NCBI GenBank assembly: GCA_902779125.1
Contig: CACZAC010000002.1
Span: 86,766 to 150,765 of the forward strand
Direction: 5' to 3'
Origin: an uncultured Bacteroidales bacterium
GTDB lineage: Bacteria > Bacteroidota > Bacteroidia > Bacteroidales > Muribaculaceae
Length of the DNA: 64,000 nt
Shown here piece by piece: positions 1 to 64,000 of this stretch. Made by a program: the position numbers and the translations under genes. The notes beneath the pieces were generated by a model. It had not been told where the DNA came from. It did no database searches and worked only from the letters and a program-made list of their open reading frames with translations. Position 1 is the stretch's first letter, and each line of letters begins with the position of its first letter.

Positions 1-3000
1 TTTCACATAGTCGATTTGACCATCAACGATGCTGGTCTTGTCAATCGAGACATTGCCCTGGTCTTTAGCCCAAAGCTGGTTGATACCCTTCTGCGGATTG
101 ACAATAGCCCAAACACCAATCAGCTCATCGCTCACGAGTACCTGCTTATTGCCCTCAACAGGCTCAACGGGCGTCTCGTTAGACTCGATATAAGCCAGCG
201 GGGTTGCTTCCAGACCATACAGGTAAACATCCTCGTTGAGCGAGGCATCACTGTAGGTCGAGAATACACGGCCCTTAGCATAGTAGCGCAGGGTGCGGTT
301 GGTACCGTCATAGTTGAACATGATGGTAGCGGGATTGCCGTTATCCTGGGCGACGCTCACGCTGGCCTCGCTGTAAGTCGAGGTGGCGGCAGCAGTCTTC
401 AGGTTGGCATTGTCGTTGGTGGTAACTACCAGATAGCCGGTGTTGTCACCGTTGATGTTCTTGAAGTAGTAGCGGCCGGCATTGGCTTTCTCCAGCACAA
501 ACTGGGCAAGCTCGTCGTTGCCGTAAACTTTCTCCTTGGTGTCATCAACAAACATCACACCGACCGAACCGCGGTTGTTCTCGTTCTGAGTAGTGCTCAG
601 ACCCATATTGGCCTGCTTGTTGACAATGACATAGACATTGCCCTCCTGGGGCGCGGTCTTCACCAGGTCAAACACTACACTGTTCTTCTTGACGAAGGTG
701 TAGGTGCAGGTCACGGGATTGCTCCACAGGGTCGTGATTACATTGCCCTGATCGTCCTTCACCTCCAGATAGGAGATGGCGGTCACGGTCGTGGTCTCGG
801 TAATCGCATCATCACCCGTCAAGGTAATCTCGCCGTCGGTGACAACGGTGCCGTTCTCCAGGGTGGGAACTTCACCATTGAGCGTGTAGAGCGTTACGGT
901 GCCAGGATCACTCTCCTCGTTGGTCGAGATGGTCACATCTTCACTCTCATTACCGGTGACAATCTCAATCACTTGGCTCTCAGGTGTGATGACGGGATCC
1001 TTGATACCGATAAACTTGTAGTCGGCCTCAACGGTTTCTGAATGCATCATGTCGCCATAGGTCGAAGGCAACTCGGCATAGGCCTCGACATGGGTGTCGC
1101 TGTTGACAATGAACGGGCCAATGAACTCTGCCCAGTCGTCCATGTCATCGGTCTTGTAGTAGATGGTGGGCGTAACAGCGCCATTCCACTCGGGAGTCTC
1201 GACGGTGATGTCAACCACCTGCTGGGTGGTGCACTGGTCGTTAGACGCGGGCGTGATTACGGGCTTGTAAACCCACAGGAAGTCAAGAGGACAAATCTCG
1301 AAGGCCGGATCGTAAGGCTTGTAGTAGTCCACGATGCCATAGACATCGAAGGTTGCGCCCTTAGCCTGCTTCTCATCAAAGAAGGCCTGGTCATAGTCAC
1401 CCAGATGGTTGATGACATCATTGTGGTTATTATAAGAGCAGGTACCTGCACTCCAGCGATAGAACTTGTCATAGTAGTAAGCATCAGCGGTTCCGTCATT
1501 AATCAGACCAGTGTGCTTAGGATCACTAGCACTATAGTCCTGAACATTGCGCAGTGTTGTATTGCGCAAGTGGACGTAATGTCCCCAAGAGTTGCTGCCA
1601 TCGGCAGTACCAGCGACAATCACAGCATTGGTAATCTCATCGGGAAGGATTTCACTATTACCCAGAGAGGTAGCCGGCCATGAGGTTACCTCATGGTTAC
1701 CAGTACCCAGCTGGATATGGAAGTTGTTCTCCCAAATATTGGTCACACCTGCAATTTCACTACCATCAAGCCAGTCACCCATCTCGAAGATGTGGTAGCC
1801 ATGAGTGTCGCGCTTACCGAAGTAAACACAGGCATAGTCGGTGTTGTCACGCAGATAGCAGTACTCTGCAAACTGGCCATTGTTGGTATAGGTTGAGTGG
1901 TAAACCACCTGAACAGGATTGACAAATGTAGCAGAAACACCGGTAGGACAATTGTCATTGAAGTCCTTCAGGTTCTGGTAAACATGACTGCCGCCCTGGA
2001 AAGGCAGGATGGTGTAGTAACCCTCGCTGATAGTGCTGGCATGGTCACCGATGTAGGCAATCGCCTTCACGCGGTAACTGTTGCCCACGGTCATCTGGTA
2101 GGGTTCACTGTAGTGAGTCGAGGACTTCGTGGGATCGCTCACACTGCTGGGCGGGGTTGTTCCGCTCACCTGCTCAATCACGTAGTAGATATCGGCGTTG
2201 GCAGTGTTGGTAGCAATCTCCAGCGTCTGGTCACCGTAGTAGGTGCCGCTGTAACCGCCATCTTTACCCTCCAGCGGCGAGAAGAACGGTGCATTAACAT
2301 TGATTACCTTCTCGGCATAGGTATAGCTGGCAACATCAACAGCACTGGGCACGTTATCATCGTTATAGGCAATGGCCTTAACGGTAGCCTGGTCACCCAA
2401 ACTAGCGAAGGTCAACTCGAACGGGCCTTCATACAGGGTGCCGTTCGACGAGCTGGGCTCGCTGCCATCGATGGTGTAATAAACAGTTGCATCAACAGGG
2501 TTGCAGCCGATGACAACCGTCAGAGTGGGATTATAAACCTCACGCGATGCGGGACGAATGGTCACCTTAGGAGCAATCCAGGTGTAAACCACCTCAGCGG
2601 GTGCACTCACATTGTCCTCGTCATCGACAGCGACAGCCTTGATGGTCGTGGGACCGTTAGCGTTATAGTGTACCGCAAACGTTCCCTCATACGGGGTGCT
2701 GCTGCTCGTAGGATCACTGCCATCAGTGGTGTAATAGACGGTGGTACCGTCCTCAGCAGTAATAGTCACATCCTGATGCTCGGTATACTCACCAGTAGCG
2801 GGAGTAATCTCAGGAGCCATGACTGCAGGATGCAGCACGTAGAGATAGGCAGAAACGCCAGTGTTATTCGTATAGAGACGGAACGGACCACGGTCGGCTA
2901 ACTGGGTATTGTAACGTAATTCACGTTCACAGGTAGTCAAGCCATAACCACTGCCAGAGCTAGGAGTTTGCCATTCATAGCCACTCGAGGCGTTATTATA

Positions 3001-6000
3001 AAAGCCCACACCTGTATCATCATTGGTTGACTCCAAATAACCTTGGGTGGCTTTCAGCGTCCAATTATCCTTAGTGCCACCAAGCGTGAAGACTATAGCA
3101 TCGGTGTTGGCAATGTCAACAACTTGGTTCTGAGTTCGCCATGCCACATTAACACCAGAGCCAAAGTAATTATTGTTGCTTGAATATGTACCATTGAATG
3201 CAACAGGAGTAGCGCCCTCATAGACGATGACGTACTTCTCGCCAGCTTTAATCTGGCTCTCGTCGGTCACCTTCTCGTAGAGGGTCTCACCCTTGGGTTG
3301 ACGGGTGTAAGTCTCAGAAACCGTTGCACTGGTATAGGTGTTGCCACCGGTAGTAAGAGTGGCGCGAGCCATCACGGTAACGGAACTGTTCACCTGTCCA
3401 ATAGTGATAGTAATGCCATCAGTATAGGTCTGCCAAGTCGTACCGTTATCAAGGCTATACTCAATGGTTGCACCAGCCACATTTGCAGTGATGGTGACAG
3501 GCTCGCTCATGACACTGCCCACAAAGTTGCAGCTAGCGGGGCTGATGGTCACGGTCAGCGGCTCACGGGTAGCGTTGACGGTAACGGTAACATCGGCAGT
3601 GCCAGCACTCGACAGCGTGATGCTTGCCGTCTCGTCGGCACCCTGTCCATTATAGGTAACAGTCACCTCAACATTACCGGCAAGAGCAGCCTCTTTGCTG
3701 ATGCTGTTGGTCGAGAGCGAGAAGCCCTTGGCCTGGTCCTCGGCGCTCAACGTCAGCGTCACACCCTCGCTCAAGTTGCGGCCACCCACAGTAAAGGTGT
3801 TGCTACCTTGAGCTTCTCCAGCAGCCAACTCGATGGAAACAGTAGTCGGATTAGCTAAAATAGCCGGAGTCGAGGACTCCTTATAAATATAGACGTATTG
3901 CTGAGTGGCTTTATAGCAAGCAAAACGATGCTGGTTATTGTTATTATTAAACTGGAGATACCTCTCGTTATAGGAATTTGACTGGATAGCAAACTTATTG
4001 CCTAAGTCATTACCATCGGCGTCCTTATCGCTGATAGTCCATGTGTGGTTAGGATTGTCATAATACAGATTATTGGCATCATGTGCTGTAAGAACACCTT
4101 GACTGGTCAACAGCTTCCAATTGTCAGATTGACCTATAAGGGTAACAGGAGCCATTGCTTCTTTCGAAGTGATGATACCGTTAGTCTCGGAAACACCTTC
4201 AACAGCAACACCAATATTATTTGATACGGGACCCATGACGATGGCAGTCTCAGCATCATCATTCGACTTATAGACAATCAGATAAGTCTGGCCATGCACC
4301 AGGTCATTGATGTCAGTCAGCATCTCGTAGTCCTTGGCAACAAAAGGCGGAGTAATCAGATACTCTGCCGAGGCGACAGAGCTGGTCACGCCGTTGCTCA
4401 CGGCCACAGCCTTCAAAGTAACAGACTCACTGATACTGATGGCATTGCCGTCATAGAGGGTGCCGTTGTTCGCACTGGGTTCACTGCCGTCGGTGGTGTA
4501 ATAGATAGCAGCACCCGGGGTAGCGCAAGTGATGGTCACCTCCTGAGTGCCCGAATAGGTACCCGATGCAAGAGAGATGACAGGTGCGTGTACCAGTGCC
4601 GAAATCGTGAACGTGTTATTATTCGGGTTGACTTGAACGGTATATTCACCAGGATTCAAGTGAATCGTAGCTGCATTAGATCCCGTATCGGCAGCATCAA
4701 TCTGTACTGATTGACCAGTATAGTCGGTCTGTCCTTGCAGATACCACGGTCCATTTGAATCGGGACCGAACTTGGTTGATACAGCAGTAGATTCATCACC
4801 TTGACTCTTAGAGAAGAACATCCAGGAATCAGAGCCGCCATTTTCTCCCACGGCTGTGATATTCACCGAATAAGTCCCATCAGTGGTGTTTCTCGTCATC
4901 GCAACACCATTGGAGAAATCAAAATTGTTGATATGGTCAGCATCAACACCGATGTTACCAAAGAGGTAGATGGGACCCGTGTACAGGTAGTTCACGTCAA
5001 CATTGGTGGTCACGTTACCACTGGCAAGCCTAATGACGCCACTTTCACTCAGGGCATTACCATTATAGGTCACGGTAACAGTGCCATTAACAGCACCATT
5101 ATAGCTGACGAAGCCCCAGCCTTGGTCACCAGAAACGGTTCTCGAGAAGTTTCCAGACATCACATCCACACCCACGTTGCTAGGCAGGTTGGCACCAGTC
5201 ACCGTAAAGTCACCAGTCCTACCGCCACTCGTATTATCATCATTGATGTTAAGCGGGTTGGGCGATGCTGTCAACGACGGCGTGAGGTTGATGGTATAGG
5301 TTGCAGTAACCTGTTCACTGTCCTCATAGTCGGCCAACGTAGCCCAAGCCACGATAGTTGCGAACGAGTTGACATTAAGAGTAATGGGAGAAGTTCCGGT
5401 CTGCTCAGGACCACCATTATAAGTATAGTGAATCGTCGCGCCATCGGTAGGACACGAAATCGTCACCTCCTGTACCGAAGGATATTCACCAGGAGCAGGC
5501 GAGAACACAGGCGCCTCTACCGTAGGAGTAGTAGGTTCCTTAAAATAAATAGTGATGTATTGTATCTGTGCATTGTGGCTACTGGTAATCTTTAAAGAAT
5601 ATATATTACCTGCTGACTGATATTGATCAGCAATCAAGTATGTATTTGTACCAGTGGATCCAGTTGTGGCTGTACTGACTGCATTATCATCAACAAAAAC
5701 ATTCATTACTACTGATGAAGAAGCACCAGAATTACCCTCCACTACAATCTTCTCAACATCTTTGTCAAATGCTGGGAACGTAATAGATGCTCCAGTTTTG
5801 CCAATCAACAAGCACTGGCTATTATAATAACGGTATCCACCATTAGCTGCTAGAATAATGTCATAAGTTCCGTCGTTGTATGTGACTGTCGTTGTCGTAG
5901 AACTAGTGGGCAAAGCAGGTGTCCAATGGTCGTTTTCTCTAAAGTCGATAACGACATAGTCGGAGGGACTGCTAGGATTGATGGTGAATGACTGGCTGGT

Positions 6001-7203
6001 AACGATAGCACTGGGGGCCATGCCGTCCTTGGCAGCCAGCGCCTTGAGCGTACAACTCTCGGTAAGGGTAACCGAGCCGCCATTGGCGATGGTGCTGGTT
6101 GCTCTGCTGTTCACCACGGGGTCGTTGCCATCAGTTGTGTAATAGATGGTTGCCCCTTCTGTTGGACTGGTGATAGTCACCACAGCCGAGCCCGTAAACG
6201 TACCACCATCCGGATTAATCACCGGAGCGCCACAAGGCTCCAATGTACCGCCAGTATCTTGAACGTAAATCTGAGCCAAAGGCCCACTAGAAGTTAGCAG
6301 TCCAAAATAATTAGAGGAATTACATCTGAGGTAACGTGATGCTTGATTATTCATAACGTTGCCATCAGCATCTATCGTCCATTTCAAGTCAGCACCATTT
6401 GGTGTTCCACTAGTGGCAAGACCATCTGAGGATGATGAAGGACGTCCAAGGTATCTATTGTCGGGATTCAAGAATGTCCAGGCATTCGTTGACCCGCCAA
6501 GTGTAAATTCGACAACACCCGTGCCCCCGATATCCACACGATTGTTATCAATGGATATACCTACAGGGGTACCATAGGAATTATTACTATTGATGGCGCC
6601 CATACCAAATGACGAAGCACCATTCTCTTTCACAAAGATATACTTTTTACCAGCAACAAGGTCACTAGTGCTGGTCACCTTACGATACCAATTAGGCTCA
6701 GAAGGAGAACTGTTTTCTTCATAAGTAACCGTGAACTTGTTGACATAAACCGAGTTGGCGCTTGCCGAAACAGTAAGAACAAGATCACTGCCATTAAACG
6801 GTGTTTCCGTAAAGTTCAACACCGCATCTTTAAGATTCGTGCCTCCGCTTGACGGTTTTACAATGGAGTAACTATCAAGCTGGGTGTTGCCCAATGAAGC
6901 AGTAAAAGTGCCACTTCCTTTACTTGAGTTTGTGCAATAAGTAAGCGTAATACCTGTTAACTTGTAGCTTGATGTAAAACCTCTTAGCGTTAAAGTCAGA
7001 GAATTACCGGCTGTAAGTTGGGCTCCTTGACCGCTTGTTAACTGGCTAGCTTGAGAATCAAGTAAGTAAGATACCCCTGACGGTTCACCAGCTAATGTGC
7101 CAGCATTCTTCGATGTCATTGTGAACGTCAGCGTTTCTGTTTCTGCCCAGCCGACGCCGAAGGCCAGTAGGGCAGTCAATAAAAAAGTAAGTAATTTCTT
7201 CAT
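1..7203 (-). CDS. Giant secreted modular protein with chitobiase-type repeats (3' end outside window)
   Basis: One uninterrupted minus-strand frame of 2,401 codons opens at the ATG complementary to 7201-7203 and continues past the left edge. Residues 1-20 (MKKLLTFLLTALLAFGVGWA) are a signal peptide. About nine modules resemble the C-terminal domain of chitobiase/beta-hexosaminidase, with a TIYYTTDGSxP core; the clearest lie near 6232-5985, 5520-5293, 4590-4357, 2815-2578 and 2577-2320. A second module of about 150 residues, opening with a KVTs-DLvaGkkYiiV motif, recurs near 6694-6250, 4345-3890 and 3290-2830, with a degenerate copy near 690-190. Two Ig-like blocks lie near 5290-4600 and 3880-3560, and an OB-fold-like block near 2005-1260. 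No catalytic domain is visible in this part. The family is known as cell-surface or secreted proteins of gut Bacteroidales; adhesion or glycan binding is inferred. A C-terminal sorting signal would lie outside the window. Confidence 0.85.
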   Translation of the reverse strand, partial: MKKLLTFLLTALLAFGVGWAETETLTFTMTSKNAGTLAGEPSGVSYLLDSQASQLTSGQGAQLTAGNSLTLTLRGFTSSYKLTGITLTYCTNSSKGSGTFTASLGNTQLDSYSIVKPSSGGTNLKDAVLNFTETPFNGSDLVLTVSASANSVYVNKFTVTYEENSSPSEPNWYRKVTSTSDLVAGKKYIFVKENGASSFGMGAINSNNSYGTPVGISIDNNRVDIGGTGVVEFTLGGSTNAWTFLNPDNRYLGRPSSSSDGLATSGTPNGADLKWTIDADGNVMNNQASRYLRCNSSNYFGLLTSSGPLAQIYVQDTGGTLEPCGAPVINPDGGTFTGSAVVTITSPTEGATIYYTTDGNDPVVNSRATSTIANGGSVTLTESCTLKALAAKDGMAPSAIVTSQSFTINPSSPSDYVVIDFRENDHWTPALPTSSTTTTVTYNDGTYDIILAANGGYRYYNSQCLLIGKTGASITFPAFDKDVEKIVVEGNSGASSSVVMNVFVDDNAVSTATTGSTGTNTYLIADQYQSAGNIYSLKITSSHNAQIQYITIYFKEPTTPTVEAPVFSPAPGEYPSVQEVTISCPTDGATIHYTYNGGPEQTGTSPITLNVNSFATIVAWATLADYEDSEQVTATYTINLTPSLTASPNPLNINDDNTSGGRTGDFTVTGANLPSNVGVDVMSGNFSRTVSGDQGWGFVSYNGAVNGTVTVTYNGNALSESGVIRLASGNVTTNVDVNYLYTGPIYLFGNIGVDADHINNFDFSNGVAMTRNTTDGTYSVNITAVGENGGSDSWMFFSKSQGDESTAVSTKFGPDSNGPWYLQGQTDYTGQSVQIDAADTGSNAATIHLNPGEYTVQVNPNNNTFTISALVHAPVISLASGTYSGTQEVTITCATPGAAIYYTTDGSEPSANNGTLYDGNAISISESVTLKAVAVSNGVTSSVASAEYLITPPFVAKDYEMLTDINDLVHGQTYLIVYKSNDDAETAIVMGPVSNNIGVAVEGVSETNGIITSKEAMAPVTLIGQSDNWKLLTSQGVLTAHDANNLYYDNPNHTWTISDKDADGNDLGNKFAIQSNSYNERYLQFNNNNNQHRFACYKATQQYVYIYKESSTPAILANPTTVSIELAAGEAQGSNTFTVGGRNLSEGVTLTLSAEDQAKGFSLSTNSISKEAALAGNVEVTVTYNGQGADETASITLSSAGTADVTVTVNATREPLTVTISPASCNFVGSVMSEPVTITANVAGATIEYSLDNGTTWQTYTDGITITIGQVNSSVTVMARATLTTGGNTYTSATVSETYTRQPKGETLYEKVTDESQIKAGEKYVIVYEGATPVAFNGTYSSNNNYFGSGVNVAWRTQNQVVDIANTDAIVFTLGGTKDNWTLKATQGYLESTNDDTGVGFYNNASSGYEWQTPSSGSGYGLTTCERELRYNTQLADRGPFRLYTNNTGVSAYLYVLHPAVMAPEITPATGEYTEHQDVTITAEDGTTVYYTTDGSDPTSSSTPYEGTFAVHYNANGPTTIKAVAVDDEDNVSAPAEVVYTWIAPKVTIRPASREVYNPTLTVVIGCNPVDATVYYTIDGSEPSSSNGTLYEGPFELTFASLGDQATVKAIAYNDDNVPSAVDVASYTYAEKVINVNAPFFSPLEGKDGGYSGTYYGDQTLEIATNTANADIYYVIEQVSGTTPPSSVSDPTKSSTHYSEPYQMTVGNSYRVKAIAYIGDHASTISEGYYTILPFQGGSHVYQNLKDFNDNCPTGVSATFVNPVQVVYHSTYTNNGQFAEYCYLRDNTDYACVYFGKRDTHGYHIFEMGDWLDGSEIAGVTNIWENNFHIQLGTGNHEVTSWPATSLGNSEILPDEITNAVIVAGTADGSNSWGHYVHLRNTTLRNVQDYSASDPKHTGLINDGTADAYYYDKFYRWSAGTCSYNNHNDVINHLGDYDQAFFDEKQAKGATFDVYGIVDYYKPYDPAFEICPLDFLWVYKPVITPASNDQCTTQQVVDITVETPEWNGAVTPTIYYKTDDMDDWAEFIGPFIVNSDTHVEAYAELPSTYGDMMHSETVEADYKFIGIKDPVITPESQVIEIVTGNESEDVTISTNEESDPGTVTLYTLNGEVPTLENGTVVTDGEITLTGDDAITETTTVTAISYLEVKDDQGNVITTLWSNPVTCTYTFVKKNSVVFDLVKTAPQEGNVYVIVNKQANMGLSTTQNENNRGSVGVMFVDDTKEKVYGNDELAQFVLEKANAGRYYFKNINGDNTGYLVVTTNDNANLKTAAATSTYSEASVSVAQDNGNPATIMFNYDGTNRTLRYYAKGRVFSTYSDASLNEDVYLYGLEATPLAYIESNETPVEPVEGNKQVLVSDELIGVWAIVNPQKGINQLWAKDQGNVSIDKTSIVDGQIDYVK

Positions 7204-7484
7204 AAAAAAGCTGAATTAAATGTTATTAAATAATGTTGATTCTATTTCTACTGATTCAAACCCTGCTAACGGCTGCACACACTTTGCCCCCCTAAGGAAA
7301 CGAACCGATGGACAGGTGGCAAATTGACACATAATATTATAAAAAAAGGCACTCACAATCTCCTCACACCGCCAAGACTGTGTCTCCAAACGGCTGAAAA
7401 GGAATGAGTCCCATCCAATAAGCTATTATGTTCATAATTTTTCACCACAGATGCCCAATCATGAGCATGTTAGTAATTTGGCGA
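7204..7484 (-). other. Long 5' leader of the giant gene
   Basis: No gene fits here. On the minus strand the leader has a GC-rich stretch around 7365-7400 followed by a T-run (7343-7349), and a second GC-rich patch at 7255-7320 just before the AT-rich start region. This could hold a structured leader, but I do not recognise a known riboswitch class. Bases 7493-7631, upstream of the promoter, are AT-rich and then run into the repeat array. Confidence 0.3.
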
Positions 7485-7515
7485 CAAAATTACTCATTAT
7501 ATATAATACACACAA
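7485..7515 (-). promoter_or_regulatory. Promoter of the giant surface-protein gene
   Basis: On the minus strand there is a -7 element TAATTTTG (7492-7485) and an upstream TTG (7515-7513) separated by 20 bases, the Bacteroidota housekeeping promoter pattern. Transcription would start near 7478, giving a leader of about 275 bases before the ATG at 7203. Confidence 0.5.
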
Positions 7516-7631
7516 TACTTCTCAAAATATTTTTTTAAAAAATGAAAAATCAACCCATAACTGCAAGAAACACAGGCATGTCGACGCTAGAGACACATTC
7601 CACTACCGATGGGACAGCACTCGACGCACTG

Positions 7632-7970
7632 GCCGTGGCAGGAGCCCCGGCATAGATTAACCCTGACACACGGGCAAGACAGAAAAGGGACAGCAGCGTA
7701 GACCAAGCCGTGGCAGGAGCCCCGGCATAGATTGACCCTGACACACGGGCAAGACAGAAAAGGGACAGCACTCGACACACTGGCCGTGGCAGGAGCCCTG
7801 GCATAGAACGACCCTGACACACGGGCAAGACAGAAAGGGACGGCAGCGTTGACCATGCCGTGGCTCCCGCCACGGCCACCACTAGGCAAGGAACACCTCC
7901 CGCCACGGCCACCACCAGGCAAGGAACATCTCCCGCCACGGCCACCGCAGGCAAGGGCGGCTCCCAACCG
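7632..7970. repeat. REP-like repeat array, left flank of the RAYT gene
   Basis: Units starting GCCGTGGCAGGAGCC begin at 7632, 7707, 7783 and (as GCCGTGGCTCCC) 7857, a period of 74-76 bases. Each unit carries CCTGACACACGGGCAAGACAG (written here in two parts: CCTGACACACGG, GCAAGACAG). The last unit opens with a hairpin, GCCGTGGC-TCCC-GCCACGGC (7857-7876), and is followed by TCCCGCCACGGCCACC at 7865, 7898 and 7931, a period of 33. The same modules flank the other side of the transposase at 9043-9190, in the same orientation. Palindromic REP units beside a RAYT gene are a known association. Confidence 0.75.
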
Positions 7971-7972
7971 AG

Positions 7973-8953
7973 TTACTCCTGGGACTGGTTGCAGATAGCA
8001 GCGGCCATGTCGTTGAGTTGCCAGCATTGTTGCTGCTTGATGGTGCGACGGTCATTGTGGTGCTCCCAAGGGGCAAGCAATAACAAGCGGCCACGGGTGC
8101 AAGCGTCAAATCGCTTGCCTCCTGGCTTTGCCAATGGAGCGAAGCCATTTTCTTGCAGGATGATGATGGGATAACCGTTTTCAAAGGCCGCCCTCATCAC
8201 TGCCTTCTCTCCTGGGCTAATGCTGGGCGACACAAGGACAGCCCCATTAGCAGCACATGACAGAAAATAGCGTCGCGTGTCGTCAATTTCTTGGAGGGTT
8301 AATTTACGAGTACATTGCACTTGCAGTAACTGCGGTGCTCGCAAGAGGAACAGGTTTCCCAACGCGGCAAAAGTCAAACCAGCCACCTGGATACTACGTT
8401 GCACCTGAAAGTACTCAGGGTGATTACGTTTGATGGCCAAGCGGCGCGGATTGTCATCTAGATAGTCCATCATGCGCTGCAGGTGGTTTTTCCCTTCGAG
8501 GATACGGTCATTGTAGCCATCTTCCCACAAGATATCGTCGAGGACATCAACCAGCCCTTGCTGCTTGAGCTGGCGGTACACCCGCGTGCATCCACCTTTA
8601 TAACCATTGATAACTTGGCTCAGATGGCGGTCAATCCTCTCTTTCACAAAGATGATGAAGTGCAGGTGATCGGGCATTAACTGCTGCGAAATGACAGCAA
8701 CGGCTGGATAATGGAGGGTGATGGCGCCTAATTCGTCGAGAACCGCCTTGCCAAGCGGGGTTGGATGCATGATGGCAGGCTCACGCTCGCCATCGCCAGT
8801 GACGCACCCGAATAACGGACGACGCCCCTTAACGACAAGTGTAACCATGTAGATGCATCGACCGTGATAGTCGTGCCCCACACGGCGCCGCTTCATCGAC
8901 GGGATGGCTTCGCCAGCCCACTGCTTCTTGCCTTTGAACTGCTCTCTATCCAT
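7973..8953 (-). CDS. REP-associated tyrosine transposase (Y1/RAYT) with extra C-terminal domain
   Basis: 326 residues from the ATG at 8953. A longer frame upstream only runs into the repeat array, so I reject the longer start. Residues 1-190 form a Y1-type transposase: the metal-binding motif is MPDHLHFIIF (an HLH variant of HUH), followed by a tyrosine-bearing helix (GYKGGCTRVYRQLKQQG) and the DDNPRR segment typical of RAYTs. These enzymes nick single-stranded REP hairpins. Residues of about 215-326 are not part of the usual RAYT core; GAVLVSPSISPGEKAVMRAA followed by GKRFDACTRGRLLLLAPW looks like the Rossmann-type SLOG fold of DprA. That resemblance is judged by eye. The gene lies between arrays of the same repeat and reads toward the left array. 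It is probably a domesticated element rather than an insertion sequence, since no terminal inverted repeats or target duplication are seen. Confidence 0.8.
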   Translation of the reverse strand: MDREQFKGKKQWAGEAIPSMKRRRVGHDYHGRCIYMVTLVVKGRRPLFGCVTGDGEREPAIMHPTPLGKAVLDELGAITLHYPAVAVISQQLMPDHLHFIIFVKERIDRHLSQVINGYKGGCTRVYRQLKQQGLVDVLDDILWEDGYNDRILEGKNHLQRMMDYLDDNPRRLAIKRNHPEYFQVQRSIQVAGLTFAALGNLFLLRAPQLLQVQCTRKLTLQEIDDTRRYFLSCAANGAVLVSPSISPGEKAVMRAAFENGYPIIILQENGFAPLAKPGGKRFDACTRGRLLLLAPWEHHNDRRTIKQQQCWQLNDMAAAICNQSQE

Positions 8954-9042
8954 AATGGTAACCACGCAAAGGTAGTGAAACCACTGCAGCCCAACAAGTA
9001 AAAACGGGAAAATCAACAGGAAAGACACAAGATTGCTACCAG

Positions 9043-9190
9043 GCCGTGGCAGGAGCCCCGGCATAGATTGACCCTGACACACGGACAAGAAAAAAAGGGA
9101 CAGCAGGGTTGACTATGCCGTGGCTCCCGCCACGGCCACCACCAGGCAAGAAACATCTCCCGCCACGGCCACCGCAGGCAAGAGCGGCAC
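9043..9190. repeat. REP-like repeat array, right flank of the RAYT gene
   Basis: Copies of the left-flank units start at 9043 (GCCGTGGCAGGAGCC) and 9117 (hairpin GCCGTGGC-TCCC-GCCACGGC), followed by TCCCGCCACGGCCACC at 9125 and 9158 (33-base period). The array has fewer units than the left flank but the same order and orientation, so the RAYT gene sits in a direct duplication. It abuts the stop codon of the acyltransferase gene at 9191. Confidence 0.75.
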
Positions 9191-10186
9191 CTAGCGGCGC
9201 TTTCCAAGCATCCAGGGGAGGTAGCGCTCGAACAAGAGCGCGAGGGGATAGAGAACTGCCATCACGACCAGTGCTATGACGACCTTCAAGAGGATGTTGT
9301 CGTCGAAGATGTCGGGCCCGGTGAACTTTGCCACCAGCATCTTCATGACGCCGATGAGGTAGTTCTGCAAGGCAAGATAGGTGATACCTGTGATGGCAAC
9401 GGTCTGGGCTATACGGCTGGTACCGCAATGGGCCTCTAACCACTTGCACACCGCGGTATAGAACGGCAAGGTCAGAATGACGGCCTCGGGAGCGAGGACG
9501 TAGGCCACGTCACGATTGATGGTCAACGGAGCAACGATGAGGAAACCTAAACCCAAAACTGCCAGCAATACCCACAGCAGGGAGCGCATCGGATTGGCAA
9601 AGGAAAACTTGCCCACCAACGAGTGGCAACAGTTACCCAGCGCGTATATGGGCATATACAGAAAGGCCTTGTCCAGATTCCAATAACGGAACCAGGGCAA
9701 ATCAGGCATGATGAGCAAGAATAAGCTCAACAGCAGAGCGACGGCCAGCGGCCAATAGCCACTAAGCCATTTTTTTATCGGATAATAGATGACCTGCATG
9801 GTAAACAGGGCAGCCAGGAACCAGAAAGGCCCCAAAACGACGCCGGGTGTTCCTTGCAGGTACTGCCACAGCGGCGTGAGGGTGTCGATAGCCTGTTCCT
9901 CGGGGCCAGCCATGCGGCGCCCCACGACGAGCCACAGGGCATAGAAGAGGATGAAAAAGGTGGTGTAAGGAATCAGAATCTGACGGGCACGGTGGCGCAG
10001 GAAGGAAAAGAAATTCTGCTGCTTGGCGATGTTGAACAGGTAGCCCGCGGCAAAGAAGAACACTGGCGCGCCCATGTTGAAGAGCGCCACCTCGTGGGCG
10101 GTGTCATAGCGTGGCGGTGTGTGATAGACCACCACGAGAAACATCGCGATGAACTTGATGTAGTCGAGCCACGCTTTCCTTTCCAT
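9191..10186 (-). CDS. Acyltransferase family 3 membrane protein
   Basis: 331 residues. The start MERKAWLDYIKFIAMFLVVVYHT is the classic opening of acyltransferase-3 (OatA/NodX/WecH) proteins: the first membrane segment carries the conserved His (YHTPPR) and is followed by GAPVFFFAAGYLF. About ten hydrophobic segments span the protein and the C-terminus is basic (LGKRR). These proteins transfer acetyl or other acyl groups from the cytoplasm to envelope glycans; the substrate cannot be told here. There is no partner gene: serS lies 111 bases upstream and the REP array touches its stop codon. The AT-rich 10187-10297 gap holds no clear hairpin. Confidence 0.85.
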   Translation of the reverse strand: MERKAWLDYIKFIAMFLVVVYHTPPRYDTAHEVALFNMGAPVFFFAAGYLFNIAKQQNFFSFLRHRARQILIPYTTFFILFYALWLVVGRRMAGPEEQAIDTLTPLWQYLQGTPGVVLGPFWFLAALFTMQVIYYPIKKWLSGYWPLAVALLLSLFLLIMPDLPWFRYWNLDKAFLYMPIYALGNCCHSLVGKFSFANPMRSLLWVLLAVLGLGFLIVAPLTINRDVAYVLAPEAVILTLPFYTAVCKWLEAHCGTSRIAQTVAITGITYLALQNYLIGVMKMLVAKFTGPDIFDDNILLKVVIALVVMAVLYPLALLFERYLPWMLGKRR

Positions 10187-10297
10187 ATATCTCTTACTAA
10201 AAAGAAAACAATAAGTACAATAAAAACAATTATCGTGTTGCGGTCAACAAATTGTCATTATTGTATTTATTGTTTTCTTGCGTTGACTTTTTACCTA

Positions 10298-11569
10298 TCA
10301 GTCAATGATATCGAAGCCAGTGTAACGCTGCAGGGTGGCGGGGATGCGGATGCCCTCGGGCGTCTGGTTGTTCTCGAGCAATGCGGCTACGATGCGCGGC
10401 AGAGCGAGTGCCGAACCGTTGAGGGTGTGGCACAGGTGGGTCTTCTTGTCGTCGCCACGGTAGCGGCACTTGAGGCGGTTGGCCTGGTAGGTCTCGAAGT
10501 TGGAGACACTGCTCACCTCGAGCCAGCGTTGCTGGGCTGCCGACCACACCTCGAAGTCGAAGGTGATGGCACTGGTGAAACTCATGTCACCACCGCACAG
10601 GCGCAGGATGTGCCACGGCAGTTCCAGTTTCTCGAGCAGTCCCTGTACATGGTCCTTCATCTCCTCGAGAGCGGCATAAGAGTCCTCAGGCTTCTCGATG
10701 CGGACGATTTCGACCTTGTCGAACTGGTGCAGGCGGTTCAAGCCACGCACGTCCTTGCCATAGGAGCCAGCCTCGCGGCGGAAACATGCCGAGTAAGCAC
10801 AATTCTTCTTGGGCAGTTCCTCCTGGGGGATGATGACGTCACGGTACATGTTGGTCACGGGCACCTCGGCCGTGGGGATGAGGTAGAATTCGTCAAACTG
10901 GCAGTAGTACATCTGACCCTCCTTGTCAGGAAGCTGTCCCGTACCCAATCCAGAGGCCTCGTTTACCACGAGAGGCGGTTCTATCTCGGTATAGCCAGCC
11001 TTGCCAGCCTCGTCGAGGAAGAACTGAATCAGGGCACGCTGCAAGCGTGCACCCTTGCCCACATACACGGGGAAACCTGCACCGGTAATCTTCACACCGA
11101 GGTCAAAGTCGATGAGATTATATTTCTTGGCCAGGTCCCAATGGGGCAAGGCATCCTCGGGCAGTTCGGGCATCTTGCCACCGGTCTTCTCGACCACGTT
11201 ATCCTCGGCGGTCTTGCCCTCGGGGACGCCGCTGTAGGGGACGTTGGGAATGCCCAGCAGGAGCTGGGTAATCTCGTCCTGGGCGGCGCTGAGGTTGTCG
11301 TCAATCTTCTTGTTGGCGGTCTTGAGTTCGGCCACTTGGGCCTTGACGTTTTCGGCCTCGTCACGGTTACCCTGCTTCATGAGGGCACCGATTTGTGCAG
11401 CCATTTTATTGAGCACAGCGGCGTTGTCGTCGCGTTGTTTCTGCAGTGCACGGCGCTGCTTATCCAGTTCCACGATGCGCATGATGTCCTCACGAGCGTC
11501 AAAGCACTTGACGGCAAGGCGGCGAATCACTTCCTCGGGGTCCTGGTTAATCAATTGTAATGTCAGCAT
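10298..11569 (-). CDS. serS: Seryl-tRNA synthetase
   Basis: 423 residues, full length for the family. Residues 1-105 form the long antiparallel coiled-coil arm that grips the tRNA-Ser variable arm (VELDKQRRALQKQRDDNAAV). The class II catalytic core follows, with GTGQLPDKEGQMYY and IPTAEVP, motif 2 (CFRREAGSYGKD) and motif 3 (LNGSALALPRIVAALLENNQ, about 383-402). It charges tRNA-Ser with serine in the cytoplasm. It lies 42 bases after yqeY at the end of the long division operon and may also have its own promoter; none is obvious in the short gap, which contains a CTAG-rich repeat. Confidence 0.97.
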   Translation of the reverse strand: MLTLQLINQDPEEVIRRLAVKCFDAREDIMRIVELDKQRRALQKQRDDNAAVLNKMAAQIGALMKQGNRDEAENVKAQVAELKTANKKIDDNLSAAQDEITQLLLGIPNVPYSGVPEGKTAEDNVVEKTGGKMPELPEDALPHWDLAKKYNLIDFDLGVKITGAGFPVYVGKGARLQRALIQFFLDEAGKAGYTEIEPPLVVNEASGLGTGQLPDKEGQMYYCQFDEFYLIPTAEVPVTNMYRDVIIPQEELPKKNCAYSACFRREAGSYGKDVRGLNRLHQFDKVEIVRIEKPEDSYAALEEMKDHVQGLLEKLELPWHILRLCGGDMSFTSAITFDFEVWSAAQQRWLEVSSVSNFETYQANRLKCRYRGDDKKTHLCHTLNGSALALPRIVAALLENNQTPEGIRIPATLQRYTGFDIID

Positions 11570-11582
11570 TTTTTATTTTTTG

Positions 11583-11603
11583 TTTCTAGTCCCTAGTTTC
11601 TGG
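11583..11603. repeat. CTAG-rich short repeat
   Basis: TTTCTAGTCCCTAGTTTCTGG lies in the yqeY-serS gap. Its reverse complement, built from AGAAACTAGGGACTAG, recurs in the tatD-yidD gap at 41953-42003. Such short AT-rich strings appear in several intergenic spots here. Confidence 0.5.
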
Positions 11604-11611
11604 TTGGTGTT

Positions 11612-12067
11612 TTAGTTCGCGGATAGAAGTTCTTTTACCTTGGCGCTGATGGCGCGACCCTCGGCACGTCCGGCAAGCTGCTTGGTAGCAATACCCATCA
11701 CCTTGCCCATGTCCTTCATGCTGGTGGCGCCAACCTGCTCGATAATCGACTTGACATGGGCAGTGAGTTCCTCGTCATTCATCTGCTTGGGCAGGAACTC
11801 CTCGATGACGGCAGCCTGCAAGAGTTCCACATCAGCCAAATCCTGACGGTTCTGGTCGATGTAAATCTGGGCGCTCTCCTTGCGCTGTTTGGCCATGCGC
11901 ACGAGCACCTTGAGGGCATTCTCATCACTGACCTCGCCGTTGTTGCCCGGTGCGGTCTTGATAATCAGGAACTCAGCCTTGATACCTCTGAGCGCCTCGA
12001 GCCGGCCCTTGTCATGAGCCTTCATGGCTTCCTTGATGCCATTGTTTACTTGATCAAAGATACTCAT
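11612..12067 (-). CDS. yqeY: GatB/YqeY domain-containing protein
   Basis: 151 residues, the usual length for stand-alone YqeY. It has the typical N-terminus (MSIFDQVNNGIKEAMKAHDK), the middle region ending IEEFLPKQMNDEEL, and a C-terminal KDMGKVMGIATKQLAGRAEG matching the tRNA-binding-like tail of GatB. Its cellular role is not settled; an association with tRNA-dependent amidation is inferred from homology only. It lies 26 bases after ftsZ on the same strand, a position seen in other Bacteroidales. Confidence 0.93.
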   Translation of the reverse strand: MSIFDQVNNGIKEAMKAHDKGRLEALRGIKAEFLIIKTAPGNNGEVSDENALKVLVRMAKQRKESAQIYIDQNRQDLADVELLQAAVIEEFLPKQMNDEELTAHVKSIIEQVGATSMKDMGKVMGIATKQLAGRAEGRAISAKVKELLSAN

Positions 12068-12093
12068 GTTGTAACTTGCTCGTTTACAGTGTT

Positions 12094-13485
12094 TTACTCA
12101 CCAAAATTAATAGTCTGAGTGTCACCACCGCCACTGCGCTTGGGCGTCTTGGGCACCTCGACGGGCTTCTCCTGAGTAACAGCCTGCTGGCGTTCCTTGA
12201 TGAGGTTGCGGAAGTCGGGTTTGCGCTTGTAGGTCGGCGTCTTCTCAATCATGTCGATGACATCGTCGTCGTCCATTTCCTCGGGGGTAAGCACGATGTA
12301 GCGGGCGCGGTTCTGGGCCAGGGCCTGCTTGGTGATAGCCTCCTCGCCATATTCCTTAATCAGGCGTCCGCTGTTGTCGGTAACAGTGTTGGGTACCGAA
12401 ATCGATTCGCGGCGCTGCGGAACATTCTGTACCGGAGCCTCCTTGTCAAGCGACACATTGAAACCGGCAGCCAGCACGGTCACCTTGATTTGCTCCTCCA
12501 GGTTCAGGTCGTGGGCAGTACCCCAGATGACATCAACCTCCTGGTCGAAGTTGGCCATAAATTCCTGAATCTCGTTCAACTCCTTCATCAGCAGCGGTGA
12601 GCCACTGTTGGGATTGAAATAGACGTTCATCAAAATCTTGCGGGAACCATAGACGTCACGGTTCTTGAGCAGCGGCGACTCCAGGGCATCCTCGATGGCC
12701 TTGGTCACACGTCGCTCACCAGTACCGTAACCCGAGCTGATGATGGCAGCACCACCATTGCGCAGAGTGGTATTCACATCGTTGAAGTCGAGGTTGATGA
12801 CACCACGCACGGTAATCAGGTCACTGATGCTGCGGGCAGCAGTGGTCAAGGTATCATCGGCCTTACCAAACGCGTTGGTGAAGTCCAGGTCGCTGTAAAT
12901 CTCGGTCAGGCGCTGGTTGTTGATGATGAGCAGGGCGTCAACATACTTGCCCATTTCATCGGCACCGGCAAGAGCCTTGAGAATCTTCTTGGGTCCCTCG
13001 AACAGGAACGGGATGGTCACGATACCGATGGTGAGCACGCCCTTCTCGTGGGCAATGCGAGCCACAACAGGCGCGGCTCCCGTACCGGTACCACCACCCA
13101 TACCAGCGGTGATGAAGACCATCTTGGTGTCATCATCAAAGAGGGCAGCGATTTCGCTCTCACTCTCCTCGGCGGCACGCTTGGCCGTCTCGGGAATATT
13201 ACCGGCGCCCAGGCCGTGGGTCGTGTTGGGACCCAGCAGCACGCGGTTGGGAACCGGCGACTCGTTGAGCTGCTGGCGGTCGGTATTGAGGACGACAAAC
13301 GAGACGCCCTCGATGTTCTGCATGTACATGTGATTGATGGCGTTGTTACCACCGCCACCGACGCCCATCACCTTGATGATGGTGCGGGTATTCTCCTTAT
13401 CCTGGAATCCCGAGTCCTTATCCAGCGTGGACATAATGTCGTGGCCACGGTCGTGCGACTCATTAAATGAAATCTTTTCTTCCAT
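12094..13485 (-). CDS. ftsZ: Cell division GTPase FtsZ
   Basis: 463 residues. The tubulin signature GGGTGTGAAP lies at about residues 130-139, preceded by the glycine-rich VGGGGNNAINHM; the T7 region NLDFNDVNTTL is present. FtsZ polymerises at mid-cell into the Z ring that organises the divisome. After residue 340 there is a long linker, then KTPTYKRKPDFRNLIKE and a C-terminal TQTINFGE; the latter parts would serve as the tether for FtsA and related partners. An N-terminal extension of about 35 residues precedes the core, and an internal Met at residue 18 is an alternative start. It follows ftsA by 66 bases, the standard order. Confidence 0.98.
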   Translation of the reverse strand: MEEKISFNESHDRGHDIMSTLDKDSGFQDKENTRTIIKVMGVGGGGNNAINHMYMQNIEGVSFVVLNTDRQQLNESPVPNRVLLGPNTTHGLGAGNIPETAKRAAEESESEIAALFDDDTKMVFITAGMGGGTGTGAAPVVARIAHEKGVLTIGIVTIPFLFEGPKKILKALAGADEMGKYVDALLIINNQRLTEIYSDLDFTNAFGKADDTLTTAARSISDLITVRGVINLDFNDVNTTLRNGGAAIISSGYGTGERRVTKAIEDALESPLLKNRDVYGSRKILMNVYFNPNSGSPLLMKELNEIQEFMANFDQEVDVIWGTAHDLNLEEQIKVTVLAAGFNVSLDKEAPVQNVPQRRESISVPNTVTDNSGRLIKEYGEEAITKQALAQNRARYIVLTPEEMDDDDVIDMIEKTPTYKRKPDFRNLIKERQQAVTQEKPVEVPKTPKRSGGGDTQTINFGE

Positions 13486-13551
13486 ATATCTTATCGTTTT
13501 GTTTTTGTTCTTAATAATTTGGATGATAGTTTTCCAGACACGCCGGATAGT

Positions 13552-14874
13552 TTACTGATCGTCTTCCTCCTCGTCCTCGGACATAATGCGAGCGAAACGA
13601 TCGGCCAGGCCCTTCATCCAACCCGGTTTCTTCTTCTCCCTTGCGGGTTTCTTGGGCTCCTCGGTTACCTCGGTCTGACGGGGCTCCTTGATATTGACAT
13701 TACCACCCTCAAAGACAGGACCGTCCTCATACTTGTTGAGCTCAACGCAGGTCTCCCTGTCCTCAATCATTTCGGCAGCCTGGGCAAGAAGTGCAAACAC
13801 TTCGATATACTCCATGCGGTTGATGCTCGAGTTGAGGATATTGATTGAAAGCGGGTTCTGTCCCATGCGCACTTTAATCTTGATGGTCTCTTCCATCTTC
13901 TGCTGCAAACCGCCCAGGTGTGCACCGCCACCAATCAGGACGATGCTCTGGATATCATTGGAAGTCACACCTGCATCAGCCAGCTGCTGGTTGATATTGG
14001 CGATGATTTCACCGGTTCGCGCGCTGATGTAGTTGGCAGCTTCACGTGCATTGACACCCTCGATGACAACGTTGCTCACGTTGCTGGGGTCGAGCGGATT
14101 GTTGATGTTCTTCTTGACGTTCTCGGCAGTCTCCTCGAGCACGTTCATACCGTTCATCACGTCACGCGTGAGGTTGCGGCCACCCAGGGGCAGCGTGTTC
14201 AGGAAGATAAGCGCCTTGTTCTTGTAGATGGAGACGGTTGTCGTCTCGGCACCCATATCCACGAGCATGCAACCCAGTTCACGGTCACTCTCGCTCAAAA
14301 TCTGCTCGGCGACAGCCAGCGGGGTAACGATAAAGCCCTTGGCAGACACGCCGAATGTCATCAGTCGGTTCAGGTTGAGTTTGAGGGCGGGCTTAGCCAC
14401 AATCAGGTTGACCTTGATTTTTATGGACGAACCAAATTGTCCTGCGGGGTTCAGTGTATTCACCTTGTCAACATAGTAGGCGCGAGGCACGATGTCCACG
14501 GTATCGTGGTTCTTGATGGGGCTACTGCTTGCCTCGTGGATGATAAGGTCAATCAGGTCTTTGGTGATAGGCTTGGTGTTGTCAACGCTGCGGTTCACCT
14601 CGCTGACCATGCTGTGGAGCGAACGTCCGCTCACACCCAGATATACCTGTGTGATGCGGCCATCGACCATGCCCTCGAGCGTCTTGAGGATATGATTGAT
14701 GCTCGTCTTGATATTCTCCACATTCTGCACGATGCCATATCTCACGCTATTGAGATGCTTTTCTTCTTGCAGGTGTTTTACGCTCAAGTATCCAGCCGAA
14801 GTCTTCTCGGCAATAGCTCCGACAATTTTGGAGCTTCCGATTTCAAGTGCTACAATATATTGGTTCTTTTCCAT
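13552..14874 (-). CDS. ftsA: Cell division protein FtsA
   Basis: 440 residues when started at the ATG at 14874 (MEKNQYIVALEIGSSKIVGA). A longer in-frame extension reaches into ftsQ but carries no FtsA features and is rejected. The protein has the actin/Hsp70 fold: phosphate-1 segment ALEIGSSKI, the FtsA-specific 1C subdomain, VDMGAETTTVSIY (phosphate 2) and VLIGGGAHLGGL (adenosine). It anchors FtsZ to the membrane; the C-terminus (KPGWMKGLADRFARIM) is an amphipathic membrane-targeting helix followed by an acidic tail (SEDEEEDDQ) that extends past it. It sits between ftsQ and ftsZ. Confidence 0.97.
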   Translation of the reverse strand: MEKNQYIVALEIGSSKIVGAIAEKTSAGYLSVKHLQEEKHLNSVRYGIVQNVENIKTSINHILKTLEGMVDGRITQVYLGVSGRSLHSMVSEVNRSVDNTKPITKDLIDLIIHEASSSPIKNHDTVDIVPRAYYVDKVNTLNPAGQFGSSIKIKVNLIVAKPALKLNLNRLMTFGVSAKGFIVTPLAVAEQILSESDRELGCMLVDMGAETTTVSIYKNKALIFLNTLPLGGRNLTRDVMNGMNVLEETAENVKKNINNPLDPSNVSNVVIEGVNAREAANYISARTGEIIANINQQLADAGVTSNDIQSIVLIGGGAHLGGLQQKMEETIKIKVRMGQNPLSINILNSSINRMEYIEVFALLAQAAEMIEDRETCVELNKYEDGPVFEGGNVNIKEPRQTEVTEEPKKPAREKKKPGWMKGLADRFARIMSEDEEEDDQ

Positions 14875-14902
14875 AAAACTGATGAAATATTTTATTTGGT
14901 TG

Positions 14903-15823
14903 TTAATTACTCTTTTTGTTATTCTCTTGTTTTTTGTTCTCTTGGTCACGCTTGCCCTGATTATCCTGTTCGGGCTTGGATTCGTTCTGCTTGGCGCGAT
15001 TGGCATCGGCTACCGAGCCCACGGTCATAGTCTCGATGTCGGGCGCCTGCTCATCATCCTCAGGATCGTACTGGATAGACTGCTGTACTGCCTTGACGCG
15101 GCGGGTTGCCACAATCTGGTGGTTCCATTTCACCGAGATGGTGTCATAGGTCTCCCACCCTTTCTTGGGCATCACCTGGCGATAGAACTGCATGAGTTTG
15201 GCAAACTTGTTCTCAAAGCCATCGGCACTGCCGATATTGATAACATGGCCACTGATGTTGGGAACGATGATGATGTTGTTGGTGTCCTTGACACAATACA
15301 TCGACACCAGTGAGTGCAACAACGAGTCATTCTCGACATAGTTGATGAGCGGCAGCAGCCTCGTGGCAGGATACTTGCGGGTGAAGTGTCCCTGCACGAC
15401 GGGCACATCGCTGTGGTAATACACATTGGCGGACATGTGCTTGCCCGAGCGGTTCACATAGTAGGAACTCTCGCCGTCAAAGACCCTGAAAATGGGCACC
15501 AACTGGCTCACACGAATCAGCAGACGTCCATTCTGGCACTTGACGATATCAGCACTCTCGAGATAAGGCGAAAGCTTGAGTGCCTCCTCTATCTCGCTGG
15601 CATCGATGCTGCCCATACGCTTGCCCACAAGTTTGATGCCTTGACTCTGCAGCTCATCGAGCACGCCCTGTGGCGTCACAAACGAAGTGCTGTCGGCATT
15701 GACGATTTCAACGTCAATCTGACTGCACACCTCGCCTTGAGACCTGTTGCGTGCCCAGACAATGCCTACCACCAGCATGATGGCCAGCACTGCCAAAATG
15801 ATATTCTGTATCAGCCGTTTCAA
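14903..15823 (-). CDS. ftsQ: Cell division protein FtsQ
   Basis: 306 residues: a single membrane segment at about residues 4-24, then a POTRA-like region (EIVNADSTSFVTPQGVLDELQ) and a beta domain containing VKCQNGRLLIRVSQLVPIFRV. The arrangement fits FtsQ/DivIB, the divisome scaffold that recruits FtsB/FtsL in the periplasm. The last 50 residues are low-complexity and charged (Asn, Gln, Lys, Glu), which is longer than in E. coli. The start overlaps the murC stop by 4 bases (ATGA), indicating translational coupling. Confidence 0.9.
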   Translation of the reverse strand: MKRLIQNIILAVLAIMLVVGIVWARNRSQGEVCSQIDVEIVNADSTSFVTPQGVLDELQSQGIKLVGKRMGSIDASEIEEALKLSPYLESADIVKCQNGRLLIRVSQLVPIFRVFDGESSYYVNRSGKHMSANVYYHSDVPVVQGHFTRKYPATRLLPLINYVENDSLLHSLVSMYCVKDTNNIIIVPNISGHVINIGSADGFENKFAKLMQFYRQVMPKKGWETYDTISVKWNHQIVATRRVKAVQQSIQYDPEDDEQAPDIETMTVGSVADANRAKQNESKPEQDNQGKRDQENKKQENNKKSN

Positions 15824-17202
15824 TGCTTCTGTTTCTTGAATTCATCGCGTATTTCAGGCAGCAGATTGGCGATATCGCCAGCACCTGCCGTCAATAAGAC
15901 GTCAAAATTACTCAAATGTATTGACTTAATCAAATTTTCTTTCGAGTAAATGATTTTTTTTGCACTTGTTACCTTTTCCAGGATGATTTCACTGGTCACT
16001 CCGGGTATGGGTTCCTCGCGGGCGGGGTAAATGGGGAGCAGAATCACCTCATCGGCAAGCGACAGTGCCGATGCAAACTCGGGAGCAAAGTCACGCGTGC
16101 GCGTGTAGAGATGGGGCTGGAAAATCACCGTCAGGGTGCGGTCGGGATACAAATCACGCACCGACGAGATACTCGCGCGCAACTCACCAGGATGATGGGC
16201 ATAGTCATCAATCATCACCTTACCATGGTCACCCGGCTCCTTGAGCCAGAACTCAAAACGACGCTTCGGACCCATGAACGTGGCAATGGCTTCTCGCATC
16301 ACATCGCCAGGCACGTCAATCAATCGGCAAGCCGCCATAGCAGCAATGGCGTTCTCGATATTGATGGAAACAGGCACGCCCAGGTTGATGTCGCTAATCG
16401 TCTCCCACGGGGTCACCAGGTCAAAGATAATCTCTCCGTTGCCCTTGCGGATGTTGGCAGCGTGGAAGTCGCCCTCGTCGCGGCTATAGGTGTAAGTGGT
16501 CACCTGCTCGCCCACCCTGGGTTTCAGGGCCAATCCTGTGTGAATGATGAGTGAGCCGCCTGGTTGAATCAATTCAGTGAAATGGGCAAAACTCTCCAGG
16601 TAATTCTCGGCAGTGCCATAGATATCCAAATGGTCAGGGTCGGTCGAGGTCACAACAGCGATAAAGGGGCGCAGGTGATGGAACGAACGGTCAAACTCAT
16701 CGGCCTCGATGACCGAATACGGACTCGTCGTTGACAGCAAGAAATTGCTGTCGTAGTTGCGCAGCACTCCGCCCAGAAAGGCATTGCATCCCAGCGGAGA
16801 AGTGTGCAGGATATGGGCCGCCATACTCGATGTGGTAGTCTTTCCATGGGTACCGGCAAAACACAAGCCCTTGCTATGGGCAGTCACGACGCCCAACAAT
16901 GCGGCACGCTTCACTACTTCAAAGCCGTTGGCACGGAAGTAGGTCAGTCCCTGATGGCTGTCGGGGACGGCAGGGGTATAGACTACCAGAGTGCGCTGCG
17001 GGTCGCGGCAGTAGTCTGGTATCAGGTTGGGGTCCTCGTCAAAGTCGATGTGAATACCCTCTTGCTGGAGCGCCCGTGTCAGGTCGCTCGGGGTGCGGTC
17101 ATAGCCTGCCACACGCTTTCCTTTAGCAAGAAAATAGCGTTCCAGGGCTGCCATCCCAATGCCCCCGGCACCGACAAAATACAATGAATCAAAATCTTTC
17201 AT
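15820..17202 (-). CDS. murC: UDP-N-acetylmuramate--L-alanine ligase
   Basis: 460 residues. A Rossmann loop (GAGGIGMAALERY, from residue 11) binds UDP-MurNAc, and the ATP loop GTHGKTTTSS lies at about 117-126. The conserved DDYAHHPGE segment and the C-terminal Mur ligase domain are intact. It adds L-Ala to UDP-MurNAc, the first peptide step of peptidoglycan precursor synthesis in the cytoplasm. It lies after murG (46-base gap) and couples to ftsQ by a 4-base overlap. Confidence 0.98.
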   Translation of the reverse strand: MKDFDSLYFVGAGGIGMAALERYFLAKGKRVAGYDRTPSDLTRALQQEGIHIDFDEDPNLIPDYCRDPQRTLVVYTPAVPDSHQGLTYFRANGFEVVKRAALLGVVTAHSKGLCFAGTHGKTTTSSMAAHILHTSPLGCNAFLGGVLRNYDSNFLLSTTSPYSVIEADEFDRSFHHLRPFIAVVTSTDPDHLDIYGTAENYLESFAHFTELIQPGGSLIIHTGLALKPRVGEQVTTYTYSRDEGDFHAANIRKGNGEIIFDLVTPWETISDINLGVPVSINIENAIAAMAACRLIDVPGDVMREAIATFMGPKRRFEFWLKEPGDHGKVMIDDYAHHPGELRASISSVRDLYPDRTLTVIFQPHLYTRTRDFAPEFASALSLADEVILLPIYPAREEPIPGVTSEIILEKVTSAKKIIYSKENLIKSIHLSNFDVLLTAGAGDIANLLPEIRDEFKKQKH

Positions 17203-17248
17203 TCCTCTATTTATTATCCAGTTTTTGTGTTTTTTAATATGTTGTCTA

Positions 17249-18370
17249 TCAACGCCTTTTGACGACTTTTTCTACTTCATCGACAATGCGCTCGGCGGCA
17301 TCCCGCAGGGCCATCTCTTTCACATTGCGGCCCAGGATGCTGATCTGCTGATCGTTTTGGACGGTTTCGAGCATCGTGTTGATAAGACTGGCCGACGCAT
17401 CGGCATCAGTTACCATAATGGCGGCACCGCGCTTGACAAGAGCCAGAGCGTTCTTGGTCTGATGGTCCTCGGCAACATTGGGCGAAGGCACCAGAATGAC
17501 AGGCTTGCCCAGCAACTGCAGTTCGCTGATGGAACTTGCCCCGGCACGCGAGACGACGAGGTCAGCGGCACGATAAGCCATATCCATATTGCTGATGAAC
17601 GGCATCTGGAACACATTCTTCACGCCTGACGCTTCGAGAGCCTCACGACACGGCTGGTCGTAGTTCTTGCCCGTTTGCCAGATGACCTGCACGCCATAGG
17701 TATCGCCAATCTGCTTCAACCCTTGGATGATGGCATTATTGATGGTGCGGGCACCCAGGCTGCCACCGATGATGAGAATCGTCTTCTTGACAGGGTCGGC
17801 GCCCATAGCCTGACGGGCTTGTTCGGGCGTGGCTCCACACTCGAGCAGGTTGCGCCTCACGGGATTGCCGGTAAGCACAATCTTGTCCTGGGGGAAGAAA
17901 CGTTCCATGCCCTCATAGGCGACACAGATGCAGTCGGCCTTGGCAGCGAGCAGCTTATTGGTCACACCGGCATAGGAGTTCTGTTCCTGAAGCAAGGTGG
18001 GGATGCCCTGTTTCTGGGCCTCCTTGAGCATGGGGCCACTGGCATAACCGCCCACACCGATGGCGATATCGGGGTTGAAATCCTTCAGAATCTTCTTGGC
18101 CAGGCGCATACTCTTGAGCAATCGCGCCACGACCTTGAAATTGCGCAGCAGGTGCTTGCGGTCAAAACCGCTCACTGGCAAACCGATGATGTTATAGCCC
18201 GCAGCGGGCACTTTCTCCATTTCCATGCGGCCCTCGGCTCCTACAAACAGGATTCTTGCATCGGGATAGCGACGGCGCACTTCATTGGCGATGGACAAGG
18301 CGGGGAAAATGTGTCCGCCGGTGCCACCACCACTGACCAAGACGTTGAGTTGTTGTTTATTTCCAGACAT
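17249..18370 (-). CDS. murG: Undecaprenyl-PP-MurNAc-pentapeptide GlcNAc transferase
   Basis: 373 residues from the ATG at 18370 (MSGNKQQLNVLVSGGGTGGH); the frame extends further into ftsW but the extension has no family features. The GGGTGGH loop lies at residues 14-20, and the donor-binding region contains GGSLGARTINNAI and LVVSRAGASSISELQLLGKP. MurG (GT28) converts lipid I to lipid II at the inner membrane face. The start overlaps the ftsW 3' end by 14 bases, so the two are probably translated together. Confidence 0.97.
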   Translation of the reverse strand: MSGNKQQLNVLVSGGGTGGHIFPALSIANEVRRRYPDARILFVGAEGRMEMEKVPAAGYNIIGLPVSGFDRKHLLRNFKVVARLLKSMRLAKKILKDFNPDIAIGVGGYASGPMLKEAQKQGIPTLLQEQNSYAGVTNKLLAAKADCICVAYEGMERFFPQDKIVLTGNPVRRNLLECGATPEQARQAMGADPVKKTILIIGGSLGARTINNAIIQGLKQIGDTYGVQVIWQTGKNYDQPCREALEASGVKNVFQMPFISNMDMAYRAADLVVSRAGASSISELQLLGKPVILVPSPNVAEDHQTKNALALVKRGAAIMVTDADASASLINTMLETVQNDQQISILGRNVKEMALRDAAERIVDEVEKVVKRR

Positions 18371-19718
18371 TTTTAGCAGGTATTTCGGTTGGGTTTTCGG
18401 CATCAAGGCCCTCGATGACAAGGGTCTCTTCTACCTTGTTTTTCTTGTTTCCGTAGTTGGCGATGGTGCGGCTGACGCTCAACATCACGCCAAAGGCGAT
18501 ACTGATCACGAGAATCGACGTTCCACCCTTGGAAATGAGGGGCAACGGCTGACCCGAGACGGGGAACACGCCCACATTGATGGCCATGTGGAACAGGGCC
18601 TGGAATGTGATGAATGAAGCCATTCCGATGACCAGCAGCGAGGGCAGTACACGCTTGCTGCGACGCACAATCATGGCAGCACGACCCAGCAGCGACAAGT
18701 ACAGCAGCATGACAAACAATCCGCCAATGAAGAAGCCTAGCTCCTCGACGATAATCGAGTAGATGTAATCACTGAAGGCCAGCGGCAGGCGGCTGCACTC
18801 GCGTGACTTGCCAATGCCAACGCCTAACAGGCCTCCGTGAGCCTGGGCCATGCGGGAGAACATCTCCTGCTGGTTCTTGGTCGTGATGGGACGATACACC
18901 AGCGAATCGCGGTTCATCCATTCCCTGACACGACTGGACCAAGTGCTGGAACGGCCAAACTCTTCCTGGGAGGCGCCGTCACCAGCAGGTTGCTCATCGA
19001 TGAGCAGCCCGTTATCGGTCGATGCCACCTGCATCTCATTGAGGACTTCATCCTTCTTCTCATTGTTGTGCTTGATGATAACAAAGAAGCCGAACATGAT
19101 GCCAAAGACAATCATCAGGATGCCGATTTTCTTCAGTTTGGCACCGCCGATAAGCAGCATCGAACCGCTGATGGCAATGAGCAGCAGAGTGTTGGTCAGA
19201 CCGCTCTTAATCATCAACGCGCCATACACGCCGACGGCAACTGCTGCCACTATCAAACCCGTGTTGCTGATATCATGATTCTTTTGTGTTTTAGCGAAAA
19301 TATAGGACAGCAGGGTGACAATGGACAACTTGGCCAATTCGGCAGGTTGCAGCGTGAGGAAATGGGGTATAAGCGTCATTGCACGGCGGGCACCGTTGAT
19401 GGTCTCGCCGAAGAGCATCACATAAACCAGACTGAACACGGTGAAGACCGCCAATCCAGGCACCATGGCATAGAGGAACCTGGGTTTGTTGTAGTCCACA
19501 CGCTGGAGCAGAATCACACACGCCAAGCCAAGGCCCAAGAAGGCGCACTGCTTGATGACGGGCATGTAGATGCCCTGGGTGGCGATTTCACGGCTCGATG
19601 CGCTGTAACTCTCTACAATCGAGATGAGGAGCAGCATGATATAGATGCCCCAAATCCAAGGGTCACCGTATTTCTGTGACAATTCGTTGTATCTATTTAC
19701 TTTCTCGGTGGGTGACAT
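18357..19718 (-). CDS. ftsW: Septal peptidoglycan polymerase FtsW (SEDS family)
   Basis: 453 residues with about ten membrane segments. SEDS hallmarks include NGARRAMTLIPHFLTLQPAE, with the conserved Pro-Ala-Glu, and the C-terminal segment GVFPVSGQPLPLISKGGTSI. FtsW polymerises lipid II at the septum with its partner transpeptidase, here ftsI in the same operon. The large extracytoplasmic loop at about residues 220-290 includes an acidic, Ser-rich stretch (DEQPAGDGASQEEFGRSS) that looks longer than in model bacteria. It is placed between murD and murG, the standard order. Confidence 0.96.
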   Translation of the reverse strand: MSPTEKVNRYNELSQKYGDPWIWGIYIMLLLISIVESYSASSREIATQGIYMPVIKQCAFLGLGLACVILLQRVDYNKPRFLYAMVPGLAVFTVFSLVYVMLFGETINGARRAMTLIPHFLTLQPAELAKLSIVTLLSYIFAKTQKNHDISNTGLIVAAVAVGVYGALMIKSGLTNTLLLIAISGSMLLIGGAKLKKIGILMIVFGIMFGFFVIIKHNNEKKDEVLNEMQVASTDNGLLIDEQPAGDGASQEEFGRSSTWSSRVREWMNRDSLVYRPITTKNQQEMFSRMAQAHGGLLGVGIGKSRECSRLPLAFSDYIYSIIVEELGFFIGGLFVMLLYLSLLGRAAMIVRRSKRVLPSLLVIGMASFITFQALFHMAINVGVFPVSGQPLPLISKGGTSILVISIAFGVMLSVSRTIANYGNKKNKVEETLVIEGLDAENPTEIPAKNVWK

Positions 19719-19778
19719 AATAGTATAGTTCTCTTTACTGATAGTTAAATGGGGTTATAGTTTTCTTGCAAATTATCA

Positions 19779-21122
19779 TCAGCCTTTCATTTTCTTGACA
19801 CATTCCTTGAACTGGTTACCGCGGTCGGCCATGCCGTTAAACAGGTCGAAGCTGGCACAGCAGGGCGAGAGCAGTACGGTGTGACCCGATTGGGCAAGCT
19901 GGCGGCACTTTTCCATGCACTCAGGCATACTGGAAGCATCGGTCACCACAGGCACCTTGCCGTCAAAGAAGTCATGCAGCTTGGCATTGTCCACGCCCAG
20001 GCAGACAATGGCAGTCACCTTCTCCTTGACCAGAGGCTCAATCTGGCTGTAGTCATTGCCCTTATCGATGCCACCCAAGATGAGCACACACGGCTCATTG
20101 ACGCTCTCCAGGGCATACCAGCAAGCATCGACATTGGTTGCCTTGCTGTCGTTGATGTAGCGCACGCCGTCCACAGTATCAACATACTCCAGACGATGGG
20201 GCACTGCCTCGAAATCGGCCAACGCCTCACGGATAACGTCCTTGCGGATGTCGAACACCTGGGCCGACAGTCCTGCCGCCATGGTATTATAGACGTTGTG
20301 CAGGCCCTTGAGTGACAAGTTGTCTCGAGCAATGTCCCAACGGTCACCATCGACATTGAAATTGAGCACGCCCTCATGCACCCAAGCCGCATTGCTGTTG
20401 TCATCGTCGGCAGTGAAACTCAACAGCCTCGACTCGAGGTGATGCTGATGGAGTTGGGAAGCAATGATGGGGTCATTTTTCCAGAAGATGAATGAATCAT
20501 CACCGGTCTGGTTGCGGGTGATGCGGAACTTGGCAGCGGCATAGTTCTCCATCTTGTAATCATAGCGGTCCAGATGATCGGGCGTGATGTTGAGCAACAC
20601 GGCCACATTGGCCTTGAACTCATACATGTTGTCCAGCTGGAAACTGCTCAACTCGATGATATACACATCGTGATGCTCGGTAGCCACCTGCAAGGCCAAG
20701 CTGCGACCCACATTTCCGGCCAAGCCCACGTTCAAGCCGGCTTTCTTGAAGATATGATAGGTCAGCTTGGTGGTCGTGGTCTTGCCGTTGCTGCCAGTGA
20801 TGCACACCATCTTGGCGTCGGTATAGCGGCCTGCGAACTCAATCTCGCTCACGATGGGGATACCTTTCTCGATGACTTGGGCGACCATGGGTGCCGTGTC
20901 GGGGATGCCGGGGCTCTTGACAATCTCGTCGGCATTGAGGATTTTCTCAGGGGTGTGTCCGCCTTCCTCCCATGCGATGCCATACTTGTCAAGCAAGTCC
21001 TTATAGTCCTGCCCTATTTTGCCGGCATCACTCAGCCACACGTCCATGCCTTTAACCTTAGCAAGCACCGCAGCACCGGCACCGCTCTCGCCTCCGCCTA
21101 AAACTACTAATCGTTTAGTCAT
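19779..21122 (-). CDS. murD: UDP-MurNAc-L-alanine--D-glutamate ligase
   Basis: 447 residues. It has the N-terminal VVLGGGESGAGAAVLA substrate loop, the ATP loop TGSNGKTTTTK (about 109-119), NITPDHLDRY and INDSKATNVDA in the central domain, and the C-terminal ligase domain starting LILGGIDKGNDYS. It adds D-Glu to UDP-MurNAc-L-Ala in the cytoplasm. There is a 60-base gap before ftsW and a 27-base gap after mraY. Confidence 0.98.
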   Translation of the reverse strand: MTKRLVVLGGGESGAGAAVLAKVKGMDVWLSDAGKIGQDYKDLLDKYGIAWEEGGHTPEKILNADEIVKSPGIPDTAPMVAQVIEKGIPIVSEIEFAGRYTDAKMVCITGSNGKTTTTKLTYHIFKKAGLNVGLAGNVGRSLALQVATEHHDVYIIELSSFQLDNMYEFKANVAVLLNITPDHLDRYDYKMENYAAAKFRITRNQTGDDSFIFWKNDPIIASQLHQHHLESRLLSFTADDDNSNAAWVHEGVLNFNVDGDRWDIARDNLSLKGLHNVYNTMAAGLSAQVFDIRKDVIREALADFEAVPHRLEYVDTVDGVRYINDSKATNVDACWYALESVNEPCVLILGGIDKGNDYSQIEPLVKEKVTAIVCLGVDNAKLHDFFDGKVPVVTDASSMPECMEKCRQLAQSGHTVLLSPCCASFDLFNGMADRGNQFKECVKKMKG

Positions 21123-21149
21123 ATCGTTATTTACCTTTTATTCTTGAGT

Positions 21150-22409
21150 TTAACGTATTTTAAGCGTCACAAATGTCAATGCCGCCAACAGAATGCTCAC
21201 CAGGAAGAAGCGCATCACAATCTTGGCCTCGGGGATGCGATGGTCGGGCGTCTTAATCTTATAGTCCCAGGTAATCTTGGCGGGGTCGGCAGTGAAATGA
21301 TGATGCAAGGGCGTCATCTTAAACAGGCGCATATTCTTCCCCTTATGACGCTTGACATACCATACCTGCATGATAACCGACAATTCCTCGATGAGGAAGA
21401 TACCGCACAGCAGGGGAATGAGCCACTCCTTGCGGATGAGCACGGCAAACACCGCGATGATGCCACCCAGACACAGACTGCCCGTATCACCCATGAACAC
21501 CTGGGCCGGGAACGAATTGTACCACAGGAAGCCGATGGTTGCTCCGATAAATGCCGCGGCATATACTACCAGTTCACTGCTATCCGGGATGTACATGATA
21601 TTCAGGTAGGACGAATAGATGACGTTACCACCCAGATAGCACATGATGGCTAGGGCAACTCCGATGATAGCCGACGTACCGGTAGCCAGACCGTCCACAC
21701 CGTCGGTCAAGTTAGCACCATTGCTCACAGCAGTGATGACAAAGATGGTCATCAGGATGAACAGAATCCAACCGCCAGCCTGCTTGTATTTGCCCATCCA
21801 GCCCGTGAAGTAAGCGTAGTCAAAGTTGTGGTTCTTAACAAAGGGCAAAGTAGTCTTAGTGGCCTTTACAGCCTGTGACTTGTGGATTTCCACCAGTTCG
21901 GGCGTCTCGTTTCGGTTAGTGACATGCACTTGCTCGTTCATTACGATGGCGGGACTCAGATACATGGTGAGGCCCACAATCAGTCCCAGACCCACCTGAC
22001 CGACAATCTTGAATTTGCCTTTCAGACCTTCCTTGTTGTGATGGAAGACCTTGATGTAGTCATCGGCAAAACCCAGAGCGCCGCACCACAGGGTAGAGAC
22101 AATCATGAGCAGCATATAGATGTTGTTCAGCTTACCCAACAGGAGGATAGGCACCAGAATCGAGATGATAATGATGAGACCTCCCATAGTGGGCGTACCC
22201 TGCTTGGCGGAATTGCCGCCCAGTTTTTCTTCGCGTTCCTTGTCACACATCTGGCGCTCCTTGAGCTTGAAGATGATGCGACGGCCGATGACTATGCCGA
22301 TAAACAGCGACAGGATGAACGCGAATCCTGACCTGAACGTAATGTACTCGAACAGTCGTGCACCTGGCACATGATACTGCTGGAGGAAGTGGAAAAGATG
22401 GTATAACAT
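21150..22409 (-). CDS. mraY: Phospho-MurNAc-pentapeptide transferase MraY
   Basis: 419 residues, polytopic. Signature segments are KQGTPTMGGL, LTDGVDGLATG, FMGDTGSLCLGG and the TPLHHHFTADP histidine motif. It transfers phospho-MurNAc-pentapeptide to undecaprenyl phosphate, producing lipid I. An insertion of about 60 residues between membrane segments (around residues 150-205, containing NRNETPELVEIHKSQAVKAT) makes it longer than the roughly 360 residues of E. coli; long MraY forms are common in Bacteroidota. Confidence 0.97.
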   Translation of the reverse strand: MLYHLFHFLQQYHVPGARLFEYITFRSGFAFILSLFIGIVIGRRIIFKLKERQMCDKEREEKLGGNSAKQGTPTMGGLIIIISILVPILLLGKLNNIYMLLMIVSTLWCGALGFADDYIKVFHHNKEGLKGKFKIVGQVGLGLIVGLTMYLSPAIVMNEQVHVTNRNETPELVEIHKSQAVKATKTTLPFVKNHNFDYAYFTGWMGKYKQAGGWILFILMTIFVITAVSNGANLTDGVDGLATGTSAIIGVALAIMCYLGGNVIYSSYLNIMYIPDSSELVVYAAAFIGATIGFLWYNSFPAQVFMGDTGSLCLGGIIAVFAVLIRKEWLIPLLCGIFLIEELSVIMQVWYVKRHKGKNMRLFKMTPLHHHFTADPAKITWDYKIKTPDHRIPEAKIVMRFFLVSILLAALTFVTLKIR

Positions 22410-22441
22410 AACCTGTAACTTGTTAAGTTATTAATAATCAG

Positions 22442-23902
22442 TTATTTTTCTATCGAGAACACCTCAGCAATCTGCTCACGGTCATCAAAATGATGTTTCA
22501 CGTGGTTGATTTCCTGATAATCCTCGTGACCCTTGCCCGCTACAAGCACTACATCACCGGGCTGAGCCAGTTGGCAAGCGGTACGGATGGCCTGACGCCT
22601 GTCGGTGATGATAAGCGTGCGGGGACGTGCATCCTCGGGCAGACCGGTCTCCATCTCGCGCAGGATGGCGTCGGGATCCTCGGTGCGGGGGTTATCGCTG
22701 GTAAGCACCACACGGTCACTGCGCACGGCTGCTTCACGGGCCATGATGGGACGCTTGCCACGGTCACGGTCACCGCCACAACCACACACGGTGATGATGT
22801 TGCCACTGGTGCCCACCACCTCGCGGATGGTATCGAGCACGTTGACCAGAGCATCGGGGGTGTGGGCATAGTCCACGATAGCGGTATAGCCACGGGGAGA
22901 GCGCATCGTCTGGAAACGACCGGCTACCGGTTCGAGCAGGCTCATCTTCACAAGCACTTCCTGCAGGTCAAAGCCGAGCAACAGCGAGGCGCCATAGACC
23001 GACAGCAGATTATAGGCATTGAAACGGCCTGTAAACAGCACCTCCACCTGATTGCCGTTCAGTTCCAGGGTTGTACCGTCAAGGCGTGACTCCACGATGC
23101 GGCCCTTATAATCTGTGAGGGTGCGCAGGGAGTAGCGGTACTTGTCGGCACGGGTGTTCTGCAACATCACTTCACCCACCTTGTCATCGGCATTGACCAG
23201 GGCAAAGGCGCCGGCGGGCAATGCGTCAAAGAACATCTTCTTGGCAGCGATATAATTGTCCACTGTCTTGTGGAAATCCATGTGATCACGGGTGAGGTTG
23301 GTGAAAATGGCTCCAGCAAAGGTGATGCCCTCGATGCGGCGCTGAACACACGCATGCGAGCTCACCTCCATGAAGGCATACTCACAACCCGCCTCGACCA
23401 TCTCGTGCAACAGCCGGTTAAGGGTCAGATGGTCCGGGGTCGTCTGTTTGGCCTCCACTGCCTCTTTGTCAACGATATTCCTGACAGTGGACATCAGTCC
23501 GGCCTTGTGGCCCAAGAGTTGTGCCATCTCATAGAGCAGCGTGGCCGTCGTTGTCTTGCCGTTGGTACCCGTTACTCCCACCAGGCGCAGTGAGCGCGAG
23601 GGATGGTCAAACCACTCGTCGGCAAGATGAGCCAGGGCGATGATGGCGTCATCAACCTGGATATAGGTAACCTTGTCGCTTAACGTCTCGGGCAGGTCTT
23701 CACACACGATGGCAGCGGCACCGGCAGCCACCACATCGGGGATGAAACGGTGGGAGTCCACCGCAACGCCTTTCACGGCGACAAACATCACACCAGGCGC
23801 TGCCTTGCGGGAGTCGTTAATCAGGTCAGTTATTTCGATATTGGTGTCACCAACCACCTTCAGTGGCTTGATAGACGTGAGCAATTGTGACAGATTCTTC
23901 AT
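22442..23902 (-). CDS. murE: UDP-MurNAc-tripeptide synthetase (meso-DAP type)
   Basis: 486 residues. The ATP loop GVTGTNGKTTTATL starts at about residue 109 and the carbamylated-lysine region is intact. SDNPRTEDP at about residue 404 holds the DNPR motif known to select meso-diaminopimelate, so the peptidoglycan is predicted to be of the meso-DAP type. It follows ftsI by 15 bases and precedes mraY by 32. Confidence 0.98.
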   Translation of the reverse strand: MKNLSQLLTSIKPLKVVGDTNIEITDLINDSRKAAPGVMFVAVKGVAVDSHRFIPDVVAAGAAAIVCEDLPETLSDKVTYIQVDDAIIALAHLADEWFDHPSRSLRLVGVTGTNGKTTTATLLYEMAQLLGHKAGLMSTVRNIVDKEAVEAKQTTPDHLTLNRLLHEMVEAGCEYAFMEVSSHACVQRRIEGITFAGAIFTNLTRDHMDFHKTVDNYIAAKKMFFDALPAGAFALVNADDKVGEVMLQNTRADKYRYSLRTLTDYKGRIVESRLDGTTLELNGNQVEVLFTGRFNAYNLLSVYGASLLLGFDLQEVLVKMSLLEPVAGRFQTMRSPRGYTAIVDYAHTPDALVNVLDTIREVVGTSGNIITVCGCGGDRDRGKRPIMAREAAVRSDRVVLTSDNPRTEDPDAILREMETGLPEDARPRTLIITDRRQAIRTACQLAQPGDVVLVAGKGHEDYQEINHVKHHFDDREQIAEVFSIEK

Positions 23903-23917
23903 GATTTATCATTAGTT

Positions 23918-26047
23918 TTAGGAATTCTTTAATCTTAAATTAACACGTTGGCCTCGGGAATAGGCCGAGCCTGCAACGGGATTCTGACTGGTCACCATAC
24001 CCGAACCCGTGAAGTTCACGATAAGCCCGGCACTCTCCAGCACATTGATGGCATCGCGTACGTTCAGGCCGATGACATTGGGAACACCCTTCTCGACCTT
24101 GGACGGACTGGCATAACGATGCGTGGACTTGATGTTGAAAGCACGCTGGATATAGTTCACCGCATTCTTGTTCTTAGTGGCAAACAGCGTGGGATAGGCC
24201 TTGGCTCCGGCTTTGGGCTTTTCCAGAGCGAAGTCAGGCTCATTGCCCAACAGGCCGCGGGCATACATCTTGCGGGCGATGTTCCTCATGACCATGCCGC
24301 TGCAAGCACCGGCGCCACGGTCGGCACCCAACATGAGCACGATGCAGGAGTACTTGGGCTTCTCAAAGGGGAAGAAGCCACAGAAAGCCAAGCGCTTCTG
24401 CGTACCGTACTGTCCCTTGGCATTGATGTAGGCGGTACCCGTTTTTCCGGCAATCTTCACCACCGAGTCCCTCACCCAATGGCGGGCAGTTCCATGAGAG
24501 CCCCACACCACGTCGTAGAGCATGGTGCGCAACTTGCGCGCATTCTCGGGAGAGCACACCTGGTCGCGGATGTAGGTCACGGGAATGATGGAATCGGGTT
24601 CTCCGTCACGCGAGAGTTTCTTGAACAGGTGGGGCCGAACAAACTTACCGTCATTGGCGATGGCGTTGTACATGGCCAGCGTGTACAATGGGGGAATCGT
24701 TGTTGCATATCCGTAGGCCTGACGCGTGAGCGACAGTTTATCCCAGTTCTTGTTTCCCAACTTGGGGTAGTTGGGCGGTGTCTCGCCGGCGATACCCGAG
24801 TGGAAAGGCTCAAAGAAGCCCATCTGCTCCAGACGCTGGCGGAAACCGCCAGGATTCTGGCCATAATCCTTCACGATGAGTTTGGCCATACCGATGTTGG
24901 ATGACGTCTCAATGATTTCGCGAGGGGTACGCGTGGCAGCACCGTGGGGGCGGTCACTGATGTTGCGTCCGGCATACATCCAGTCCGAGCCTGTTTGAAT
25001 CGGTGCATTGATGTCAGTGACGATGCCATCCTCGAGAGCCACCATCATTGAGATGGTCTTGACCACCGAACCCGGCTCGTAGGCCAGCACCGCGTGGTTG
25101 CGGCCCTCGACATACAGACCGGACTCCTCATCGAGCTCCAGGTTGCTGATGGCTTTGATTTCACCAGTCGCCACCTCCATGAGCACACAGGTGCCCCACT
25201 TGGCTCCGCTCTCGATGCACATGTTATTGAGCTCGTTCTCCACGATGTCCTGCAATTGCACATTGATGGTCGTGGTGATGTCATAACCCTTGACGGCAGG
25301 CACGCTCTCGGCCTTGATGATGCTGTTGGTGAGCTGCAGGCTCTGGGCTATGCCAGGCTTGCCGTAAAGCAGCGAGTCGAGCGCCATCTCAAGACCCGAA
25401 CGGCCGTGTTCGCTGGAACTGAGGGAGTCCTGACCCACGCTGCCGATGCTTCGTCCCGCCATGTTGCCATAGGGCTTGATGCGGCGGTTATGCTTCTCGG
25501 TCACCAGACCGTTTTTGTTTTTGGCTAGGCACAGGAACGGGAACTGGCGTATGCGCTTGTACTCATTGTGGGTGAGCATACGGGGGAACAACTTGTAAGC
25601 ACGATTCTTGCGCCCTTTCTTCCCGGTGGAATCGGTCTTCTCGGCAGCGTCAAGAATATTCTTGCGGTCCTCAAGGATTTTTTTCTTCCACTGCTGGGCG
25701 GTCATCGAGTTGTCAAATTTGGCAAGGCTGTCGCACAGGGGGCCGATTTCCTTCATCAGGGTAGAGTCCTTGATGCCCTCGGTGAACCAGTCAATGCGCA
25801 CCACATAGAACTGCAGGTTGGCGGCAAGCACCGATCCGTCATCGGCAAGCAACTGGCCACGTTCGGGTTCAATGGGCACGTTCTTCATCAGCACCTCGTC
25901 AGCCTTCTTGTTCCACAAGGTGGCTTGAACGGCGGTTGTCTTGAACAGATTCCAGCAAATCATTGCCGAGAAAGCAAGCATGCAACCCACCACGATGGCA
26001 TAACGCACAAGGATATGTCTCTTGTTGGTATGTTGTTTCATTGTCAT
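23918..26047 (-). CDS. ftsI: Septal penicillin-binding protein (FtsI/PBP2b type) with PASTA domain
   Basis: 709 residues. One N-terminal membrane segment (about 12-34), a pedestal domain beginning PIEPERGQLLADDGSVLA, and a transpeptidase domain with SVVK (active Ser near 326), SSN (near 381) and KTGTA (near 533). A single PASTA domain (VPNVIGLNVRDAINVLESAG) closes the protein, as in Bacteroidota and Firmicutes division PBPs. It cross-links septal peptidoglycan with FtsW. Two ATGs 6 bases apart (26047 and 26041) are both possible starts. Confidence 0.96.
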   Translation of the reverse strand: MTMKQHTNKRHILVRYAIVVGCMLAFSAMICWNLFKTTAVQATLWNKKADEVLMKNVPIEPERGQLLADDGSVLAANLQFYVVRIDWFTEGIKDSTLMKEIGPLCDSLAKFDNSMTAQQWKKKILEDRKNILDAAEKTDSTGKKGRKNRAYKLFPRMLTHNEYKRIRQFPFLCLAKNKNGLVTEKHNRRIKPYGNMAGRSIGSVGQDSLSSSEHGRSGLEMALDSLLYGKPGIAQSLQLTNSIIKAESVPAVKGYDITTTINVQLQDIVENELNNMCIESGAKWGTCVLMEVATGEIKAISNLELDEESGLYVEGRNHAVLAYEPGSVVKTISMMVALEDGIVTDINAPIQTGSDWMYAGRNISDRPHGAATRTPREIIETSSNIGMAKLIVKDYGQNPGGFRQRLEQMGFFEPFHSGIAGETPPNYPKLGNKNWDKLSLTRQAYGYATTIPPLYTLAMYNAIANDGKFVRPHLFKKLSRDGEPDSIIPVTYIRDQVCSPENARKLRTMLYDVVWGSHGTARHWVRDSVVKIAGKTGTAYINAKGQYGTQKRLAFCGFFPFEKPKYSCIVLMLGADRGAGACSGMVMRNIARKMYARGLLGNEPDFALEKPKAGAKAYPTLFATKNKNAVNYIQRAFNIKSTHRYASPSKVEKGVPNVIGLNVRDAINVLESAGLIVNFTGSGMVTSQNPVAGSAYSRGQRVNLRLKNS

Positions 26048-26081
26048 GACTAGGGGAATTTTTCTGATTGAGGTAAATGAA

Positions 26082-26432
26082 TTAGTTCTCTGAAGTCAAC
26101 TGGTAAGGGGGCTCCATCGGAGCACACAAGTCGATGTGCCTCTCACGCATCAGCTTGGTCATTTCGCTCTCGAGAATCATCGAGTTGTACTTGGCACTCG
26201 AGTTAACCAGGTCGGTCTGGGCATCGGCCAACTCAGTCTTTAACGTAATCAGTTCCTGAACGCCGCTCTGATACATAAACTTGTTGGCGATGTAGGCCAG
26301 CGCCATCAGTACCACAAAAACGATGTACTTGGCGTTGCGCTTGAAGAAATCAAGCGATATGAAACGGCCTTGGAAGAAGTCCTTACCAGCCTTCTTCCTC
26401 TGAGATGACATACTGTTTTTCTTTTCGCTCAT
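26082..26432 (-). CDS. ftsL: FtsL-like division protein
   Basis: 116 residues: a basic cytoplasmic N-terminus, one membrane segment at about 36-50 (YIVFVVLMALAYIAN), then a short coiled-coil-like stretch (LITLKTELADAQTDLVNSSAKY). Size, topology and position between rsmH and ftsI fit FtsL, which works with FtsQ and FtsB to activate FtsWI. The sequence itself is weakly conserved, so the call rests mainly on context. An internal Met at residue 8 is an alternative start. Confidence 0.85.
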   Translation of the reverse strand: MSEKKNSMSSQRKKAGKDFFQGRFISLDFFKRNAKYIVFVVLMALAYIANKFMYQSGVQELITLKTELADAQTDLVNSSAKYNSMILESEMTKLMRERHIDLCAPMEPPYQLTSEN

Positions 26433-26476
26433 CTTGTTGTAATGCTTTAATAGTTAATCTGTTGGGGTTAATATTG

Positions 26477-27403
26477 TTATTTCATACTATGGGCTGTGGG
26501 TGTGGCAATCAGCTCGGCAACACGCAACTTGGCGCTGCGGGAACGGGGGTTACGCGCAATTTCGTCGGCACTGGGTACCACCACTTTGCCTGTGATGACA
26601 CGCCATGGTGTAGCCACGCGGCCAAAGAAGTCCTTCTCCTGCTTGCCCTCAACATTGCCGGTGCGCATAAAGTTCTTCACCAAGCGGTCCTCCAGGGAGT
26701 GATAGGTGATGATGGCAAGTCGGCCGCCCGGGTTGAGTACCTGGAGCGACTGGTCGAGCAGTTTGCGCAGGACATCCAGCTCGCCGTTCACCTCGATGCG
26801 CAAAGCCTGAAAAACCATCGACAGTTCTTTTTTCTCCTGCGCCGGTTTCAACAATGGCCTCACGGCATTCACCAAATCGCCTGTAGTGGACAGCGGACGC
26901 GCTTTGACAATCGCGGCTGCCAAGCGGCGGGACTGGCGCAATTCACCGTACAGGTATAGCACATCGGCAAGGCGCTCCTCACTGTAGCTGTTGACCAACT
27001 CGCGAGCGGTGAAAACGGCACTGCGGTTCATGCGCATGTCCAACGGTGCATCGGCACGGAACGTGAAACCACGGTCCACGTCGTCAAAATGATGGAACGA
27101 CACACCCAAGTCGGCAAGAATACCGTCAACACCATCCACGCCATAATAGCGCATAAAGTTGCTGAGGTAGGCAAAATTCCCGTGAACAAACGTGAATCGT
27201 TCATCCTGCAAACGGTTTTGGAATGCGTCAATATCCTGGTCCATACCCAGAAGATGACCCTCTGGGCCCAGTCGGTCCAGGATAGCACGACTATGGCCGC
27301 CGCCACCAAAGGTGGTGTCAACATAGGTGCCTGCAGACTTTATCGCAAGCCCGTCGATAGTCTCCTGCAGGAGCGCAGGTACGTGATACACAGGTTGTTC
27401 CAT
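26477..27403 (-). CDS. rsmH: 16S rRNA m4C1402 methyltransferase
   Basis: 308 residues, normal length. The SAM-binding region YVDTTFGGGGHSRAIL lies at about 27-42, DLGVSFHHFDDVDRGF follows, and the C-terminal IITYHSLEDRLVKNFMR is the family signature. It N4-methylates C1402 in the decoding centre of the small ribosomal subunit. It is the first gene of the division operon here; mraZ, which usually precedes it, is missing. Confidence 0.97.
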   Translation of the reverse strand: MEQPVYHVPALLQETIDGLAIKSAGTYVDTTFGGGGHSRAILDRLGPEGHLLGMDQDIDAFQNRLQDERFTFVHGNFAYLSNFMRYYGVDGVDGILADLGVSFHHFDDVDRGFTFRADAPLDMRMNRSAVFTARELVNSYSEERLADVLYLYGELRQSRRLAAAIVKARPLSTTGDLVNAVRPLLKPAQEKKELSMVFQALRIEVNGELDVLRKLLDQSLQVLNPGGRLAIITYHSLEDRLVKNFMRTGNVEGKQEKDFFGRVATPWRVITGKVVVPSADEIARNPRSRSAKLRVAELIATPTAHSMK

Positions 27404-27837
27404 AACTTTGACTTTGCCGTTGCGTGTGTTATTTACCCATTATTTTTTTGGGACTTCAAAAGTACAACTTTTTTTTGAATAATTTACAATTTCAAACCTA
27501 AAATTTACAATCAAAAAAATATTTTTTATTAACAACCACTGTTAATAACTTTATGATATCTGATTTACAGATACTTAAAATAACTTGTCAAAAATTTACA
27601 AGTGCAAAATAACTGATTCTGTTTTCTATATGAAAGATTTTTACCTATACTAATCAAAATTACATGACCCTTCACTTTAAATGGCGTGCCCATACCGCAC
27701 ACTCAATGAGTTTAAATTTCTATATGACAATCAGTTAACCAAAAACTAGTAAAAAAAACAAAAAAATTATTACTGAAACCTATAGCAACATGAAAAAAAA
27801 TATCTACATTTGCAATTGATAAGAAAAATTTGATTTC
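27404..27837. promoter_or_regulatory. AT-rich divergent regulatory region (rsmH / lrp)
   Basis: There is no gene in these 434 bases. For the minus strand, a -7 element TACTTTTG lies at 27464-27457, with TTG at 27489-27487 (22-base spacer), driving the division operon. For the plus strand, TACATTTG (27805-27812) lies upstream of the regulator gene. Two short dyads stand out: TTAACA-N5-TGTTAA (27529-27545) and ATCTG-N5-CAGAT (27558-27572). They could be operators, and the divergent Lrp-type regulator is an obvious candidate to bind them; that is inference. Confidence 0.5.
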
Positions 27838-28302
27838 ATGGAAAAAATTGATACACTTGACAAGAGAATTCTGGAAATTGTAATGAATAACGCGCGCATT
27901 CCTAGCAAAGATGTTGCTCAAGTTTGTGGCGTGTCTCGAGCTGCCGTTCATCAACGTATCCAGCGTCTCATCGACGATGGTGTCATCACCGGTTCAGGAT
28001 ACAACGTGAACCCAAAACTGTTAGGATACTCCACCTGCACGTTCATCGGACTGACGCTTGAACGTGGTTCCATGTACCGCACGGTTGTTCCCGAACTCCT
28101 GAAAATCAAGGAAGTCGTGGAGTGCCACTTCACCACCGGCCACTACACGATGATGATTAAAGTCTATGCTCGTGACAACGAGCACCTGATGTCGCTGGTC
28201 AACGACCGCATCCAGCACATCGAGGGTGTAGCAGCAACCGAGACTCTCATCTCTCTGGAGCAGAGCATCAGCCGCACCCTTCCCATCTACTACGACGACT
28301 AA
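27838..28302 (+). CDS. Lrp/AsnC family transcriptional regulator
   Basis: 154 residues. Residues 5-50 are an AsnC-type winged helix (LDKRILEIVMNNARIPSKDV, then SRAAVHQRIQRL) and residues 65-150 a RAM/AsnC_trans_reg domain (ECHFTTGHYTMMIKVYARD). Family members form octamers and respond to amino acids. It is divergent from the division operon and shares its 434-base upstream region. The target is unknown; autoregulation through the dyads in that region is possible. Confidence 0.93.
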   Translation: MEKIDTLDKRILEIVMNNARIPSKDVAQVCGVSRAAVHQRIQRLIDDGVITGSGYNVNPKLLGYSTCTFIGLTLERGSMYRTVVPELLKIKEVVECHFTTGHYTMMIKVYARDNEHLMSLVNDRIQHIEGVAATETLISLEQSISRTLPIYYDD

Positions 28303-28402
28303 ACTGAACCTAAATCAGCCTTTTACACGCTCGGCTACGGCTTGAAGTGTGCAATTAAACCTCTTATCTCATTTTTTAAGCACAGAATCTGTTTTTTATT
28401 TG

Positions 28403-28410
28403 TACCTTTG
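28403..28410 (+). promoter_or_regulatory. Promoter -7 element of manC
   Basis: TACCTTTG followed by C matches the Bacteroidota -7 consensus, 55 bases before the manC ATG. No good TTG is found 19-20 bases upstream, so the call rests on the -7 element. Confidence 0.4.
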
Positions 28411-28465
28411 CGACAAATAATAATCCATTGTGTGAAATTGCAATACAAACGACAGACAATCAATT

Positions 28466-29545
28466 ATGAACAATAACCGATACTGCGTCATCATGTGCGG
28501 CGGTGTAGGCAGTCGTTTTTGGCCCTTCAGCAAAGCCGCCAAGCCCAAACAGTTCATCGACTTTTTCGGCACTGGCAGGAGCCTGTTGCAGATGGCATTT
28601 GACCGCCTTCAGGGCATTGTCCCTGTCGACAATATCATCTTGATTACCAACGAGAACTACGAACCGCTCATCAAGGAGCAACTGCCTGAAATCAAGAGCC
28701 ATCAGATACTGCTGGAACCCGCACGTCGCAACACGGCACCTTGTATCGCATGGGCTGCTCACCACATCAAGGCAATCAACCCCGACGCCAAGATGATGGT
28801 TGCTCCCAGCGACCATCTGATAATCAACGTGCCTAAGTTCCAGCAAAGCGTCATCAAAGCCTTTGAATTCATCGACTCGCGTGATGCGCTCGTGACCATG
28901 GGCATCAAGCCAAGCCGACCTGAGACCGGTTATGGATACATCCAGGTGGGCGAACACATCGAGGGGGATTTCTCGGCGGTAAAGACCTTTACCGAGAAGC
29001 CCGATGAAGACCTAGCCCGCGTATTCCTGAAATCGGGCGAATTCTTCTGGAACTCGGGGATGTTCTTCTGGAGCGCCGACAGTATTCTCAATGCACTCAA
29101 CGCCTGCGCGCCCGAGGTCAACACTGTGTTTGAGCGTGGAATCCAATACTTTGGCACTCCACAGGAGAGGGAATACATTAACAACAACTTTGAGGCCTGC
29201 CCCAGCATCAGCATCGATTTTGCCGTGATGGAAAAGGCGCCCAATGTCTATGTCGAGACGGTCGATTTCGGTTGGAACGACCTCGGCACATGGCGGTCGC
29301 TTTATGACCACTCTCCCAAGAACAAGGAGGGCAATGTCACTCAGAACTGCAAAGCACTGATGTTCAACAGCCACAACAACATTGTGGCCATCAAGGGCGA
29401 TAAACTCATTGTGGCATCAGGCCTCGACGGATACATCGTTGCCGATGTAGATGACGCCCTGCTCATCGTTCCTCTGGAAGAAGAGCAGAGAATCAAGCAA
29501 TATGTCAACGATGTGAAATCCAAGTTTGGCGACAAGTTCCTGTAA
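28466..29545 (+). CDS. manC: Mannose-1-phosphate guanylyltransferase
   Basis: 359 residues: the nucleotidyltransferase domain only, without the isomerase domain of bifunctional forms. The signature GGVGSRFWPFSKAAKPKQF lies at about 12-30, with LEPARRNTAPCIAWAA and the sugar-binding FTEKPDEDLA and FFWNSGMFFW segments. It makes GDP-mannose from GTP and mannose-1-phosphate, the donor for mannose and fucose in capsule, O-antigen and glycoprotein glycans. It stands alone in the window, ending at a strong bidirectional terminator. Confidence 0.95.
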   Translation: MNNNRYCVIMCGGVGSRFWPFSKAAKPKQFIDFFGTGRSLLQMAFDRLQGIVPVDNIILITNENYEPLIKEQLPEIKSHQILLEPARRNTAPCIAWAAHHIKAINPDAKMMVAPSDHLIINVPKFQQSVIKAFEFIDSRDALVTMGIKPSRPETGYGYIQVGEHIEGDFSAVKTFTEKPDEDLARVFLKSGEFFWNSGMFFWSADSILNALNACAPEVNTVFERGIQYFGTPQEREYINNNFEACPSISIDFAVMEKAPNVYVETVDFGWNDLGTWRSLYDHSPKNKEGNVTQNCKALMFNSHNNIVAIKGDKLIVASGLDGYIVADVDDALLIVPLEEEQRIKQYVNDVKSKFGDKFL

Positions 29546-29580
29546 GAAGCCACCAACACATCGGGAAATTCTGATACACT

Positions 29581-29612
29581 AACGGGGCCCCTGGCATGCC
29601 AGGAGTCCCGTT
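29581..29612. terminator. Bidirectional hairpin between manC and ssb
   Basis: A 32-base near-perfect inverted repeat: the arms of AACGGGGC/CCTGGCA and TGCCAGG/AGTCCCGTT pair over 16 positions with one mismatch and one G-U. It lies between convergent genes; the T-runs are short. Confidence 0.7.
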
Positions 29613-29645
29613 AATATTAGTCTGAATGAAGTGTAGGTGCTACGC

Positions 29646-30017
29646 TTACTGTGCAGCCGGCTGCTGGGGTGCCATATTCTCACGAGGACGCGCCAGCAGT
29701 TCAAAGGAATCTACGTAAATCTCTGTGATATAGCGCTTCACCTTGTTAGCGTCTTCCCATGAACGGGTGCGCAATCTACCTTCCAGGTAAATCTGGGTAC
29801 CTTTGCGGATATAACGTTCGGCCACCTCGGCATTTTTGCCCCACATGACAATGTTGTGCCACTCGGTGCGTTCGGGCACCTGCACACCATTAGCATTGGT
29901 GTAAGCACGGTCTGAAGTAGCTAGTGTGAACGATGCAACGGGCTGATTTTGTGCAACATAACGCACATCCGGGTCTCGGCCCACACGGCCCAGCAGAATG
30001 ACTTTATTCACTGACAT
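29646..30017 (-). CDS. ssb: Single-stranded DNA-binding protein
   Basis: 123 residues. The OB fold is typical: MSVNKVILLGRVGRDPDVRY, ASFTLATSDRAY, RTEWHNIVMWGKNAEVAERY and GTQIYLEGRLRTRSWED. SSB coats single strands during replication and repair. The tail after the OB fold is very short (RENMAPQQPAAQ) and lacks the acidic DDDIPF-type tip that recruits partner proteins, so this may be a second SSB or a lineage-typical short form. It stands alone, with manC convergent. Confidence 0.93.
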   Translation of the reverse strand: MSVNKVILLGRVGRDPDVRYVAQNQPVASFTLATSDRAYTNANGVQVPERTEWHNIVMWGKNAEVAERYIRKGTQIYLEGRLRTRSWEDANKVKRYITEIYVDSFELLARPRENMAPQQPAAQ

Positions 30018-30071
30018 GATTTAATGGTATTTGTTTGATTATATATAATGTTAATGTCTGTTTTGTCGCTG

Positions 30072-31031
30072 TTAACACCCTGTGCCCTTCAGGGCAAGTC
30101 CCACGCGCTCATGCAGTCCATACATCAGGTTCATCGCATGTACCGCAGTGCCGGCACTGCCCTTGAGCAGGACGTCCATCACTGCATGGATGGAGAGATA
30201 GCCGCTATGGTCATCCTTGTCAATGCTGATGAGGCACTTGTTGGTGTTCTCGACTTCGGCAGTGGCAGCAGGACGGTCAACCATGAACACAAAGTTATGG
30301 TCATCGTAGTATTGCTCGTAGAGCTGATGCACCATCTCGGCATCGATACCGCACTTGAAACGTGCATCGACAGTGAGTGTGCGACGTTCAGCCAGCGGTG
30401 TAACCGTCAAGGTAACGGGCTGGTCAAAGCTCGACTGGCATTGAAGCAAAGCGCAGACAATCTCCTGTTGCTGGTCATCAGCCCAAGCGGTGGTATCCAA
30501 ACCGTCAACTGTCTTGCCCTCATTGGTCATGGCACTGGTGCCCAACGCCACTTTCAGTTCAATAGGGCTGTTCAAGAGCAGGTTACGAGCCATCGGCATC
30601 AGAGCGAGCAACGATGCCGTTGCAACATCGCCAGGCACAGTCACCAGCCGCGTGTCATGCACGAGCACACGTCGTTGCATCTCAGAGAGGCCATATTTCC
30701 ATGACGCTGCGCTGTCGCCATAATCCAGATTGTGAATGCCACTCATATCGATGACCGACAAACCCTCGGGCAAGTCCGTTGCCGACAGCCATTCGACGGC
30801 CTCAACGCGTTTGCCACACAAGTAAATCAAATCAACATCATCGAGCGCACCCTGAGGTCCTGTCCTAAGGTCACATTCACCCACCAGACCTGACACGATG
30901 CTATCTAACCGCATACCTACAGGAGCGCTGCCTGTCACCCATTTCAACTCCACATCGGGATGGTTGATGAGGACACGTACCAGCTCAGCGGCACGCATGT
31001 TGTCACACCCAATAATGCCTACTTTAATCAT
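30072..31031 (-). CDS. ArgC-like protein lacking catalytic residues
   Basis: 319 residues from the ATG at 31031, which overlaps the argR end by 8 bases. The overall fold is that of N-acetyl-gamma-glutamyl-phosphate reductase: MIKVGIIG start, ELVRVLINHPDVELKWV, and a C-terminus NTNKCLISIDK...DVLLKGSAGTAVHAMNLMYG that matches Bacteroidales ArgC closely. Yet the key residues are gone: the NPGC catalytic cysteine is Asp in VPGDVATASLL (codon 30629-30627), the EHxHxPEI histidine region reads WADDQQQEI, and the nucleotide loop GxxGYxxGEL reads GCDNMRAAEL. The frame is intact over its full length, so this is probably a pseudoenzyme or the remnant of an arginine operon and not a simple frameshifted pseudogene. 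Reductase activity is not expected. Confidence 0.85.
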   Translation of the reverse strand: MIKVGIIGCDNMRAAELVRVLINHPDVELKWVTGSAPVGMRLDSIVSGLVGECDLRTGPQGALDDVDLIYLCGKRVEAVEWLSATDLPEGLSVIDMSGIHNLDYGDSAASWKYGLSEMQRRVLVHDTRLVTVPGDVATASLLALMPMARNLLLNSPIELKVALGTSAMTNEGKTVDGLDTTAWADDQQQEIVCALLQCQSSFDQPVTLTVTPLAERRTLTVDARFKCGIDAEMVHQLYEQYYDDHNFVFMVDRPAATAEVENTNKCLISIDKDDHSGYLSIHAVMDVLLKGSAGTAVHAMNLMYGLHERVGLALKGTGC

Positions 31032-31596
31032 CAACAAGAGGCGTTTGAGCCGAGCCGAGGACATGGGGCGAGTTCTTGGGCATGAACTGCTCAAAGACGG
31101 CCCTGGCCTCGTCGTGGGTCACTCCCTCAGCAAGGATAGCAACCACTGTATCGGCGCCAGCAATCGTTCCAAGCACCTCGGGAGGACGACTCATGTCAAT
31201 GTCGTATGCCAAACCGGGAGCATAGCCGTTGCGCGTCTTGATGACAGCCAGATTGCCCGAGAACGTCACCGACACAAGACCCACCTGCTTAGCAGCATGG
31301 GCATCGGTCTGGCGCATACTCAACAACCTGTCTTGCAACTGATTGCTGTCAGGAATGATATACATGTAAGTGTTACGGTCGGTAGCGACCTTAGAAATCT
31401 TCAAGGCCTTCAAGTCGCGGGACAATGTAGCCTGAGTCACATTGATATTGTGCTCACGCAACATGTCGGCCAACTCACTTTGGCTACCAATGCAATTCGT
31501 CTTGATCAGATCAGTGATCAATTGTAAACGGTCACGTTTTCTTTTCACGAGCGCTTTCTTTTTTCTTGGTTTTTTTGTTAATGTTGTAGTCTCCAT
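31024..31596 (-). CDS. argR: Arginine repressor
   Basis: 190 residues from the ATG at 31596; the frame extends upstream without family features. A basic N-terminal tail of about 25 residues (KKPRKKKALVKRKRDR) precedes the ArgR winged helix (QSELADMLREHNINVTQATLSRDLKALKISK), followed by the C-terminal arginine-binding/hexamer domain (NGYAPGLAYDIDMSRPPEVLGTIAGADTV). The GTIAGADT segment that binds arginine is intact. It overlaps the ArgC-like gene by 8 bases. In other Bacteroidales argR heads a full arginine operon; here only the inactive ArgC homologue follows. Confidence 0.94.
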   Translation of the reverse strand: METTTLTKKPRKKKALVKRKRDRLQLITDLIKTNCIGSQSELADMLREHNINVTQATLSRDLKALKISKVATDRNTYMYIIPDSNQLQDRLLSMRQTDAHAAKQVGLVSVTFSGNLAVIKTRNGYAPGLAYDIDMSRPPEVLGTIAGADTVVAILAEGVTHDEARAVFEQFMPKNSPHVLGSAQTPLVDD

Positions 31597-31631
31597 TTGA
31601 ACAAATATACTTAAAAATTTGGTTTGAGTTG

Positions 31632-31662
31632 CAAAGATAATGACACTCTGCAAATATGCCAA
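31632..31662 (-). promoter_or_regulatory. argR promoter
   Basis: On the minus strand, TATCTTTG (31639-31632) with TTG at 31662-31660, a 20-base spacer. The start site would be about 30 bases before the argR ATG. Confidence 0.6.
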
Positions 31663-31869
31663 CATATTTATAGACTTTTTTCAATGAAAATTCAATATTT
31701 TATTCGTTATCCTTCAATTATTCATCATATTCAGTAAGTGTATTTCACCCTACACATTATTTATAATTATAATTACCTATCAAAAAGTGAGAGGGCCAGA
31801 TTTGGTGCAAATTCTTATCAGTAATAGTGACACCTCTGTCTTGGAAAAACACTTTTTAGTCTAAAATAG

Positions 31870-31900
31870 TTGTACATGATGAGTCAGTTGATTATCTTTG
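31870..31900 (+). promoter_or_regulatory. Promoter of the LytS/LytR-type two-component operon
   Basis: TTG (31870-31872), a 20-base spacer and TATCTTTG (31893-31900) form a full Bacteroidota promoter. The start would be near 31907, about 24 bases before the ATG at 31931, which supports that start over an earlier in-frame ATG at 31898. Confidence 0.65.
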
Positions 31901-31930
31901 CATTATAAACCATATAAACTGATTACTGAT

Positions 31931-33010
31931 ATGAGTGACCCACTCAAAGGGAACAAGACCCAATACCGCTACCTGCTGCTGCACATCCTGTGCTGGTCGG
32001 TGGTCATCATCGCGCCATTGTTCTTCCATAGTTCTGAGAATTCTTGGACGCAGGCATGGGCACGATATGCACGCGCGCTCGGTGCGCCTCTCTCATGCAT
32101 GATTGTTTTCTACCTGAACTTTTTATGGCTTGTACCGCGTTACCTGGTCAAGAATAAAGACTGGAAGATATTCATCGCCCTCAATATACTGGTACTGGTT
32201 TTGGGCGTATTATTTACTGACGTGTGGCGTTGGACCAATCACCAGTTACTGTCTGATTTGATTGATTTCGGCAACAGGGGGCCAAAGAATCATCCTCCAC
32301 GCATTCAAGGTTACTTTTACCTGTTATTGTGGTACATCCTGTTTATTGCGCTTTCGGTGGCGGTACGCATGTATCAGCGATGGCAACACCTGGAAGAGGT
32401 GAGAAAAGAAGTCGAAGCGGCACGCGCCGAGGCTGAATTGAGCAACCTACGCAACCAGTTGAATCCACATTTCCTGCTGAACACGCTCAACAACATCTAC
32501 GCGCTCATCGCCTTTGATCAGGACAAGGCACAAACAGCAGTAGGTGAGCTGAGCAAACTGCTGCGTCATGTACTCTATTTGAACCAGCAGGACTTTGTGC
32601 CACTTTCCAAAGAGGCCGACTTCATGAAGAATTACATTGAACTGATGAAGATACGAGTAACCGACAATGTGAAAATCATCAACAACATCAATGTACAGCC
32701 CAATGACTCCACACCGGTTGCTCCGATCATCTTCATCTCACTTCTTGAGAACGCATTCAAGCATGGCATTTCACCTCAAGGTAAAGGCGAAATCAAGATA
32801 GACTTGAATCAGGCCAATGGTGAAGTCTCGTGTGAGATTCGCAACTCCTACTATCCCAAACGAGAAAACGACAAGAGCGGCTCGGGCATCGGGCTGGAAC
32901 AGGTGAGCCGTCGCCTGGAACTCATGTACCCTGACCGTTACACCTGGGAGAAAGGATTGACTGACGATGGCAAGGAATATTACTCTAAAATTATTGTTAA
33001 GACCAGATGA
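31931..33010 (+). CDS. LytS-type sensor histidine kinase
   Basis: 359 residues. Four hydrophobic segments fill the first 150 residues; a short helix (EVRKEVEAARAEAELSNLRN) leads to the His_kinase motif QLNPHFLLNTLNNIYALI with the phospho-accepting His. The ATPase domain has ISLLENAFKHGI (N box) and GSGIGLEQVSRRL (G box). It senses an unknown signal through the membrane part and phosphorylates the downstream regulator. It overlaps that gene by 4 bases, so the pair is co-translated. Confidence 0.93.
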   Translation: MSDPLKGNKTQYRYLLLHILCWSVVIIAPLFFHSSENSWTQAWARYARALGAPLSCMIVFYLNFLWLVPRYLVKNKDWKIFIALNILVLVLGVLFTDVWRWTNHQLLSDLIDFGNRGPKNHPPRIQGYFYLLLWYILFIALSVAVRMYQRWQHLEEVRKEVEAARAEAELSNLRNQLNPHFLLNTLNNIYALIAFDQDKAQTAVGELSKLLRHVLYLNQQDFVPLSKEADFMKNYIELMKIRVTDNVKIINNINVQPNDSTPVAPIIFISLLENAFKHGISPQGKGEIKIDLNQANGEVSCEIRNSYYPKRENDKSGSGIGLEQVSRRLELMYPDRYTWEKGLTDDGKEYYSKIIVKTR

Positions 33011-33726
33011 TTATCAAGTGTGCTATAGTTGACGATGAGCCGCTGGCCGTGGAGCTGCTGGCAAGTTATGTGAAGAAAATACCGTTCCTCGAACTCTGCG
33101 GGAAATACAACAACGCTACCGATGCCCTGCATGGTATCGGCAATGCACCTGTGGACCTGCTGTTTCTGGACATCCAGATGCCGGAGTTAAACGGATTGGA
33201 ACTGAGTAAAATGATTCCCGAGAGCACCCGCATCGTTTTCACCACCGCTTTCAACCAGTATGCAGTGGACGGATTTAGGGTCAATGCGCTCGATTACCTG
33301 TTGAAACCTATCAGCTATGCCGACTTCCTGGAGGCCTGCAACAAAGCGCTGCAATGGTTCCAACTCGTGCAGCAGAATGAACAATCCTCGATGTCTGCCC
33401 AGGAGGAGCCGACCAGCATCTTTGTCAAGAGCGAGTACAAACTGCTGCAAATCCAACTTGACGATATCAAATACATTGAGGGGCTAAAAGACTATGTGAA
33501 AATCTACACCGAGCAATCGCAGCACCCCATCCTCACACTGATGAACATGAAGGCAATCGAGCAGATGCTGCCCCCATCGCGATTCATCAGGGTTCACCGC
33601 TCATTCATTGTGCAGAAAAGCAAAATACGCGAGATTGAGCGCAACCGCATCGTCTTTGGCGACGTGTACATCCCCATCGGCGACAGCTACAAACAGGCGT
33701 TCCAGGATTTCATCAACTCCAAGTAG
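33007..33726 (+). CDS. LytTR-family response regulator
   Basis: 239 residues. The receiver domain (1-120) has the acidic pair DDEP, the phospho-acceptor Asp in DLLFLDIQMP and the conserved Lys in DYLLKPI. Residues 135-235 are a LytTR DNA-binding domain (IKYIEGLKDYVKIYTE, FIRVHRSFIVQKSKIREIER). Targets are unknown; LytTR regulators commonly control envelope and surface genes, and the Wzi/lipoprotein genes lie just downstream on the other strand. A small CCCC-GTA-GGGG hairpin follows the stop. Confidence 0.95.
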   Translation: MIIKCAIVDDEPLAVELLASYVKKIPFLELCGKYNNATDALHGIGNAPVDLLFLDIQMPELNGLELSKMIPESTRIVFTTAFNQYAVDGFRVNALDYLLKPISYADFLEACNKALQWFQLVQQNEQSSMSAQEEPTSIFVKSEYKLLQIQLDDIKYIEGLKDYVKIYTEQSQHPILTLMNMKAIEQMLPPSRFIRVHRSFIVQKSKIREIERNRIVFGDVYIPIGDSYKQAFQDFINSK

Positions 33727-33811
33727 GCCCATACCCCGTAGGGGCTAACGCGAGCCTTTATCTCGATGAAATTACGTTTTAAAAATGTAAAGACTCTATA
33801 GCTCAACTTTT

Positions 33812-34234
33812 TTACGGCTGTTTCACGAGATGATAGGCATAGGCTGTGCCTGTCTCGTCGCTTTTGGTAAAAGTCACTTCCCTTGATGACTTGGAAGTAA
33901 TGGTGAAATCGTTGTAGTCTTCCAAACCCGGCATCACGATATAATACACTGTGGGGTCAGGGAAAGATACGGTCATTTTGCTACCGCCATCGCTCTCCTC
34001 CCATGTGCCGTAACTTGCCACCATTTGCTCGTGGCCATACACCTGCGACACCCTGAAGACCTTGCTCTGGAACTGGAAGAAGTAGTCGCCTTCGACGTTG
34101 ACGGGCGTGCCGTTGGCAGTAATCTGCTCAACGTGCCAGGTGCCGAACCAAATGCCGATGTCGCCGTGGTTGCGGGTGCAAGAGCACAACACCAGCACCG
34201 ACAGGATGGATATTATAAATAATGTCTTTTTCAT
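33812..34234 (-). CDS. Lipocalin-like lipoprotein
   Basis: 140 residues. The N-terminus MKKTLFIISILSVLVLCSC is a lipoprotein signal with lipobox LCSC. The mature part starts with a GTWHVEQITANGTPV strand typical of lipocalin-like domains in Bacteroidales and ends as a small all-beta protein. The function is unknown. Its start overlaps the stop of the Wzi gene by 4 bases, so it is translated with it and probably works in the same envelope process. Confidence 0.75.
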   Translation of the reverse strand: MKKTLFIISILSVLVLCSCTRNHGDIGIWFGTWHVEQITANGTPVNVEGDYFFQFQSKVFRVSQVYGHEQMVASYGTWEESDGGSKMTVSFPDPTVYYIVMPGLEDYNDFTITSKSSREVTFTKSDETGTAYAYHLVKQP

Positions 34235-35943
34235 CGTTTCTTGAAGTTAAAAGTACCGCTGTAGGTAATTCCCAGCATAGCGCCCCAGTTGTTGCCGTAG
34301 AGCGAACCGCGATCCATAGCCACTGTGGCATTCACACGCCACGGCCCATAAAACGACGGACGATAATTGAGTTGGAGAGCCATCGAAAAGTCGTCGACAC
34401 TGCCAGCACGGGGAATGATGGGTGTGCCCCATGCCTTGCGGTAAGAGACCTTCAGTCTGTAAGACCAGGCCTCGTGTAGCCAACCGCTGACAGCGGCGTG
34501 GAAACCGCGCAGCACATTGTCACGGTAGCGCATGTAGCCGTCCTGGTTGTAGAGCGGCGACTTGACAAAGGGCGAGCCGATTGACATGCCGCGGCTCTGG
34601 TAGCCGTTGTAGATGTAGTTGTTGTAGTAATCGTCGGCACCCGATGAGTGGCTGGTGATGGGTGTGCCTGGATTGTCGTTGGGTGTCCAATGGATGGGAC
34701 CGCTCTGGTTGGTGAAGTCAATGTACTCGATGACAGCGCCTTCAATCAAGGATCCCCCAAACGCATTGCGGTATTCCAGTCCCCACAGGCCGTCAAAGCC
34801 GTTCATTTTGCCGATGCCAGAGCCGTCTTCCCACAGCCACTGGGTATAGGCACGAAGGGTGCGGTGAGTAGCTAATTTGTATTCCAGTGCGATGTCCCAA
34901 GAGCCCAGATGGTTGCCCTCGACAAACGAATCTCCGGCACTCTTCCCACCACTACCGGCAATAAACGTGCGGAAGAAGGCCTTCGCATCGGTTTTCATTT
35001 TGACGGTGTTAGTCACCTGACCATCCTCATAGTAAGTGGCGTTTCCACCAAACTGGCAAGCCGACTGGGCGCCGATGGTGAACACGACGGGCTGATTTGG
35101 GTTGGTGCGGAAGTGCAGGCTCTTGTAATGCAGCCACAAGCCGGTGGTGATGAAGTGATTGTAGTAGTTATAATGGTTCTCCAGCCACTTGTTGTCGAAC
35201 TGGCGGAAGTAGCCGAATTCACCGTTTATCTGCACCCATCCCTTGGTGAACGGAATGTTCTGGAAGTCGAAGAAACCGGCACGCAGTCCCACTGGCGGGC
35301 GGGCATTGTTGCTCCACACGAGATCGCCACTGCTCAATTCCCCGTTAACAATGGGTGAAGATTTGTATTTCTGTCCCGCCACGGCATAGATGCTGCGGTA
35401 CTTGCCCTCAACGTAGGCCTGCTGAATCCATGCTACTGCAGGGTGTTGTTTCTGCACCTCAAACTGACCGTTGCCAGTATACCGTTCATAGCCTGTACTG
35501 GAGGAATAACCGCCCCAAGCTTCAAAGCCTGCACCCCAGGTGACACGTTTGTAATCATAGAGGGGGTGGCTAATGCTAGCTTGCACAAGTGCCGAATACT
35601 GCTGCGTAAAGATGCCGCCATTGTTGCTGGCAATGTAGTAGGGCGCCAATTCGCTGTTGCCGGCATTGGCAAAAAAGCCCAACTTATACTTCGGTCCCAT
35701 CCACGTATCAAAATTGTAGACAGGATCAATAATTGAACCGGTAGGATCTCCATGCACCGTTTCTTGGAACCACTTATACTTTAGATTAGGAGTGCAGCCG
35801 ACACAATTCAAAACTTGAGTAGTAGTATCTACCTGGAGAACACGCAAGAGGGTTGAGTCTGCTGGCACCTGTGCCGATGTGGCAATAGCACAACACAAGG
35901 TAAGAGCGAAGATAAAAGATGTTAGGACTTTTTTTGCCATCAT
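34231..35943 (-). CDS. Capsule assembly Wzi family outer-membrane protein
   Basis: 570 residues with a signal peptide (residues 1-25, ending ATSAQ). Alternating beta-barrel strands rich in Tyr, Trp and Gly run through the protein; segments such as GWVQINGEFGYFRQF, LGSWDIALEYKL and the closing SGTFNFKKR are typical of the Wzi barrel. Wzi anchors capsular polysaccharide at the outer membrane. Two adjacent ATGs are possible starts. It is followed by a coupled lipoprotein, and preceded by the glycine-lipid genes 12 bases upstream, all on the minus strand. Confidence 0.85.
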   Translation of the reverse strand: MMAKKVLTSFIFALTLCCAIATSAQVPADSTLLRVLQVDTTTQVLNCVGCTPNLKYKWFQETVHGDPTGSIIDPVYNFDTWMGPKYKLGFFANAGNSELAPYYIASNNGGIFTQQYSALVQASISHPLYDYKRVTWGAGFEAWGGYSSSTGYERYTGNGQFEVQKQHPAVAWIQQAYVEGKYRSIYAVAGQKYKSSPIVNGELSSGDLVWSNNARPPVGLRAGFFDFQNIPFTKGWVQINGEFGYFRQFDNKWLENHYNYYNHFITTGLWLHYKSLHFRTNPNQPVVFTIGAQSACQFGGNATYYEDGQVTNTVKMKTDAKAFFRTFIAGSGGKSAGDSFVEGNHLGSWDIALEYKLATHRTLRAYTQWLWEDGSGIGKMNGFDGLWGLEYRNAFGGSLIEGAVIEYIDFTNQSGPIHWTPNDNPGTPITSHSSGADDYYNNYIYNGYQSRGMSIGSPFVKSPLYNQDGYMRYRDNVLRGFHAAVSGWLHEAWSYRLKVSYRKAWGTPIIPRAGSVDDFSMALQLNYRPSFYGPWRVNATVAMDRGSLYGNNWGAMLGITYSGTFNFKKR

Positions 35944-35955
35944 GATGAGTTCTGA

Positions 35956-36894
35956 TTATCGTACGATGTTTGCCAGATAGGAGTCGATGTGACGTCGCTT
36001 TTTCTCGTCGGCAATTTCGTCCAGGTTGATGAGAATGCCCGTTTCCTCCACGTCGCCAAATTCGCGATTGATGGCGGTGCCCAGCAATAGCATCTTGGGC
36101 GACAGGCCCATGTAGGCGTTGACCAGCGGCGGGATGTTAATGCCGTGCTGGCGGATGAACGCGTTCGCCCGCTTGTAGTCCTCACGGAAGTCGTTGCCCA
36201 CAAATTGAGACATCAGTTCGGGATCATCGTTACGGGTGTCGGGCAGCGGGTCGATGGGCACTACCAGGCCTTCCTTGTCCTTGAAGTAGAGGTTGAGGAA
36301 GCACAACAGCATGTCGCGGCAGTCGCGCACGTAACTCGGGTACATCGTCATCTTGCCGAACATGTACTTGACCTTTGGGTAGATGATGGTCAATGCGCCC
36401 AGGCCGTCCCACAGGTTGTCGAGTGCAAACAGAGCTCGCACGCCCTCGCGCGTCGATTGGTACTCGGGACGCACAAACGAGCGTCCCAACTCGATGGTGA
36501 CGGGCAGGATTTCATTCAGGAACCTGTCGCTGAACTTGAACATGTGCCCAGTGGCGATGCGCGGCACACCGTTTTCCACCTTCACGTCCCAACCGCAGAT
36601 AAAACGGTAGGCTCCGATGATTTCCTTTTTATCGGGATTCCACACGAGCAACTGCTGGCAAGGTGGCTCCATCAGGTCAAACTCGTCGATATCACACGCC
36701 TTGCCAGTGCCGCCACCTGCGGCACGGAAAGTAATCTCGCGCAGGCGTCCAATCTCGCGCATCGTGTTGGGCGCATTGTGAGCGGAGACCACATAGATGT
36801 CGTTCTCAGCCTTGTTGGTGTGACGCAACAAACGTTCGGGCGTGAGTTCCTGCTCAATGAGTTCAACGGGGATGGGATTAATAATCTGTTCCAT
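35956..36894 (-). CDS. glsB: Glycine-lipid N-acyltransferase (OlsB/GNAT type)
   Basis: 312 residues from the ATG at 36894; a TTG two codons earlier is possible but less likely. The GNAT-like OlsB domain contains REIGRLREITFRAAGGGTGK, DEFD, and ATGHMFKFSDRF...ELGRSFVRPEYQS, where the pantetheine-binding region is expected. In Bacteroides thetaiotaomicron the matching gene makes N-acyl glycine, the first step of glycine lipids in the membrane. It lies 8 bases after the PlsC-type gene, the same pairing as in Bacteroides though in the reverse order as I recall it. The function is assigned from family and neighbour. Confidence 0.8.
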   Translation of the reverse strand: MEQIINPIPVELIEQELTPERLLRHTNKAENDIYVVSAHNAPNTMREIGRLREITFRAAGGGTGKACDIDEFDLMEPPCQQLLVWNPDKKEIIGAYRFICGWDVKVENGVPRIATGHMFKFSDRFLNEILPVTIELGRSFVRPEYQSTREGVRALFALDNLWDGLGALTIIYPKVKYMFGKMTMYPSYVRDCRDMLLCFLNLYFKDKEGLVVPIDPLPDTRNDDPELMSQFVGNDFREDYKRANAFIRQHGINIPPLVNAYMGLSPKMLLLGTAINREFGDVEETGILINLDEIADEKKRRHIDSYLANIVR

Positions 36895-36902
36895 AGGCAA
36901 TT

Positions 36903-37736
36903 TTACGGTTTAGTTGCTCTAGGCGCCATTGCATAGACAATATCACGCAATCGCGCCGCCTCCTGTTTGGGCTTGAACATATCAAGTTCAGACCAGGGGA
37001 TAGGATTTCCAATTAACACATGCAGGGTCGCGCCACGCTGCTTGAGCATCTCCTTGGGAAGGAATATCAATTCAATGTTGAACTTGATGCCCAGACGCTT
37101 GCGCCACTTGGCAAAACGGTAAAAGAACTTCGAATTGCGGGCATCAAAAAATACGGGCACGATGTCGCGTTGAGAGTTCACAGCCTGGACAACAGCCGAC
37201 TTTTGCCACGGCAAGTCGGCAATGGACCCATCGGGCTGCATGCGGGAGCACAATCCCGCCGGGAATGTGATAAACTGGCTGTCACTGTTCAACGCTTCTT
37301 CAATCTGGGAGGCATTGGTACGCGACTGCTTGCCATACTTGTTCACGGGAAGGAACACGTCGCGCAGAGGCTCTACTGCCATCAGCAGGTCATTGACCAG
37401 GAACTTGATGCGACGGTCATAACGGTGTCCCAGCAGCGAAATCAGCGCCAAGCCGTCAAGTCCGCCCAGCGGGTGGTTGGACACAAACATGAAGCGTCCC
37501 TCGGGCAGACGGTCAAGCCCGGTAGCATCCACCTTGACGTCCATTTCGTTAAGGGCAGCAGTAGCAGCATCAACACCGTTTTTACCTGCCATCTTCGTGA
37601 GGATGTCATTAAGCTGGTCCTGACAGATTGTGCGTTCGAGCCAACGTATAGCAAACCGCGGTATATAGCGATAGTGCGCGGACAGTCTTTTCCTGAGCAC
37701 GCTATCGACATCTATTTTCAGTAACCCGTTAGCCAT
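36903..37736 (-). CDS. glsA: Glycine-lipid O-acyltransferase (PlsC type)
   Basis: 277 residues. The acyltransferase block I is SNHPLGGLDGLALI (NHxxxxD form with one residue less), followed by VNDLLMAVEPLRDVFLPVNK and FPAGLCSR (block III, FPEGxxSR form). The expected reaction is O-acylation of N-acyl glycine to mature glycine lipid at the inner membrane. A general lysophosphatidate acyltransferase is the alternative. It is first of the run glsA-glsB-wzi-lipoprotein on the minus strand. Confidence 0.78.
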   Translation of the reverse strand: MANGLLKIDVDSVLRKRLSAHYRYIPRFAIRWLERTICQDQLNDILTKMAGKNGVDAATAALNEMDVKVDATGLDRLPEGRFMFVSNHPLGGLDGLALISLLGHRYDRRIKFLVNDLLMAVEPLRDVFLPVNKYGKQSRTNASQIEEALNSDSQFITFPAGLCSRMQPDGSIADLPWQKSAVVQAVNSQRDIVPVFFDARNSKFFYRFAKWRKRLGIKFNIELIFLPKEMLKQRGATLHVLIGNPIPWSELDMFKPKQEAARLRDIVYAMAPRATKP

Positions 37737-37812
37737 AAGACAGTGTTTTCAACCGAATCAAACATACAAAATTAGATATTTTGCCCGAAAAAATAAAGCA
37801 TGAAGCAAAAAA

Positions 37813-37844
37813 TTTGTCAATGACAACTAAAAGTTCTACTTTTG
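37813..37844 (+). promoter_or_regulatory. Promoter of the polytopic membrane protein
   Basis: TTTG (37813-37816), a 20-base spacer and TACTTTTG (37837-37844) match the Bacteroidota consensus. The start would be about 70 bases before the ATG at 37920. Confidence 0.6.
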
Positions 37845-37919
37845 CAATGAATAATCAAGCCTTTTCAAAGCGCATTACACCTCAGTAACGCCTGTGAATC
37901 AGTTGGAACAGATAGGATA

Positions 37920-39383
37920 ATGACTAAAGGAAACAGATTGACAATGCCGCAATTAGTGTTGATGCTCGTCGAGTTGACAGTATTTGCTGTACTCGCCGTG
38001 TTGGCATCCTTGCATTATGGCATTGACGACGGGATTCGCATCACTGCGGCCAATGCCGTGGCCTATATCATTCCCCGCATCGTGCTCACTCGCGCCCGTG
38101 GAAGCAACACAGCATCACTCATCCTGCTGCTTGTGCTCACGGTTTTCCTGATAGCCATTGACTATACCCGCATGTACAACTGGAGCCATGTAGAGGATTA
38201 CTCCCTGAGAATACCTAATGTTCAGAACGATGCCCGCGGCTATTATGGATGGGCGCTGGACAGTTATTACGGCAATACACGACTGGGAGAAATCCCCTTC
38301 CCTGGATTCCCGCTGATGATGGTCGCCCTGTGGAAACTGTTCGGCATCAGTGTCGTGTGGCCCGTAGCCATGAATATGTCATTCACGCTTCTCTCGGTCG
38401 TACTCACCGGTATGTTCACTCGCCGGTTGCTGATAGGGCGCGTTTCGGCATCTCCAACGGTTCTGCTCAACGGCGGCATGTTCCTGACAGCCATCCTTTT
38501 CTACTACCTGATGATTGGCACCAGTGTCTTGAAGGAAGGCTCTATCTACCTGTCTATGACTATGGCGGCATTTGCGTTGGCTTCTATGACGGCAATCGAC
38601 GAGGAGCGGCACCGCCCATGGCTTGACTTTGCGCTCTTTGTGATTGCTTGTTTGCTCATGGCGGGCGTGCGCACCACCTATCTGTATTTTATCGCTTTGG
38701 GCATCATCGTCATGGCATTGCCCAACTGGCGCCGCGACTGGATGATGTCACTGGCGATGTTTGCTGTGTTCTTTATAGCATTGCTTGTAGGAGACCATTT
38801 CGCCTCCTATTCGTTTGAGCGCCACGCCGAGATTATCGGTGGCGGTTGGGATATGCAGCGGTTTTATATTACGGGCGAGTCGCAGCTCCTCTACCGCGAG
38901 GTGCTTGACTATTATTTCCTCTACTCTCCATGGCACCGCATGTTGATGCTGCCCCTCACCATGTCTGTCCAGTTTATCATTCCTCTGCCCTGGAATTATT
39001 ATGAGCACCATTCTTTTCTGAACCTTCTCAGCAGGATGACTTGGGGCTGGTATCTGGTGGGCGGCACTGCCCTGTTCTATTTTGCGGTCATCAGTTGGCG
39101 ACGACGCGAGAACATGGGGGTATGGCCCTGGTGGCCCGCCATTTCCTTCGCGGCAATGGCCTATGTCATGGCAGGCTCCACAGCACGCTATGTCCTGCCC
39201 ATCGAACCGTTGTTTGTACCCGTAGCCATGTTTGTGTTCTGCCGCCTAGCCGAGGGACAATGGCGGCGCCAATACAAGTTGTGGTGTGTGGTTTTCATTG
39301 TACTCACCGTTGCGGCACTCGTCGTCTGTCACCTGTTCCAGCGCGGCATCCTCTCGGGTCTCCTGCCTGCCCCGGCAGCTTGA
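37920..39383 (+). CDS. Polytopic membrane protein, possible glycosyltransferase-like
   Basis: 487 residues with about 11-12 hydrophobic segments. An early extracytoplasmic loop carries DYTRMYNWSHVEDYS and DARGYYGWALDSYYGN; an acidic motif in the first large loop followed by GEIPFPGFPLMM resembles GT-C enzymes such as the PMT/ArnT group, but I cannot place it in a named family. It might act on lipid-linked sugars. A second ATG at 37944 is also possible. It has its own promoter and no operon partner. Confidence 0.6.
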   Translation: MTKGNRLTMPQLVLMLVELTVFAVLAVLASLHYGIDDGIRITAANAVAYIIPRIVLTRARGSNTASLILLLVLTVFLIAIDYTRMYNWSHVEDYSLRIPNVQNDARGYYGWALDSYYGNTRLGEIPFPGFPLMMVALWKLFGISVVWPVAMNMSFTLLSVVLTGMFTRRLLIGRVSASPTVLLNGGMFLTAILFYYLMIGTSVLKEGSIYLSMTMAAFALASMTAIDEERHRPWLDFALFVIACLLMAGVRTTYLYFIALGIIVMALPNWRRDWMMSLAMFAVFFIALLVGDHFASYSFERHAEIIGGGWDMQRFYITGESQLLYREVLDYYFLYSPWHRMLMLPLTMSVQFIIPLPWNYYEHHSFLNLLSRMTWGWYLVGGTALFYFAVISWRRRENMGVWPWWPAISFAAMAYVMAGSTARYVLPIEPLFVPVAMFVFCRLAEGQWRRQYKLWCVVFIVLTVAALVVCHLFQRGILSGLLPAPAA

Positions 39384-39573
39384 CATCACCATCTTTTTCC
39401 TCTTGTTTCTTGACTGTTTGCGGTAGTATTTCCCTGCCGTTTTGTCGTTCAATTTGTGCCCTTGGTCGGTAATTCGGGGGTACTCATCGTTTTTGGTAAA
39501 GTCCTGCCTTAAACTTCGGCTATGGGTTGGTGTCTAAAAGGCAAGAAAACAAACAACTTAAAACTTGACGACA

Positions 39574-40251
39574 ATGAAAAAGACTTTACTTCTCACCCTG
39601 ATGTGCATGGCGCTTGCACTGCCAGCCATCGCACAATATGGATACCCCTATGGGGGACGCCCCCGCGTACAGACGGTGGGACGCCACGGCAACGAGTATA
39701 TCGCCTGGCACCGGTACTACTTCGGACTGCGAGTGGGCATGAACGTCTCCCACGTCAATAGCGAGAGTCCTCTGTTAGACGGCAGCAGCCCCAAGACCGG
39801 ACTGAACATCGGATTGGCAGCCGGCACCCAGCTCACCTACCGAGCTCCGCTGTTCCTCGAAACAGGACTGTACTATACCCAGAAGGGCGGCAAGAGCGGT
39901 TCGGGGCACGACAAGTTCACCTACGACCTCAACTATCTCGAGGTGCCCCTGCTCATCAAGTACAAGCACTTCGTCGGCAACCAGACGAGCATCCAGCCCT
40001 ATGCAGGCGGTTACCTCGCCATCGGCACCGACGGCAACATCAAGAACTACGGCACGAGAACCGCGTTCAGATCCTTCGAAAACGACTATTTCAACCGCTT
40101 TGACGGCGGACTCAAAATCGGATGTGGAGTGGGATACAATATGCTCTATCTGGATGCCAGCTATGACATCGGCCTGGCAAACATCGGGCAAGATAACTTT
40201 GACGACACCCATGGCGGGTGCTTCACGATAAATCTAGGTGTGAATTTCTAA
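39574..40251 (+). CDS. PorT-like outer-membrane beta-barrel protein
   Basis: 225 residues from the ATG at 39574. A signal peptide (MKKTLLLTLMCMALALPAIA) is followed by a Tyr/Pro-rich stretch and an eight-strand-type barrel: RYYFGLRVGMNVSHV, NIGLAAGTQLTY, LFLETGLYYTQKG, YLEVPLLIKYKH, and a C-terminal GCFTINLGVNF ending in Phe. This is the 'outer membrane protein beta-barrel' family abundant in Bacteroidota. The function is unknown. A strong terminator follows at 40271. Confidence 0.85.
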   Translation: MKKTLLLTLMCMALALPAIAQYGYPYGGRPRVQTVGRHGNEYIAWHRYYFGLRVGMNVSHVNSESPLLDGSSPKTGLNIGLAAGTQLTYRAPLFLETGLYYTQKGGKSGSGHDKFTYDLNYLEVPLLIKYKHFVGNQTSIQPYAGGYLAIGTDGNIKNYGTRTAFRSFENDYFNRFDGGLKIGCGVGYNMLYLDASYDIGLANIGQDNFDDTHGGCFTINLGVNF

Positions 40252-40270
40252 ATCACGTAATTTCTGGGTG

Positions 40271-40311
40271 GCGCGTGCCGCTCTATCACACCGGTGGCAC
40301 GCGCATTTTTT
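40271..40311 (+). terminator. Rho-independent terminator after the barrel gene
   Basis: GCGCGTGCC (40271-40279) pairs with GGCACGCGC (40296-40304), followed by an A and six T. Confidence 0.9.
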
Positions 40312-40344
40312 CAAACTATTGGGACTTTTCCCAAATAAAAACAG

Positions 40345-40352
40345 TATATTTG
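40345..40352 (+). promoter_or_regulatory. Promoter -7 element of the Tyr-rich lipoprotein gene
   Basis: TATATTTG followed by C, 34 bases before the ATG at 40386, matches the -7 consensus; the upstream TTG at 40319-40321 is a little too far (23-base spacer). Confidence 0.45.
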
Positions 40353-40385
40353 CAACAATTATCAATCTATTAAAATTCAAGCGCT

Positions 40386-40916
40386 ATGAAAAAGATATAC
40401 TACATGCTGCTTCTTGCAGCGCTGTCGATGACAATGGTCTCATGCGACGACAACTGGGATTCCCCCTACTATGTTGATGACATCGTGGGCAGCTGGGTTT
40501 CCTATTACGGACACGACGGCTACGGTGAATATGATATTATCGGACGTGATCAGGTGCGTTACGACTTCTACAGCAACTACACCGGCCGTTACACCTACTA
40601 CACCTACTACGGTGGTATGGATTTTGTGGATTTCGACTGGCAAATCCGTGGCGACCGCCTTATCATCTACTACTACGACGGTGACAGCGAGTACCTGTAC
40701 TACGGATATGACCGCAACGGAGACCTGATTATGGCAACCGACCCCCACTTCTACCAGTACACCGCCTATTGTCCCGCCGGATACTATTACTACAGTCCGG
40801 CCAAGGATGTCGTGACAGACTCCGATACTGCCACCACCAAGGCCAAGGAGGGCACCTCAACCGCCCCCAAGGGACCCCGAGCCACCAAGGCACGCGAAGC
40901 CCTCGTGGAAAAGTAA
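40386..40916 (+). CDS. Tyr-rich lipoprotein of unknown function
   Basis: 176 residues. Signal with lipobox MTMVSC (Cys at residue 20), then DDNWDSPYYVDDIVGSWVSY. Residues 25-140 hold nearly thirty tyrosines, mostly in YY or YxY pairs (RYTYYTYYGG, IIYYYDGDSEYLYYGYD, GYYYYS), alternating with Asp and Gly. The GSWVSYY...YDFYSNYTGRYTYY pattern suggests a lipocalin-like beta fold with extreme Tyr enrichment. The last 35 residues are a Thr/Ala/Lys low-complexity tail. I do not recognise a named family. It has its own promoter and terminator. Confidence 0.75.
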   Translation: MKKIYYMLLLAALSMTMVSCDDNWDSPYYVDDIVGSWVSYYGHDGYGEYDIIGRDQVRYDFYSNYTGRYTYYTYYGGMDFVDFDWQIRGDRLIIYYYDGDSEYLYYGYDRNGDLIMATDPHFYQYTAYCPAGYYYYSPAKDVVTDSDTATTKAKEGTSTAPKGPRATKAREALVEK

Positions 40917-40942
40917 GCAACAATCAAAACACAACGCTTTAT

Positions 40943-40982
40943 AAAGGCACGCCAAACATCCAAAACGGCGTGCCTTTCCTTT
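40943..40982 (+). terminator. Terminator after the Tyr-rich lipoprotein
   Basis: AAAGGCACGCC (40943-40953) pairs perfectly with GGCGTGCCTTT (40967-40977), followed by a T/C-rich tail. Confidence 0.85.
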
Positions 40983-41050
40983 TCTCACATTTAAACCCGA
41001 AACCGCGAGCAACGCGAGCATCATTGCCTGGCGTGGCCGTCAACGCATCC

Positions 41051-41156
41051 CCCCACGCCAAGACGCAAAGCCGCAAAGTATAGAAAACAATAAATACAAC
41101 AAATACAAAGCGGATGCCATATATAAATCTTAGCGGCTTTGCGCCTTAGCGTGAGG
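41051..41156. repeat. Long imperfect inverted repeat
   Basis: Arms 41051-41078 and 41129-41156 are 28 bases each and complementary at 24 positions; the shared core is GCGGCTTTGCG. The loop of 50 AT-rich bases includes AATACAACAAATACAA, which recurs before the thioesterase gene near 48836-48851. It looks like a small non-autonomous repeat. It is part of the 40917-41280 gap, which holds no gene. Confidence 0.65.
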
Positions 41157-41269
41157 CAAATCGAGCATCGCAAATCGGGTGCGGAGCCTCTCTAAACTCT
41201 AAACTCTAAACCCTAAACTCTAAACTGCGAACAAGGCGAGCATAGGGCGTCTTAGCGTGAGGCAAATCG
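41145..41269. repeat. Dispersed intergenic repeat with CTCTAAACT strings
   Basis: CTTAGCGTGAGGCAAATCG occurs at 41145-41163 and again at 41251-41269. Between them is a run of CTCTAAACT-type strings (about 41193-41226) followed by GCGAACAAGGCGAGCAT. The same order, CTCTAAACT strings then GCGAGCGCAGCGAGCAT, recurs near 60150-60187 at the 3' end of the PatB-type gene. Confidence 0.6.
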
Positions 41270-41280
41270 GTGTTTCTTGT

Positions 41281-41922
41281 TTAGTTATGGGGAGACGGGA
41301 CGAGGAGGAGACGGGCGTTGGAGGTGACGGTGATGAGGAGGTCGTCGGTAGTGAGGTGAAGGGATTGGGCAACGAGGTCGGCGACGTCGCAGATGGGAAC
41401 GGAAGTGTCATCGGTCTCGATGAGCAAGCGGTCGAGCGGGGTGACCTGCAGGGCGGCGGGATTGAAACGAGCGCCGAAGGAGAGGTAGCAGCCCGCGTCG
41501 AGCCATGTGCGTGCCACATGGGCATTGCTGCGCATACCGTGGATGGCAAGCGGCACATCGGTCAAGCCAGCACGCCGACGGGCATCAAGCACCTGTCGAG
41601 ACGTCCTCACGCTATGCACCACGACGGGCTTACCCAAGTCATGCGCCAATTGGAGATGACGCACAAACAGCGCTTCCTGCAGTGCCATATTGCCGCCACG
41701 CAGGGCATCCAGTCCCGTCTCGCCGATAGCGAGCACCTGGGGATGACGGGCACATTGCTCCAGCAGGTCAAAATCGACATCGGTGATACCATCGGCAGTG
41801 TCCCACGGATGAAAACCCACCGAATACCACAAACCGGGCTGCGGGTCAAACCGTCGCGGGTCTACCGAGATGAGAGCAGCGGTGGCGTCAAGCCTATGAG
41901 TATGAAAGTCGAGAATATCCAT
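41281..41922 (-). CDS. TatD family metal-dependent hydrolase
   Basis: 213 residues from the ATG at 41922 (MDILDFHTHRLD). The metal-binding HxH is at residues 7-9, GETGLD at about 67-72, VVVHSVR and the closing IETDD follow. TatD proteins are metal-dependent DNases or related hydrolases. At 213 residues it is shorter than the usual 255-265, with trimmed loops; the region after HCFSG in TatD reads IHGMRSN here. It follows yidD on the minus strand, as in other Bacteroidales, and ends close to a repeat-rich gap. Confidence 0.88.
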   Translation of the reverse strand: MDILDFHTHRLDATAALISVDPRRFDPQPGLWYSVGFHPWDTADGITDVDFDLLEQCARHPQVLAIGETGLDALRGGNMALQEALFVRHLQLAHDLGKPVVVHSVRTSRQVLDARRRAGLTDVPLAIHGMRSNAHVARTWLDAGCYLSFGARFNPAALQVTPLDRLLIETDDTSVPICDVADLVAQSLHLTTDDLLITVTSNARLLLVPSPHN

Positions 41923-41952
41923 TTTAGACTTCAAATAAATAACCAAGAACTA

Positions 41953-42003
41953 CTAGAAACCAGAAACTAGGGACTAGGGACTAGAAACTAGGAACTAGAA
42001 ACT
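41953..42003. repeat. CTAG-rich tandem strings between yidD and tatD
   Basis: Repeated strings AGAAACTAGGGACTAG and GGAACTAGAAACTA fill the gap and reach the yidD stop codon. They match the reverse complement of the string at 11583-11603. Confidence 0.6.
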
Positions 42004-42262
42004 AAGGTACCGGATCATAGCCACTGCCACCCCAAGGATTACAGCGCAGGATGCGCCACACCGCAAGTGCCAAGCCCTTGAAGGGGCCATGCTTGCGTAT
42101 TGCCTCGATAGCATACTGGCTGCACGTGGGTGTGAAACGGCATGTGGGAGGGGTGAGCGGAGAGATAAACTTCTGGTAGAAGCGGATGGGCAGTATCAAC
42201 AGCCAACCGATGAAGTGCAACACCTCACGACAAAAATGCACGATTTCATCGATGATTTTCAT
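42002..42262 (-). CDS. yidD: Membrane protein insertion efficiency factor YidD
   Basis: 86 residues, normal length. An amphipathic N-terminus with [31 protein letters not shown] carries the three conserved cysteines, and [18 protein letters not shown] is the family end. YidD assists YidC in inserting membrane proteins at the inner membrane. Its start overlaps the rnpA stop by 4 bases, the classic arrangement. Confidence 0.97.
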
Positions 42263-42675
42263 GATTGCGGCGTTTCGTCGGTGGGCGGTTGCTGCTCGGT
42301 TGCAGCCTGAGCGATGCGGTTGAGCAGATTGACCATTTTCTCGTTGATGACGCTATAAGTGGCTGGCGTGTTGTCCAGATAGACAAAGGCGATGTCCACC
42401 CCCCACCCTTGCTGTTCGAGCACAGGTACCAGCAACTGGCGACGGTTCAGGCGATAAGCCTCACGCACTCGACGGCGCAGGGTGACACGCCCCACGGCCT
42501 TGCGGATGCGCTTCTTGGGGATGGAGATGAGAAACTGCACGGGATGCTCACCACGTGGCCGCAACCTGTAGGCGGCACGCAGCGGGAACGCCATCAGCGA
42601 CCGTCCCTCATCAAAGAGGCGGTTGACAGCAGTGCGGCTGCACAGTTTTTCGTCTTTACTTAACTTGTAATCCAT
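42259..42675 (-). CDS. rnpA: Ribonuclease P protein component
   Basis: 138 residues from the ATG at 42675 ([21 protein letters not shown]). The RNA-binding RNR motif region reads [20 protein letters not shown], and the central beta strands are intact. RnpA binds the RNase P RNA and helps mature tRNA 5' ends. A promoter lies 9 bases upstream. The overlap with yidD indicates translational coupling. Confidence 0.95.
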
Positions 42676-42683
42676 TCCGGATG

Positions 42684-42691
42684 CAAAATTA
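42684..42691 (-). promoter_or_regulatory. rnpA promoter -7 element
   Basis: TAATTTTG on the minus strand, 9 bases before the rnpA ATG, with TTG 18 bases further up (42712-42710). The transcript would have almost no leader. Confidence 0.45.
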
Positions 42692-42760
42692 CCAAAACTT
42701 TGGCAAACCCAATGCCATGAAAGCGCACTTTCGATGGCAGATGCGCTGCAAAGTTCAACT

Positions 42761-42794
42761 AAAAAGATGGGGCACGCTCTTGTCATGCCCCATC
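42761..42794 (-). terminator. Terminator after hemD
   Basis: Reading the minus strand, GATGGGGCA pairs with TGCCCCATC across a 11-base loop and is followed by five T. Confidence 0.9.
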
Positions 42795-42818
42795 AATATC
42801 TTACCGTTACAACGGATT

Positions 42819-43805
42819 CTATTTCTTTTCAGCCTTGGCTTTACGGGTGGCAGCGGCCTTCTTGGCAGCAGCCGAACGCTTGGCGGCGGCAGCGGCGGCA
42901 GCCTCGGCTTTAGCCTTGCGGGTAGCAGCAGCCTTCTTGGCAGCAGCCGAGCGCTTGGCAAACAACTCGTCGGCAGCAGCATCAGGCTCAGGCTGGGGAG
43001 CGGCAGGAGCGGCAGGCTTGTCGACCTTCATCGGCTTGAGCGCCATCCTGGGGGCCTTCACTTCATCCGACATCCTGTTCTTGAGGTAATACTCGATAGC
43101 ACTGGCCATCGACGGGGTCTCGGGAGTGATGGTCACGTCAACCGTCAGACCGGCGTTAGCGGCAGCCTCGAGCGTTGTGGAACCCATGGCAGCGATAACC
43201 ACCTTGCGGTCCATGTAGTCGGGGAAATTGGTGATATACGACTTGATGCCGGCAGGGGTGAAGAACACGAGCATATCATAGTCAAACACCTCGCCCGGCT
43301 TGAAGTCGTTGCTCACGGTGCGGTACATCACAGCCTTGACATACTTCACCTTGTTATTGTCAAGGACGACGGCCTTATCGTTATGCACATCGCTCACAGG
43401 CATCAGATAAGTTTCCTTGTTGTGCTTGGCGATAATGGGGATAAGGTCCTCCATCCTGCCAGACTCACTATAGAATATCTTGCGCTTGCGGTAGATGACA
43501 TACTTCTGCAGATAGTGGGCTACGGTCTCGCTCACACAGAAGTACTTTAACGTGTCGGGGACATTATAACGCAGTTCTTTGCACAGACGGAAGAAATGGT
43601 CGATAGCAGTGCGTGCCGTCAAAATAATGGCACTATAATCAGGCACATTGATTTTAGACTGCCTGAATTCCTTAGATGTGAGTCCTTCTACCTTAATGAA
43701 AGGCCTGAAAACAATCTCTACACCGTACTTCTTCTCTAAGTCAAAATAAGGAGATTTCTCAGAGGTTGGTCTAGGTTGAGAAACCAGAATCTTCTTAATG
43801 CTCAT
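42819..43805 (-). CDS. hemD: Uroporphyrinogen-III synthase-like protein with a Lys/Ala-rich tail
   Basis: 328 residues. Residues 1-250 are a HemD domain: MSIKKILVSQPRPT, ILTARTAIDHFFRL, FCVSETVAHYLQKY, VFFTPAGIKSYITNF and VIAAMGSTTLEAAANAGLT are the family landmarks; it would close and invert hydroxymethylbilane in heme synthesis. Residues of about 255-328 are unlike HemD: a Pro/Ala linker and then two copies of SAAAKKAAATRKAKAE joined by an Ala run, strongly basic and similar to the C-terminal tails of histone H1 and bacterial H1-like proteins. The DNA of the two copies (about 42826-42950) is a direct repeat. A possible internal promoter (TACCTTTG, 43894-43887) lies within the upstream gene's end. 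Confidence 0.88.
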   Translation of the reverse strand: MSIKKILVSQPRPTSEKSPYFDLEKKYGVEIVFRPFIKVEGLTSKEFRQSKINVPDYSAIILTARTAIDHFFRLCKELRYNVPDTLKYFCVSETVAHYLQKYVIYRKRKIFYSESGRMEDLIPIIAKHNKETYLMPVSDVHNDKAVVLDNNKVKYVKAVMYRTVSNDFKPGEVFDYDMLVFFTPAGIKSYITNFPDYMDRKVVIAAMGSTTLEAAANAGLTVDVTITPETPSMASAIEYYLKNRMSDEVKAPRMALKPMKVDKPAAPAAPQPEPDAAADELFAKRSAAAKKAAATRKAKAEAAAAAAAKRSAAAKKAAATRKAKAEKK

Positions 43806-43813
43806 GTAGTTAT

Positions 43814-44698
43814 TTATGTATGTAAAATACCACTAATCCAGTACGTTACGCTCGCCATAATGACAAGTGGAACGATTTCGACGGCGCAAAGGTACAAAAT
43901 AAAATAGATAATCGATGACAAATTGCTATAAAAAATTCTAAAACCCTTATAGACAAAGATTAATCGCGCCACCAAATAAAGTACTGCCGCAATGCCTAAT
44001 AGCAATTTGCCATGAACGGGATACAACATGAGGAGGAAGAGGACAGGCAGCAGTGTCAAGCCCAGAAAAGCCTGTGTGGACTTGAAGCCGTCAATCCACA
44101 GTTTGGAGCCTACCCTGTCGCTGAAAGTATACCCTAACAACTTGTACATCAGCCATTGAACGATATAAAATCCCAGCGCAAGGCCACAGTAGGCCGTGAT
44201 ATGGGGAAACACACTGGACTGGAGCGACTGTGACAGTGAGGGCAGCAACAGCTGCACTGCAAGATAGATGAGAAAGCCCTCTACTATACAAGTGTTGGCT
44301 ATAAGCGCGGCCAGTATGCTTGTCTCGTTGACAGTATGATCCTCAAACAGATTCTCGCGCCGCCGCGTCGAGAACATGTAGTGGAAAAAGTTCTCAATAT
44401 ACTTGTAGCCCGTGTGATAACTCAATGCCACCGCCAGCAACCCCGCTAGCAGCAGCGCCATCGACGGAGTGTCATGCAAGGGTGAACGGGCAAAGGGCTG
44501 TGCCTGTCCCGTTTCGGGCAATTCCATCACTGGGAGTGTATTGATGTCGCCCAAGACAGAATCTCCTGCCTCAACGGTTGGAAAGCCGTCAAGGTACTGC
44601 GGAGCGTAGTATGCCTCAACGGTATCGGCAGGGTGCCGCAAGGCCTGTTGCTGCACTGCTCCTTGGACGGTATCGGCGGGATGACTGTGAACGGGCAT
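43814..44698 (-). CDS. DUF4271 membrane protein
   Basis: 294 residues. The first 90 residues are a Pro/Thr/Gln-rich non-conserved part; after that come about six membrane segments with YKYIENFFHYMFSTRRRENLF, the FYIVQWLMYKLLGYTF region and the C-terminal RIFYSNLSSIIYFILYLCAVEIVPL, typical of the DUF4271 family next to hemD in Bacteroidota. The role is unknown; the conserved pairing suggests a link to heme or envelope biology. It is 8 bases from hemD and 8 bases from the LOG gene, so the three are probably one operon. Confidence 0.85.
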   Translation of the reverse strand: MPVHSHPADTVQGAVQQQALRHPADTVEAYYAPQYLDGFPTVEAGDSVLGDINTLPVMELPETGQAQPFARSPLHDTPSMALLLAGLLAVALSYHTGYKYIENFFHYMFSTRRRENLFEDHTVNETSILAALIANTCIVEGFLIYLAVQLLLPSLSQSLQSSVFPHITAYCGLALGFYIVQWLMYKLLGYTFSDRVGSKLWIDGFKSTQAFLGLTLLPVLFLLMLYPVHGKLLLGIAAVLYLVARLIFVYKGFRIFYSNLSSIIYFILYLCAVEIVPLVIMASVTYWISGILHT

Positions 44699-44706
44699 GG
44701 GAATGG

Positions 44707-45288
44707 TTAATACTTGGACTCAAACTCCACAGGGCTGATGTCATCGAGCAGGGCGACAGCCTCGGCAGGAGTGGCGGCAACGCGCCACAGGCGGGCGTGG
44801 GATTCCTTCATGAAGCCCTCATCGATGGCTTGATGCAACATCGCCAGCAGCGGGTCATAGTAACCCATGGTGTTCAGGATGATAATAGGCACCTTGACCA
44901 GACCCAACTGACGCCAGGTGAGTGTTTCGAGCAACTCCTCGAGCGTGCCCACGCCACCAGGCAAGGCGATGACGGCATCAGCCATCTCGCTCATCATTTG
45001 CTTGCGCTGATGCATATCGGCAGTAATGACGACATCGTCAAGACGGTCATAGCACCAGCCGTTGTCCACCATGAACTTGGGAATGACACCTGTCACCTTG
45101 CCACCCGCATCGAGGACGCCATCGGTCAATGCGCCCATCAACCCGACAGCACCGCCACCGTTTACACAACGCCATCCCTCGCGGGCGAGCAAACCTCCCA
45201 AATCGCGTGCCGCCTCCAGATAGCGCGAGTCAATGTTGGCACTGGATGCACAAAACACACAGATGTTACCTCTAATTTCTTCTTTCAT
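44707..45288 (-). CDS. LOG family protein (TIGR00730 type)
   Basis: 193 residues. The lysine decarboxylase-like Rossmann fold shows NICVFCASS, NGGGAVGLMGALTDG, the MHQRKQMM segment and the signature LPGGVGTLEELLE. Members hydrolyse nucleoside monophosphates to base and ribose-5-phosphate (cytokinin-type hydrolysis). The bacterial role is probably nucleotide salvage or detoxification. A -7-like element TAATTTTG (45301-45294) ends only 6 bases before the ATG, so transcripts from it would be leaderless. Confidence 0.9.
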   Translation of the reverse strand: MKEEIRGNICVFCASSANIDSRYLEAARDLGGLLAREGWRCVNGGGAVGLMGALTDGVLDAGGKVTGVIPKFMVDNGWCYDRLDDVVITADMHQRKQMMSEMADAVIALPGGVGTLEELLETLTWRQLGLVKVPIIILNTMGYYDPLLAMLHQAIDEGFMKESHARLWRVAATPAEAVALLDDISPVEFESKY

Positions 45289-45365
45289 GGCTGCAAAATT
45301 ACATAGAAAAACTCGATTATGACGTTCTTCTCATGAAGAAATCGGATTACGCTTTACTATGCCGC

Positions 45366-45402
45366 AAAAATATTGCCCGCTATCGCAAGGACAACGGGCA
45401 AT
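45366..45402 (-). terminator. Terminator after the aminotransferase gene
   Basis: On the minus strand ATTGCCCG (45402-45395) pairs with CGGGCAAT (45379-45372), followed by a T-run (45370-45366). Confidence 0.85.
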
Positions 45403-45424
45403 CGATATCTCAATAATGTATAAA

Positions 45425-46618
45425 TCAAGCCAGCTTGGCGAGGGCGGCAGCGATGCGCTTGGCAGCCTCACACAGGTTCTCGTCGCTGGTGGCGTAGCTC
45501 AGGCGGATGTAGCCCGGGCAGCAGAAGGCGCTACCTGCCACAGTGGCAACATGGGCCTCGTTGAGCAGATAGAGTGCCAGGTCGTTATCGTCGTTGATAA
45601 CGGTATCACCGTAGCGCTTGCCGTAGTAATACTCCACCTTGGGGAAGGCATAGAAAGCTCCATCGGGCATATTCAACTCGAAACCGGGGATTTCCTGCAG
45701 CAGGCCCACAATCAGGTTGCGGCGGCGCTCAAAGGCGACGCGCATTTCCTCGACGCAGTCCTGGGAGCTGTTATAAGCGGCCTCGGCAGCCTTCTGGGCA
45801 ATCGAGGAAACGCCGCTGGTGTATTGGCCCTGGAGCTTGGTCACAGCCTTGGCAACCCACAATGGAGCAGCAATGTAACCGATGCGGTAACCGGTCATGG
45901 CATAGGACTTGGAAACACCGTTGACGATGACCACCTGATCCTTGATGGCATCGAACTGGGCCAACGACTCATGCTTGCCCACATAGTTGATGTGCTCATA
46001 GATTTCATCGGCGATAACCATCACCTGAGGATGGCGCTCGAGCATCTCGGCGATAGCCTTCAACTCATCGTAAGTATAGATGGCACCACTGGGATTGCTC
46101 GGGGAGCAGATGATGATGAGGCGGGTCTTGTCGGTCATGACGGCCTCAAGTTCATCGGCAGTTACCTTGAAGTTCTTCTCCATGCTGGAGGGCAGCAGCA
46201 CGTTCTTGCCTCCGGTAAGGTTGACCATCTGCATATAGCTTACCCATGCGGGAGTAGGGATGATGACCTCGTCACCGGGGTTGACAAGCGCCATGACGGC
46301 ATTGCACAGCTCGTGCTTGGCACCGTTACCGATGACAATCTGGTCGGGGGTGTATTCCAAGCCATTCTCGCGGCGCAGTTTCTCACTCACGGCCTGACGC
46401 AGCGACAGATAGCCGGGAACGGGTGAATAGAATGAGAAATTGTCATCGACAGCCTGTTTGGCAGCGGCCTTGATGTGGTTGGGGGTGAAAAAGTCGGGCT
46501 CACCTACCGAGAGGTTGATAACGTCCACACCCTGAGCACGCAGCTCGCTACTTTTCTGTGACATGGCAAGAGTGGCACTCGGTGCCAGTGCGTTGATACG
46601 GTCCGAAAGTCGGTTCAT
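45425..46618 (-). CDS. PLP-dependent aspartate-type aminotransferase
   Basis: 397 residues, class I aminotransferase fold. Landmarks are INLSVGEPDFFTP at the N-terminus, SPSNPSGAIYTYDEL, VIADEIYEH and the PLP-binding lysine in NGVSKSYAMTGYRIGYIA; the C-terminus CPGYIRLSYATSDENL binds the alpha-carboxylate with its Arg. The likely substrate is aspartate or glutamate/2-oxoacids, in amino acid synthesis. It has its own promoter and terminator. Confidence 0.92.
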   Translation of the reverse strand: MNRLSDRINALAPSATLAMSQKSSELRAQGVDVINLSVGEPDFFTPNHIKAAAKQAVDDNFSFYSPVPGYLSLRQAVSEKLRRENGLEYTPDQIVIGNGAKHELCNAVMALVNPGDEVIIPTPAWVSYMQMVNLTGGKNVLLPSSMEKNFKVTADELEAVMTDKTRLIIICSPSNPSGAIYTYDELKAIAEMLERHPQVMVIADEIYEHINYVGKHESLAQFDAIKDQVVIVNGVSKSYAMTGYRIGYIAAPLWVAKAVTKLQGQYTSGVSSIAQKAAEAAYNSSQDCVEEMRVAFERRRNLIVGLLQEIPGFELNMPDGAFYAFPKVEYYYGKRYGDTVINDDNDLALYLLNEAHVATVAGSAFCCPGYIRLSYATSDENLCEAAKRIAAALAKLA

Positions 46619-46663
46619 GAGTTTAATGTTTTTAGTTTTAAGTCAATTAGTTTCTTGGTGGTG

Positions 46664-46694
46664 CAAAGGTAAGACTTTTTGCTCGAATGGACAA
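46664..46694 (-). promoter_or_regulatory. Promoter of the aminotransferase gene
   Basis: Minus strand: TTG (46694-46692), 20-base spacer, TACCTTTG (46671-46664), about 46 bases before the ATG. Confidence 0.65.
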
Positions 46695-46701
46695 GAATTT
46701 T

Positions 46702-47664
46702 TCAATTATCGTGGCTTTTCTCCACCACCCTGCCGTTAACGACCTTGAAACGGCGGTCAAATTCCTCACGCGTCCTTTTCCAGCGGTTGTGGCTCCACAG
46801 CCAGTACTGTGGCGCACGGTTGATGGTCTGCTCCATAAGTTTGAAATAGATGTCAGTCAATTCAAACTTGCCCATCGTCGACGGGTCGCGGGTGATTACC
46901 TGGTACTCGCACTCATAGCGTCCGCGTCCCACGCGCTTGACGTCCAAATAGACAACAGCCTGGTTCTGAGAATGGACTATGCGTTCGATGCCCGTGAAAA
47001 CAGGGGTGTTCTCATGATTGAGGAACGTGAGCCAGTGATGGATGTTTTCCCACTTGGGCACCTGGTCATTGATGTAGCCCAGCATCGAGGGGTTTCCGGC
47101 TTGCTTATGTCCAATGAGCCAGCGCAGGGTGTCGTTCTTGGGCACACAGACAGGTCCCATGCGGTTGCGCATCTTCAACACCACACGGTCCATTACCTTG
47201 TTCTCCAACGGATGATAAAGTTGGCCCAAAGCCACACCTTCCCTCATGGGCGGCAGCCATAATGCCAATGATGTCACCCACTCCCAGTTGCCATAATGTC
47301 CCAGCAAGAGGGCTATGGACTGGCCGCTGTTCAAAATCTCGCCCACCTGCTCACTGCCCTTGAATGTCATGCGGCGCATGATGTGCTTGTGGCTGATGGT
47401 TGAGTATTTAATGGTCTCGGCAATCAGGTCGCACATGTGGTGGTAAACCTGCCGTTGCAACCGTTTGAGTTCCGATTCGCTCTTGTCGGGATAGGAATCC
47501 TTAAGGTTCTTCCAGATGACACGATGGCGATACCGCAGCACATAGGCTACCAGCAGAAAGAGGACATCGCTGAACAGGTAATGCACCCACAAGGGCAGCA
47601 GTGATAACGCGTACCACGTGCCGCAAACCGCCCAAAACGCTATGTTGTCAAGCACTTTCTTCAT
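46702..47664 (-). CDS. Lipid A acyltransferase (LpxL/HtrB family)
   Basis: 320 residues. One N-terminal hydrophobic stretch, then the LpxL landmarks: LLLGHYGNWEW (catalytic His and Glu), GQLYHPLENKVMDRVVLKMR, and MLGYINDQVPKWE; the C-terminus YWLWSHNRWKRTR is the family ending. It adds a secondary acyl chain to lipid A at the inner membrane. With lpxB in the same window it belongs to lipid A synthesis, although the two are in different transcripts. Confidence 0.92.
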   Translation of the reverse strand: MKKVLDNIAFWAVCGTWYALSLLPLWVHYLFSDVLFLLVAYVLRYRHRVIWKNLKDSYPDKSESELKRLQRQVYHHMCDLIAETIKYSTISHKHIMRRMTFKGSEQVGEILNSGQSIALLLGHYGNWEWVTSLALWLPPMREGVALGQLYHPLENKVMDRVVLKMRNRMGPVCVPKNDTLRWLIGHKQAGNPSMLGYINDQVPKWENIHHWLTFLNHENTPVFTGIERIVHSQNQAVVYLDVKRVGRGRYECEYQVITRDPSTMGKFELTDIYFKLMEQTINRAPQYWLWSHNRWKRTREEFDRRFKVVNGRVVEKSHDN

Positions 47665-47856
47665 TTGCGACTGCGAAAGTACAACTTTTAATCGGTATAG
47701 GCAAATCCAACCCGCTTTGACAGGCCTAACATTTTCGGGATTCCAGCAAAATCAGCCGAAAATCATTCGGAATCACGACAAAAACAAACTTTGTTTCATC
47801 CAATTACCATTGGTCAAGCCCGCATCTACAGATTTTATTGTAATTTTGCGGGCGCT

Positions 47857-48837
47857 ATGAAGACCATCATCACTTTTTTGAAAAATTGGACGTTGCCCAG
47901 CGCCATTGTGTCGGGCACGGTCATCTATCTCATATTCTATTGGATTCCCGCCCTTGACCCGGTGAGCGAAGTAATGGAGCCGATATTCGACACCATCCTG
48001 CCGTTGTTCATGAGCCTGATTTTGTTTACTACGTTCCTGAGGGTGGATTTCCACAAGATGCGCCCAGCGATGTGGCACCTTTGGGTGTCGGTATTCCAGG
48101 TGGCTCTGGTCATACTGTTGGTGGCTCTGATTTTGGGCTTCGAGATGGAAGGTAAAGACCTGATTCTGATGGAGGGTATCCTGACGTGCGTCATCTGTCC
48201 TGGAGCCAGCGCCGCGCCCGTGGTGACAGGCAAGTTGGGCGGCAACCTGGAAACAATGACCAGCTATGTGTTCTTGTCCAACATCGTCACGGTGTTTGCC
48301 GTTCCTGTGGTGTTCCCGCTCATCGACAACAATGTAGATATCAGCTTCTGGACAGCTTTCTGGATGATTATGTACAAGGTGTTCCTTGTACTGGTGCTGC
48401 CGTTGATTGCCGCCTATCTGGTCAAGCACTACCTGCCGCGCGTGCAGCAGCGGCTGGTCGCCATCCAGGACCTGTCGTTCTACATGTGGGGCATCTCACT
48501 GACCATTGTCACGGGCTGCACGGTGAAGAACATCATCAATAGCGGGGCACCCCTGTTGTTCCTCATCACGATTGCACTGGTGTCGCTGCTCATCTGCCTG
48601 GCTCAGTTCGCCGTGGGACGCTACATCGGGCACTTCTTCGGCACCGTCATCGAGAGCGGCCAGGGACTCGGACAGAAGAACACGGCATTTGCCGTATGGA
48701 TTGCTTACACCTACCTCAGTCCCCTGTCGGTGGCTGGTCCCGGCTGCTACATCCTGTGGCAGAACGCCATCAACAGTCTTGAGATTTGGCACCACCGAAA
48801 AGTCACTGAACGACAACAGATAAAAGGAAAACAATAA
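47857..48837 (+). CDS. Bile acid:sodium symporter-like (SBF) transporter
   Basis: 326 residues from the ATG at 47857. About nine or ten membrane segments; CVICPGASAAPVVTGKLGGN and GQGLGQKNTAFAVWIAYTYLSPL correspond to the two crossover regions of SBF/BASS transporters that bind sodium. The substrate is not known; organic anions are typical. A -7-like TAATTTTG (47842-47849) lies only 7 bases before the ATG, so the mRNA may be nearly leaderless. Confidence 0.8.
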   Translation: MKTIITFLKNWTLPSAIVSGTVIYLIFYWIPALDPVSEVMEPIFDTILPLFMSLILFTTFLRVDFHKMRPAMWHLWVSVFQVALVILLVALILGFEMEGKDLILMEGILTCVICPGASAAPVVTGKLGGNLETMTSYVFLSNIVTVFAVPVVFPLIDNNVDISFWTAFWMIMYKVFLVLVLPLIAAYLVKHYLPRVQQRLVAIQDLSFYMWGISLTIVTGCTVKNIINSGAPLLFLITIALVSLLICLAQFAVGRYIGHFFGTVIESGQGLGQKNTAFAVWIAYTYLSPLSVAGPGCYILWQNAINSLEIWHHRKVTERQQIKGKQ

Positions 48838-48916
48838 ATACAACAAATACAATGGCATCCGCATCCATAGTAAATAAAACAACTCAAACAACGAAGACAA
48901 TATTTCTTTCCTCAAG

Positions 48917-49417
48917 ATGAATAAACTGATTAATCCATACCTCAATAAAGAGGGTTACAACTGCTTTGGCTGCAGCCCGAATAATCCCATTGGCCTGCAT
49001 CTGGAATTTTGGGAAGACGGTGAGGACGTAGTCACCACATGGTCGCCCAGCATCAACTACGACGGCTGGGTAGAAACCCTGCACGGCGGCATCATCAGTG
49101 CGCTCATTGACGAACTGGCCAACTGGGTCCTATCGCGACGCCTTCAGGCAGCCGGAGTCACCACCAAACTGGAAGTGAAATTCCGTCGCCCAGTTTCCAC
49201 ACGAGACCCGCAGATTACCCTGCGCGGCCGCATCATTGGCAACGTGAAGAATTTCTACACTGTGCACGTCACCCTGCATGACAGCGAGGGGCGCCTGTGC
49301 GACGAGGGCGACGTCACCTACTGCATGTTCGATAATGACCGTTCGCGCGATATGGGCTTCACTGCCTGTATCACCGAGGACGAGGCTAAGGGGGAATCAC
49401 CTAAAAAAGTAGTTTAA
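48917..49417 (+). CDS. PaaI-type hotdog thioesterase
   Basis: 166 residues. The N-terminus NCFGCSPNNPIGLHLEF, followed by GWVETLHGGIISALIDELANW (with the HGG and the catalytic acid) and KLEVKFRRPVSTRDP, is the PaaI/YbgC-type hotdog fold. It hydrolyses acyl-CoA thioesters of unknown identity in the cytoplasm. It is 79 bases after the transporter gene on the same strand, with an AATACAACAAATACAA string in the gap. Confidence 0.88.
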   Translation: MNKLINPYLNKEGYNCFGCSPNNPIGLHLEFWEDGEDVVTTWSPSINYDGWVETLHGGIISALIDELANWVLSRRLQAAGVTTKLEVKFRRPVSTRDPQITLRGRIIGNVKNFYTVHVTLHDSEGRLCDEGDVTYCMFDNDRSRDMGFTACITEDEAKGESPKKVV

Positions 49418-49474
49418 TGCGGCTATCATAAAACTATAAGAATCCCCAATTGCCGCAAACAGAGAAAAAAACGC

Positions 49475-49482
49475 TACTTTTG
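49475..49482 (+). promoter_or_regulatory. Promoter -7 element for the 49511 gene
   Basis: TACTTTTG followed by C, with TTG at 49450-49452 (22-base spacer). Transcription would begin at about 49489, after the in-frame ATG at 49484, which favours the ATG at 49511 as the start. Confidence 0.5.
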
Positions 49483-49510
49483 CATGAAATTAACAAAAAC
49501 ATTCAAGTCT

Positions 49511-50284
49511 ATGAACGTCAAACTACATACACCCAAAACCCTAAAATCCGGTAGCGGCTTGTCATCGGTCAAACAATTTGTTCTCTCAATCATCGCCACC
49601 ACTATATCAATTGCACTCACCTTTGGAACGGCGGCCTTCTTGGATCACCAGAAAAAAGAATCAGCCAAGAAGGAAATGGTGATGATGATTATCAACGACT
49701 TTGATCAGTCCATAAAACTGCTGGAGAAAGCAGACACACTGTTGCACAACGCCAGCAGCTTACAGCAGGAACTTGCAGTTCATCCTGAAAAATTCGACAG
49801 TCTGGGTATTAATGGATTTATGGATGTGACATCGTTCATGCTTAGTGAGTTGGAATTTCCTGAAACAACCGAGAAGATTTTTACTTCAAGTATTGAGACT
49901 TTCAATACGATTGGCAACGTCAACTTCGTCAATGAGGTTTCTTCGTTCTATATTAGCCGCCACAGATACCAGAACTTGATACAAAGCAAGTTAAAGGAAG
50001 AAATTGAAGAAACAGGAATCCTCCAATCAATAAATAAACTGTTCAATGCCAACTTTCCCTTATATTCGTACACAAATTGGGCTTTTTTGCAAGATATGAA
50101 AGAAATCCGCGATAGGTGTGTGATGATGATGAACGTTAATGAAGAGGAGTTGGCTGAATTCAGCCAGCAGCATACGACTGAACACATCAATCCTGAGAGA
50201 AAAGCCCAAGAACAGAAGATGCAGGAAGAAATGATAGAAGCAATGATGCTGATTAATGAGGCTCAGGAGAAATTAAAGTATTAA
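49511..50284 (+). CDS. Single-pass membrane protein with coiled coil, unknown
   Basis: 257 residues from the ATG at 49511. Residues 12-42 hold one membrane segment (FVLSIIATTISIALTFGTAAFLDH) followed by the helical stretch KKESAKKEMVMMIINDFDQSI. The remainder is predicted helical with Glu/Lys-rich heptads and a Met/Glu-rich C-terminus (EMIEAMMLINEAQEKL). It looks like one of the DUF6090-type Bacteroidota membrane proteins, but I am not certain. No operon partner is seen. Confidence 0.6.
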   Translation: MNVKLHTPKTLKSGSGLSSVKQFVLSIIATTISIALTFGTAAFLDHQKKESAKKEMVMMIINDFDQSIKLLEKADTLLHNASSLQQELAVHPEKFDSLGINGFMDVTSFMLSELEFPETTEKIFTSSIETFNTIGNVNFVNEVSSFYISRHRYQNLIQSKLKEEIEETGILQSINKLFNANFPLYSYTNWAFLQDMKEIRDRCVMMMNVNEEELAEFSQQHTTEHINPERKAQEQKMQEEMIEAMMLINEAQEKLKY

Positions 50285-50746
50285 GCCCGTTGGCGGGATT
50301 ATTGAATCGATTTATTTGCCAGTCAATTGACACCCGAAGGGTGGCCTTTGTGTAACCCCCGATAAATCAGGCAGCAGAGCAGAGCGAAGGTGGCTGATTC
50401 ATGCGGTTTACATTACCCACGGTTACTCAAATGACCGCCCTTTGGGCGTTTTTGCCATAGTCACCTAGGCATTTTCACGTACACTCTACCTACTTGTACA
50501 ATTAATTCCGCTAACGGGTAGTATTAAGCATTTTTTCAATAACACCCATCGTTTTAAGACAAAACGGTTGAAGTACTTAATACCAGAATGATAAAACTCT
50601 GGATAAGCACTAGCACTAGCGCCTCATTAATCATCGAAAAGTAAAAGAAAGTGAGTGTTTAGATGTAAAAAACGCTTTCTTCGTGTAGTTTTGTAGTACC
50701 CGAGTGCGTCTAATGATTGAATACGAACCAATAGACACGAGGCCAT
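50285..50746. other. Structured intergenic region
   Basis: There is no gene in these 462 bases. It contains several small hairpins: CCCG-TTGG-CGGG just after the stop, CACCC-GAA-GGGTG near 50330, an AATCAG...CTGATT dyad around 50366-50400, and a clear terminator at 50436-50453. A TAGTTTTG -7-like element (50686-50693) serves the next gene. The hairpin cluster 50286-50453 could be a small RNA or only the gene's 3' end. Confidence 0.45.
50436..50453 (+). terminator. Rho-independent terminator
   Basis: CGCCC-TTT-GGGCG followed by five T, about 150 bases after the preceding stop codon. Confidence 0.7.
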
Positions 50747-51262
50747 ATGGAAACAAAAGAATTAAGTAACTTGAACAGAGATGAATTGTTCAAGGTGCTC
50801 AAGGACAAGTGTAAATCAATTGTAAAACGCGACCTCTACTGCTGGCTTCTATGCAGCATCTTAGTAATACCGCTCTTGTTCTCCACGGCGCAAAGATTAT
50901 TAGATGGCCCTGTGAGCATCCCTTACTACATATTTGGGATAGTTATCGTTTGCTTGGGAGTATGGTCATTGTTGTTCAATGTTCGGTATCTCGACAAAGT
51001 TGACAAGATTGTCACTCCAGGTCAGTTATTGTATTGGTTTGTAAAGAGGCCCCGATACAACTTGATATTTTGGCTTATTCTTTGTGTGTTTATTTCACGA
51101 CATTCTTCACCGTCTTCCCATGGTTCAGTTTTTGAGGATTATTTGGCTGTGATTATTTGCTTTGTAATCATTGCATTAATCGTTTATCGTGGCGCTCCTT
51201 GGTTGCTTCGCAAAGAAAAGGATATTATAGAGCAACTTATAGAACTTGTTAAGAAGAAATGA
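50747..51262 (+). CDS. Small membrane protein of unknown function
   Basis: 171 residues with four membrane segments (about 33-50, 60-80, 103-120 and 130-150) and cytoplasmic charged ends (METKELSNLNRDELFKVLKD; KEKDIIEQLIELVKKK). I do not recognise a family. Base composition is more AT-rich than its neighbours. It is monocistronic: a -7 element upstream and a strong terminator after it. Confidence 0.65.
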   Translation: METKELSNLNRDELFKVLKDKCKSIVKRDLYCWLLCSILVIPLLFSTAQRLLDGPVSIPYYIFGIVIVCLGVWSLLFNVRYLDKVDKIVTPGQLLYWFVKRPRYNLIFWLILCVFISRHSSPSSHGSVFEDYLAVIICFVIIALIVYRGAPWLLRKEKDIIEQLIELVKKK

Positions 51263-51285
51263 CCTCCGTTTTCCCAAGGCATACG

Positions 51286-51322
51286 CGGTTGATTCTCTGT
51301 TGTGGCGAATCAACCGTTTTTT
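51286..51322 (+). terminator. Terminator after the 50747 gene
   Basis: CGGTTGATTC (51286-51295) pairs perfectly with GAATCAACCG (51307-51316), followed by six T. Confidence 0.92.
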
Positions 51323-51344
51323 CTAGACCCATGGTCAACGAGCG

Positions 51345-52475
51345 TTAAATGGTAAGGGAGGCAGTAATGAGCCGGGCTGCGGTGGTAGTGCACACGTCGG
51401 TGCCGAGACGCTGTGAGAGACGGTTATAGCCGTCGAGCATAGCGGCGCGCTCAGATGTATCACCGAGCAACTGCGTCAATTGACTATCGATGGAATCCAC
51501 GGTGCAGAGGTGCATCAGCAACTCGGGAATGACAGGTTCATCGGTGATGAGGTTGGGCAGGGTAACGTATTTCCCCTTTAACAATCGGCGATAGAAATTA
51601 TAAGACCACTTGCTGCCGTTGAAGCGGTAACAGGCGACTTGCGGTGCGCCCAGCAGCGCGGTTTCAAGGGTAGCAGTACCCGAGGTAACCAACGCAGCAC
51701 GGGCATGATACACAAGCGGATAGGTGGCATCACGCAGCACAGGCACGGCTTTGCTGCCCATGACTTCACGATAGAGGTCGTCTGCAATGCTCGGTGCTCC
51801 GGCGATGACAGCCTGGTACTCAGAATGACGAGAAGCCGCCTCAAGCATGAGTGGCAGATTGTCGCGGATTTCCCTCACGCGGGAGCCTGGCACAAGTGCT
51901 ATAATGGGCTTGTCAGAAAGGCTGTTCTGTTCGATGAAATGGGCAAAATCGGGGAAATCCTTGCTGGCTTGAGCGACTTCCTGAACAGTGGGATTTCCAA
52001 CATAAATCGCCTTATAACCACGCTCCCTATACCAATCGGGCTCAAAGGGCAGAATGCAATACATATAATCGACATAACGCCGAATGTCCTTGACGCGCCA
52101 TTCTTTCCACACCCACACCTTGGGCGAAATGAAATAATGCACGGGGATGCCCAAGTTGTGGGCATATTTCGCCACTTTGAGATTGAACGATGGATAATCT
52201 ACCAGAATCAACGCATCGGGCTGCCACTCGTCAATGGCATGACGCGCAGTACCCAGGAAACCGAGAATTTTCCCCAAGTGCTTAACAACATCGGCAAAAC
52301 CCATATAAGCCATGTCGCGGTAATGGATGATGGGCTCGACGCCAGCCTGAGCGGCCATGAGGTCACCACCCAGGAAACGGAATTCGGCAGACGAATCCAA
52401 TTGTTTGAGCGATGTTATCAGGTGGGCGGCATGCAGGTCGCCCGATGCTTCACCAGCGATGAGGAAATACTTCAT
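51345..52475 (-). CDS. lpxB: Lipid-A-disaccharide synthase
   Basis: 376 residues. The opening MKYFLIAGEASGDLHAAHLI is the LpxB signature, with FRFLGGDLM, LVDYPSFNLKVAKYA, HYFISPKVWVWKEWR and ALVPGSRVREIRDNLP. This GT19 enzyme joins UDP-diacylglucosamine and lipid X to form the lipid A disaccharide at the inner membrane. Its start overlaps the folA stop by 4 bases, so it is coupled to the thyA-folA unit. Confidence 0.97.
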   Translation of the reverse strand: MKYFLIAGEASGDLHAAHLITSLKQLDSSAEFRFLGGDLMAAQAGVEPIIHYRDMAYMGFADVVKHLGKILGFLGTARHAIDEWQPDALILVDYPSFNLKVAKYAHNLGIPVHYFISPKVWVWKEWRVKDIRRYVDYMYCILPFEPDWYRERGYKAIYVGNPTVQEVAQASKDFPDFAHFIEQNSLSDKPIIALVPGSRVREIRDNLPLMLEAASRHSEYQAVIAGAPSIADDLYREVMGSKAVPVLRDATYPLVYHARAALVTSGTATLETALLGAPQVACYRFNGSKWSYNFYRRLLKGKYVTLPNLITDEPVIPELLMHLCTVDSIDSQLTQLLGDTSERAAMLDGYNRLSQRLGTDVCTTTAARLITASLTI

Positions 52476-52969
52476 GGTTCACGGCGTTTTAAGGTGATGA
52501 AATCAAACTCGTAGGCATTGCGGTGGTCGCTCACATGGTGCTCGCGGCTCACCTCCTGCCACTCGTCCATATTGAAGGCGGGGAAATAGACATCGGCACT
52601 TGCCCAACGGGCATGAATCTGCGTCAGGTGCAGCACATCCACCAGCGGCAATGCCTGCTCATAGACCTGCGCTCCTCCGATGATAAAGACGGTATCAGTC
52701 TCGGCGGCAGCAATGGCATCCTCCAAACTATGTACCACTGTCACCCCCGGGTATTGCCAATCAGCATTGCGGGTGATGACAATGTTCTGACGGCCAGGCA
52801 ATGGACGACGGGGAAATGACTCAAATGTCTTGCGTCCCATCACGATGCTGTTGCCCATCGTCACCTCCTTGAAGTGTTTCATGTCGGCGGGCAGGTGGCA
52901 CAACAAGTCGCCCTGGCGCCCGATGGCCCAGTCACTGGCAACAGCCACTATAGCGTGAATGGATTTCAT
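52472..52969 (-). CDS. folA: Dihydrofolate reductase
   Basis: 165 residues from the ATG at 52969; a TTG six bases earlier is in frame. The fold is standard: IHAIVAVASDWAIGRQGDLLCHLPADMKHFKEVT, MGRKTFESFP, and FIIGGAQVYEQAL. The usual Trp of the substrate loop (PW) is replaced by CHLPAD, with Cys at the Pro-Trp place. It regenerates tetrahydrofolate from the dihydrofolate made by ThyA, whose gene is 47 bases upstream. Confidence 0.95.
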   Translation of the reverse strand: MKSIHAIVAVASDWAIGRQGDLLCHLPADMKHFKEVTMGNSIVMGRKTFESFPRRPLPGRQNIVITRNADWQYPGVTVVHSLEDAIAAAETDTVFIIGGAQVYEQALPLVDVLHLTQIHARWASADVYFPAFNMDEWQEVSREHHVSDHRNAYEFDFITLKRREP

Positions 52970-53016
52970 TTTCAATTGTTGTTACTGATTTGCATCTAGA
53001 CTTCTAGATAATCTAG

Positions 53017-53811
53017 TTAGACCGAGACGACGCCCTTGATAGCGGGCCACGGATCGTAGCCTTCAAGGGTAAAGTCCTCATACTTGTAGTCATCGATGCT
53101 CTTGACCTCGGGGTTCAGCACCATGCGGGGCAACGGGCGTGGCTCGCGAGACAGTTGCTCCTTTATCTGGTCAAAGTGGTTGCGGTAGATGTGCGCGTCA
53201 CCGAAGGTGTGGATAAACTCGCCCGGCTCCAGTCCAGTCACATGGGCGACCATCATGAGCAACAGGGCATAGGACGCGATGTTGAACGGCACGCCCAGGA
53301 ACAGGTCGGCACTGCGCTGATACAGTTGCAGGCTCAATTTGCCCTGAGCCACATAGAACTGGAACAACGAGTGGCAAGGCGGCAGTTTCATCGTGGGAAC
53401 CTCGGCGACATTCCACGCGCTGACCATGATGCGGCGGCTGTCGGGCGTGTTTTTTATCTGGTCGATGACCTGGGCTATCTGGTCGATGGTGCCGCCATTG
53501 CCGTCGGGCCACGCGCGCCACTGACTGCCATAGACGGGACCCAAGTCTCCGTTCTCGTCGGCCCATTCATTCCAGATGCGCACGCCGTGCTCCTGCAGCC
53601 AGCGCACATTGGTGTCGCCACGCAGGAACCATAGCAATTCGTAGATGATGGACTTGAGATGCACCTTCTTGGTCGTGAGCAGAGGGAAACCGTCGGCAAG
53701 GTTGCAGCGCAACTGATAGCCGAACACGCTGCGCGTGCCAGTCCCTGTGCGGTCCTCCTTGTCCACACCATTTTCCATCACATGCTTGATTAGGTCAAGA
53801 TATTGTTTCAT
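53017..53811 (-). CDS. thyA: Thymidylate synthase
   Basis: 264 residues, exactly the usual ThyA length. The catalytic Cys is in [14 protein letters not shown], with [25 protein letters not shown] and GDAHIYRNH present. It methylates dUMP to dTMP and produces dihydrofolate. It is upstream of folA in the same orientation, the classic pair. Confidence 0.98.
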
Positions 53812-53832
53812 CGGGTTATGTTTATGTCGTTG

Positions 53833-54219
53833 TTACCAGTTGAAGATGTTGCGCAGCACCCACCAGAGCAATACCATAATGAGAAAGAGCCAGATGAGCA
53901 ACTGCGAATTGAGCCGAAGATATAATTTCGGATTGCGAACACGCTGCGACTCGGCATAGAGGCATATGGCAATCCATGGAATCGAGATGAGAAGCAGTGC
54001 ATTGTATTTGAACGCTGCCACCACATCACCATTGAGCAGAGCATGGATAGCGCGCTGACTGCCGCAGCCAGGGCATTTATATCCTGTGAATTCCAGGAAC
54101 GCACACTTCGGGAAAAATCCCGACGAAGATGGGTCAAGTGCATAGTACACCACGCCCATCACCAATACTACGACTATCGCGACAAGCAGCAAAAGTCCGC
54201 GCCGCATCGTCCTCGTCAT
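53833..54219 (-). CDS. DUF2752 membrane protein
   Basis: 128 residues with three membrane segments. The loop CAFLEFTGYKCPGCGSQRAIHALLNGDV carries the CPGCGxQR motif that defines DUF2752. The function is unknown. It is 1 base after the stop of the CD225-type gene (next on the minus strand), a common pairing in gut Bacteroidales. Confidence 0.88.
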   Translation of the reverse strand: MTRTMRRGLLLLVAIVVVLVMGVVYYALDPSSSGFFPKCAFLEFTGYKCPGCGSQRAIHALLNGDVVAAFKYNALLLISIPWIAICLYAESQRVRNPKLYLRLNSQLLIWLFLIMVLLWWVLRNIFNW

Positions 54220-54220
54220 G

Positions 54221-54760
54221 TTATGCGCAGATTAGAGTGTACAGGAGCGGTCTCCAGACGACACCCACCACGATGGCTGCAATCGTCCACCACATCGAGG
54301 TCTCGCTCGCACTCTTGGCACCATAGAGGTCTCCTGCCTTATAGAGTTTGGTCACCTTATTAGCGTAGACAATAGCCACAATGCCGAAGGGCACGCAGCA
54401 CAGCACGGTCGCCACGATGGCCCACACCAGGTTAGTGGAGGGACATGGCTCGTCGATGAGTGGCTCCTCACCGTATTGCGGCTGCAAAGGGCTGCCGATT
54501 TGTGCTTGGGTGGTTTCCTCAATGGGGGTTCCTTGGGTGATTTCCTCGATGGGAGTTCCTGTTGTCACCGCCTGTGGCTCAGGTATCGGTTCACCGACCA
54601 TTTCATACAAACCCTGCAACTCGGGCAACTGGGTAATCTTCACCCAGTCACTGAGCCCCTCATGCCACACATAGGCTGCTGACGTGAGCCCCATCTCCTT
54701 GAGTGCATCAAGGTCCACAGGCCCCGATTGCACGCCTTTATGATTAATCCAGTACTGCAT
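54221..54760 (-). CDS. GYF_2 (DUF4339) plus CD225/dispanin membrane protein
   Basis: 179 residues. Residues 1-55 are a GYF_2 domain (MQYWINHKGVQSGPVDLDAL, YVWHEGLSDWVKI). A Thr/Glu/Pro linker with two copies of GTPIEE follows. Residues 105-179 hold two membrane segments and VWAIVATVLCCVPFGIVAIVYANKV, the CD225 signature. The role is unknown; the protein probably couples a cytoplasmic peptide-binding domain to the membrane. It is paired with the DUF2752 gene. Confidence 0.88.
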   Translation of the reverse strand: MQYWINHKGVQSGPVDLDALKEMGLTSAAYVWHEGLSDWVKITQLPELQGLYEMVGEPIPEPQAVTTGTPIEEITQGTPIEETTQAQIGSPLQPQYGEEPLIDEPCPSTNLVWAIVATVLCCVPFGIVAIVYANKVTKLYKAGDLYGAKSASETSMWWTIAAIVVGVVWRPLLYTLICA

Positions 54761-54789
54761 ATCACATCTGTGTTAATTTCTTGATTTTG

Positions 54790-54820
54790 CAAAGATAATA
54801 CTATTTTTTCTCAACCACAA
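54790..54820 (-). promoter_or_regulatory. Promoter of the GYF_2/DUF2752 pair
   Basis: Minus strand: TTG (54820-54818), 20-base spacer, TATCTTTG (54797-54790), 29 bases before the ATG. Confidence 0.65.
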
Positions 54821-54863
54821 TCAAAAATAGATTGTTATCACAACCCGTCATGACGCCATCAGC

Positions 54864-55709
54864 CTAGAAATCGCTAAAGAACCTTGGCCTGATGAGCAGA
54901 CCGATGCGTATTCTCGAGTGATACTGGTCATAGTCCAGCATGTGCTCACCGTAGCCATTGTAATACTGAATCATGATAAACTGGTTGGAATTGTGATTGA
55001 TGCGGTAACCCAGTTGCACAATCGTATTGAAATTCAAGTTCCAGCCCTTGCGCTTGACCAGCGTCATGTCGAGCACCCATTTGTCATCATGGCTCCTCGC
55101 CTGGAAACCAGCCTGATAGAGTCCCATATACTTGAGGATATCCCGGTTATATTTTCCGTCAACGATAGGAATCCAGTACTTGGCATGCGCCATCAGGTAA
55201 GGCGAGATATAAGCCTCACCTGCCAACGAAATCTTGTTCCAGCTGCGCGAGGCGATGCCGTCACGGCCATTGGACTCATGCTCGGCCATCAGCGTGAGCT
55301 TTCCCAGCAGACGGTTTTTCATGATGATATGCTTGGAAATACCGATACCGGGGTTGAAGTTCAAATCATAGAAGGGCAGTGAATTGCGGAACACATGCCA
55401 TATTGCTTTTTGGGTATAAAACAGATACAGGTAGGTGTGTCCAGGAAGCACACTCTTGGTGAGGCGCTGCTGGAAACTGATTTGGAATTTCACATCGCTA
55501 TTGTAGCCGTCGGGTTTACCGCCCAATACAGTACCTCCCACAAAATATGTATCCTTGTACAGGCTGAAGTAAGGCCTGTTGTCAAGTTCGGCACGGATAC
55601 TATCGGCGATTTCAGTACTTGACTTTTCAATAGCGACAATTTGCCCCATTGCGGGCATAAGTGCCGCCACAAACAATGTGGCGAACACTAAAAAGGAACG
55701 TCTGATCAT
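54864..55709 (-). CDS. pldA: Outer-membrane phospholipase A
   Basis: 281 residues from the ATG at 55709. A signal peptide (ending AALMPAMGQ) precedes an OMPLA barrel. The catalytic triad motif is visible: AEHESNGRDGIASRSWNKI contains the His, the Ser two residues on, and the downstream Asn. It hydrolyses phospholipids at the outer membrane when lipid asymmetry is lost. The last residues end in Phe (PRFFSDF), suited for BamA. A -7 element TACTTTTG (55744-55737) precedes it. Confidence 0.9.
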   Translation of the reverse strand: MIRRSFLVFATLFVAALMPAMGQIVAIEKSSTEIADSIRAELDNRPYFSLYKDTYFVGGTVLGGKPDGYNSDVKFQISFQQRLTKSVLPGHTYLYLFYTQKAIWHVFRNSLPFYDLNFNPGIGISKHIIMKNRLLGKLTLMAEHESNGRDGIASRSWNKISLAGEAYISPYLMAHAKYWIPIVDGKYNRDILKYMGLYQAGFQARSHDDKWVLDMTLVKRKGWNLNFNTIVQLGYRINHNSNQFIMIQYYNGYGEHMLDYDQYHSRIRIGLLIRPRFFSDF

Positions 55710-55814
55710 CGTAATAGTAGTAATGGTTTGTGAAGACAAAAGTAGTTAAAAAGATTGAAAACAGACTTCAATCCTCACACATTTTTTTGTATTACGATTC
55801 CGTATCTTGACCTT

Positions 55815-56504
55815 TTAACCCACCAGCCACATCAGGAGATACCAGATTGGGGGCACGGCTAGAGCAGGTAACATATTGAGCACATGGCAATCCTTGATGC
55901 GTAACAGCGACAAACCTGAACCAGTGATGAGCAGTCCACCCACGATGAGCAATTCGGCCATCAGCGCCTCGCTCACAGCGGTGCTAGACAGCATTGCAAC
56001 GGCATAGAACATACCCTGCCACAAAAAGAGCACAGGTGCCGCCAGCAGCATCCCGACACCGTAGGTAGAGCCAAAAATGGTCGCCGTCACAAAGTCGAGC
56101 GTGGCATTGGTGAACAGAAAAGTATGGTCACCCTGCAACGCACTGATGACGGGACCCAGCATTGACAAGGGGCCGATGCAATAGACCAACGTCGCTGTTG
56201 CCAGCCCATCGGCAAGCCGCGTCTCACCGCCTTTGCTCCGGCGTTCCACTAGCCGATGAAAACGCCCGTCGATGTCGAGCGCCACGCCCACTACACTGCC
56301 GATGGCCATGGCGGCGATAAACAGCACAGGATACTGGCTCTTGGGCAGATTGGTGACCACGGCGTTTAGTCCGATGGCAAAGCAGGCCAGTCCCAATGCG
56401 TCATAGAGCACATTCTTGTATTTCTCCTTGATTCCCTTGTGCAGTGCCACTCCGATGAGTGTTCCTGCCACAATCGTACAAGTATTGACAATCGTTCCAA
56501 TCAT
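55815..56504 (-). CDS. DUF554 membrane protein
   Basis: 229 residues with about six membrane segments. MIGTIVNTCTIVAGTLIGVALHKGIKEKY is the DUF554 (YqgA-like) opening, repeated in inverted form later (GSTYGVGMLLAAPVLF). A transport role is suspected for the family but is not established. It is 13 bases after the ATPase gene on the same strand. Confidence 0.88.
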   Translation of the reverse strand: MIGTIVNTCTIVAGTLIGVALHKGIKEKYKNVLYDALGLACFAIGLNAVVTNLPKSQYPVLFIAAMAIGSVVGVALDIDGRFHRLVERRSKGGETRLADGLATATLVYCIGPLSMLGPVISALQGDHTFLFTNATLDFVTATIFGSTYGVGMLLAAPVLFLWQGMFYAVAMLSSTAVSEALMAELLIVGGLLITGSGLSLLRIKDCHVLNMLPALAVPPIWYLLMWLVG

Positions 56505-56517
56505 AATAACATTACAT

Positions 56518-57690
56518 TTAATAGGTCATACCGAAAGTCCATAGTGGAATTTGGTTCCCCGCTCCAATTTCCAAATCATCTTTCACAATGAAAGAATTCT
56601 GCACATTCTTAATTTGACGACCGCTTTTTTTCTTCCCACCCACTTCAAAGGTAATATCTCCAATCTCGAAGTCGGCTGTTCTCGAAGCAATAATGTCGCT
56701 GGTGACTCTCATCTGGTTGTAAAAGAATGTCTCACGGATGTTCCCAATATCAGTCATCGCACCACCCATCACAAAGGCAAGATTGGAATTGTCGAGATAC
56801 ACTTTCTCAACCTTGCCTAGTCCCCTGATTCCTCCTGTGTCATCACGCAATTGTCCTATCATGCCAGCCTTTTCCATATAAACGAAATAGTCGGGTAACA
56901 CATTCCGGCTCACACCCACAACTGTGGCTAGGGTATCCATCACGGGTTTAAAGGGCACACTCTTGGCAATGATGCTCAACAGATGACGCAGTTTTCGTCC
57001 TGTTGCCACGGTCATTTTTGCGTACTGGGGGATATCTATGTCCATGGTCTGTTCCACAATCTGGTTAAGAATCATTTCAAACTGCGGATCGTCACCAAAT
57101 GGGTAATACCCATGTTGCAGGTACTCGTGAAACCATGGCAACGGATGTGCCACACCATCCAATTTCACCTTGCAGACCAACACATCATCTAATGTGGCAA
57201 TTGGAAATGACAAACCATGAAACAGTGCCAAATATTCTCGAAATGACAAGCCCTGCATCCTATAAATTGGTGCCCTGCGGCTCAAATCTGCTTCACCGTG
57301 CGTGATATCCAGAATCGATGACCCGGTGAATGAGACATTCAGGTCAGGATGGCTATCATAGATTTGCTTAAGCTCCTGTGACCAGTTACTATATTTGTGA
57401 ATCTCATCAATGAAAAGATGCTTGCCACCCTCACGCACAAACTCCTCGGCCACATCTATGAGAGAATGAGAGGAGAAATAAACATTATCCGCCGAGACAT
57501 AGAACATCTTCTTCTGACCCCGGTGCTCATGAATATACTGTAAAAACAAGGTCGTTTTCCCCACACCACGTGGTCCGACCAAGCCAAGCATCGGCCGTTC
57601 CCAATTGATTTGAGTATACAAATACCGATGGAAAGCTGTTGAGACAGCGTCAACGCGCTGCTCCATAATTCTCGTTAAAGTGACATCCAT
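56518..57690 (-). CDS. AAA family ATPase (AAA_14 type), C-terminal DUF4143-like region
   Basis: 390 residues from the ATG at 57690. Walker A is GPRGVGKTT near residue 40, Walker B HLFIDEIHKY near 92, and a sensor-type SFTGSSILDI near 126. The C-terminal half (SFREYLALFHG onward) is the kind found in AAA_14/DUF4143 proteins, ending with EVGGKKKSGRQIKNVQNSFIVKDD. Such solitary ATPases are common in Bacteroidales accessory regions and their role is unknown. The promoter carries two identical dyads (57719-57771), which suggests tight autoregulation. Confidence 0.85.
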   Translation of the reverse strand: MDVTLTRIMEQRVDAVSTAFHRYLYTQINWERPMLGLVGPRGVGKTTLFLQYIHEHRGQKKMFYVSADNVYFSSHSLIDVAEEFVREGGKHLFIDEIHKYSNWSQELKQIYDSHPDLNVSFTGSSILDITHGEADLSRRAPIYRMQGLSFREYLALFHGLSFPIATLDDVLVCKVKLDGVAHPLPWFHEYLQHGYYPFGDDPQFEMILNQIVEQTMDIDIPQYAKMTVATGRKLRHLLSIIAKSVPFKPVMDTLATVVGVSRNVLPDYFVYMEKAGMIGQLRDDTGGIRGLGKVEKVYLDNSNLAFVMGGAMTDIGNIRETFFYNQMRVTSDIIASRTADFEIGDITFEVGGKKKSGRQIKNVQNSFIVKDDLEIGAGNQIPLWTFGMTY

Positions 57691-57705
57691 ATTTCTTTTT
57701 TTCTG

Positions 57706-57713
57706 CAAAGATA
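57706..57713 (-). promoter_or_regulatory. -7 element of the AAA_14 ATPase gene
   Basis: TATCTTTG on the minus strand, 16 bases before the ATG. The region where the -33 element should sit lies inside the first dyad. Confidence 0.6.
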
Positions 57714-57718
57714 CAATT

Positions 57719-57771
57719 TTGCACAAAAATTTGTGCAATAATTAGTGATTTTTGCACAAAAATTTGTGCAA
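57719..57771. promoter_or_regulatory. Twin dyad operator-like repeats
   Basis: TTGCACAAAAATTTGTGCAA occurs at 57719-57738 and identically at 57752-57771, exactly 33 bases apart. Each is a dyad of 9-base arms (TTGCACAAA / TTTGTGCAA) around AA. The first dyad covers the -33 zone of the ATPase promoter. Two identical palindromes at a near-integral number of helical turns suggest a cooperatively bound dimeric regulator. Confidence 0.8.
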
Positions 57772-57862
57772 AATGGGTGTTTTCGGGAAAAACAGGGCAT
57801 TGAGAGTTCATGTGAATAGGGTTAAAAAGCGTTGGCATTCATGGTATAAAGGGAATAATCGC

Positions 57863-57870
57863 TATATTTG
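57863..57870 (+). promoter_or_regulatory. -7 element of the GH89 gene
   Basis: TATATTTG followed by C, 30 bases before the ATG at 57901. This rules against the earlier in-frame TTG at 57868. Confidence 0.5.
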
Positions 57871-57900
57871 CGCATTCAAGCACATAGATTATTCTTAAGT

Positions 57901-60087
57901 ATGGCAAAAAGATTCATCATTAGTGCAATAGTTATACTGATGGCTGTAGCTGTCAACGCCAATGGAAACGATGACGTGGAGCAAGCCACTGCATTAGCCG
58001 GGCGACTGTCAGCACGGTTGGCAGACAAGGTGGAGTTCCGCAAGATGGAGGCCGAACAAGGCAAGGACGCCTTTACGCTCGAGAGCCGTGGCGGCAAGGT
58101 CATCATCGGCGGCAATAATGCCAACTCGATGGCGGTGGGACTGAACCGCTACCTGAACCGCTATTGCAAGGTGACGGTATCGTGGTATGCCGGCGTGCCG
58201 ATGGAGTTACCCGACGTGCTGCCTGATGTGCCCGCCCTCGAACGGATAACGGCACGGGTGCCACAACGCTTTTTCCTCAACTACTGCACTTGGGGCTACA
58301 CGATGCCTTTCTGGCAATGGCGAGATTGGGAGCGCTTTATCGACTGGATGGCGCTCAATGGCGTGAACCTGCCGCTGGCAATCACGGGGCAGGAAGCGGT
58401 ATGGTATAACGTGTGGACCAAACTGGGCATGACCGACAAGCAGGTGCGCTCCTATTTCACAGGCCCCGCTTACCTGCCGTGGCACCGCATGGCCAACATC
58501 GACGGCTGGTGCGGCCCGTTGCCCAAGGAGTGGCTTGAGAATCAGACCGCCTTGCAGCAGCGCATCGTGGAACGTGAACGCGCGCTGAATATGCGTCCCG
58601 TGCTGCCCGCCTTTGCGGGTCACGTCCCTGGGGCATTGCGTGAACTGTTCCCTGATGCCGACATCCAGGCTTTAGGAGGCTGGGCTGGCTTCGATGAACA
58701 ATACCGCACCTATTTCCTCAACAGCGAGGATCCGCTGTACACCCGCATCCAGCGTCTGTTCCTCGAGGAGCAGACACGCCTGTTTGGGACAGACCACATC
58801 TACGGCATCGACCCCTTTAACGAGGTCGACCCGCCCAGTTTTGAGCCCGATTACCTCAACAAAGTGTCACGACACATCTACGAGAGTCTGACGGCTGTTG
58901 ACCCCGACGCTGAGTGGCTGCAGATGGCGTGGTTCCTCTATTACCAGCGCAAGGACTACACCCCCGAGCGCACTCGCGCCATGCTCACGAGCGTGCCTCA
59001 GGGCAAGATGACGATGCTTGACTACTACTGCGAGTACAAGGAGATGTGGCGTGAACACGAGGGCTTTTACGGTCAGCCGTTCATCTGGTGCTACCTAGGC
59101 AACTTCGGCGGCAACACCAACGTGCAGGGCCGCGTCAAGGAGGCGGGTGAGCGCATCGAACGGGCATTGTCCGAGTGTGGCGACAACCTCGTGGGCATCG
59201 GCTCGACGCTCGAGGGACTTGATGTGCAGCAGTTCCCCTACGAGTACATCCTCGAGAAGGCATGGGACTTTGCCAAGACCGACGAGCAGGTGGTGAACGA
59301 ACTCGCCGACCGCCATGCAGGCCATCAGGATTCCTACGCACGCGAGGCGTGGCGATTGCTCTATGACAACGTGCTGGATATCACCCCAAGCAACTTTGCA
59401 GCCCCCCTACCCTGCTCCTATCCCGCCATGGACAAGGAAAGCCGCACAGTGAAGTATAATCCGCGTGACCTGCTCGCCGTGTGGGACGCCCTGTTGGCAC
59501 AGGACCGCGTCACCACCGATGCTATGACCATCGACCTCGTTTGGGTGGGAAGGCAACTGCTGGGCGACCTGTTCCTCGTCGAGAAGCAGGCACTTGACAA
59601 GGCCTATCGTCAGCGTGACAAGGAGGGTGTCTTTACCCACAGTGGCCTCATGATAGAACTGCTGTCCGACCTAGATGACCTGAACAGCCATCACCCGCAT
59701 GCCACGCTGGCACACTGGCTGCGACAGGCGCGCAAGATGGGCAAGACCACCGAAGTTAAAGACTATTACGAGATGAACGCCAAACGCCTCATCACCACAT
59801 GGGGAGGCAGTCTCAACGACTACGCCTGCCGCAATTGGAACGGCTTGATGTGGAACTACTATGCCAAGCGATGGGAAATCTATATCAGGAACATCACCGC
59901 CGCAATATTGGGCAACGCGGATTTTGACAACGACTCATTCCGTGCCGCAGCCGACAAGTTGCAAGAAAAATGGGTCACCACGAAAGACGATGACATCGTA
60001 CAGGCAGAAATCGACAGCGATGTACTAATACATTGCCGCGAATTGCGCGAGAAATACCGCAAGCAACTTGAGTCTTTTAGTGAATAG
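57901..60087 (+). CDS. Alpha-N-acetylglucosaminidase (GH89)
   Basis: 728 residues with a signal peptide (MAKRFIISAIVILMAVAVNA). The family landmarks are present: an N-terminal beta domain, FFLNYCTWGYTMPFWQWRDWERFIDWMALNGVNLPLA (written here as two motifs, YCTWGYTMPFWQW and MALNGVNLPLA), YGIDPFNEVDPPS with the acid catalyst, and GIGSTLEGLDVQQFPYEY with the second Glu. GH89 enzymes remove terminal alpha-GlcNAc, as found in heparan sulfate and gastric mucin O-glycans. There is no SusCD pair nearby, so it may serve a distant system. The signal peptide is not a lipobox type; periplasmic location is inferred. Confidence 0.93.
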   Translation: MAKRFIISAIVILMAVAVNANGNDDVEQATALAGRLSARLADKVEFRKMEAEQGKDAFTLESRGGKVIIGGNNANSMAVGLNRYLNRYCKVTVSWYAGVPMELPDVLPDVPALERITARVPQRFFLNYCTWGYTMPFWQWRDWERFIDWMALNGVNLPLAITGQEAVWYNVWTKLGMTDKQVRSYFTGPAYLPWHRMANIDGWCGPLPKEWLENQTALQQRIVERERALNMRPVLPAFAGHVPGALRELFPDADIQALGGWAGFDEQYRTYFLNSEDPLYTRIQRLFLEEQTRLFGTDHIYGIDPFNEVDPPSFEPDYLNKVSRHIYESLTAVDPDAEWLQMAWFLYYQRKDYTPERTRAMLTSVPQGKMTMLDYYCEYKEMWREHEGFYGQPFIWCYLGNFGGNTNVQGRVKEAGERIERALSECGDNLVGIGSTLEGLDVQQFPYEYILEKAWDFAKTDEQVVNELADRHAGHQDSYAREAWRLLYDNVLDITPSNFAAPLPCSYPAMDKESRTVKYNPRDLLAVWDALLAQDRVTTDAMTIDLVWVGRQLLGDLFLVEKQALDKAYRQRDKEGVFTHSGLMIELLSDLDDLNSHHPHATLAHWLRQARKMGKTTEVKDYYEMNAKRLITTWGGSLNDYACRNWNGLMWNYYAKRWEIYIRNITAAILGNADFDNDSFRAAADKLQEKWVTTKDDDIVQAEIDSDVLIHCRELREKYRKQLESFSE

Positions 60088-60187
60088 TTAATAGAGAAGA
60101 GTTAATAGTTAATAGTTGCTTTAGGGCATCGAGTCGTAGGCTGCGGACTCTAAACACTAAACTCTAAACTGCGAGCGCAGCGAGCAT
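60083..60187. repeat. AT-rich string and CTCTAAACT-type repeat at the end of the PatB gene
   Basis: AGTTAATAGTTA strings (60083-60116) are followed by CTCTAAACACTAAACTCTAAACT strings (about 60148-60170) and GCGAGCGCAGCGAGCAT (60171-60187), the same modules as at 41193-41243. The last part forms the final codons of the PatB-type gene. Confidence 0.55.
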
Positions 60188-61367
60188 CTCTGACTGCTGC
60201 CGCTAGCTGTTCCATGCCCTGCATGAGTACACTGCGGGGGACGGCGACATTGAGGCGCATGAAGCCGCTGCCTGCCTTGCCGAACATCGCACCGTCATTC
60301 AAGCCGATGTGCGCCTTGTTGACAAACAGGTCGATAAGGGCGTCATGCTCCAGTCCCAATCCCGTGCAGTCGAGCCACACGAGGAACGAGGCCTGAGGCT
60401 TGATGGCAGTGATGCCAAGGATATGTTCACGACAGTAGTCCACCACCGCATCGATATTGCCCTCGATATACTCCAGGCACTGACGCAGCCACTCGCCACC
60501 ATGGCGATAGGCGGCCCGCGTGGCGGTCATCGACAGGAAGTTGGGGGAACACTGCTCGTTGGCTTCCAAGTGATGGAAGAAGGGCTTGCGCAAGTCAGGA
60601 TTCTTGATGACGCACCACGAACTCACAATGCCGGCGATGTTGAACGTCTTGCTGGGAGCACCCATTACCACGCCCACGGCTCGCGCATCGTCGCTCACGG
60701 TAAGGAACGATGTGTGTCGGTGCCCACTCAGCACCAGGTCGCCGTGAATCTCGTCGCTGAAGACTACCACGTCATACTTCCTTGCCAGCGCTGCCACCTG
60801 GCGCTGCACATCGGCAGGCCATGCGATACCGATGGGGTTGTGCGGGTTGCACAGCACCATCATGCGGGGATGCTCGGTCTTGAAAATGCGCTCCAAGTCC
60901 TCCAAGTCCATCTCGTAGAAGCCCGTCGAGGTGCGGCGCAGGGCGTTATTGACCACCATGCGGTTATTGCCCGTGATGAGCATTCTGAAGGGGTGGTACA
61001 CCGGTTCCTGTATCACCACCTTGTCACCGGGGCGGGTGAAATGGTTCAATGCCAACCCAAAGCCGTTCACAATGCCACCGATAAAGCAAGCCTCCTCCTC
61101 GGTAAATTCCAGTCCGTTGCGCTCACGCTGCCAGTCGATGATTGACTGCCAGTAGCCCTCCAGCGGCACACTGTAGCCATAGATGGGGTGTTCGGTAATA
61201 CGCTCGGCAAGCGCCTGGGTGATGTCGGGACAGGCTGCAAAGCCCATATCGGCGACCCACAGGGGCAAAACATCCTCGCGTCCAAACATCGCCTGACGCA
61301 GGTCATACATCACGCTGTCGGTGCCTCGGCGGTCTATCACGCGGTCAAAATCATATTTCTTCTCCAT
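60150..61367 (-). CDS. PatB/MalY-type cystathionine beta-lyase/aminotransferase
   Basis: 405 residues from the ATG at 61367; a GTG three codons earlier is in frame. The class I/II fold shows FDRVIDRRGTDSVMYDL, PLWVADMGFAACP, NPHNPIGIAWPADV, VVFSDEIHGDLVLSGH and the PLP lysine in MGAPSKTFNIAGIVSSW. MalY/PatB proteins cleave cystathionine to homocysteine. The last ten residues (ARCARSLEFSV) come from a dispersed repeat, so the 3' end has probably been extended by it. A -7 element TAACTTTG (61407-61400) lies upstream. Confidence 0.93.
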   Translation of the reverse strand: MEKKYDFDRVIDRRGTDSVMYDLRQAMFGREDVLPLWVADMGFAACPDITQALAERITEHPIYGYSVPLEGYWQSIIDWQRERNGLEFTEEEACFIGGIVNGFGLALNHFTRPGDKVVIQEPVYHPFRMLITGNNRMVVNNALRRTSTGFYEMDLEDLERIFKTEHPRMMVLCNPHNPIGIAWPADVQRQVAALARKYDVVVFSDEIHGDLVLSGHRHTSFLTVSDDARAVGVVMGAPSKTFNIAGIVSSWCVIKNPDLRKPFFHHLEANEQCSPNFLSMTATRAAYRHGGEWLRQCLEYIEGNIDAVVDYCREHILGITAIKPQASFLVWLDCTGLGLEHDALIDLFVNKAHIGLNDGAMFGKAGSGFMRLNVAVPRSVLMQGMEQLAAAVRDARCARSLEFSV

Positions 61368-61557
61368 ATCATTCACTCTTTTTTGACGATTTAATTCTAC
61401 AAAGTTACTCTATTTTGCGTGAATACCCAAAATAATTCCCTTTTCTATCAAATAATCCACATTTTTTCAACCGTCTGTTTTATAGACAGTTACAAAAACC
61501 ACCAATTGAGACAAAAGAGAAAAATGCACTTTTTTTCAAAAAAAATCGCAAAAATTG

Positions 61558-61587
61558 TTGGTAGTTCCGAAAAAAGCAGTACCTTTG
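61558..61587 (+). promoter_or_regulatory. Promoter of the tRNA-Lys gene
   Basis: TTG (61558-61560), 19-base spacer, TACCTTTG (61580-61587), 22 bases before the tRNA 5' end. Full consensus. Confidence 0.75.
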
Positions 61588-61609
61588 CAGTCGCAATTGA
61601 ATGAGCGAT

Positions 61610-61682
61610 GACTCCGTAGCTCAGTTGGTAGAGCAATTGACTCTTAATCAATGGGTCGTGGGTTCGAGTCCCACCGGGGTCA
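61610..61682 (+). tRNA. tRNA-Lys (anticodon CTT)
   Basis: 73 bases: acceptor GACTCCG pairs with CGGGGTC (one G-T), D arm GCTC-AGTTGGTA-GAGC, anticodon arm ATTGA-CTCTTAA-TCAAT with CTT, T arm GTGGG-TTCGAGT-CCCAC, discriminator A. No CCA is encoded. The last 13 bases are repeated at 63405. Confidence 0.97.
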
Positions 61683-61783
61683 CGGAATTGAACGCCAATT
61701 GTACCAACTATTGGCCTATACCCTACCATCTGCTTGCCAAGGAATCAACCTCAAGGTTCCCGCCACAGGAATGGAATACCTGT

Positions 61784-63121
61784 TTATACCTCGGTCAGCA
61801 GGAATGCCAAATATAATGGCATCGTCAACAACGCTTCGTTGCGCCCGATGTTGTAGTTACCCAATTTAATAGCGCTTGTGACGTGATATTTTTCGGTATG
61901 TTTCAATACTGTTCGCAGGGATTTGGCATTGCCTGTTGTTGCCTTACATTCCACAGGAGTACATAGGCCCTTATAGCGGATTAAGAAATCGAGTTCCACA
62001 CTGCTATCTTTATGATAATAATAGAGTTTGCGCCCCATCTTGCCGAATATGTCGGCTACAAGGTTCTCAATGATGGCACCTTTATAGCTGAACAGATTGC
62101 CCTCCAAGATACTTGACTGGGTTCCTTCTTCCAGCATTGATACGAGCAAACCAATGTCGGCCATATACACTTTAAACTCACTTTGGATCCTGTTCCCATC
62201 AAGAGGCAATTCGGTGATTAAAGTGTTATAGCATCGGCGAATGATGCCTGCGTCTTCAATCCATTGCAGGCTCCCCGTATAGTCACGTCCTCGTCCTCCG
62301 GGACGCACCACGGTGTAGCTGAATTTCTTGTACTCGCGTGCCAACTGTGCGGGTATCGACTCAAAACACTCACGAATGCGTGATTTGTCAGCAGGAAGAG
62401 CATACTTCACCATATCTGCTTTATAATCATCAACGATACGCCTCTGCACTGCAAGCACTTTTCCGATCTGCCTCGTCTCCATGAATGTGGAAATGACCTC
62501 AGGCATACCGCCCACAACGATATATTGATTCAGTAAGTCACTGAAGCGGTCATGCAGCGCATCTTCAACAGGAGTTTCGTTGTTCAGGCATTTCTTCAGG
62601 TACTCAATGTGCACGTCCTTGATGCCGTTGGCCCATAACCACTCCTCGAAGTCCATGGGGTACATATTGACAATATCCTCAAACCCGACAGGAATAGAGG
62701 CTTCTTCTTCCTCGGCTCTCTCTCCAAGAGTCTTGTAACCGTTGACACCAAGCAAAGAACCCGTACAGATGACTTCATAGCGCCCATCAAGGTGAAAGTA
62801 CTTCAGCGAGCCTCTTGCCCTGGGACAATCCTGTATCTCGTCAAAGATAAAGCAAGTCTTACCGGCCTCCACTTCAACGCTTGGCATGGCAGCAGTGATG
62901 CGCATGATGATTGAATCCACCTCCAAATTGGGGATGAAGAATTTCTTATACTCAGGATGTTCACGAAAATCCAGATAGACAACATTTTTAAATTGCTTGC
63001 TGGCAAAATCCATCACACTGCTGGTTTTGCCACACTGGCGAACACCTTTCACAACCAGGGGTTTGTGAGAGCCGTCTTCCAGCCATGACTGGAACACCTT
63101 TTCTATCTTCCTTCTGTACAT
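61784..63121 (-). CDS. DUF4143-type ATPase with AAA domain
   Basis: 445 residues. Walker A is GVRQCGKTS near residue 26, Walker B CFIFDEIQD near 88, and the CTGSLLGV sensor near 116. The C-terminal third (residues 300-445) is DUF4143: SSVELDFLIRYKGLCTPVECKAT has the ELD...ECK pattern of PD-(D/E)xK-like folds. Members are frequent in Bacteroidales islands and have no settled function. It is the only gene in the tRNA-Lys island. Its promoter contains repeats at a 33-base period, like the other ATPase at 56518. Confidence 0.9.
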   Translation of the reverse strand: MYRRKIEKVFQSWLEDGSHKPLVVKGVRQCGKTSSVMDFASKQFKNVVYLDFREHPEYKKFFIPNLEVDSIIMRITAAMPSVEVEAGKTCFIFDEIQDCPRARGSLKYFHLDGRYEVICTGSLLGVNGYKTLGERAEEEEASIPVGFEDIVNMYPMDFEEWLWANGIKDVHIEYLKKCLNNETPVEDALHDRFSDLLNQYIVVGGMPEVISTFMETRQIGKVLAVQRRIVDDYKADMVKYALPADKSRIRECFESIPAQLAREYKKFSYTVVRPGGRGRDYTGSLQWIEDAGIIRRCYNTLITELPLDGNRIQSEFKVYMADIGLLVSMLEEGTQSSILEGNLFSYKGAIIENLVADIFGKMGRKLYYYHKDSSVELDFLIRYKGLCTPVECKATTGNAKSLRTVLKHTEKYHVTSAIKLGNYNIGRNEALLTMPLYLAFLLTEV

Positions 63122-63125
63122 AATT

Positions 63126-63202
63126 ACACGTTTTCCTGCCGACTTTAATGTTTATTTCACACATTTTCCTGCCGACTTTTGGCGCAAAGTTACACATTTT
63201 CC
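63126..63202. promoter_or_regulatory. 33-base-period operator-like repeats of the DUF4143 gene
   Basis: A 21-base unit with core TTTTCCTGCCGACTTT lies at 63126-63146 and 63159-63179 (one mismatch), and its first 11 bases, ACACATTTTCC, recur at 63192-63202. The starts are exactly 33 bases apart. The minus-strand -7 element TAACTTTG (63192-63185) falls between the second and third copies. Confidence 0.75.
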
Positions 63203-63270
63203 AACAAATTCACACAAATAAAATGGCCCCAAAAAAAAGAAAGTTCGATAAAAAACTCTCTATGGGTGGC

Positions 63271-63384
63271 TGACAAAAATGACAACCGAGGTTGACACCT
63301 AATGACACCCGTTGACACACGATGACATAGTATCAGTATAAGTAATTCATGGGAATCAGGCGGTTATAGTGTCATTTACTGTCA
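63271..63384. repeat. Helically phased TGACA array next to the tRNA-end repeat
   Basis: TGACA occurs at 63271, 63280, 63293, 63303, 63313 and 63323 (the last four exactly 10 apart), and the inverted form TGTCA at 63370 and 63380 (10 apart). The core copy of the tRNA end begins 21 bases further on. Arm-type binding sites for recombinases look like this. It is part of a 403-base gap (63122-63525) without a gene. Confidence 0.6.
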
Positions 63385-63404
63385 TGCTGTGTTATGAATC
63401 AGAG

Positions 63405-63418
63405 CCCACCGGGGTCAC
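63405..63418. other. Second copy of the tRNA-Lys 3' end (putative attachment site)
   Basis: CCCACCGGGGTCAC is identical to 61670-61683 in the tRNA and not part of any tRNA here: no T arm or acceptor partner lies upstream. Confidence 0.7.
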
Positions 63419-63425
63419 CTTGAGG

Positions 63426-63462
63426 AAAGCCAAATGACTCGCAATGAGCCGTTTGGCTTTTT
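63426..63462 (+). terminator. Terminator, probably of the tRNA-Lys gene before the insertion
   Basis: AAAGCCAAA (63426-63434) pairs with TTTGGCTTT (63452-63460) with an inner CTC/GAG pair, followed by further T. It is 8 bases past the repeated tRNA end, and no plus-strand gene lies just upstream. Confidence 0.8.
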
Positions 63463-63464
63463 CG

Positions 63465-63500
63465 TTACAAAAACAAAGGATGCACCACTGGCACATCCTT
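63465..63500 (-). terminator. Terminator of the beta-barrel gene
   Basis: On the minus strand AAGGATG (63500-63494) pairs with CATCCTT (63482-63476), followed by a T-rich tail. Confidence 0.75.
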
Positions 63501-63525
63501 CGATCTGTAATAAGTTGAAATTGTT

Positions 63526-64000
63526 TTAGAATTTGTATCCGACAGAAATTGTAAGGTTGCGGGTCTTAGCTGAAGCATCGTCTGCTACATCAAGAACACC
63601 AAAGTCGTAGCCAATGGAAACAGGCACCTTCTGGTTGAATTCCAGACCAGCACGTAAACCCAAACCAAAATCAAAACGCTTGTAGCCCACCTCGTCGCTA
63701 AAGACGTCATAGCCATCGGTCTTACCAAATAAGCCAATACCGAAATAAGGACCAAATTCACCGAACAAGGCTAGGGTCTCGTTAATGGCATATTTGTAAC
63801 CAAAATGTACAGGGATGTCCAGATAATAAGGGTTGAAAGTGATTCCGGCCGCCTTGGTTCCTTTGAGAGAAAGAAGTGCGCCAGCGTTGCCATAGAAACC
63901 ATTGCTCACACTGGGAATACCAATGGTTGTGCGAATACCTGCATGGAAGCCGATACGTGAACTGCAACCACTGGCATCAACATTTGCTACATTCATACCA
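63526..64000 (-). CDS. Outer-membrane beta-barrel protein (5' end outside window)
   Basis: The visible 158 codons run off the right edge. They form the end of a small barrel: SRIGFHAGIRTTIGIPSV, LSLKGTKAAGITFNPYYLDIPVHFGYKYAI, LALFGEFGPYFGIGLFG, GLGLRAGLEFNQKVPVSIGYDFGV and the final LTISVGYKF ending in Phe. This is the porin-like / 'outer membrane protein beta-barrel' family. An in-frame ATG at 63996 is too late to be the true start because no signal peptide follows it. Confidence 0.85.
   Translation of the reverse strand, partial: GMNVANVDASGCSSRIGFHAGIRTTIGIPSVSNGFYGNAGALLSLKGTKAAGITFNPYYLDIPVHFGYKYAINETLALFGEFGPYFGIGLFGKTDGYDVFSDEVGYKRFDFGLGLRAGLEFNQKVPVSIGYDFGVLDVADDASAKTRNLTISVGYKF

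Follow-up and report, generated by a model that had tools for sequence, protein, structure and literature searches.

An ArgC homologue without reductase residues, retained beside argR in a Muribaculaceae genome, is probably a conserved pseudoenzyme

Analysis of the window (the whole stretch of DNA analysed, 64,000 nucleotides) revealed a homologue of ArgC, the N-acyl-gamma-glutamyl-phosphate reductase, on the reverse strand directly behind an arginine repressor homologue. The homologue is named ArgC* here and its gene argC*. ArgC homologues from the window's genus were divided by identity and motif into the groups near (38 sequences, including the window), far (33 sequences) and intact (9 sequences). 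The features of the locus are listed below, together with the number of sequences in each group that share them.

29646..30017, minus strand: ssb, the downstream neighbour on the same strand; near-group loci keep this order
30072..31031, minus strand: ArgC homologue (ArgC*), 319 aa, without catalytic residues
30381..30383, minus strand: codon of Arg217, kept (38/38 near, 27/33 far, 9/9 intact)
30462..30464, minus strand: codon of the retained Glu190, which corresponds to Glu in the (H)PEI segment (38/38 near, 26/33 far, 9/9 intact)
30471..30473, minus strand: codon of Gln187 at the catalytic His position (Gln in 38/38 near-group sequences, His in 9/9 intact-motif ArgCs of the genus)
30627..30629, minus strand: codon of Asp135, which aligns with the catalytic Cys of NPGC (Cys in 0/38 near-group sequences)
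30981..31019, minus strand: former glycine-rich nucleotide loop, residues 5-17, placed by sequence comparison
31024..31596, minus strand: argR, encoding an arginine repressor homologue; the gene lies directly upstream of argC* and shares 8 bp with it
31681..31694, minus strand: ARG-box-like sequence TGAATTTTCATTGA upstream of argR (weak evidence)

The argC* frame runs uninterrupted from the ATG at 31031 to the stop at 30074-30072, as the preliminary description of this locus had stated. Both domains of the semialdehyde dehydrogenase fold were detected above their Pfam cut-offs, PF01118 with 40.6 bits (cut-off 26) and PF22698 with 44.9 bits (cut-off 27), which by sequence places ArgC* in this fold. 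The sequence also matched solved ArgC structures, with 1xyg as the best match (E 1.6e-18). Against TIGR01850, the ArgC equivalog model, ArgC* reached 136.6 bits, below the cut-off of 233.6 bits; three intact relatives scored 272-304 bits.

We take NPGC and HxH(x)PEI to be the catalytic motifs of ArgC. Aspartic acid is found in place of the cysteine of NPGC, exactly at the codon where the preliminary description had placed it, and the amino acids N/S/D/T/I/K/A/G occur at this position among the 38 near-group sequences. The histidine segment had likewise been described as replaced, and Gln187 indeed occupies the position of the second histidine of HxH. The nucleotide loop reads GIIGCDNMRAAEL in ArgC*, compared with the consensus GIIGGAGYTAGEL of the intact-motif ArgCs of the genus, in agreement with the broken glycine-rich loop noticed earlier. 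Gln187, Glu190 and Arg217 are invariant in the near group (n = 38, window included); in the far group Glu190 is missing from 7/33 sequences and Arg217 from 6/33. When the near, far and intact sets were pooled, Glu190, Arg217, YGLxE, TNKC and the KGxxGxAVH of the last helix were, among others, the residues kept in at least 90% of the sequences. On the basis of the known fold we assume that the glutamic acid and the arginine are candidates for substrate contacts, Arg217 presumably belonging to the substrate pocket, and their retention would make a ligand-binding, non-catalytic protein plausible.

The genome to which the window belongs (3.35 Mb, 97 contigs, 90.7% complete) was searched for the rest of the pathway. 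No second ArgC was found in this 90.7% complete assembly, which answers the check proposed earlier for an intact argC elsewhere; the only other PF01118 match was asd, encoding aspartate-semialdehyde dehydrogenase, and it was rejected as a candidate. No match was found for argG or argH in the same assembly, and the surrounding pathway is thus lost, as the earlier suggestion of a decaying arginine operon had implied. These and the following absence calls rest on partly incomplete assemblies, and the related genomes are not independent of each other.

Analysis of 101 genomes of the window's genus revealed an ArgC homologue, degenerate or intact, in 94 genomes and no match in the remaining seven, whereas argG was matched in 12 and argH above the cut-off in 10. 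A total of 80 distinct ArgC sequences, part of the 94 homologues, were fetched: 71 contain neither the cysteine nor the histidine, and nine contain both. All nine come from argG-bearing genomes. Five argG-bearing genomes (G001, G005, G024, G040 and G066) also carry a degenerate copy.

Selection on the gene was estimated by the Nei-Gojobori method on pairs of at least 70% identity, of which 43 passed and 40 are listed, three of these being intact ArgCs and one more having an infinite ArgC dS. For the listed degenerate pairs with finite dS, dN/dS ranged from 0.07 to 0.21, with many dS values above 1; between the window and its nearest relative (L081) dN/dS was 0.19 at a dS of 0.52. The gene is under purifying selection. 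The constraint is moderate because ArgC* evolves faster than argR, whose dN was the lower one in all listed degenerate pairs except L057-L054. Disrupted frames in relatives were rare. In a single genome, G062 (L341), the ArgC match is split into two parts that lie in different frames; an argR match adjoins it, and the split is probably a frameshift or an assembly error. Stops were flagged in four more of the 94 matched genomes (G007, G014, G022 and G028); in two of these the stop lies within the last 10 codons (L033, L036), and in the other two the frame is open over the ArgC match (L037, L342). One reference list omits two sequences that have late stops.

These results bear on the possibility that argC* is a pseudogene slowly eroding after loss of the arginine operon, which the preliminary description had offered as the simpler alternative and which dN/dS near 1 or broken frames in relatives would have marked. 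The absence of argG and argH from most genomes, the faster evolution of ArgC* relative to argR, the far-group forms as short as 288 aa, the frame-changed copy of G062 and the seven genomes without a match are in its favour. However, the dN/dS range contradicts it, as do the frames, which are open in nearly all genus genomes with a match, and the retention of ArgC in 131/138 sampled argG-less genomes of the family; we regard decay as very improbable. Judged from its residues and substitution pattern, ArgC* would instead be a pseudoenzyme, both catalytic residues being missing from a gene that selection preserves, and on this point the earlier proposal appears to be right. With its chemistry apparently dead and selection acting on the protein, ArgC* probably has another job, such as sensing or regulation.

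The position of the gene points to ArgR. The ATG of argC* lies inside the tail of argR (ATGATTAA), which ends at 31024, and this 8-bp overlap supports the coupled translation with ArgR suggested earlier. The same spacing of -8 occurs in 25/38 near-group loci, including the window. At distances from overlapping to 117 bp, argR is found directly upstream of argC* in 38/38 near-group and 32/33 far-group loci of the genus. Inspection by eye also found the order argR-argC*-ssb in L337 and L338 of another genus and the pair argR-argC* in L331, from a genome outside the family. Two genomes of the genus without a detected ArgC, G087 and G021 (L333 and L334), show by eye a diverged argR followed by an sbcD-like gene. 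A GNAT-ArgG fusion appears to be present in G004, G041, G044 and L051 (about 2991-4799): the frame that contains argG has about 605 aa and begins like the GNAT gene that adjoins argG at other loci.

Two further properties of the argR region were considered. With the ARG-box consensus that we assumed for scoring, a match of at least 8/10 was present in 33/38 upstream regions compared with 28% of mononucleotide shuffles; the signal is weak and its positions vary, and an ARG-box regulon was not adopted as an explanation. The motif GADT was found in ArgR of the window and of its relatives, including genomes with an intact argC operon, at the site of GDDT (the DD form), which we take to be the arginine-binding motif. 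A loss of arginine sensing in ArgR that co-evolved with argC* was rejected, since GADT also occurs in the ArgRs adjoining intact argC (L051, L052) and is therefore not linked to ArgC degeneration.

A total of 297 genomes from 30 genera of the family were compared, and ArgC was found in 287, argG in 163, ArgR in 190 and ArgB in 193. Four argG matches with E values of 3e-4 to 8e-4 were treated as absent, which reduces argG to 159. In this sample, the argG-less genomes that keep ArgC comprise 34/37 from the window's genus and 97/101 from other genera. Among these 101 genomes of other genera, ArgB was found in five and ArgR in 47, and neither ArgR nor ArgB was detected in 50 of the 97 that keep ArgC. 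ArgR is therefore excluded as an obligate partner of ArgC* across the family: in about half of the argG-less genomes of other genera ArgC was found without ArgR, which excludes a retained function that always needs ArgR.

An ArgR co-factor role was put forward in the preliminary description, with ArgC* binding ArgR and tuning its DNA binding, thereby replacing or supplementing arginine as co-effector. This cannot hold as a general role, because neither ArgR nor ArgB was detected in 50/97 argG-less genomes of other genera that keep ArgC. Within the window's genus the near-universal adjacency of argR makes such a partnership possible, and the argR-argC* arrangements in L337, L338 and L331 show the adjacency in other lineages; however, an ancestral operon that had lost GNAT and argG would look the same. 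Taken as an explanation of ArgC* as a whole, the co-factor role is doubtful.

Motifs were tabulated for 35 ArgC loci outside the genus, 22 from argG-less and 13 from argG-bearing genomes, chosen among the listed best matches to a profile of degenerate ArgCs, a choice that favours degenerate forms. All 22 ArgCs from argG-less genomes have the cysteine or the histidine replaced. Among the 13 from argG-bearing genomes, the seven with adjoining argG are intact, whereas the six whose fetched stretch contains no argG are degenerate. The replacements are lineage-specific: cysteine is exchanged for serine or alanine with the histidine kept, histidine for glutamine with the cysteine kept, or both residues are changed. 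The ArgC of Duncaniella muris DSM 103720 (L193) is of the second kind, with the cysteine present and glutamine instead of histidine. Four further argG-less loci of the family (L332, L336-L338) contain an ArgC that looks degenerate by eye, and G223 (L340) has two ArgCs, a degenerate one adjoining a gltX-like gene and an intact one within an arginine operon recognised by eye. The degenerate copy of L340 belongs to the lineage with kept cysteine and His to Gln exchange, in which the loop is largely intact, and it scored 251 bits against the ArgC cut-off of 233.6. Residual or altered activity is possible in this lineage because its loop is mostly intact and the cut-off is passed.

This lineage, which exchanges the histidine alone and keeps the cysteine with most of the loop, and the newly fixed near-group residues Cys9, Trp183, Gln187 and Cys198 would fit an enzyme that has come to catalyse a different reaction with new residues. 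Against this stand the variability of residue 135 in the near group, the broken nucleotide loop of the same group and the fact that the residues lost differ between lineages, and we consider a new enzymatic activity improbable. The preferred reading remains a non-enzymatic protein.

In the rest of the order, ArgC with at least 99 bits (TIGR01850) was found in at least 7/90 argG-less genomes, a lower bound because the scores of very degenerate ArgCs (L337, 78 bits) overlap the range of asd; G414, whose argG is truncated at a contig end, was counted as argG-bearing in this tally. In one of these seven, G378 (L331), argR is followed immediately by a degenerate ArgC. ArgCs of 424-434 bits occur in six further genomes of the order that do not belong to the family (G370, G396, G407, G459, G486 and G500; L301-L306), and no strong argG match was found in these six; they possibly represent an ornithine-only pathway or another use of ArgC.

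The origin of the degenerate proteins was analysed with an ArgC tree of 88 rows from which the catalytic columns were left out. The separation of degenerate and intact ArgCs by one branch, that is by one change, with support 81 (not starred) would be consistent with a single old ArgC2 clade that was functionally distinct before catalysis was lost, rather than with repeated conversion of argC, and so would the presence of both kinds in one genome (L340; G001, G024, G040). However, four changes resulted when 18 long-branch or fast rows were left out, and a tree that groups L051 and L059, two intact ArgCs of the genus, with its degenerate ArgCs was not rejected (p 0.48). Degenerate copies also often adjoin argR or gltX, the site of the intact argC operon elsewhere (L172). 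On these data both one ancient paralogue and several conversions are possible, and we lean away from the paralogue. The loss of different residues in different lineages suggests that cysteine and histidine were lost separately.

A second altered pathway protein was found in the same genome. Its ArgB homologue lies at L092:4462-5232 on contig C16, flanked by asd and, by eye, a prfB-like gene; at this locus related genomes such as G004 carry an intact argB. Analysis of the motifs revealed KVSGK, FSGN, NETDA and DWFNNK, compared with KVGGK, HGGG, NTNAD and GMIPK or alike in intact relatives, motifs whose roles in the kinase we presume. The protein scored 115.9 bits against a cut-off of 151.3, and an intact ArgB scored 188.9. 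The median dN/dS of near-group ArgB was 0.07 (398 pairs with dS 0.3-2), and an ArgB homologue, degenerate or intact, is present in 89/101 genomes of the genus. The joint retention of ArgC* and this altered ArgB (ArgB*) suggests that two pathway pseudoenzymes persist in the window's genus. ArgB* was dropped as an obligate partner of ArgC* because ArgC of other genera mostly occurs without ArgB when argG is absent.

When three partial matches are counted, a match of the ornithine carbamoyltransferase type was found in 77/89 argG-less compared with 1/12 argG-bearing genus genomes. In L230 the ornithine carbamoyltransferase gene has arcC on one side and arcA, truncated at the end of the locus, on the other, forming an arginine deiminase operon, and in L227 it accompanies a carbamate-kinase-like gene. 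The lifestyle appears to have changed from arginine synthesis to arginine degradation. Among the 38 near-group genomes, including that of the window, none has a second, ATCase-like PF00185 match and eight have no PF00185 match at all, which suggests either that pyrB is missing or that the assemblies are incomplete.

Overall, we consider it likely that the gene encodes a conserved ArgC-derived pseudoenzyme with a non-catalytic role that probably consists in ligand sensing or scaffolding and, in some lineages, is tied to ArgR. The following course of events is proposed. The ancestors of most of the genus probably had an arginine operon argR-GNAT-argG-argC from which argG disappeared. ArgC would then have lost its reductase residues, namely the cysteine and the histidine and, in the near group of the window, the nucleotide loop; purifying selection would have continued to act on the fold and the C-terminal domain, and probably on part of the substrate pocket. 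Most likely ArgC* binds a metabolite of the glutamate family or related to arginine, or else a protein partner, without catalysis, and in the bound state it may report on amino-acid metabolism or scaffold it. ArgR would be the best candidate partner where argR adjoins, as in the window.

A wider reading is favoured by a small margin over its negation: ArgC may have a second, non-enzymatic and selected function throughout the family, with ArgC the usual last survivor among the arginine enzymes tested, and in the window's genus a dead ArgB-like kinase would have joined it as a pair of retained pseudoenzymes, one of them beside ArgR. Such a function would be visible because several lineages lost the reductase residues in differing ways and yet retained the protein. 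When a pathway is lost, its enzymes usually disappear as well, as ArgB does, being undetected in 96/101 argG-less genomes of other genera in which ArgC is present in 97/101. Retention of the fold, with its chemistry removed in various ways, suggests that a textbook enzyme has a hidden function in a common family of gut bacteria. The finding also concerns annotators and metabolic modellers, since a degenerate ArgC that passes the cut-off, such as the 251-bit copy of L340, would be read as arginine biosynthesis.

One article (PMC12508126) describes beetle symbionts in which ArgR accompanies an incomplete arginine pathway; it is not about ArgC, and the word argC does not occur in it. In the open-licence literature searched, no description of an ArgC pseudoenzyme or of a Muribaculaceae ArgC was found. 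Compared with solved ArgC examples (TIGR01850; 1xyg, 2cvo, 1vkn), ArgC* shares full-length homology, both domains and the YGLxE, TNKC and KGxxGxAV residues, but it lacks the catalytic cysteine and histidine and the glycine loop, scores below the equivalog cut-off and comes from a genome in which argG and argH were not found. Yeast Arg5,6 is an ArgB-ArgC polyprotein with reported DNA binding and an effect on gene expression. It resembles ArgC* as an ArgB/ArgC protein with a role besides catalysis; however, Arg5,6 keeps its enzymatic activities, whereas ArgC* is a separate protein without the catalytic residues. Sensor pseudoenzymes of the Gal3 type derive from a pathway enzyme, have lost catalysis and are kept for sensing. 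By analogy, ArgC* may be a further case of a pathway enzyme fold retained without catalysis, with the difference that its signalling partner and its ligand are candidates.
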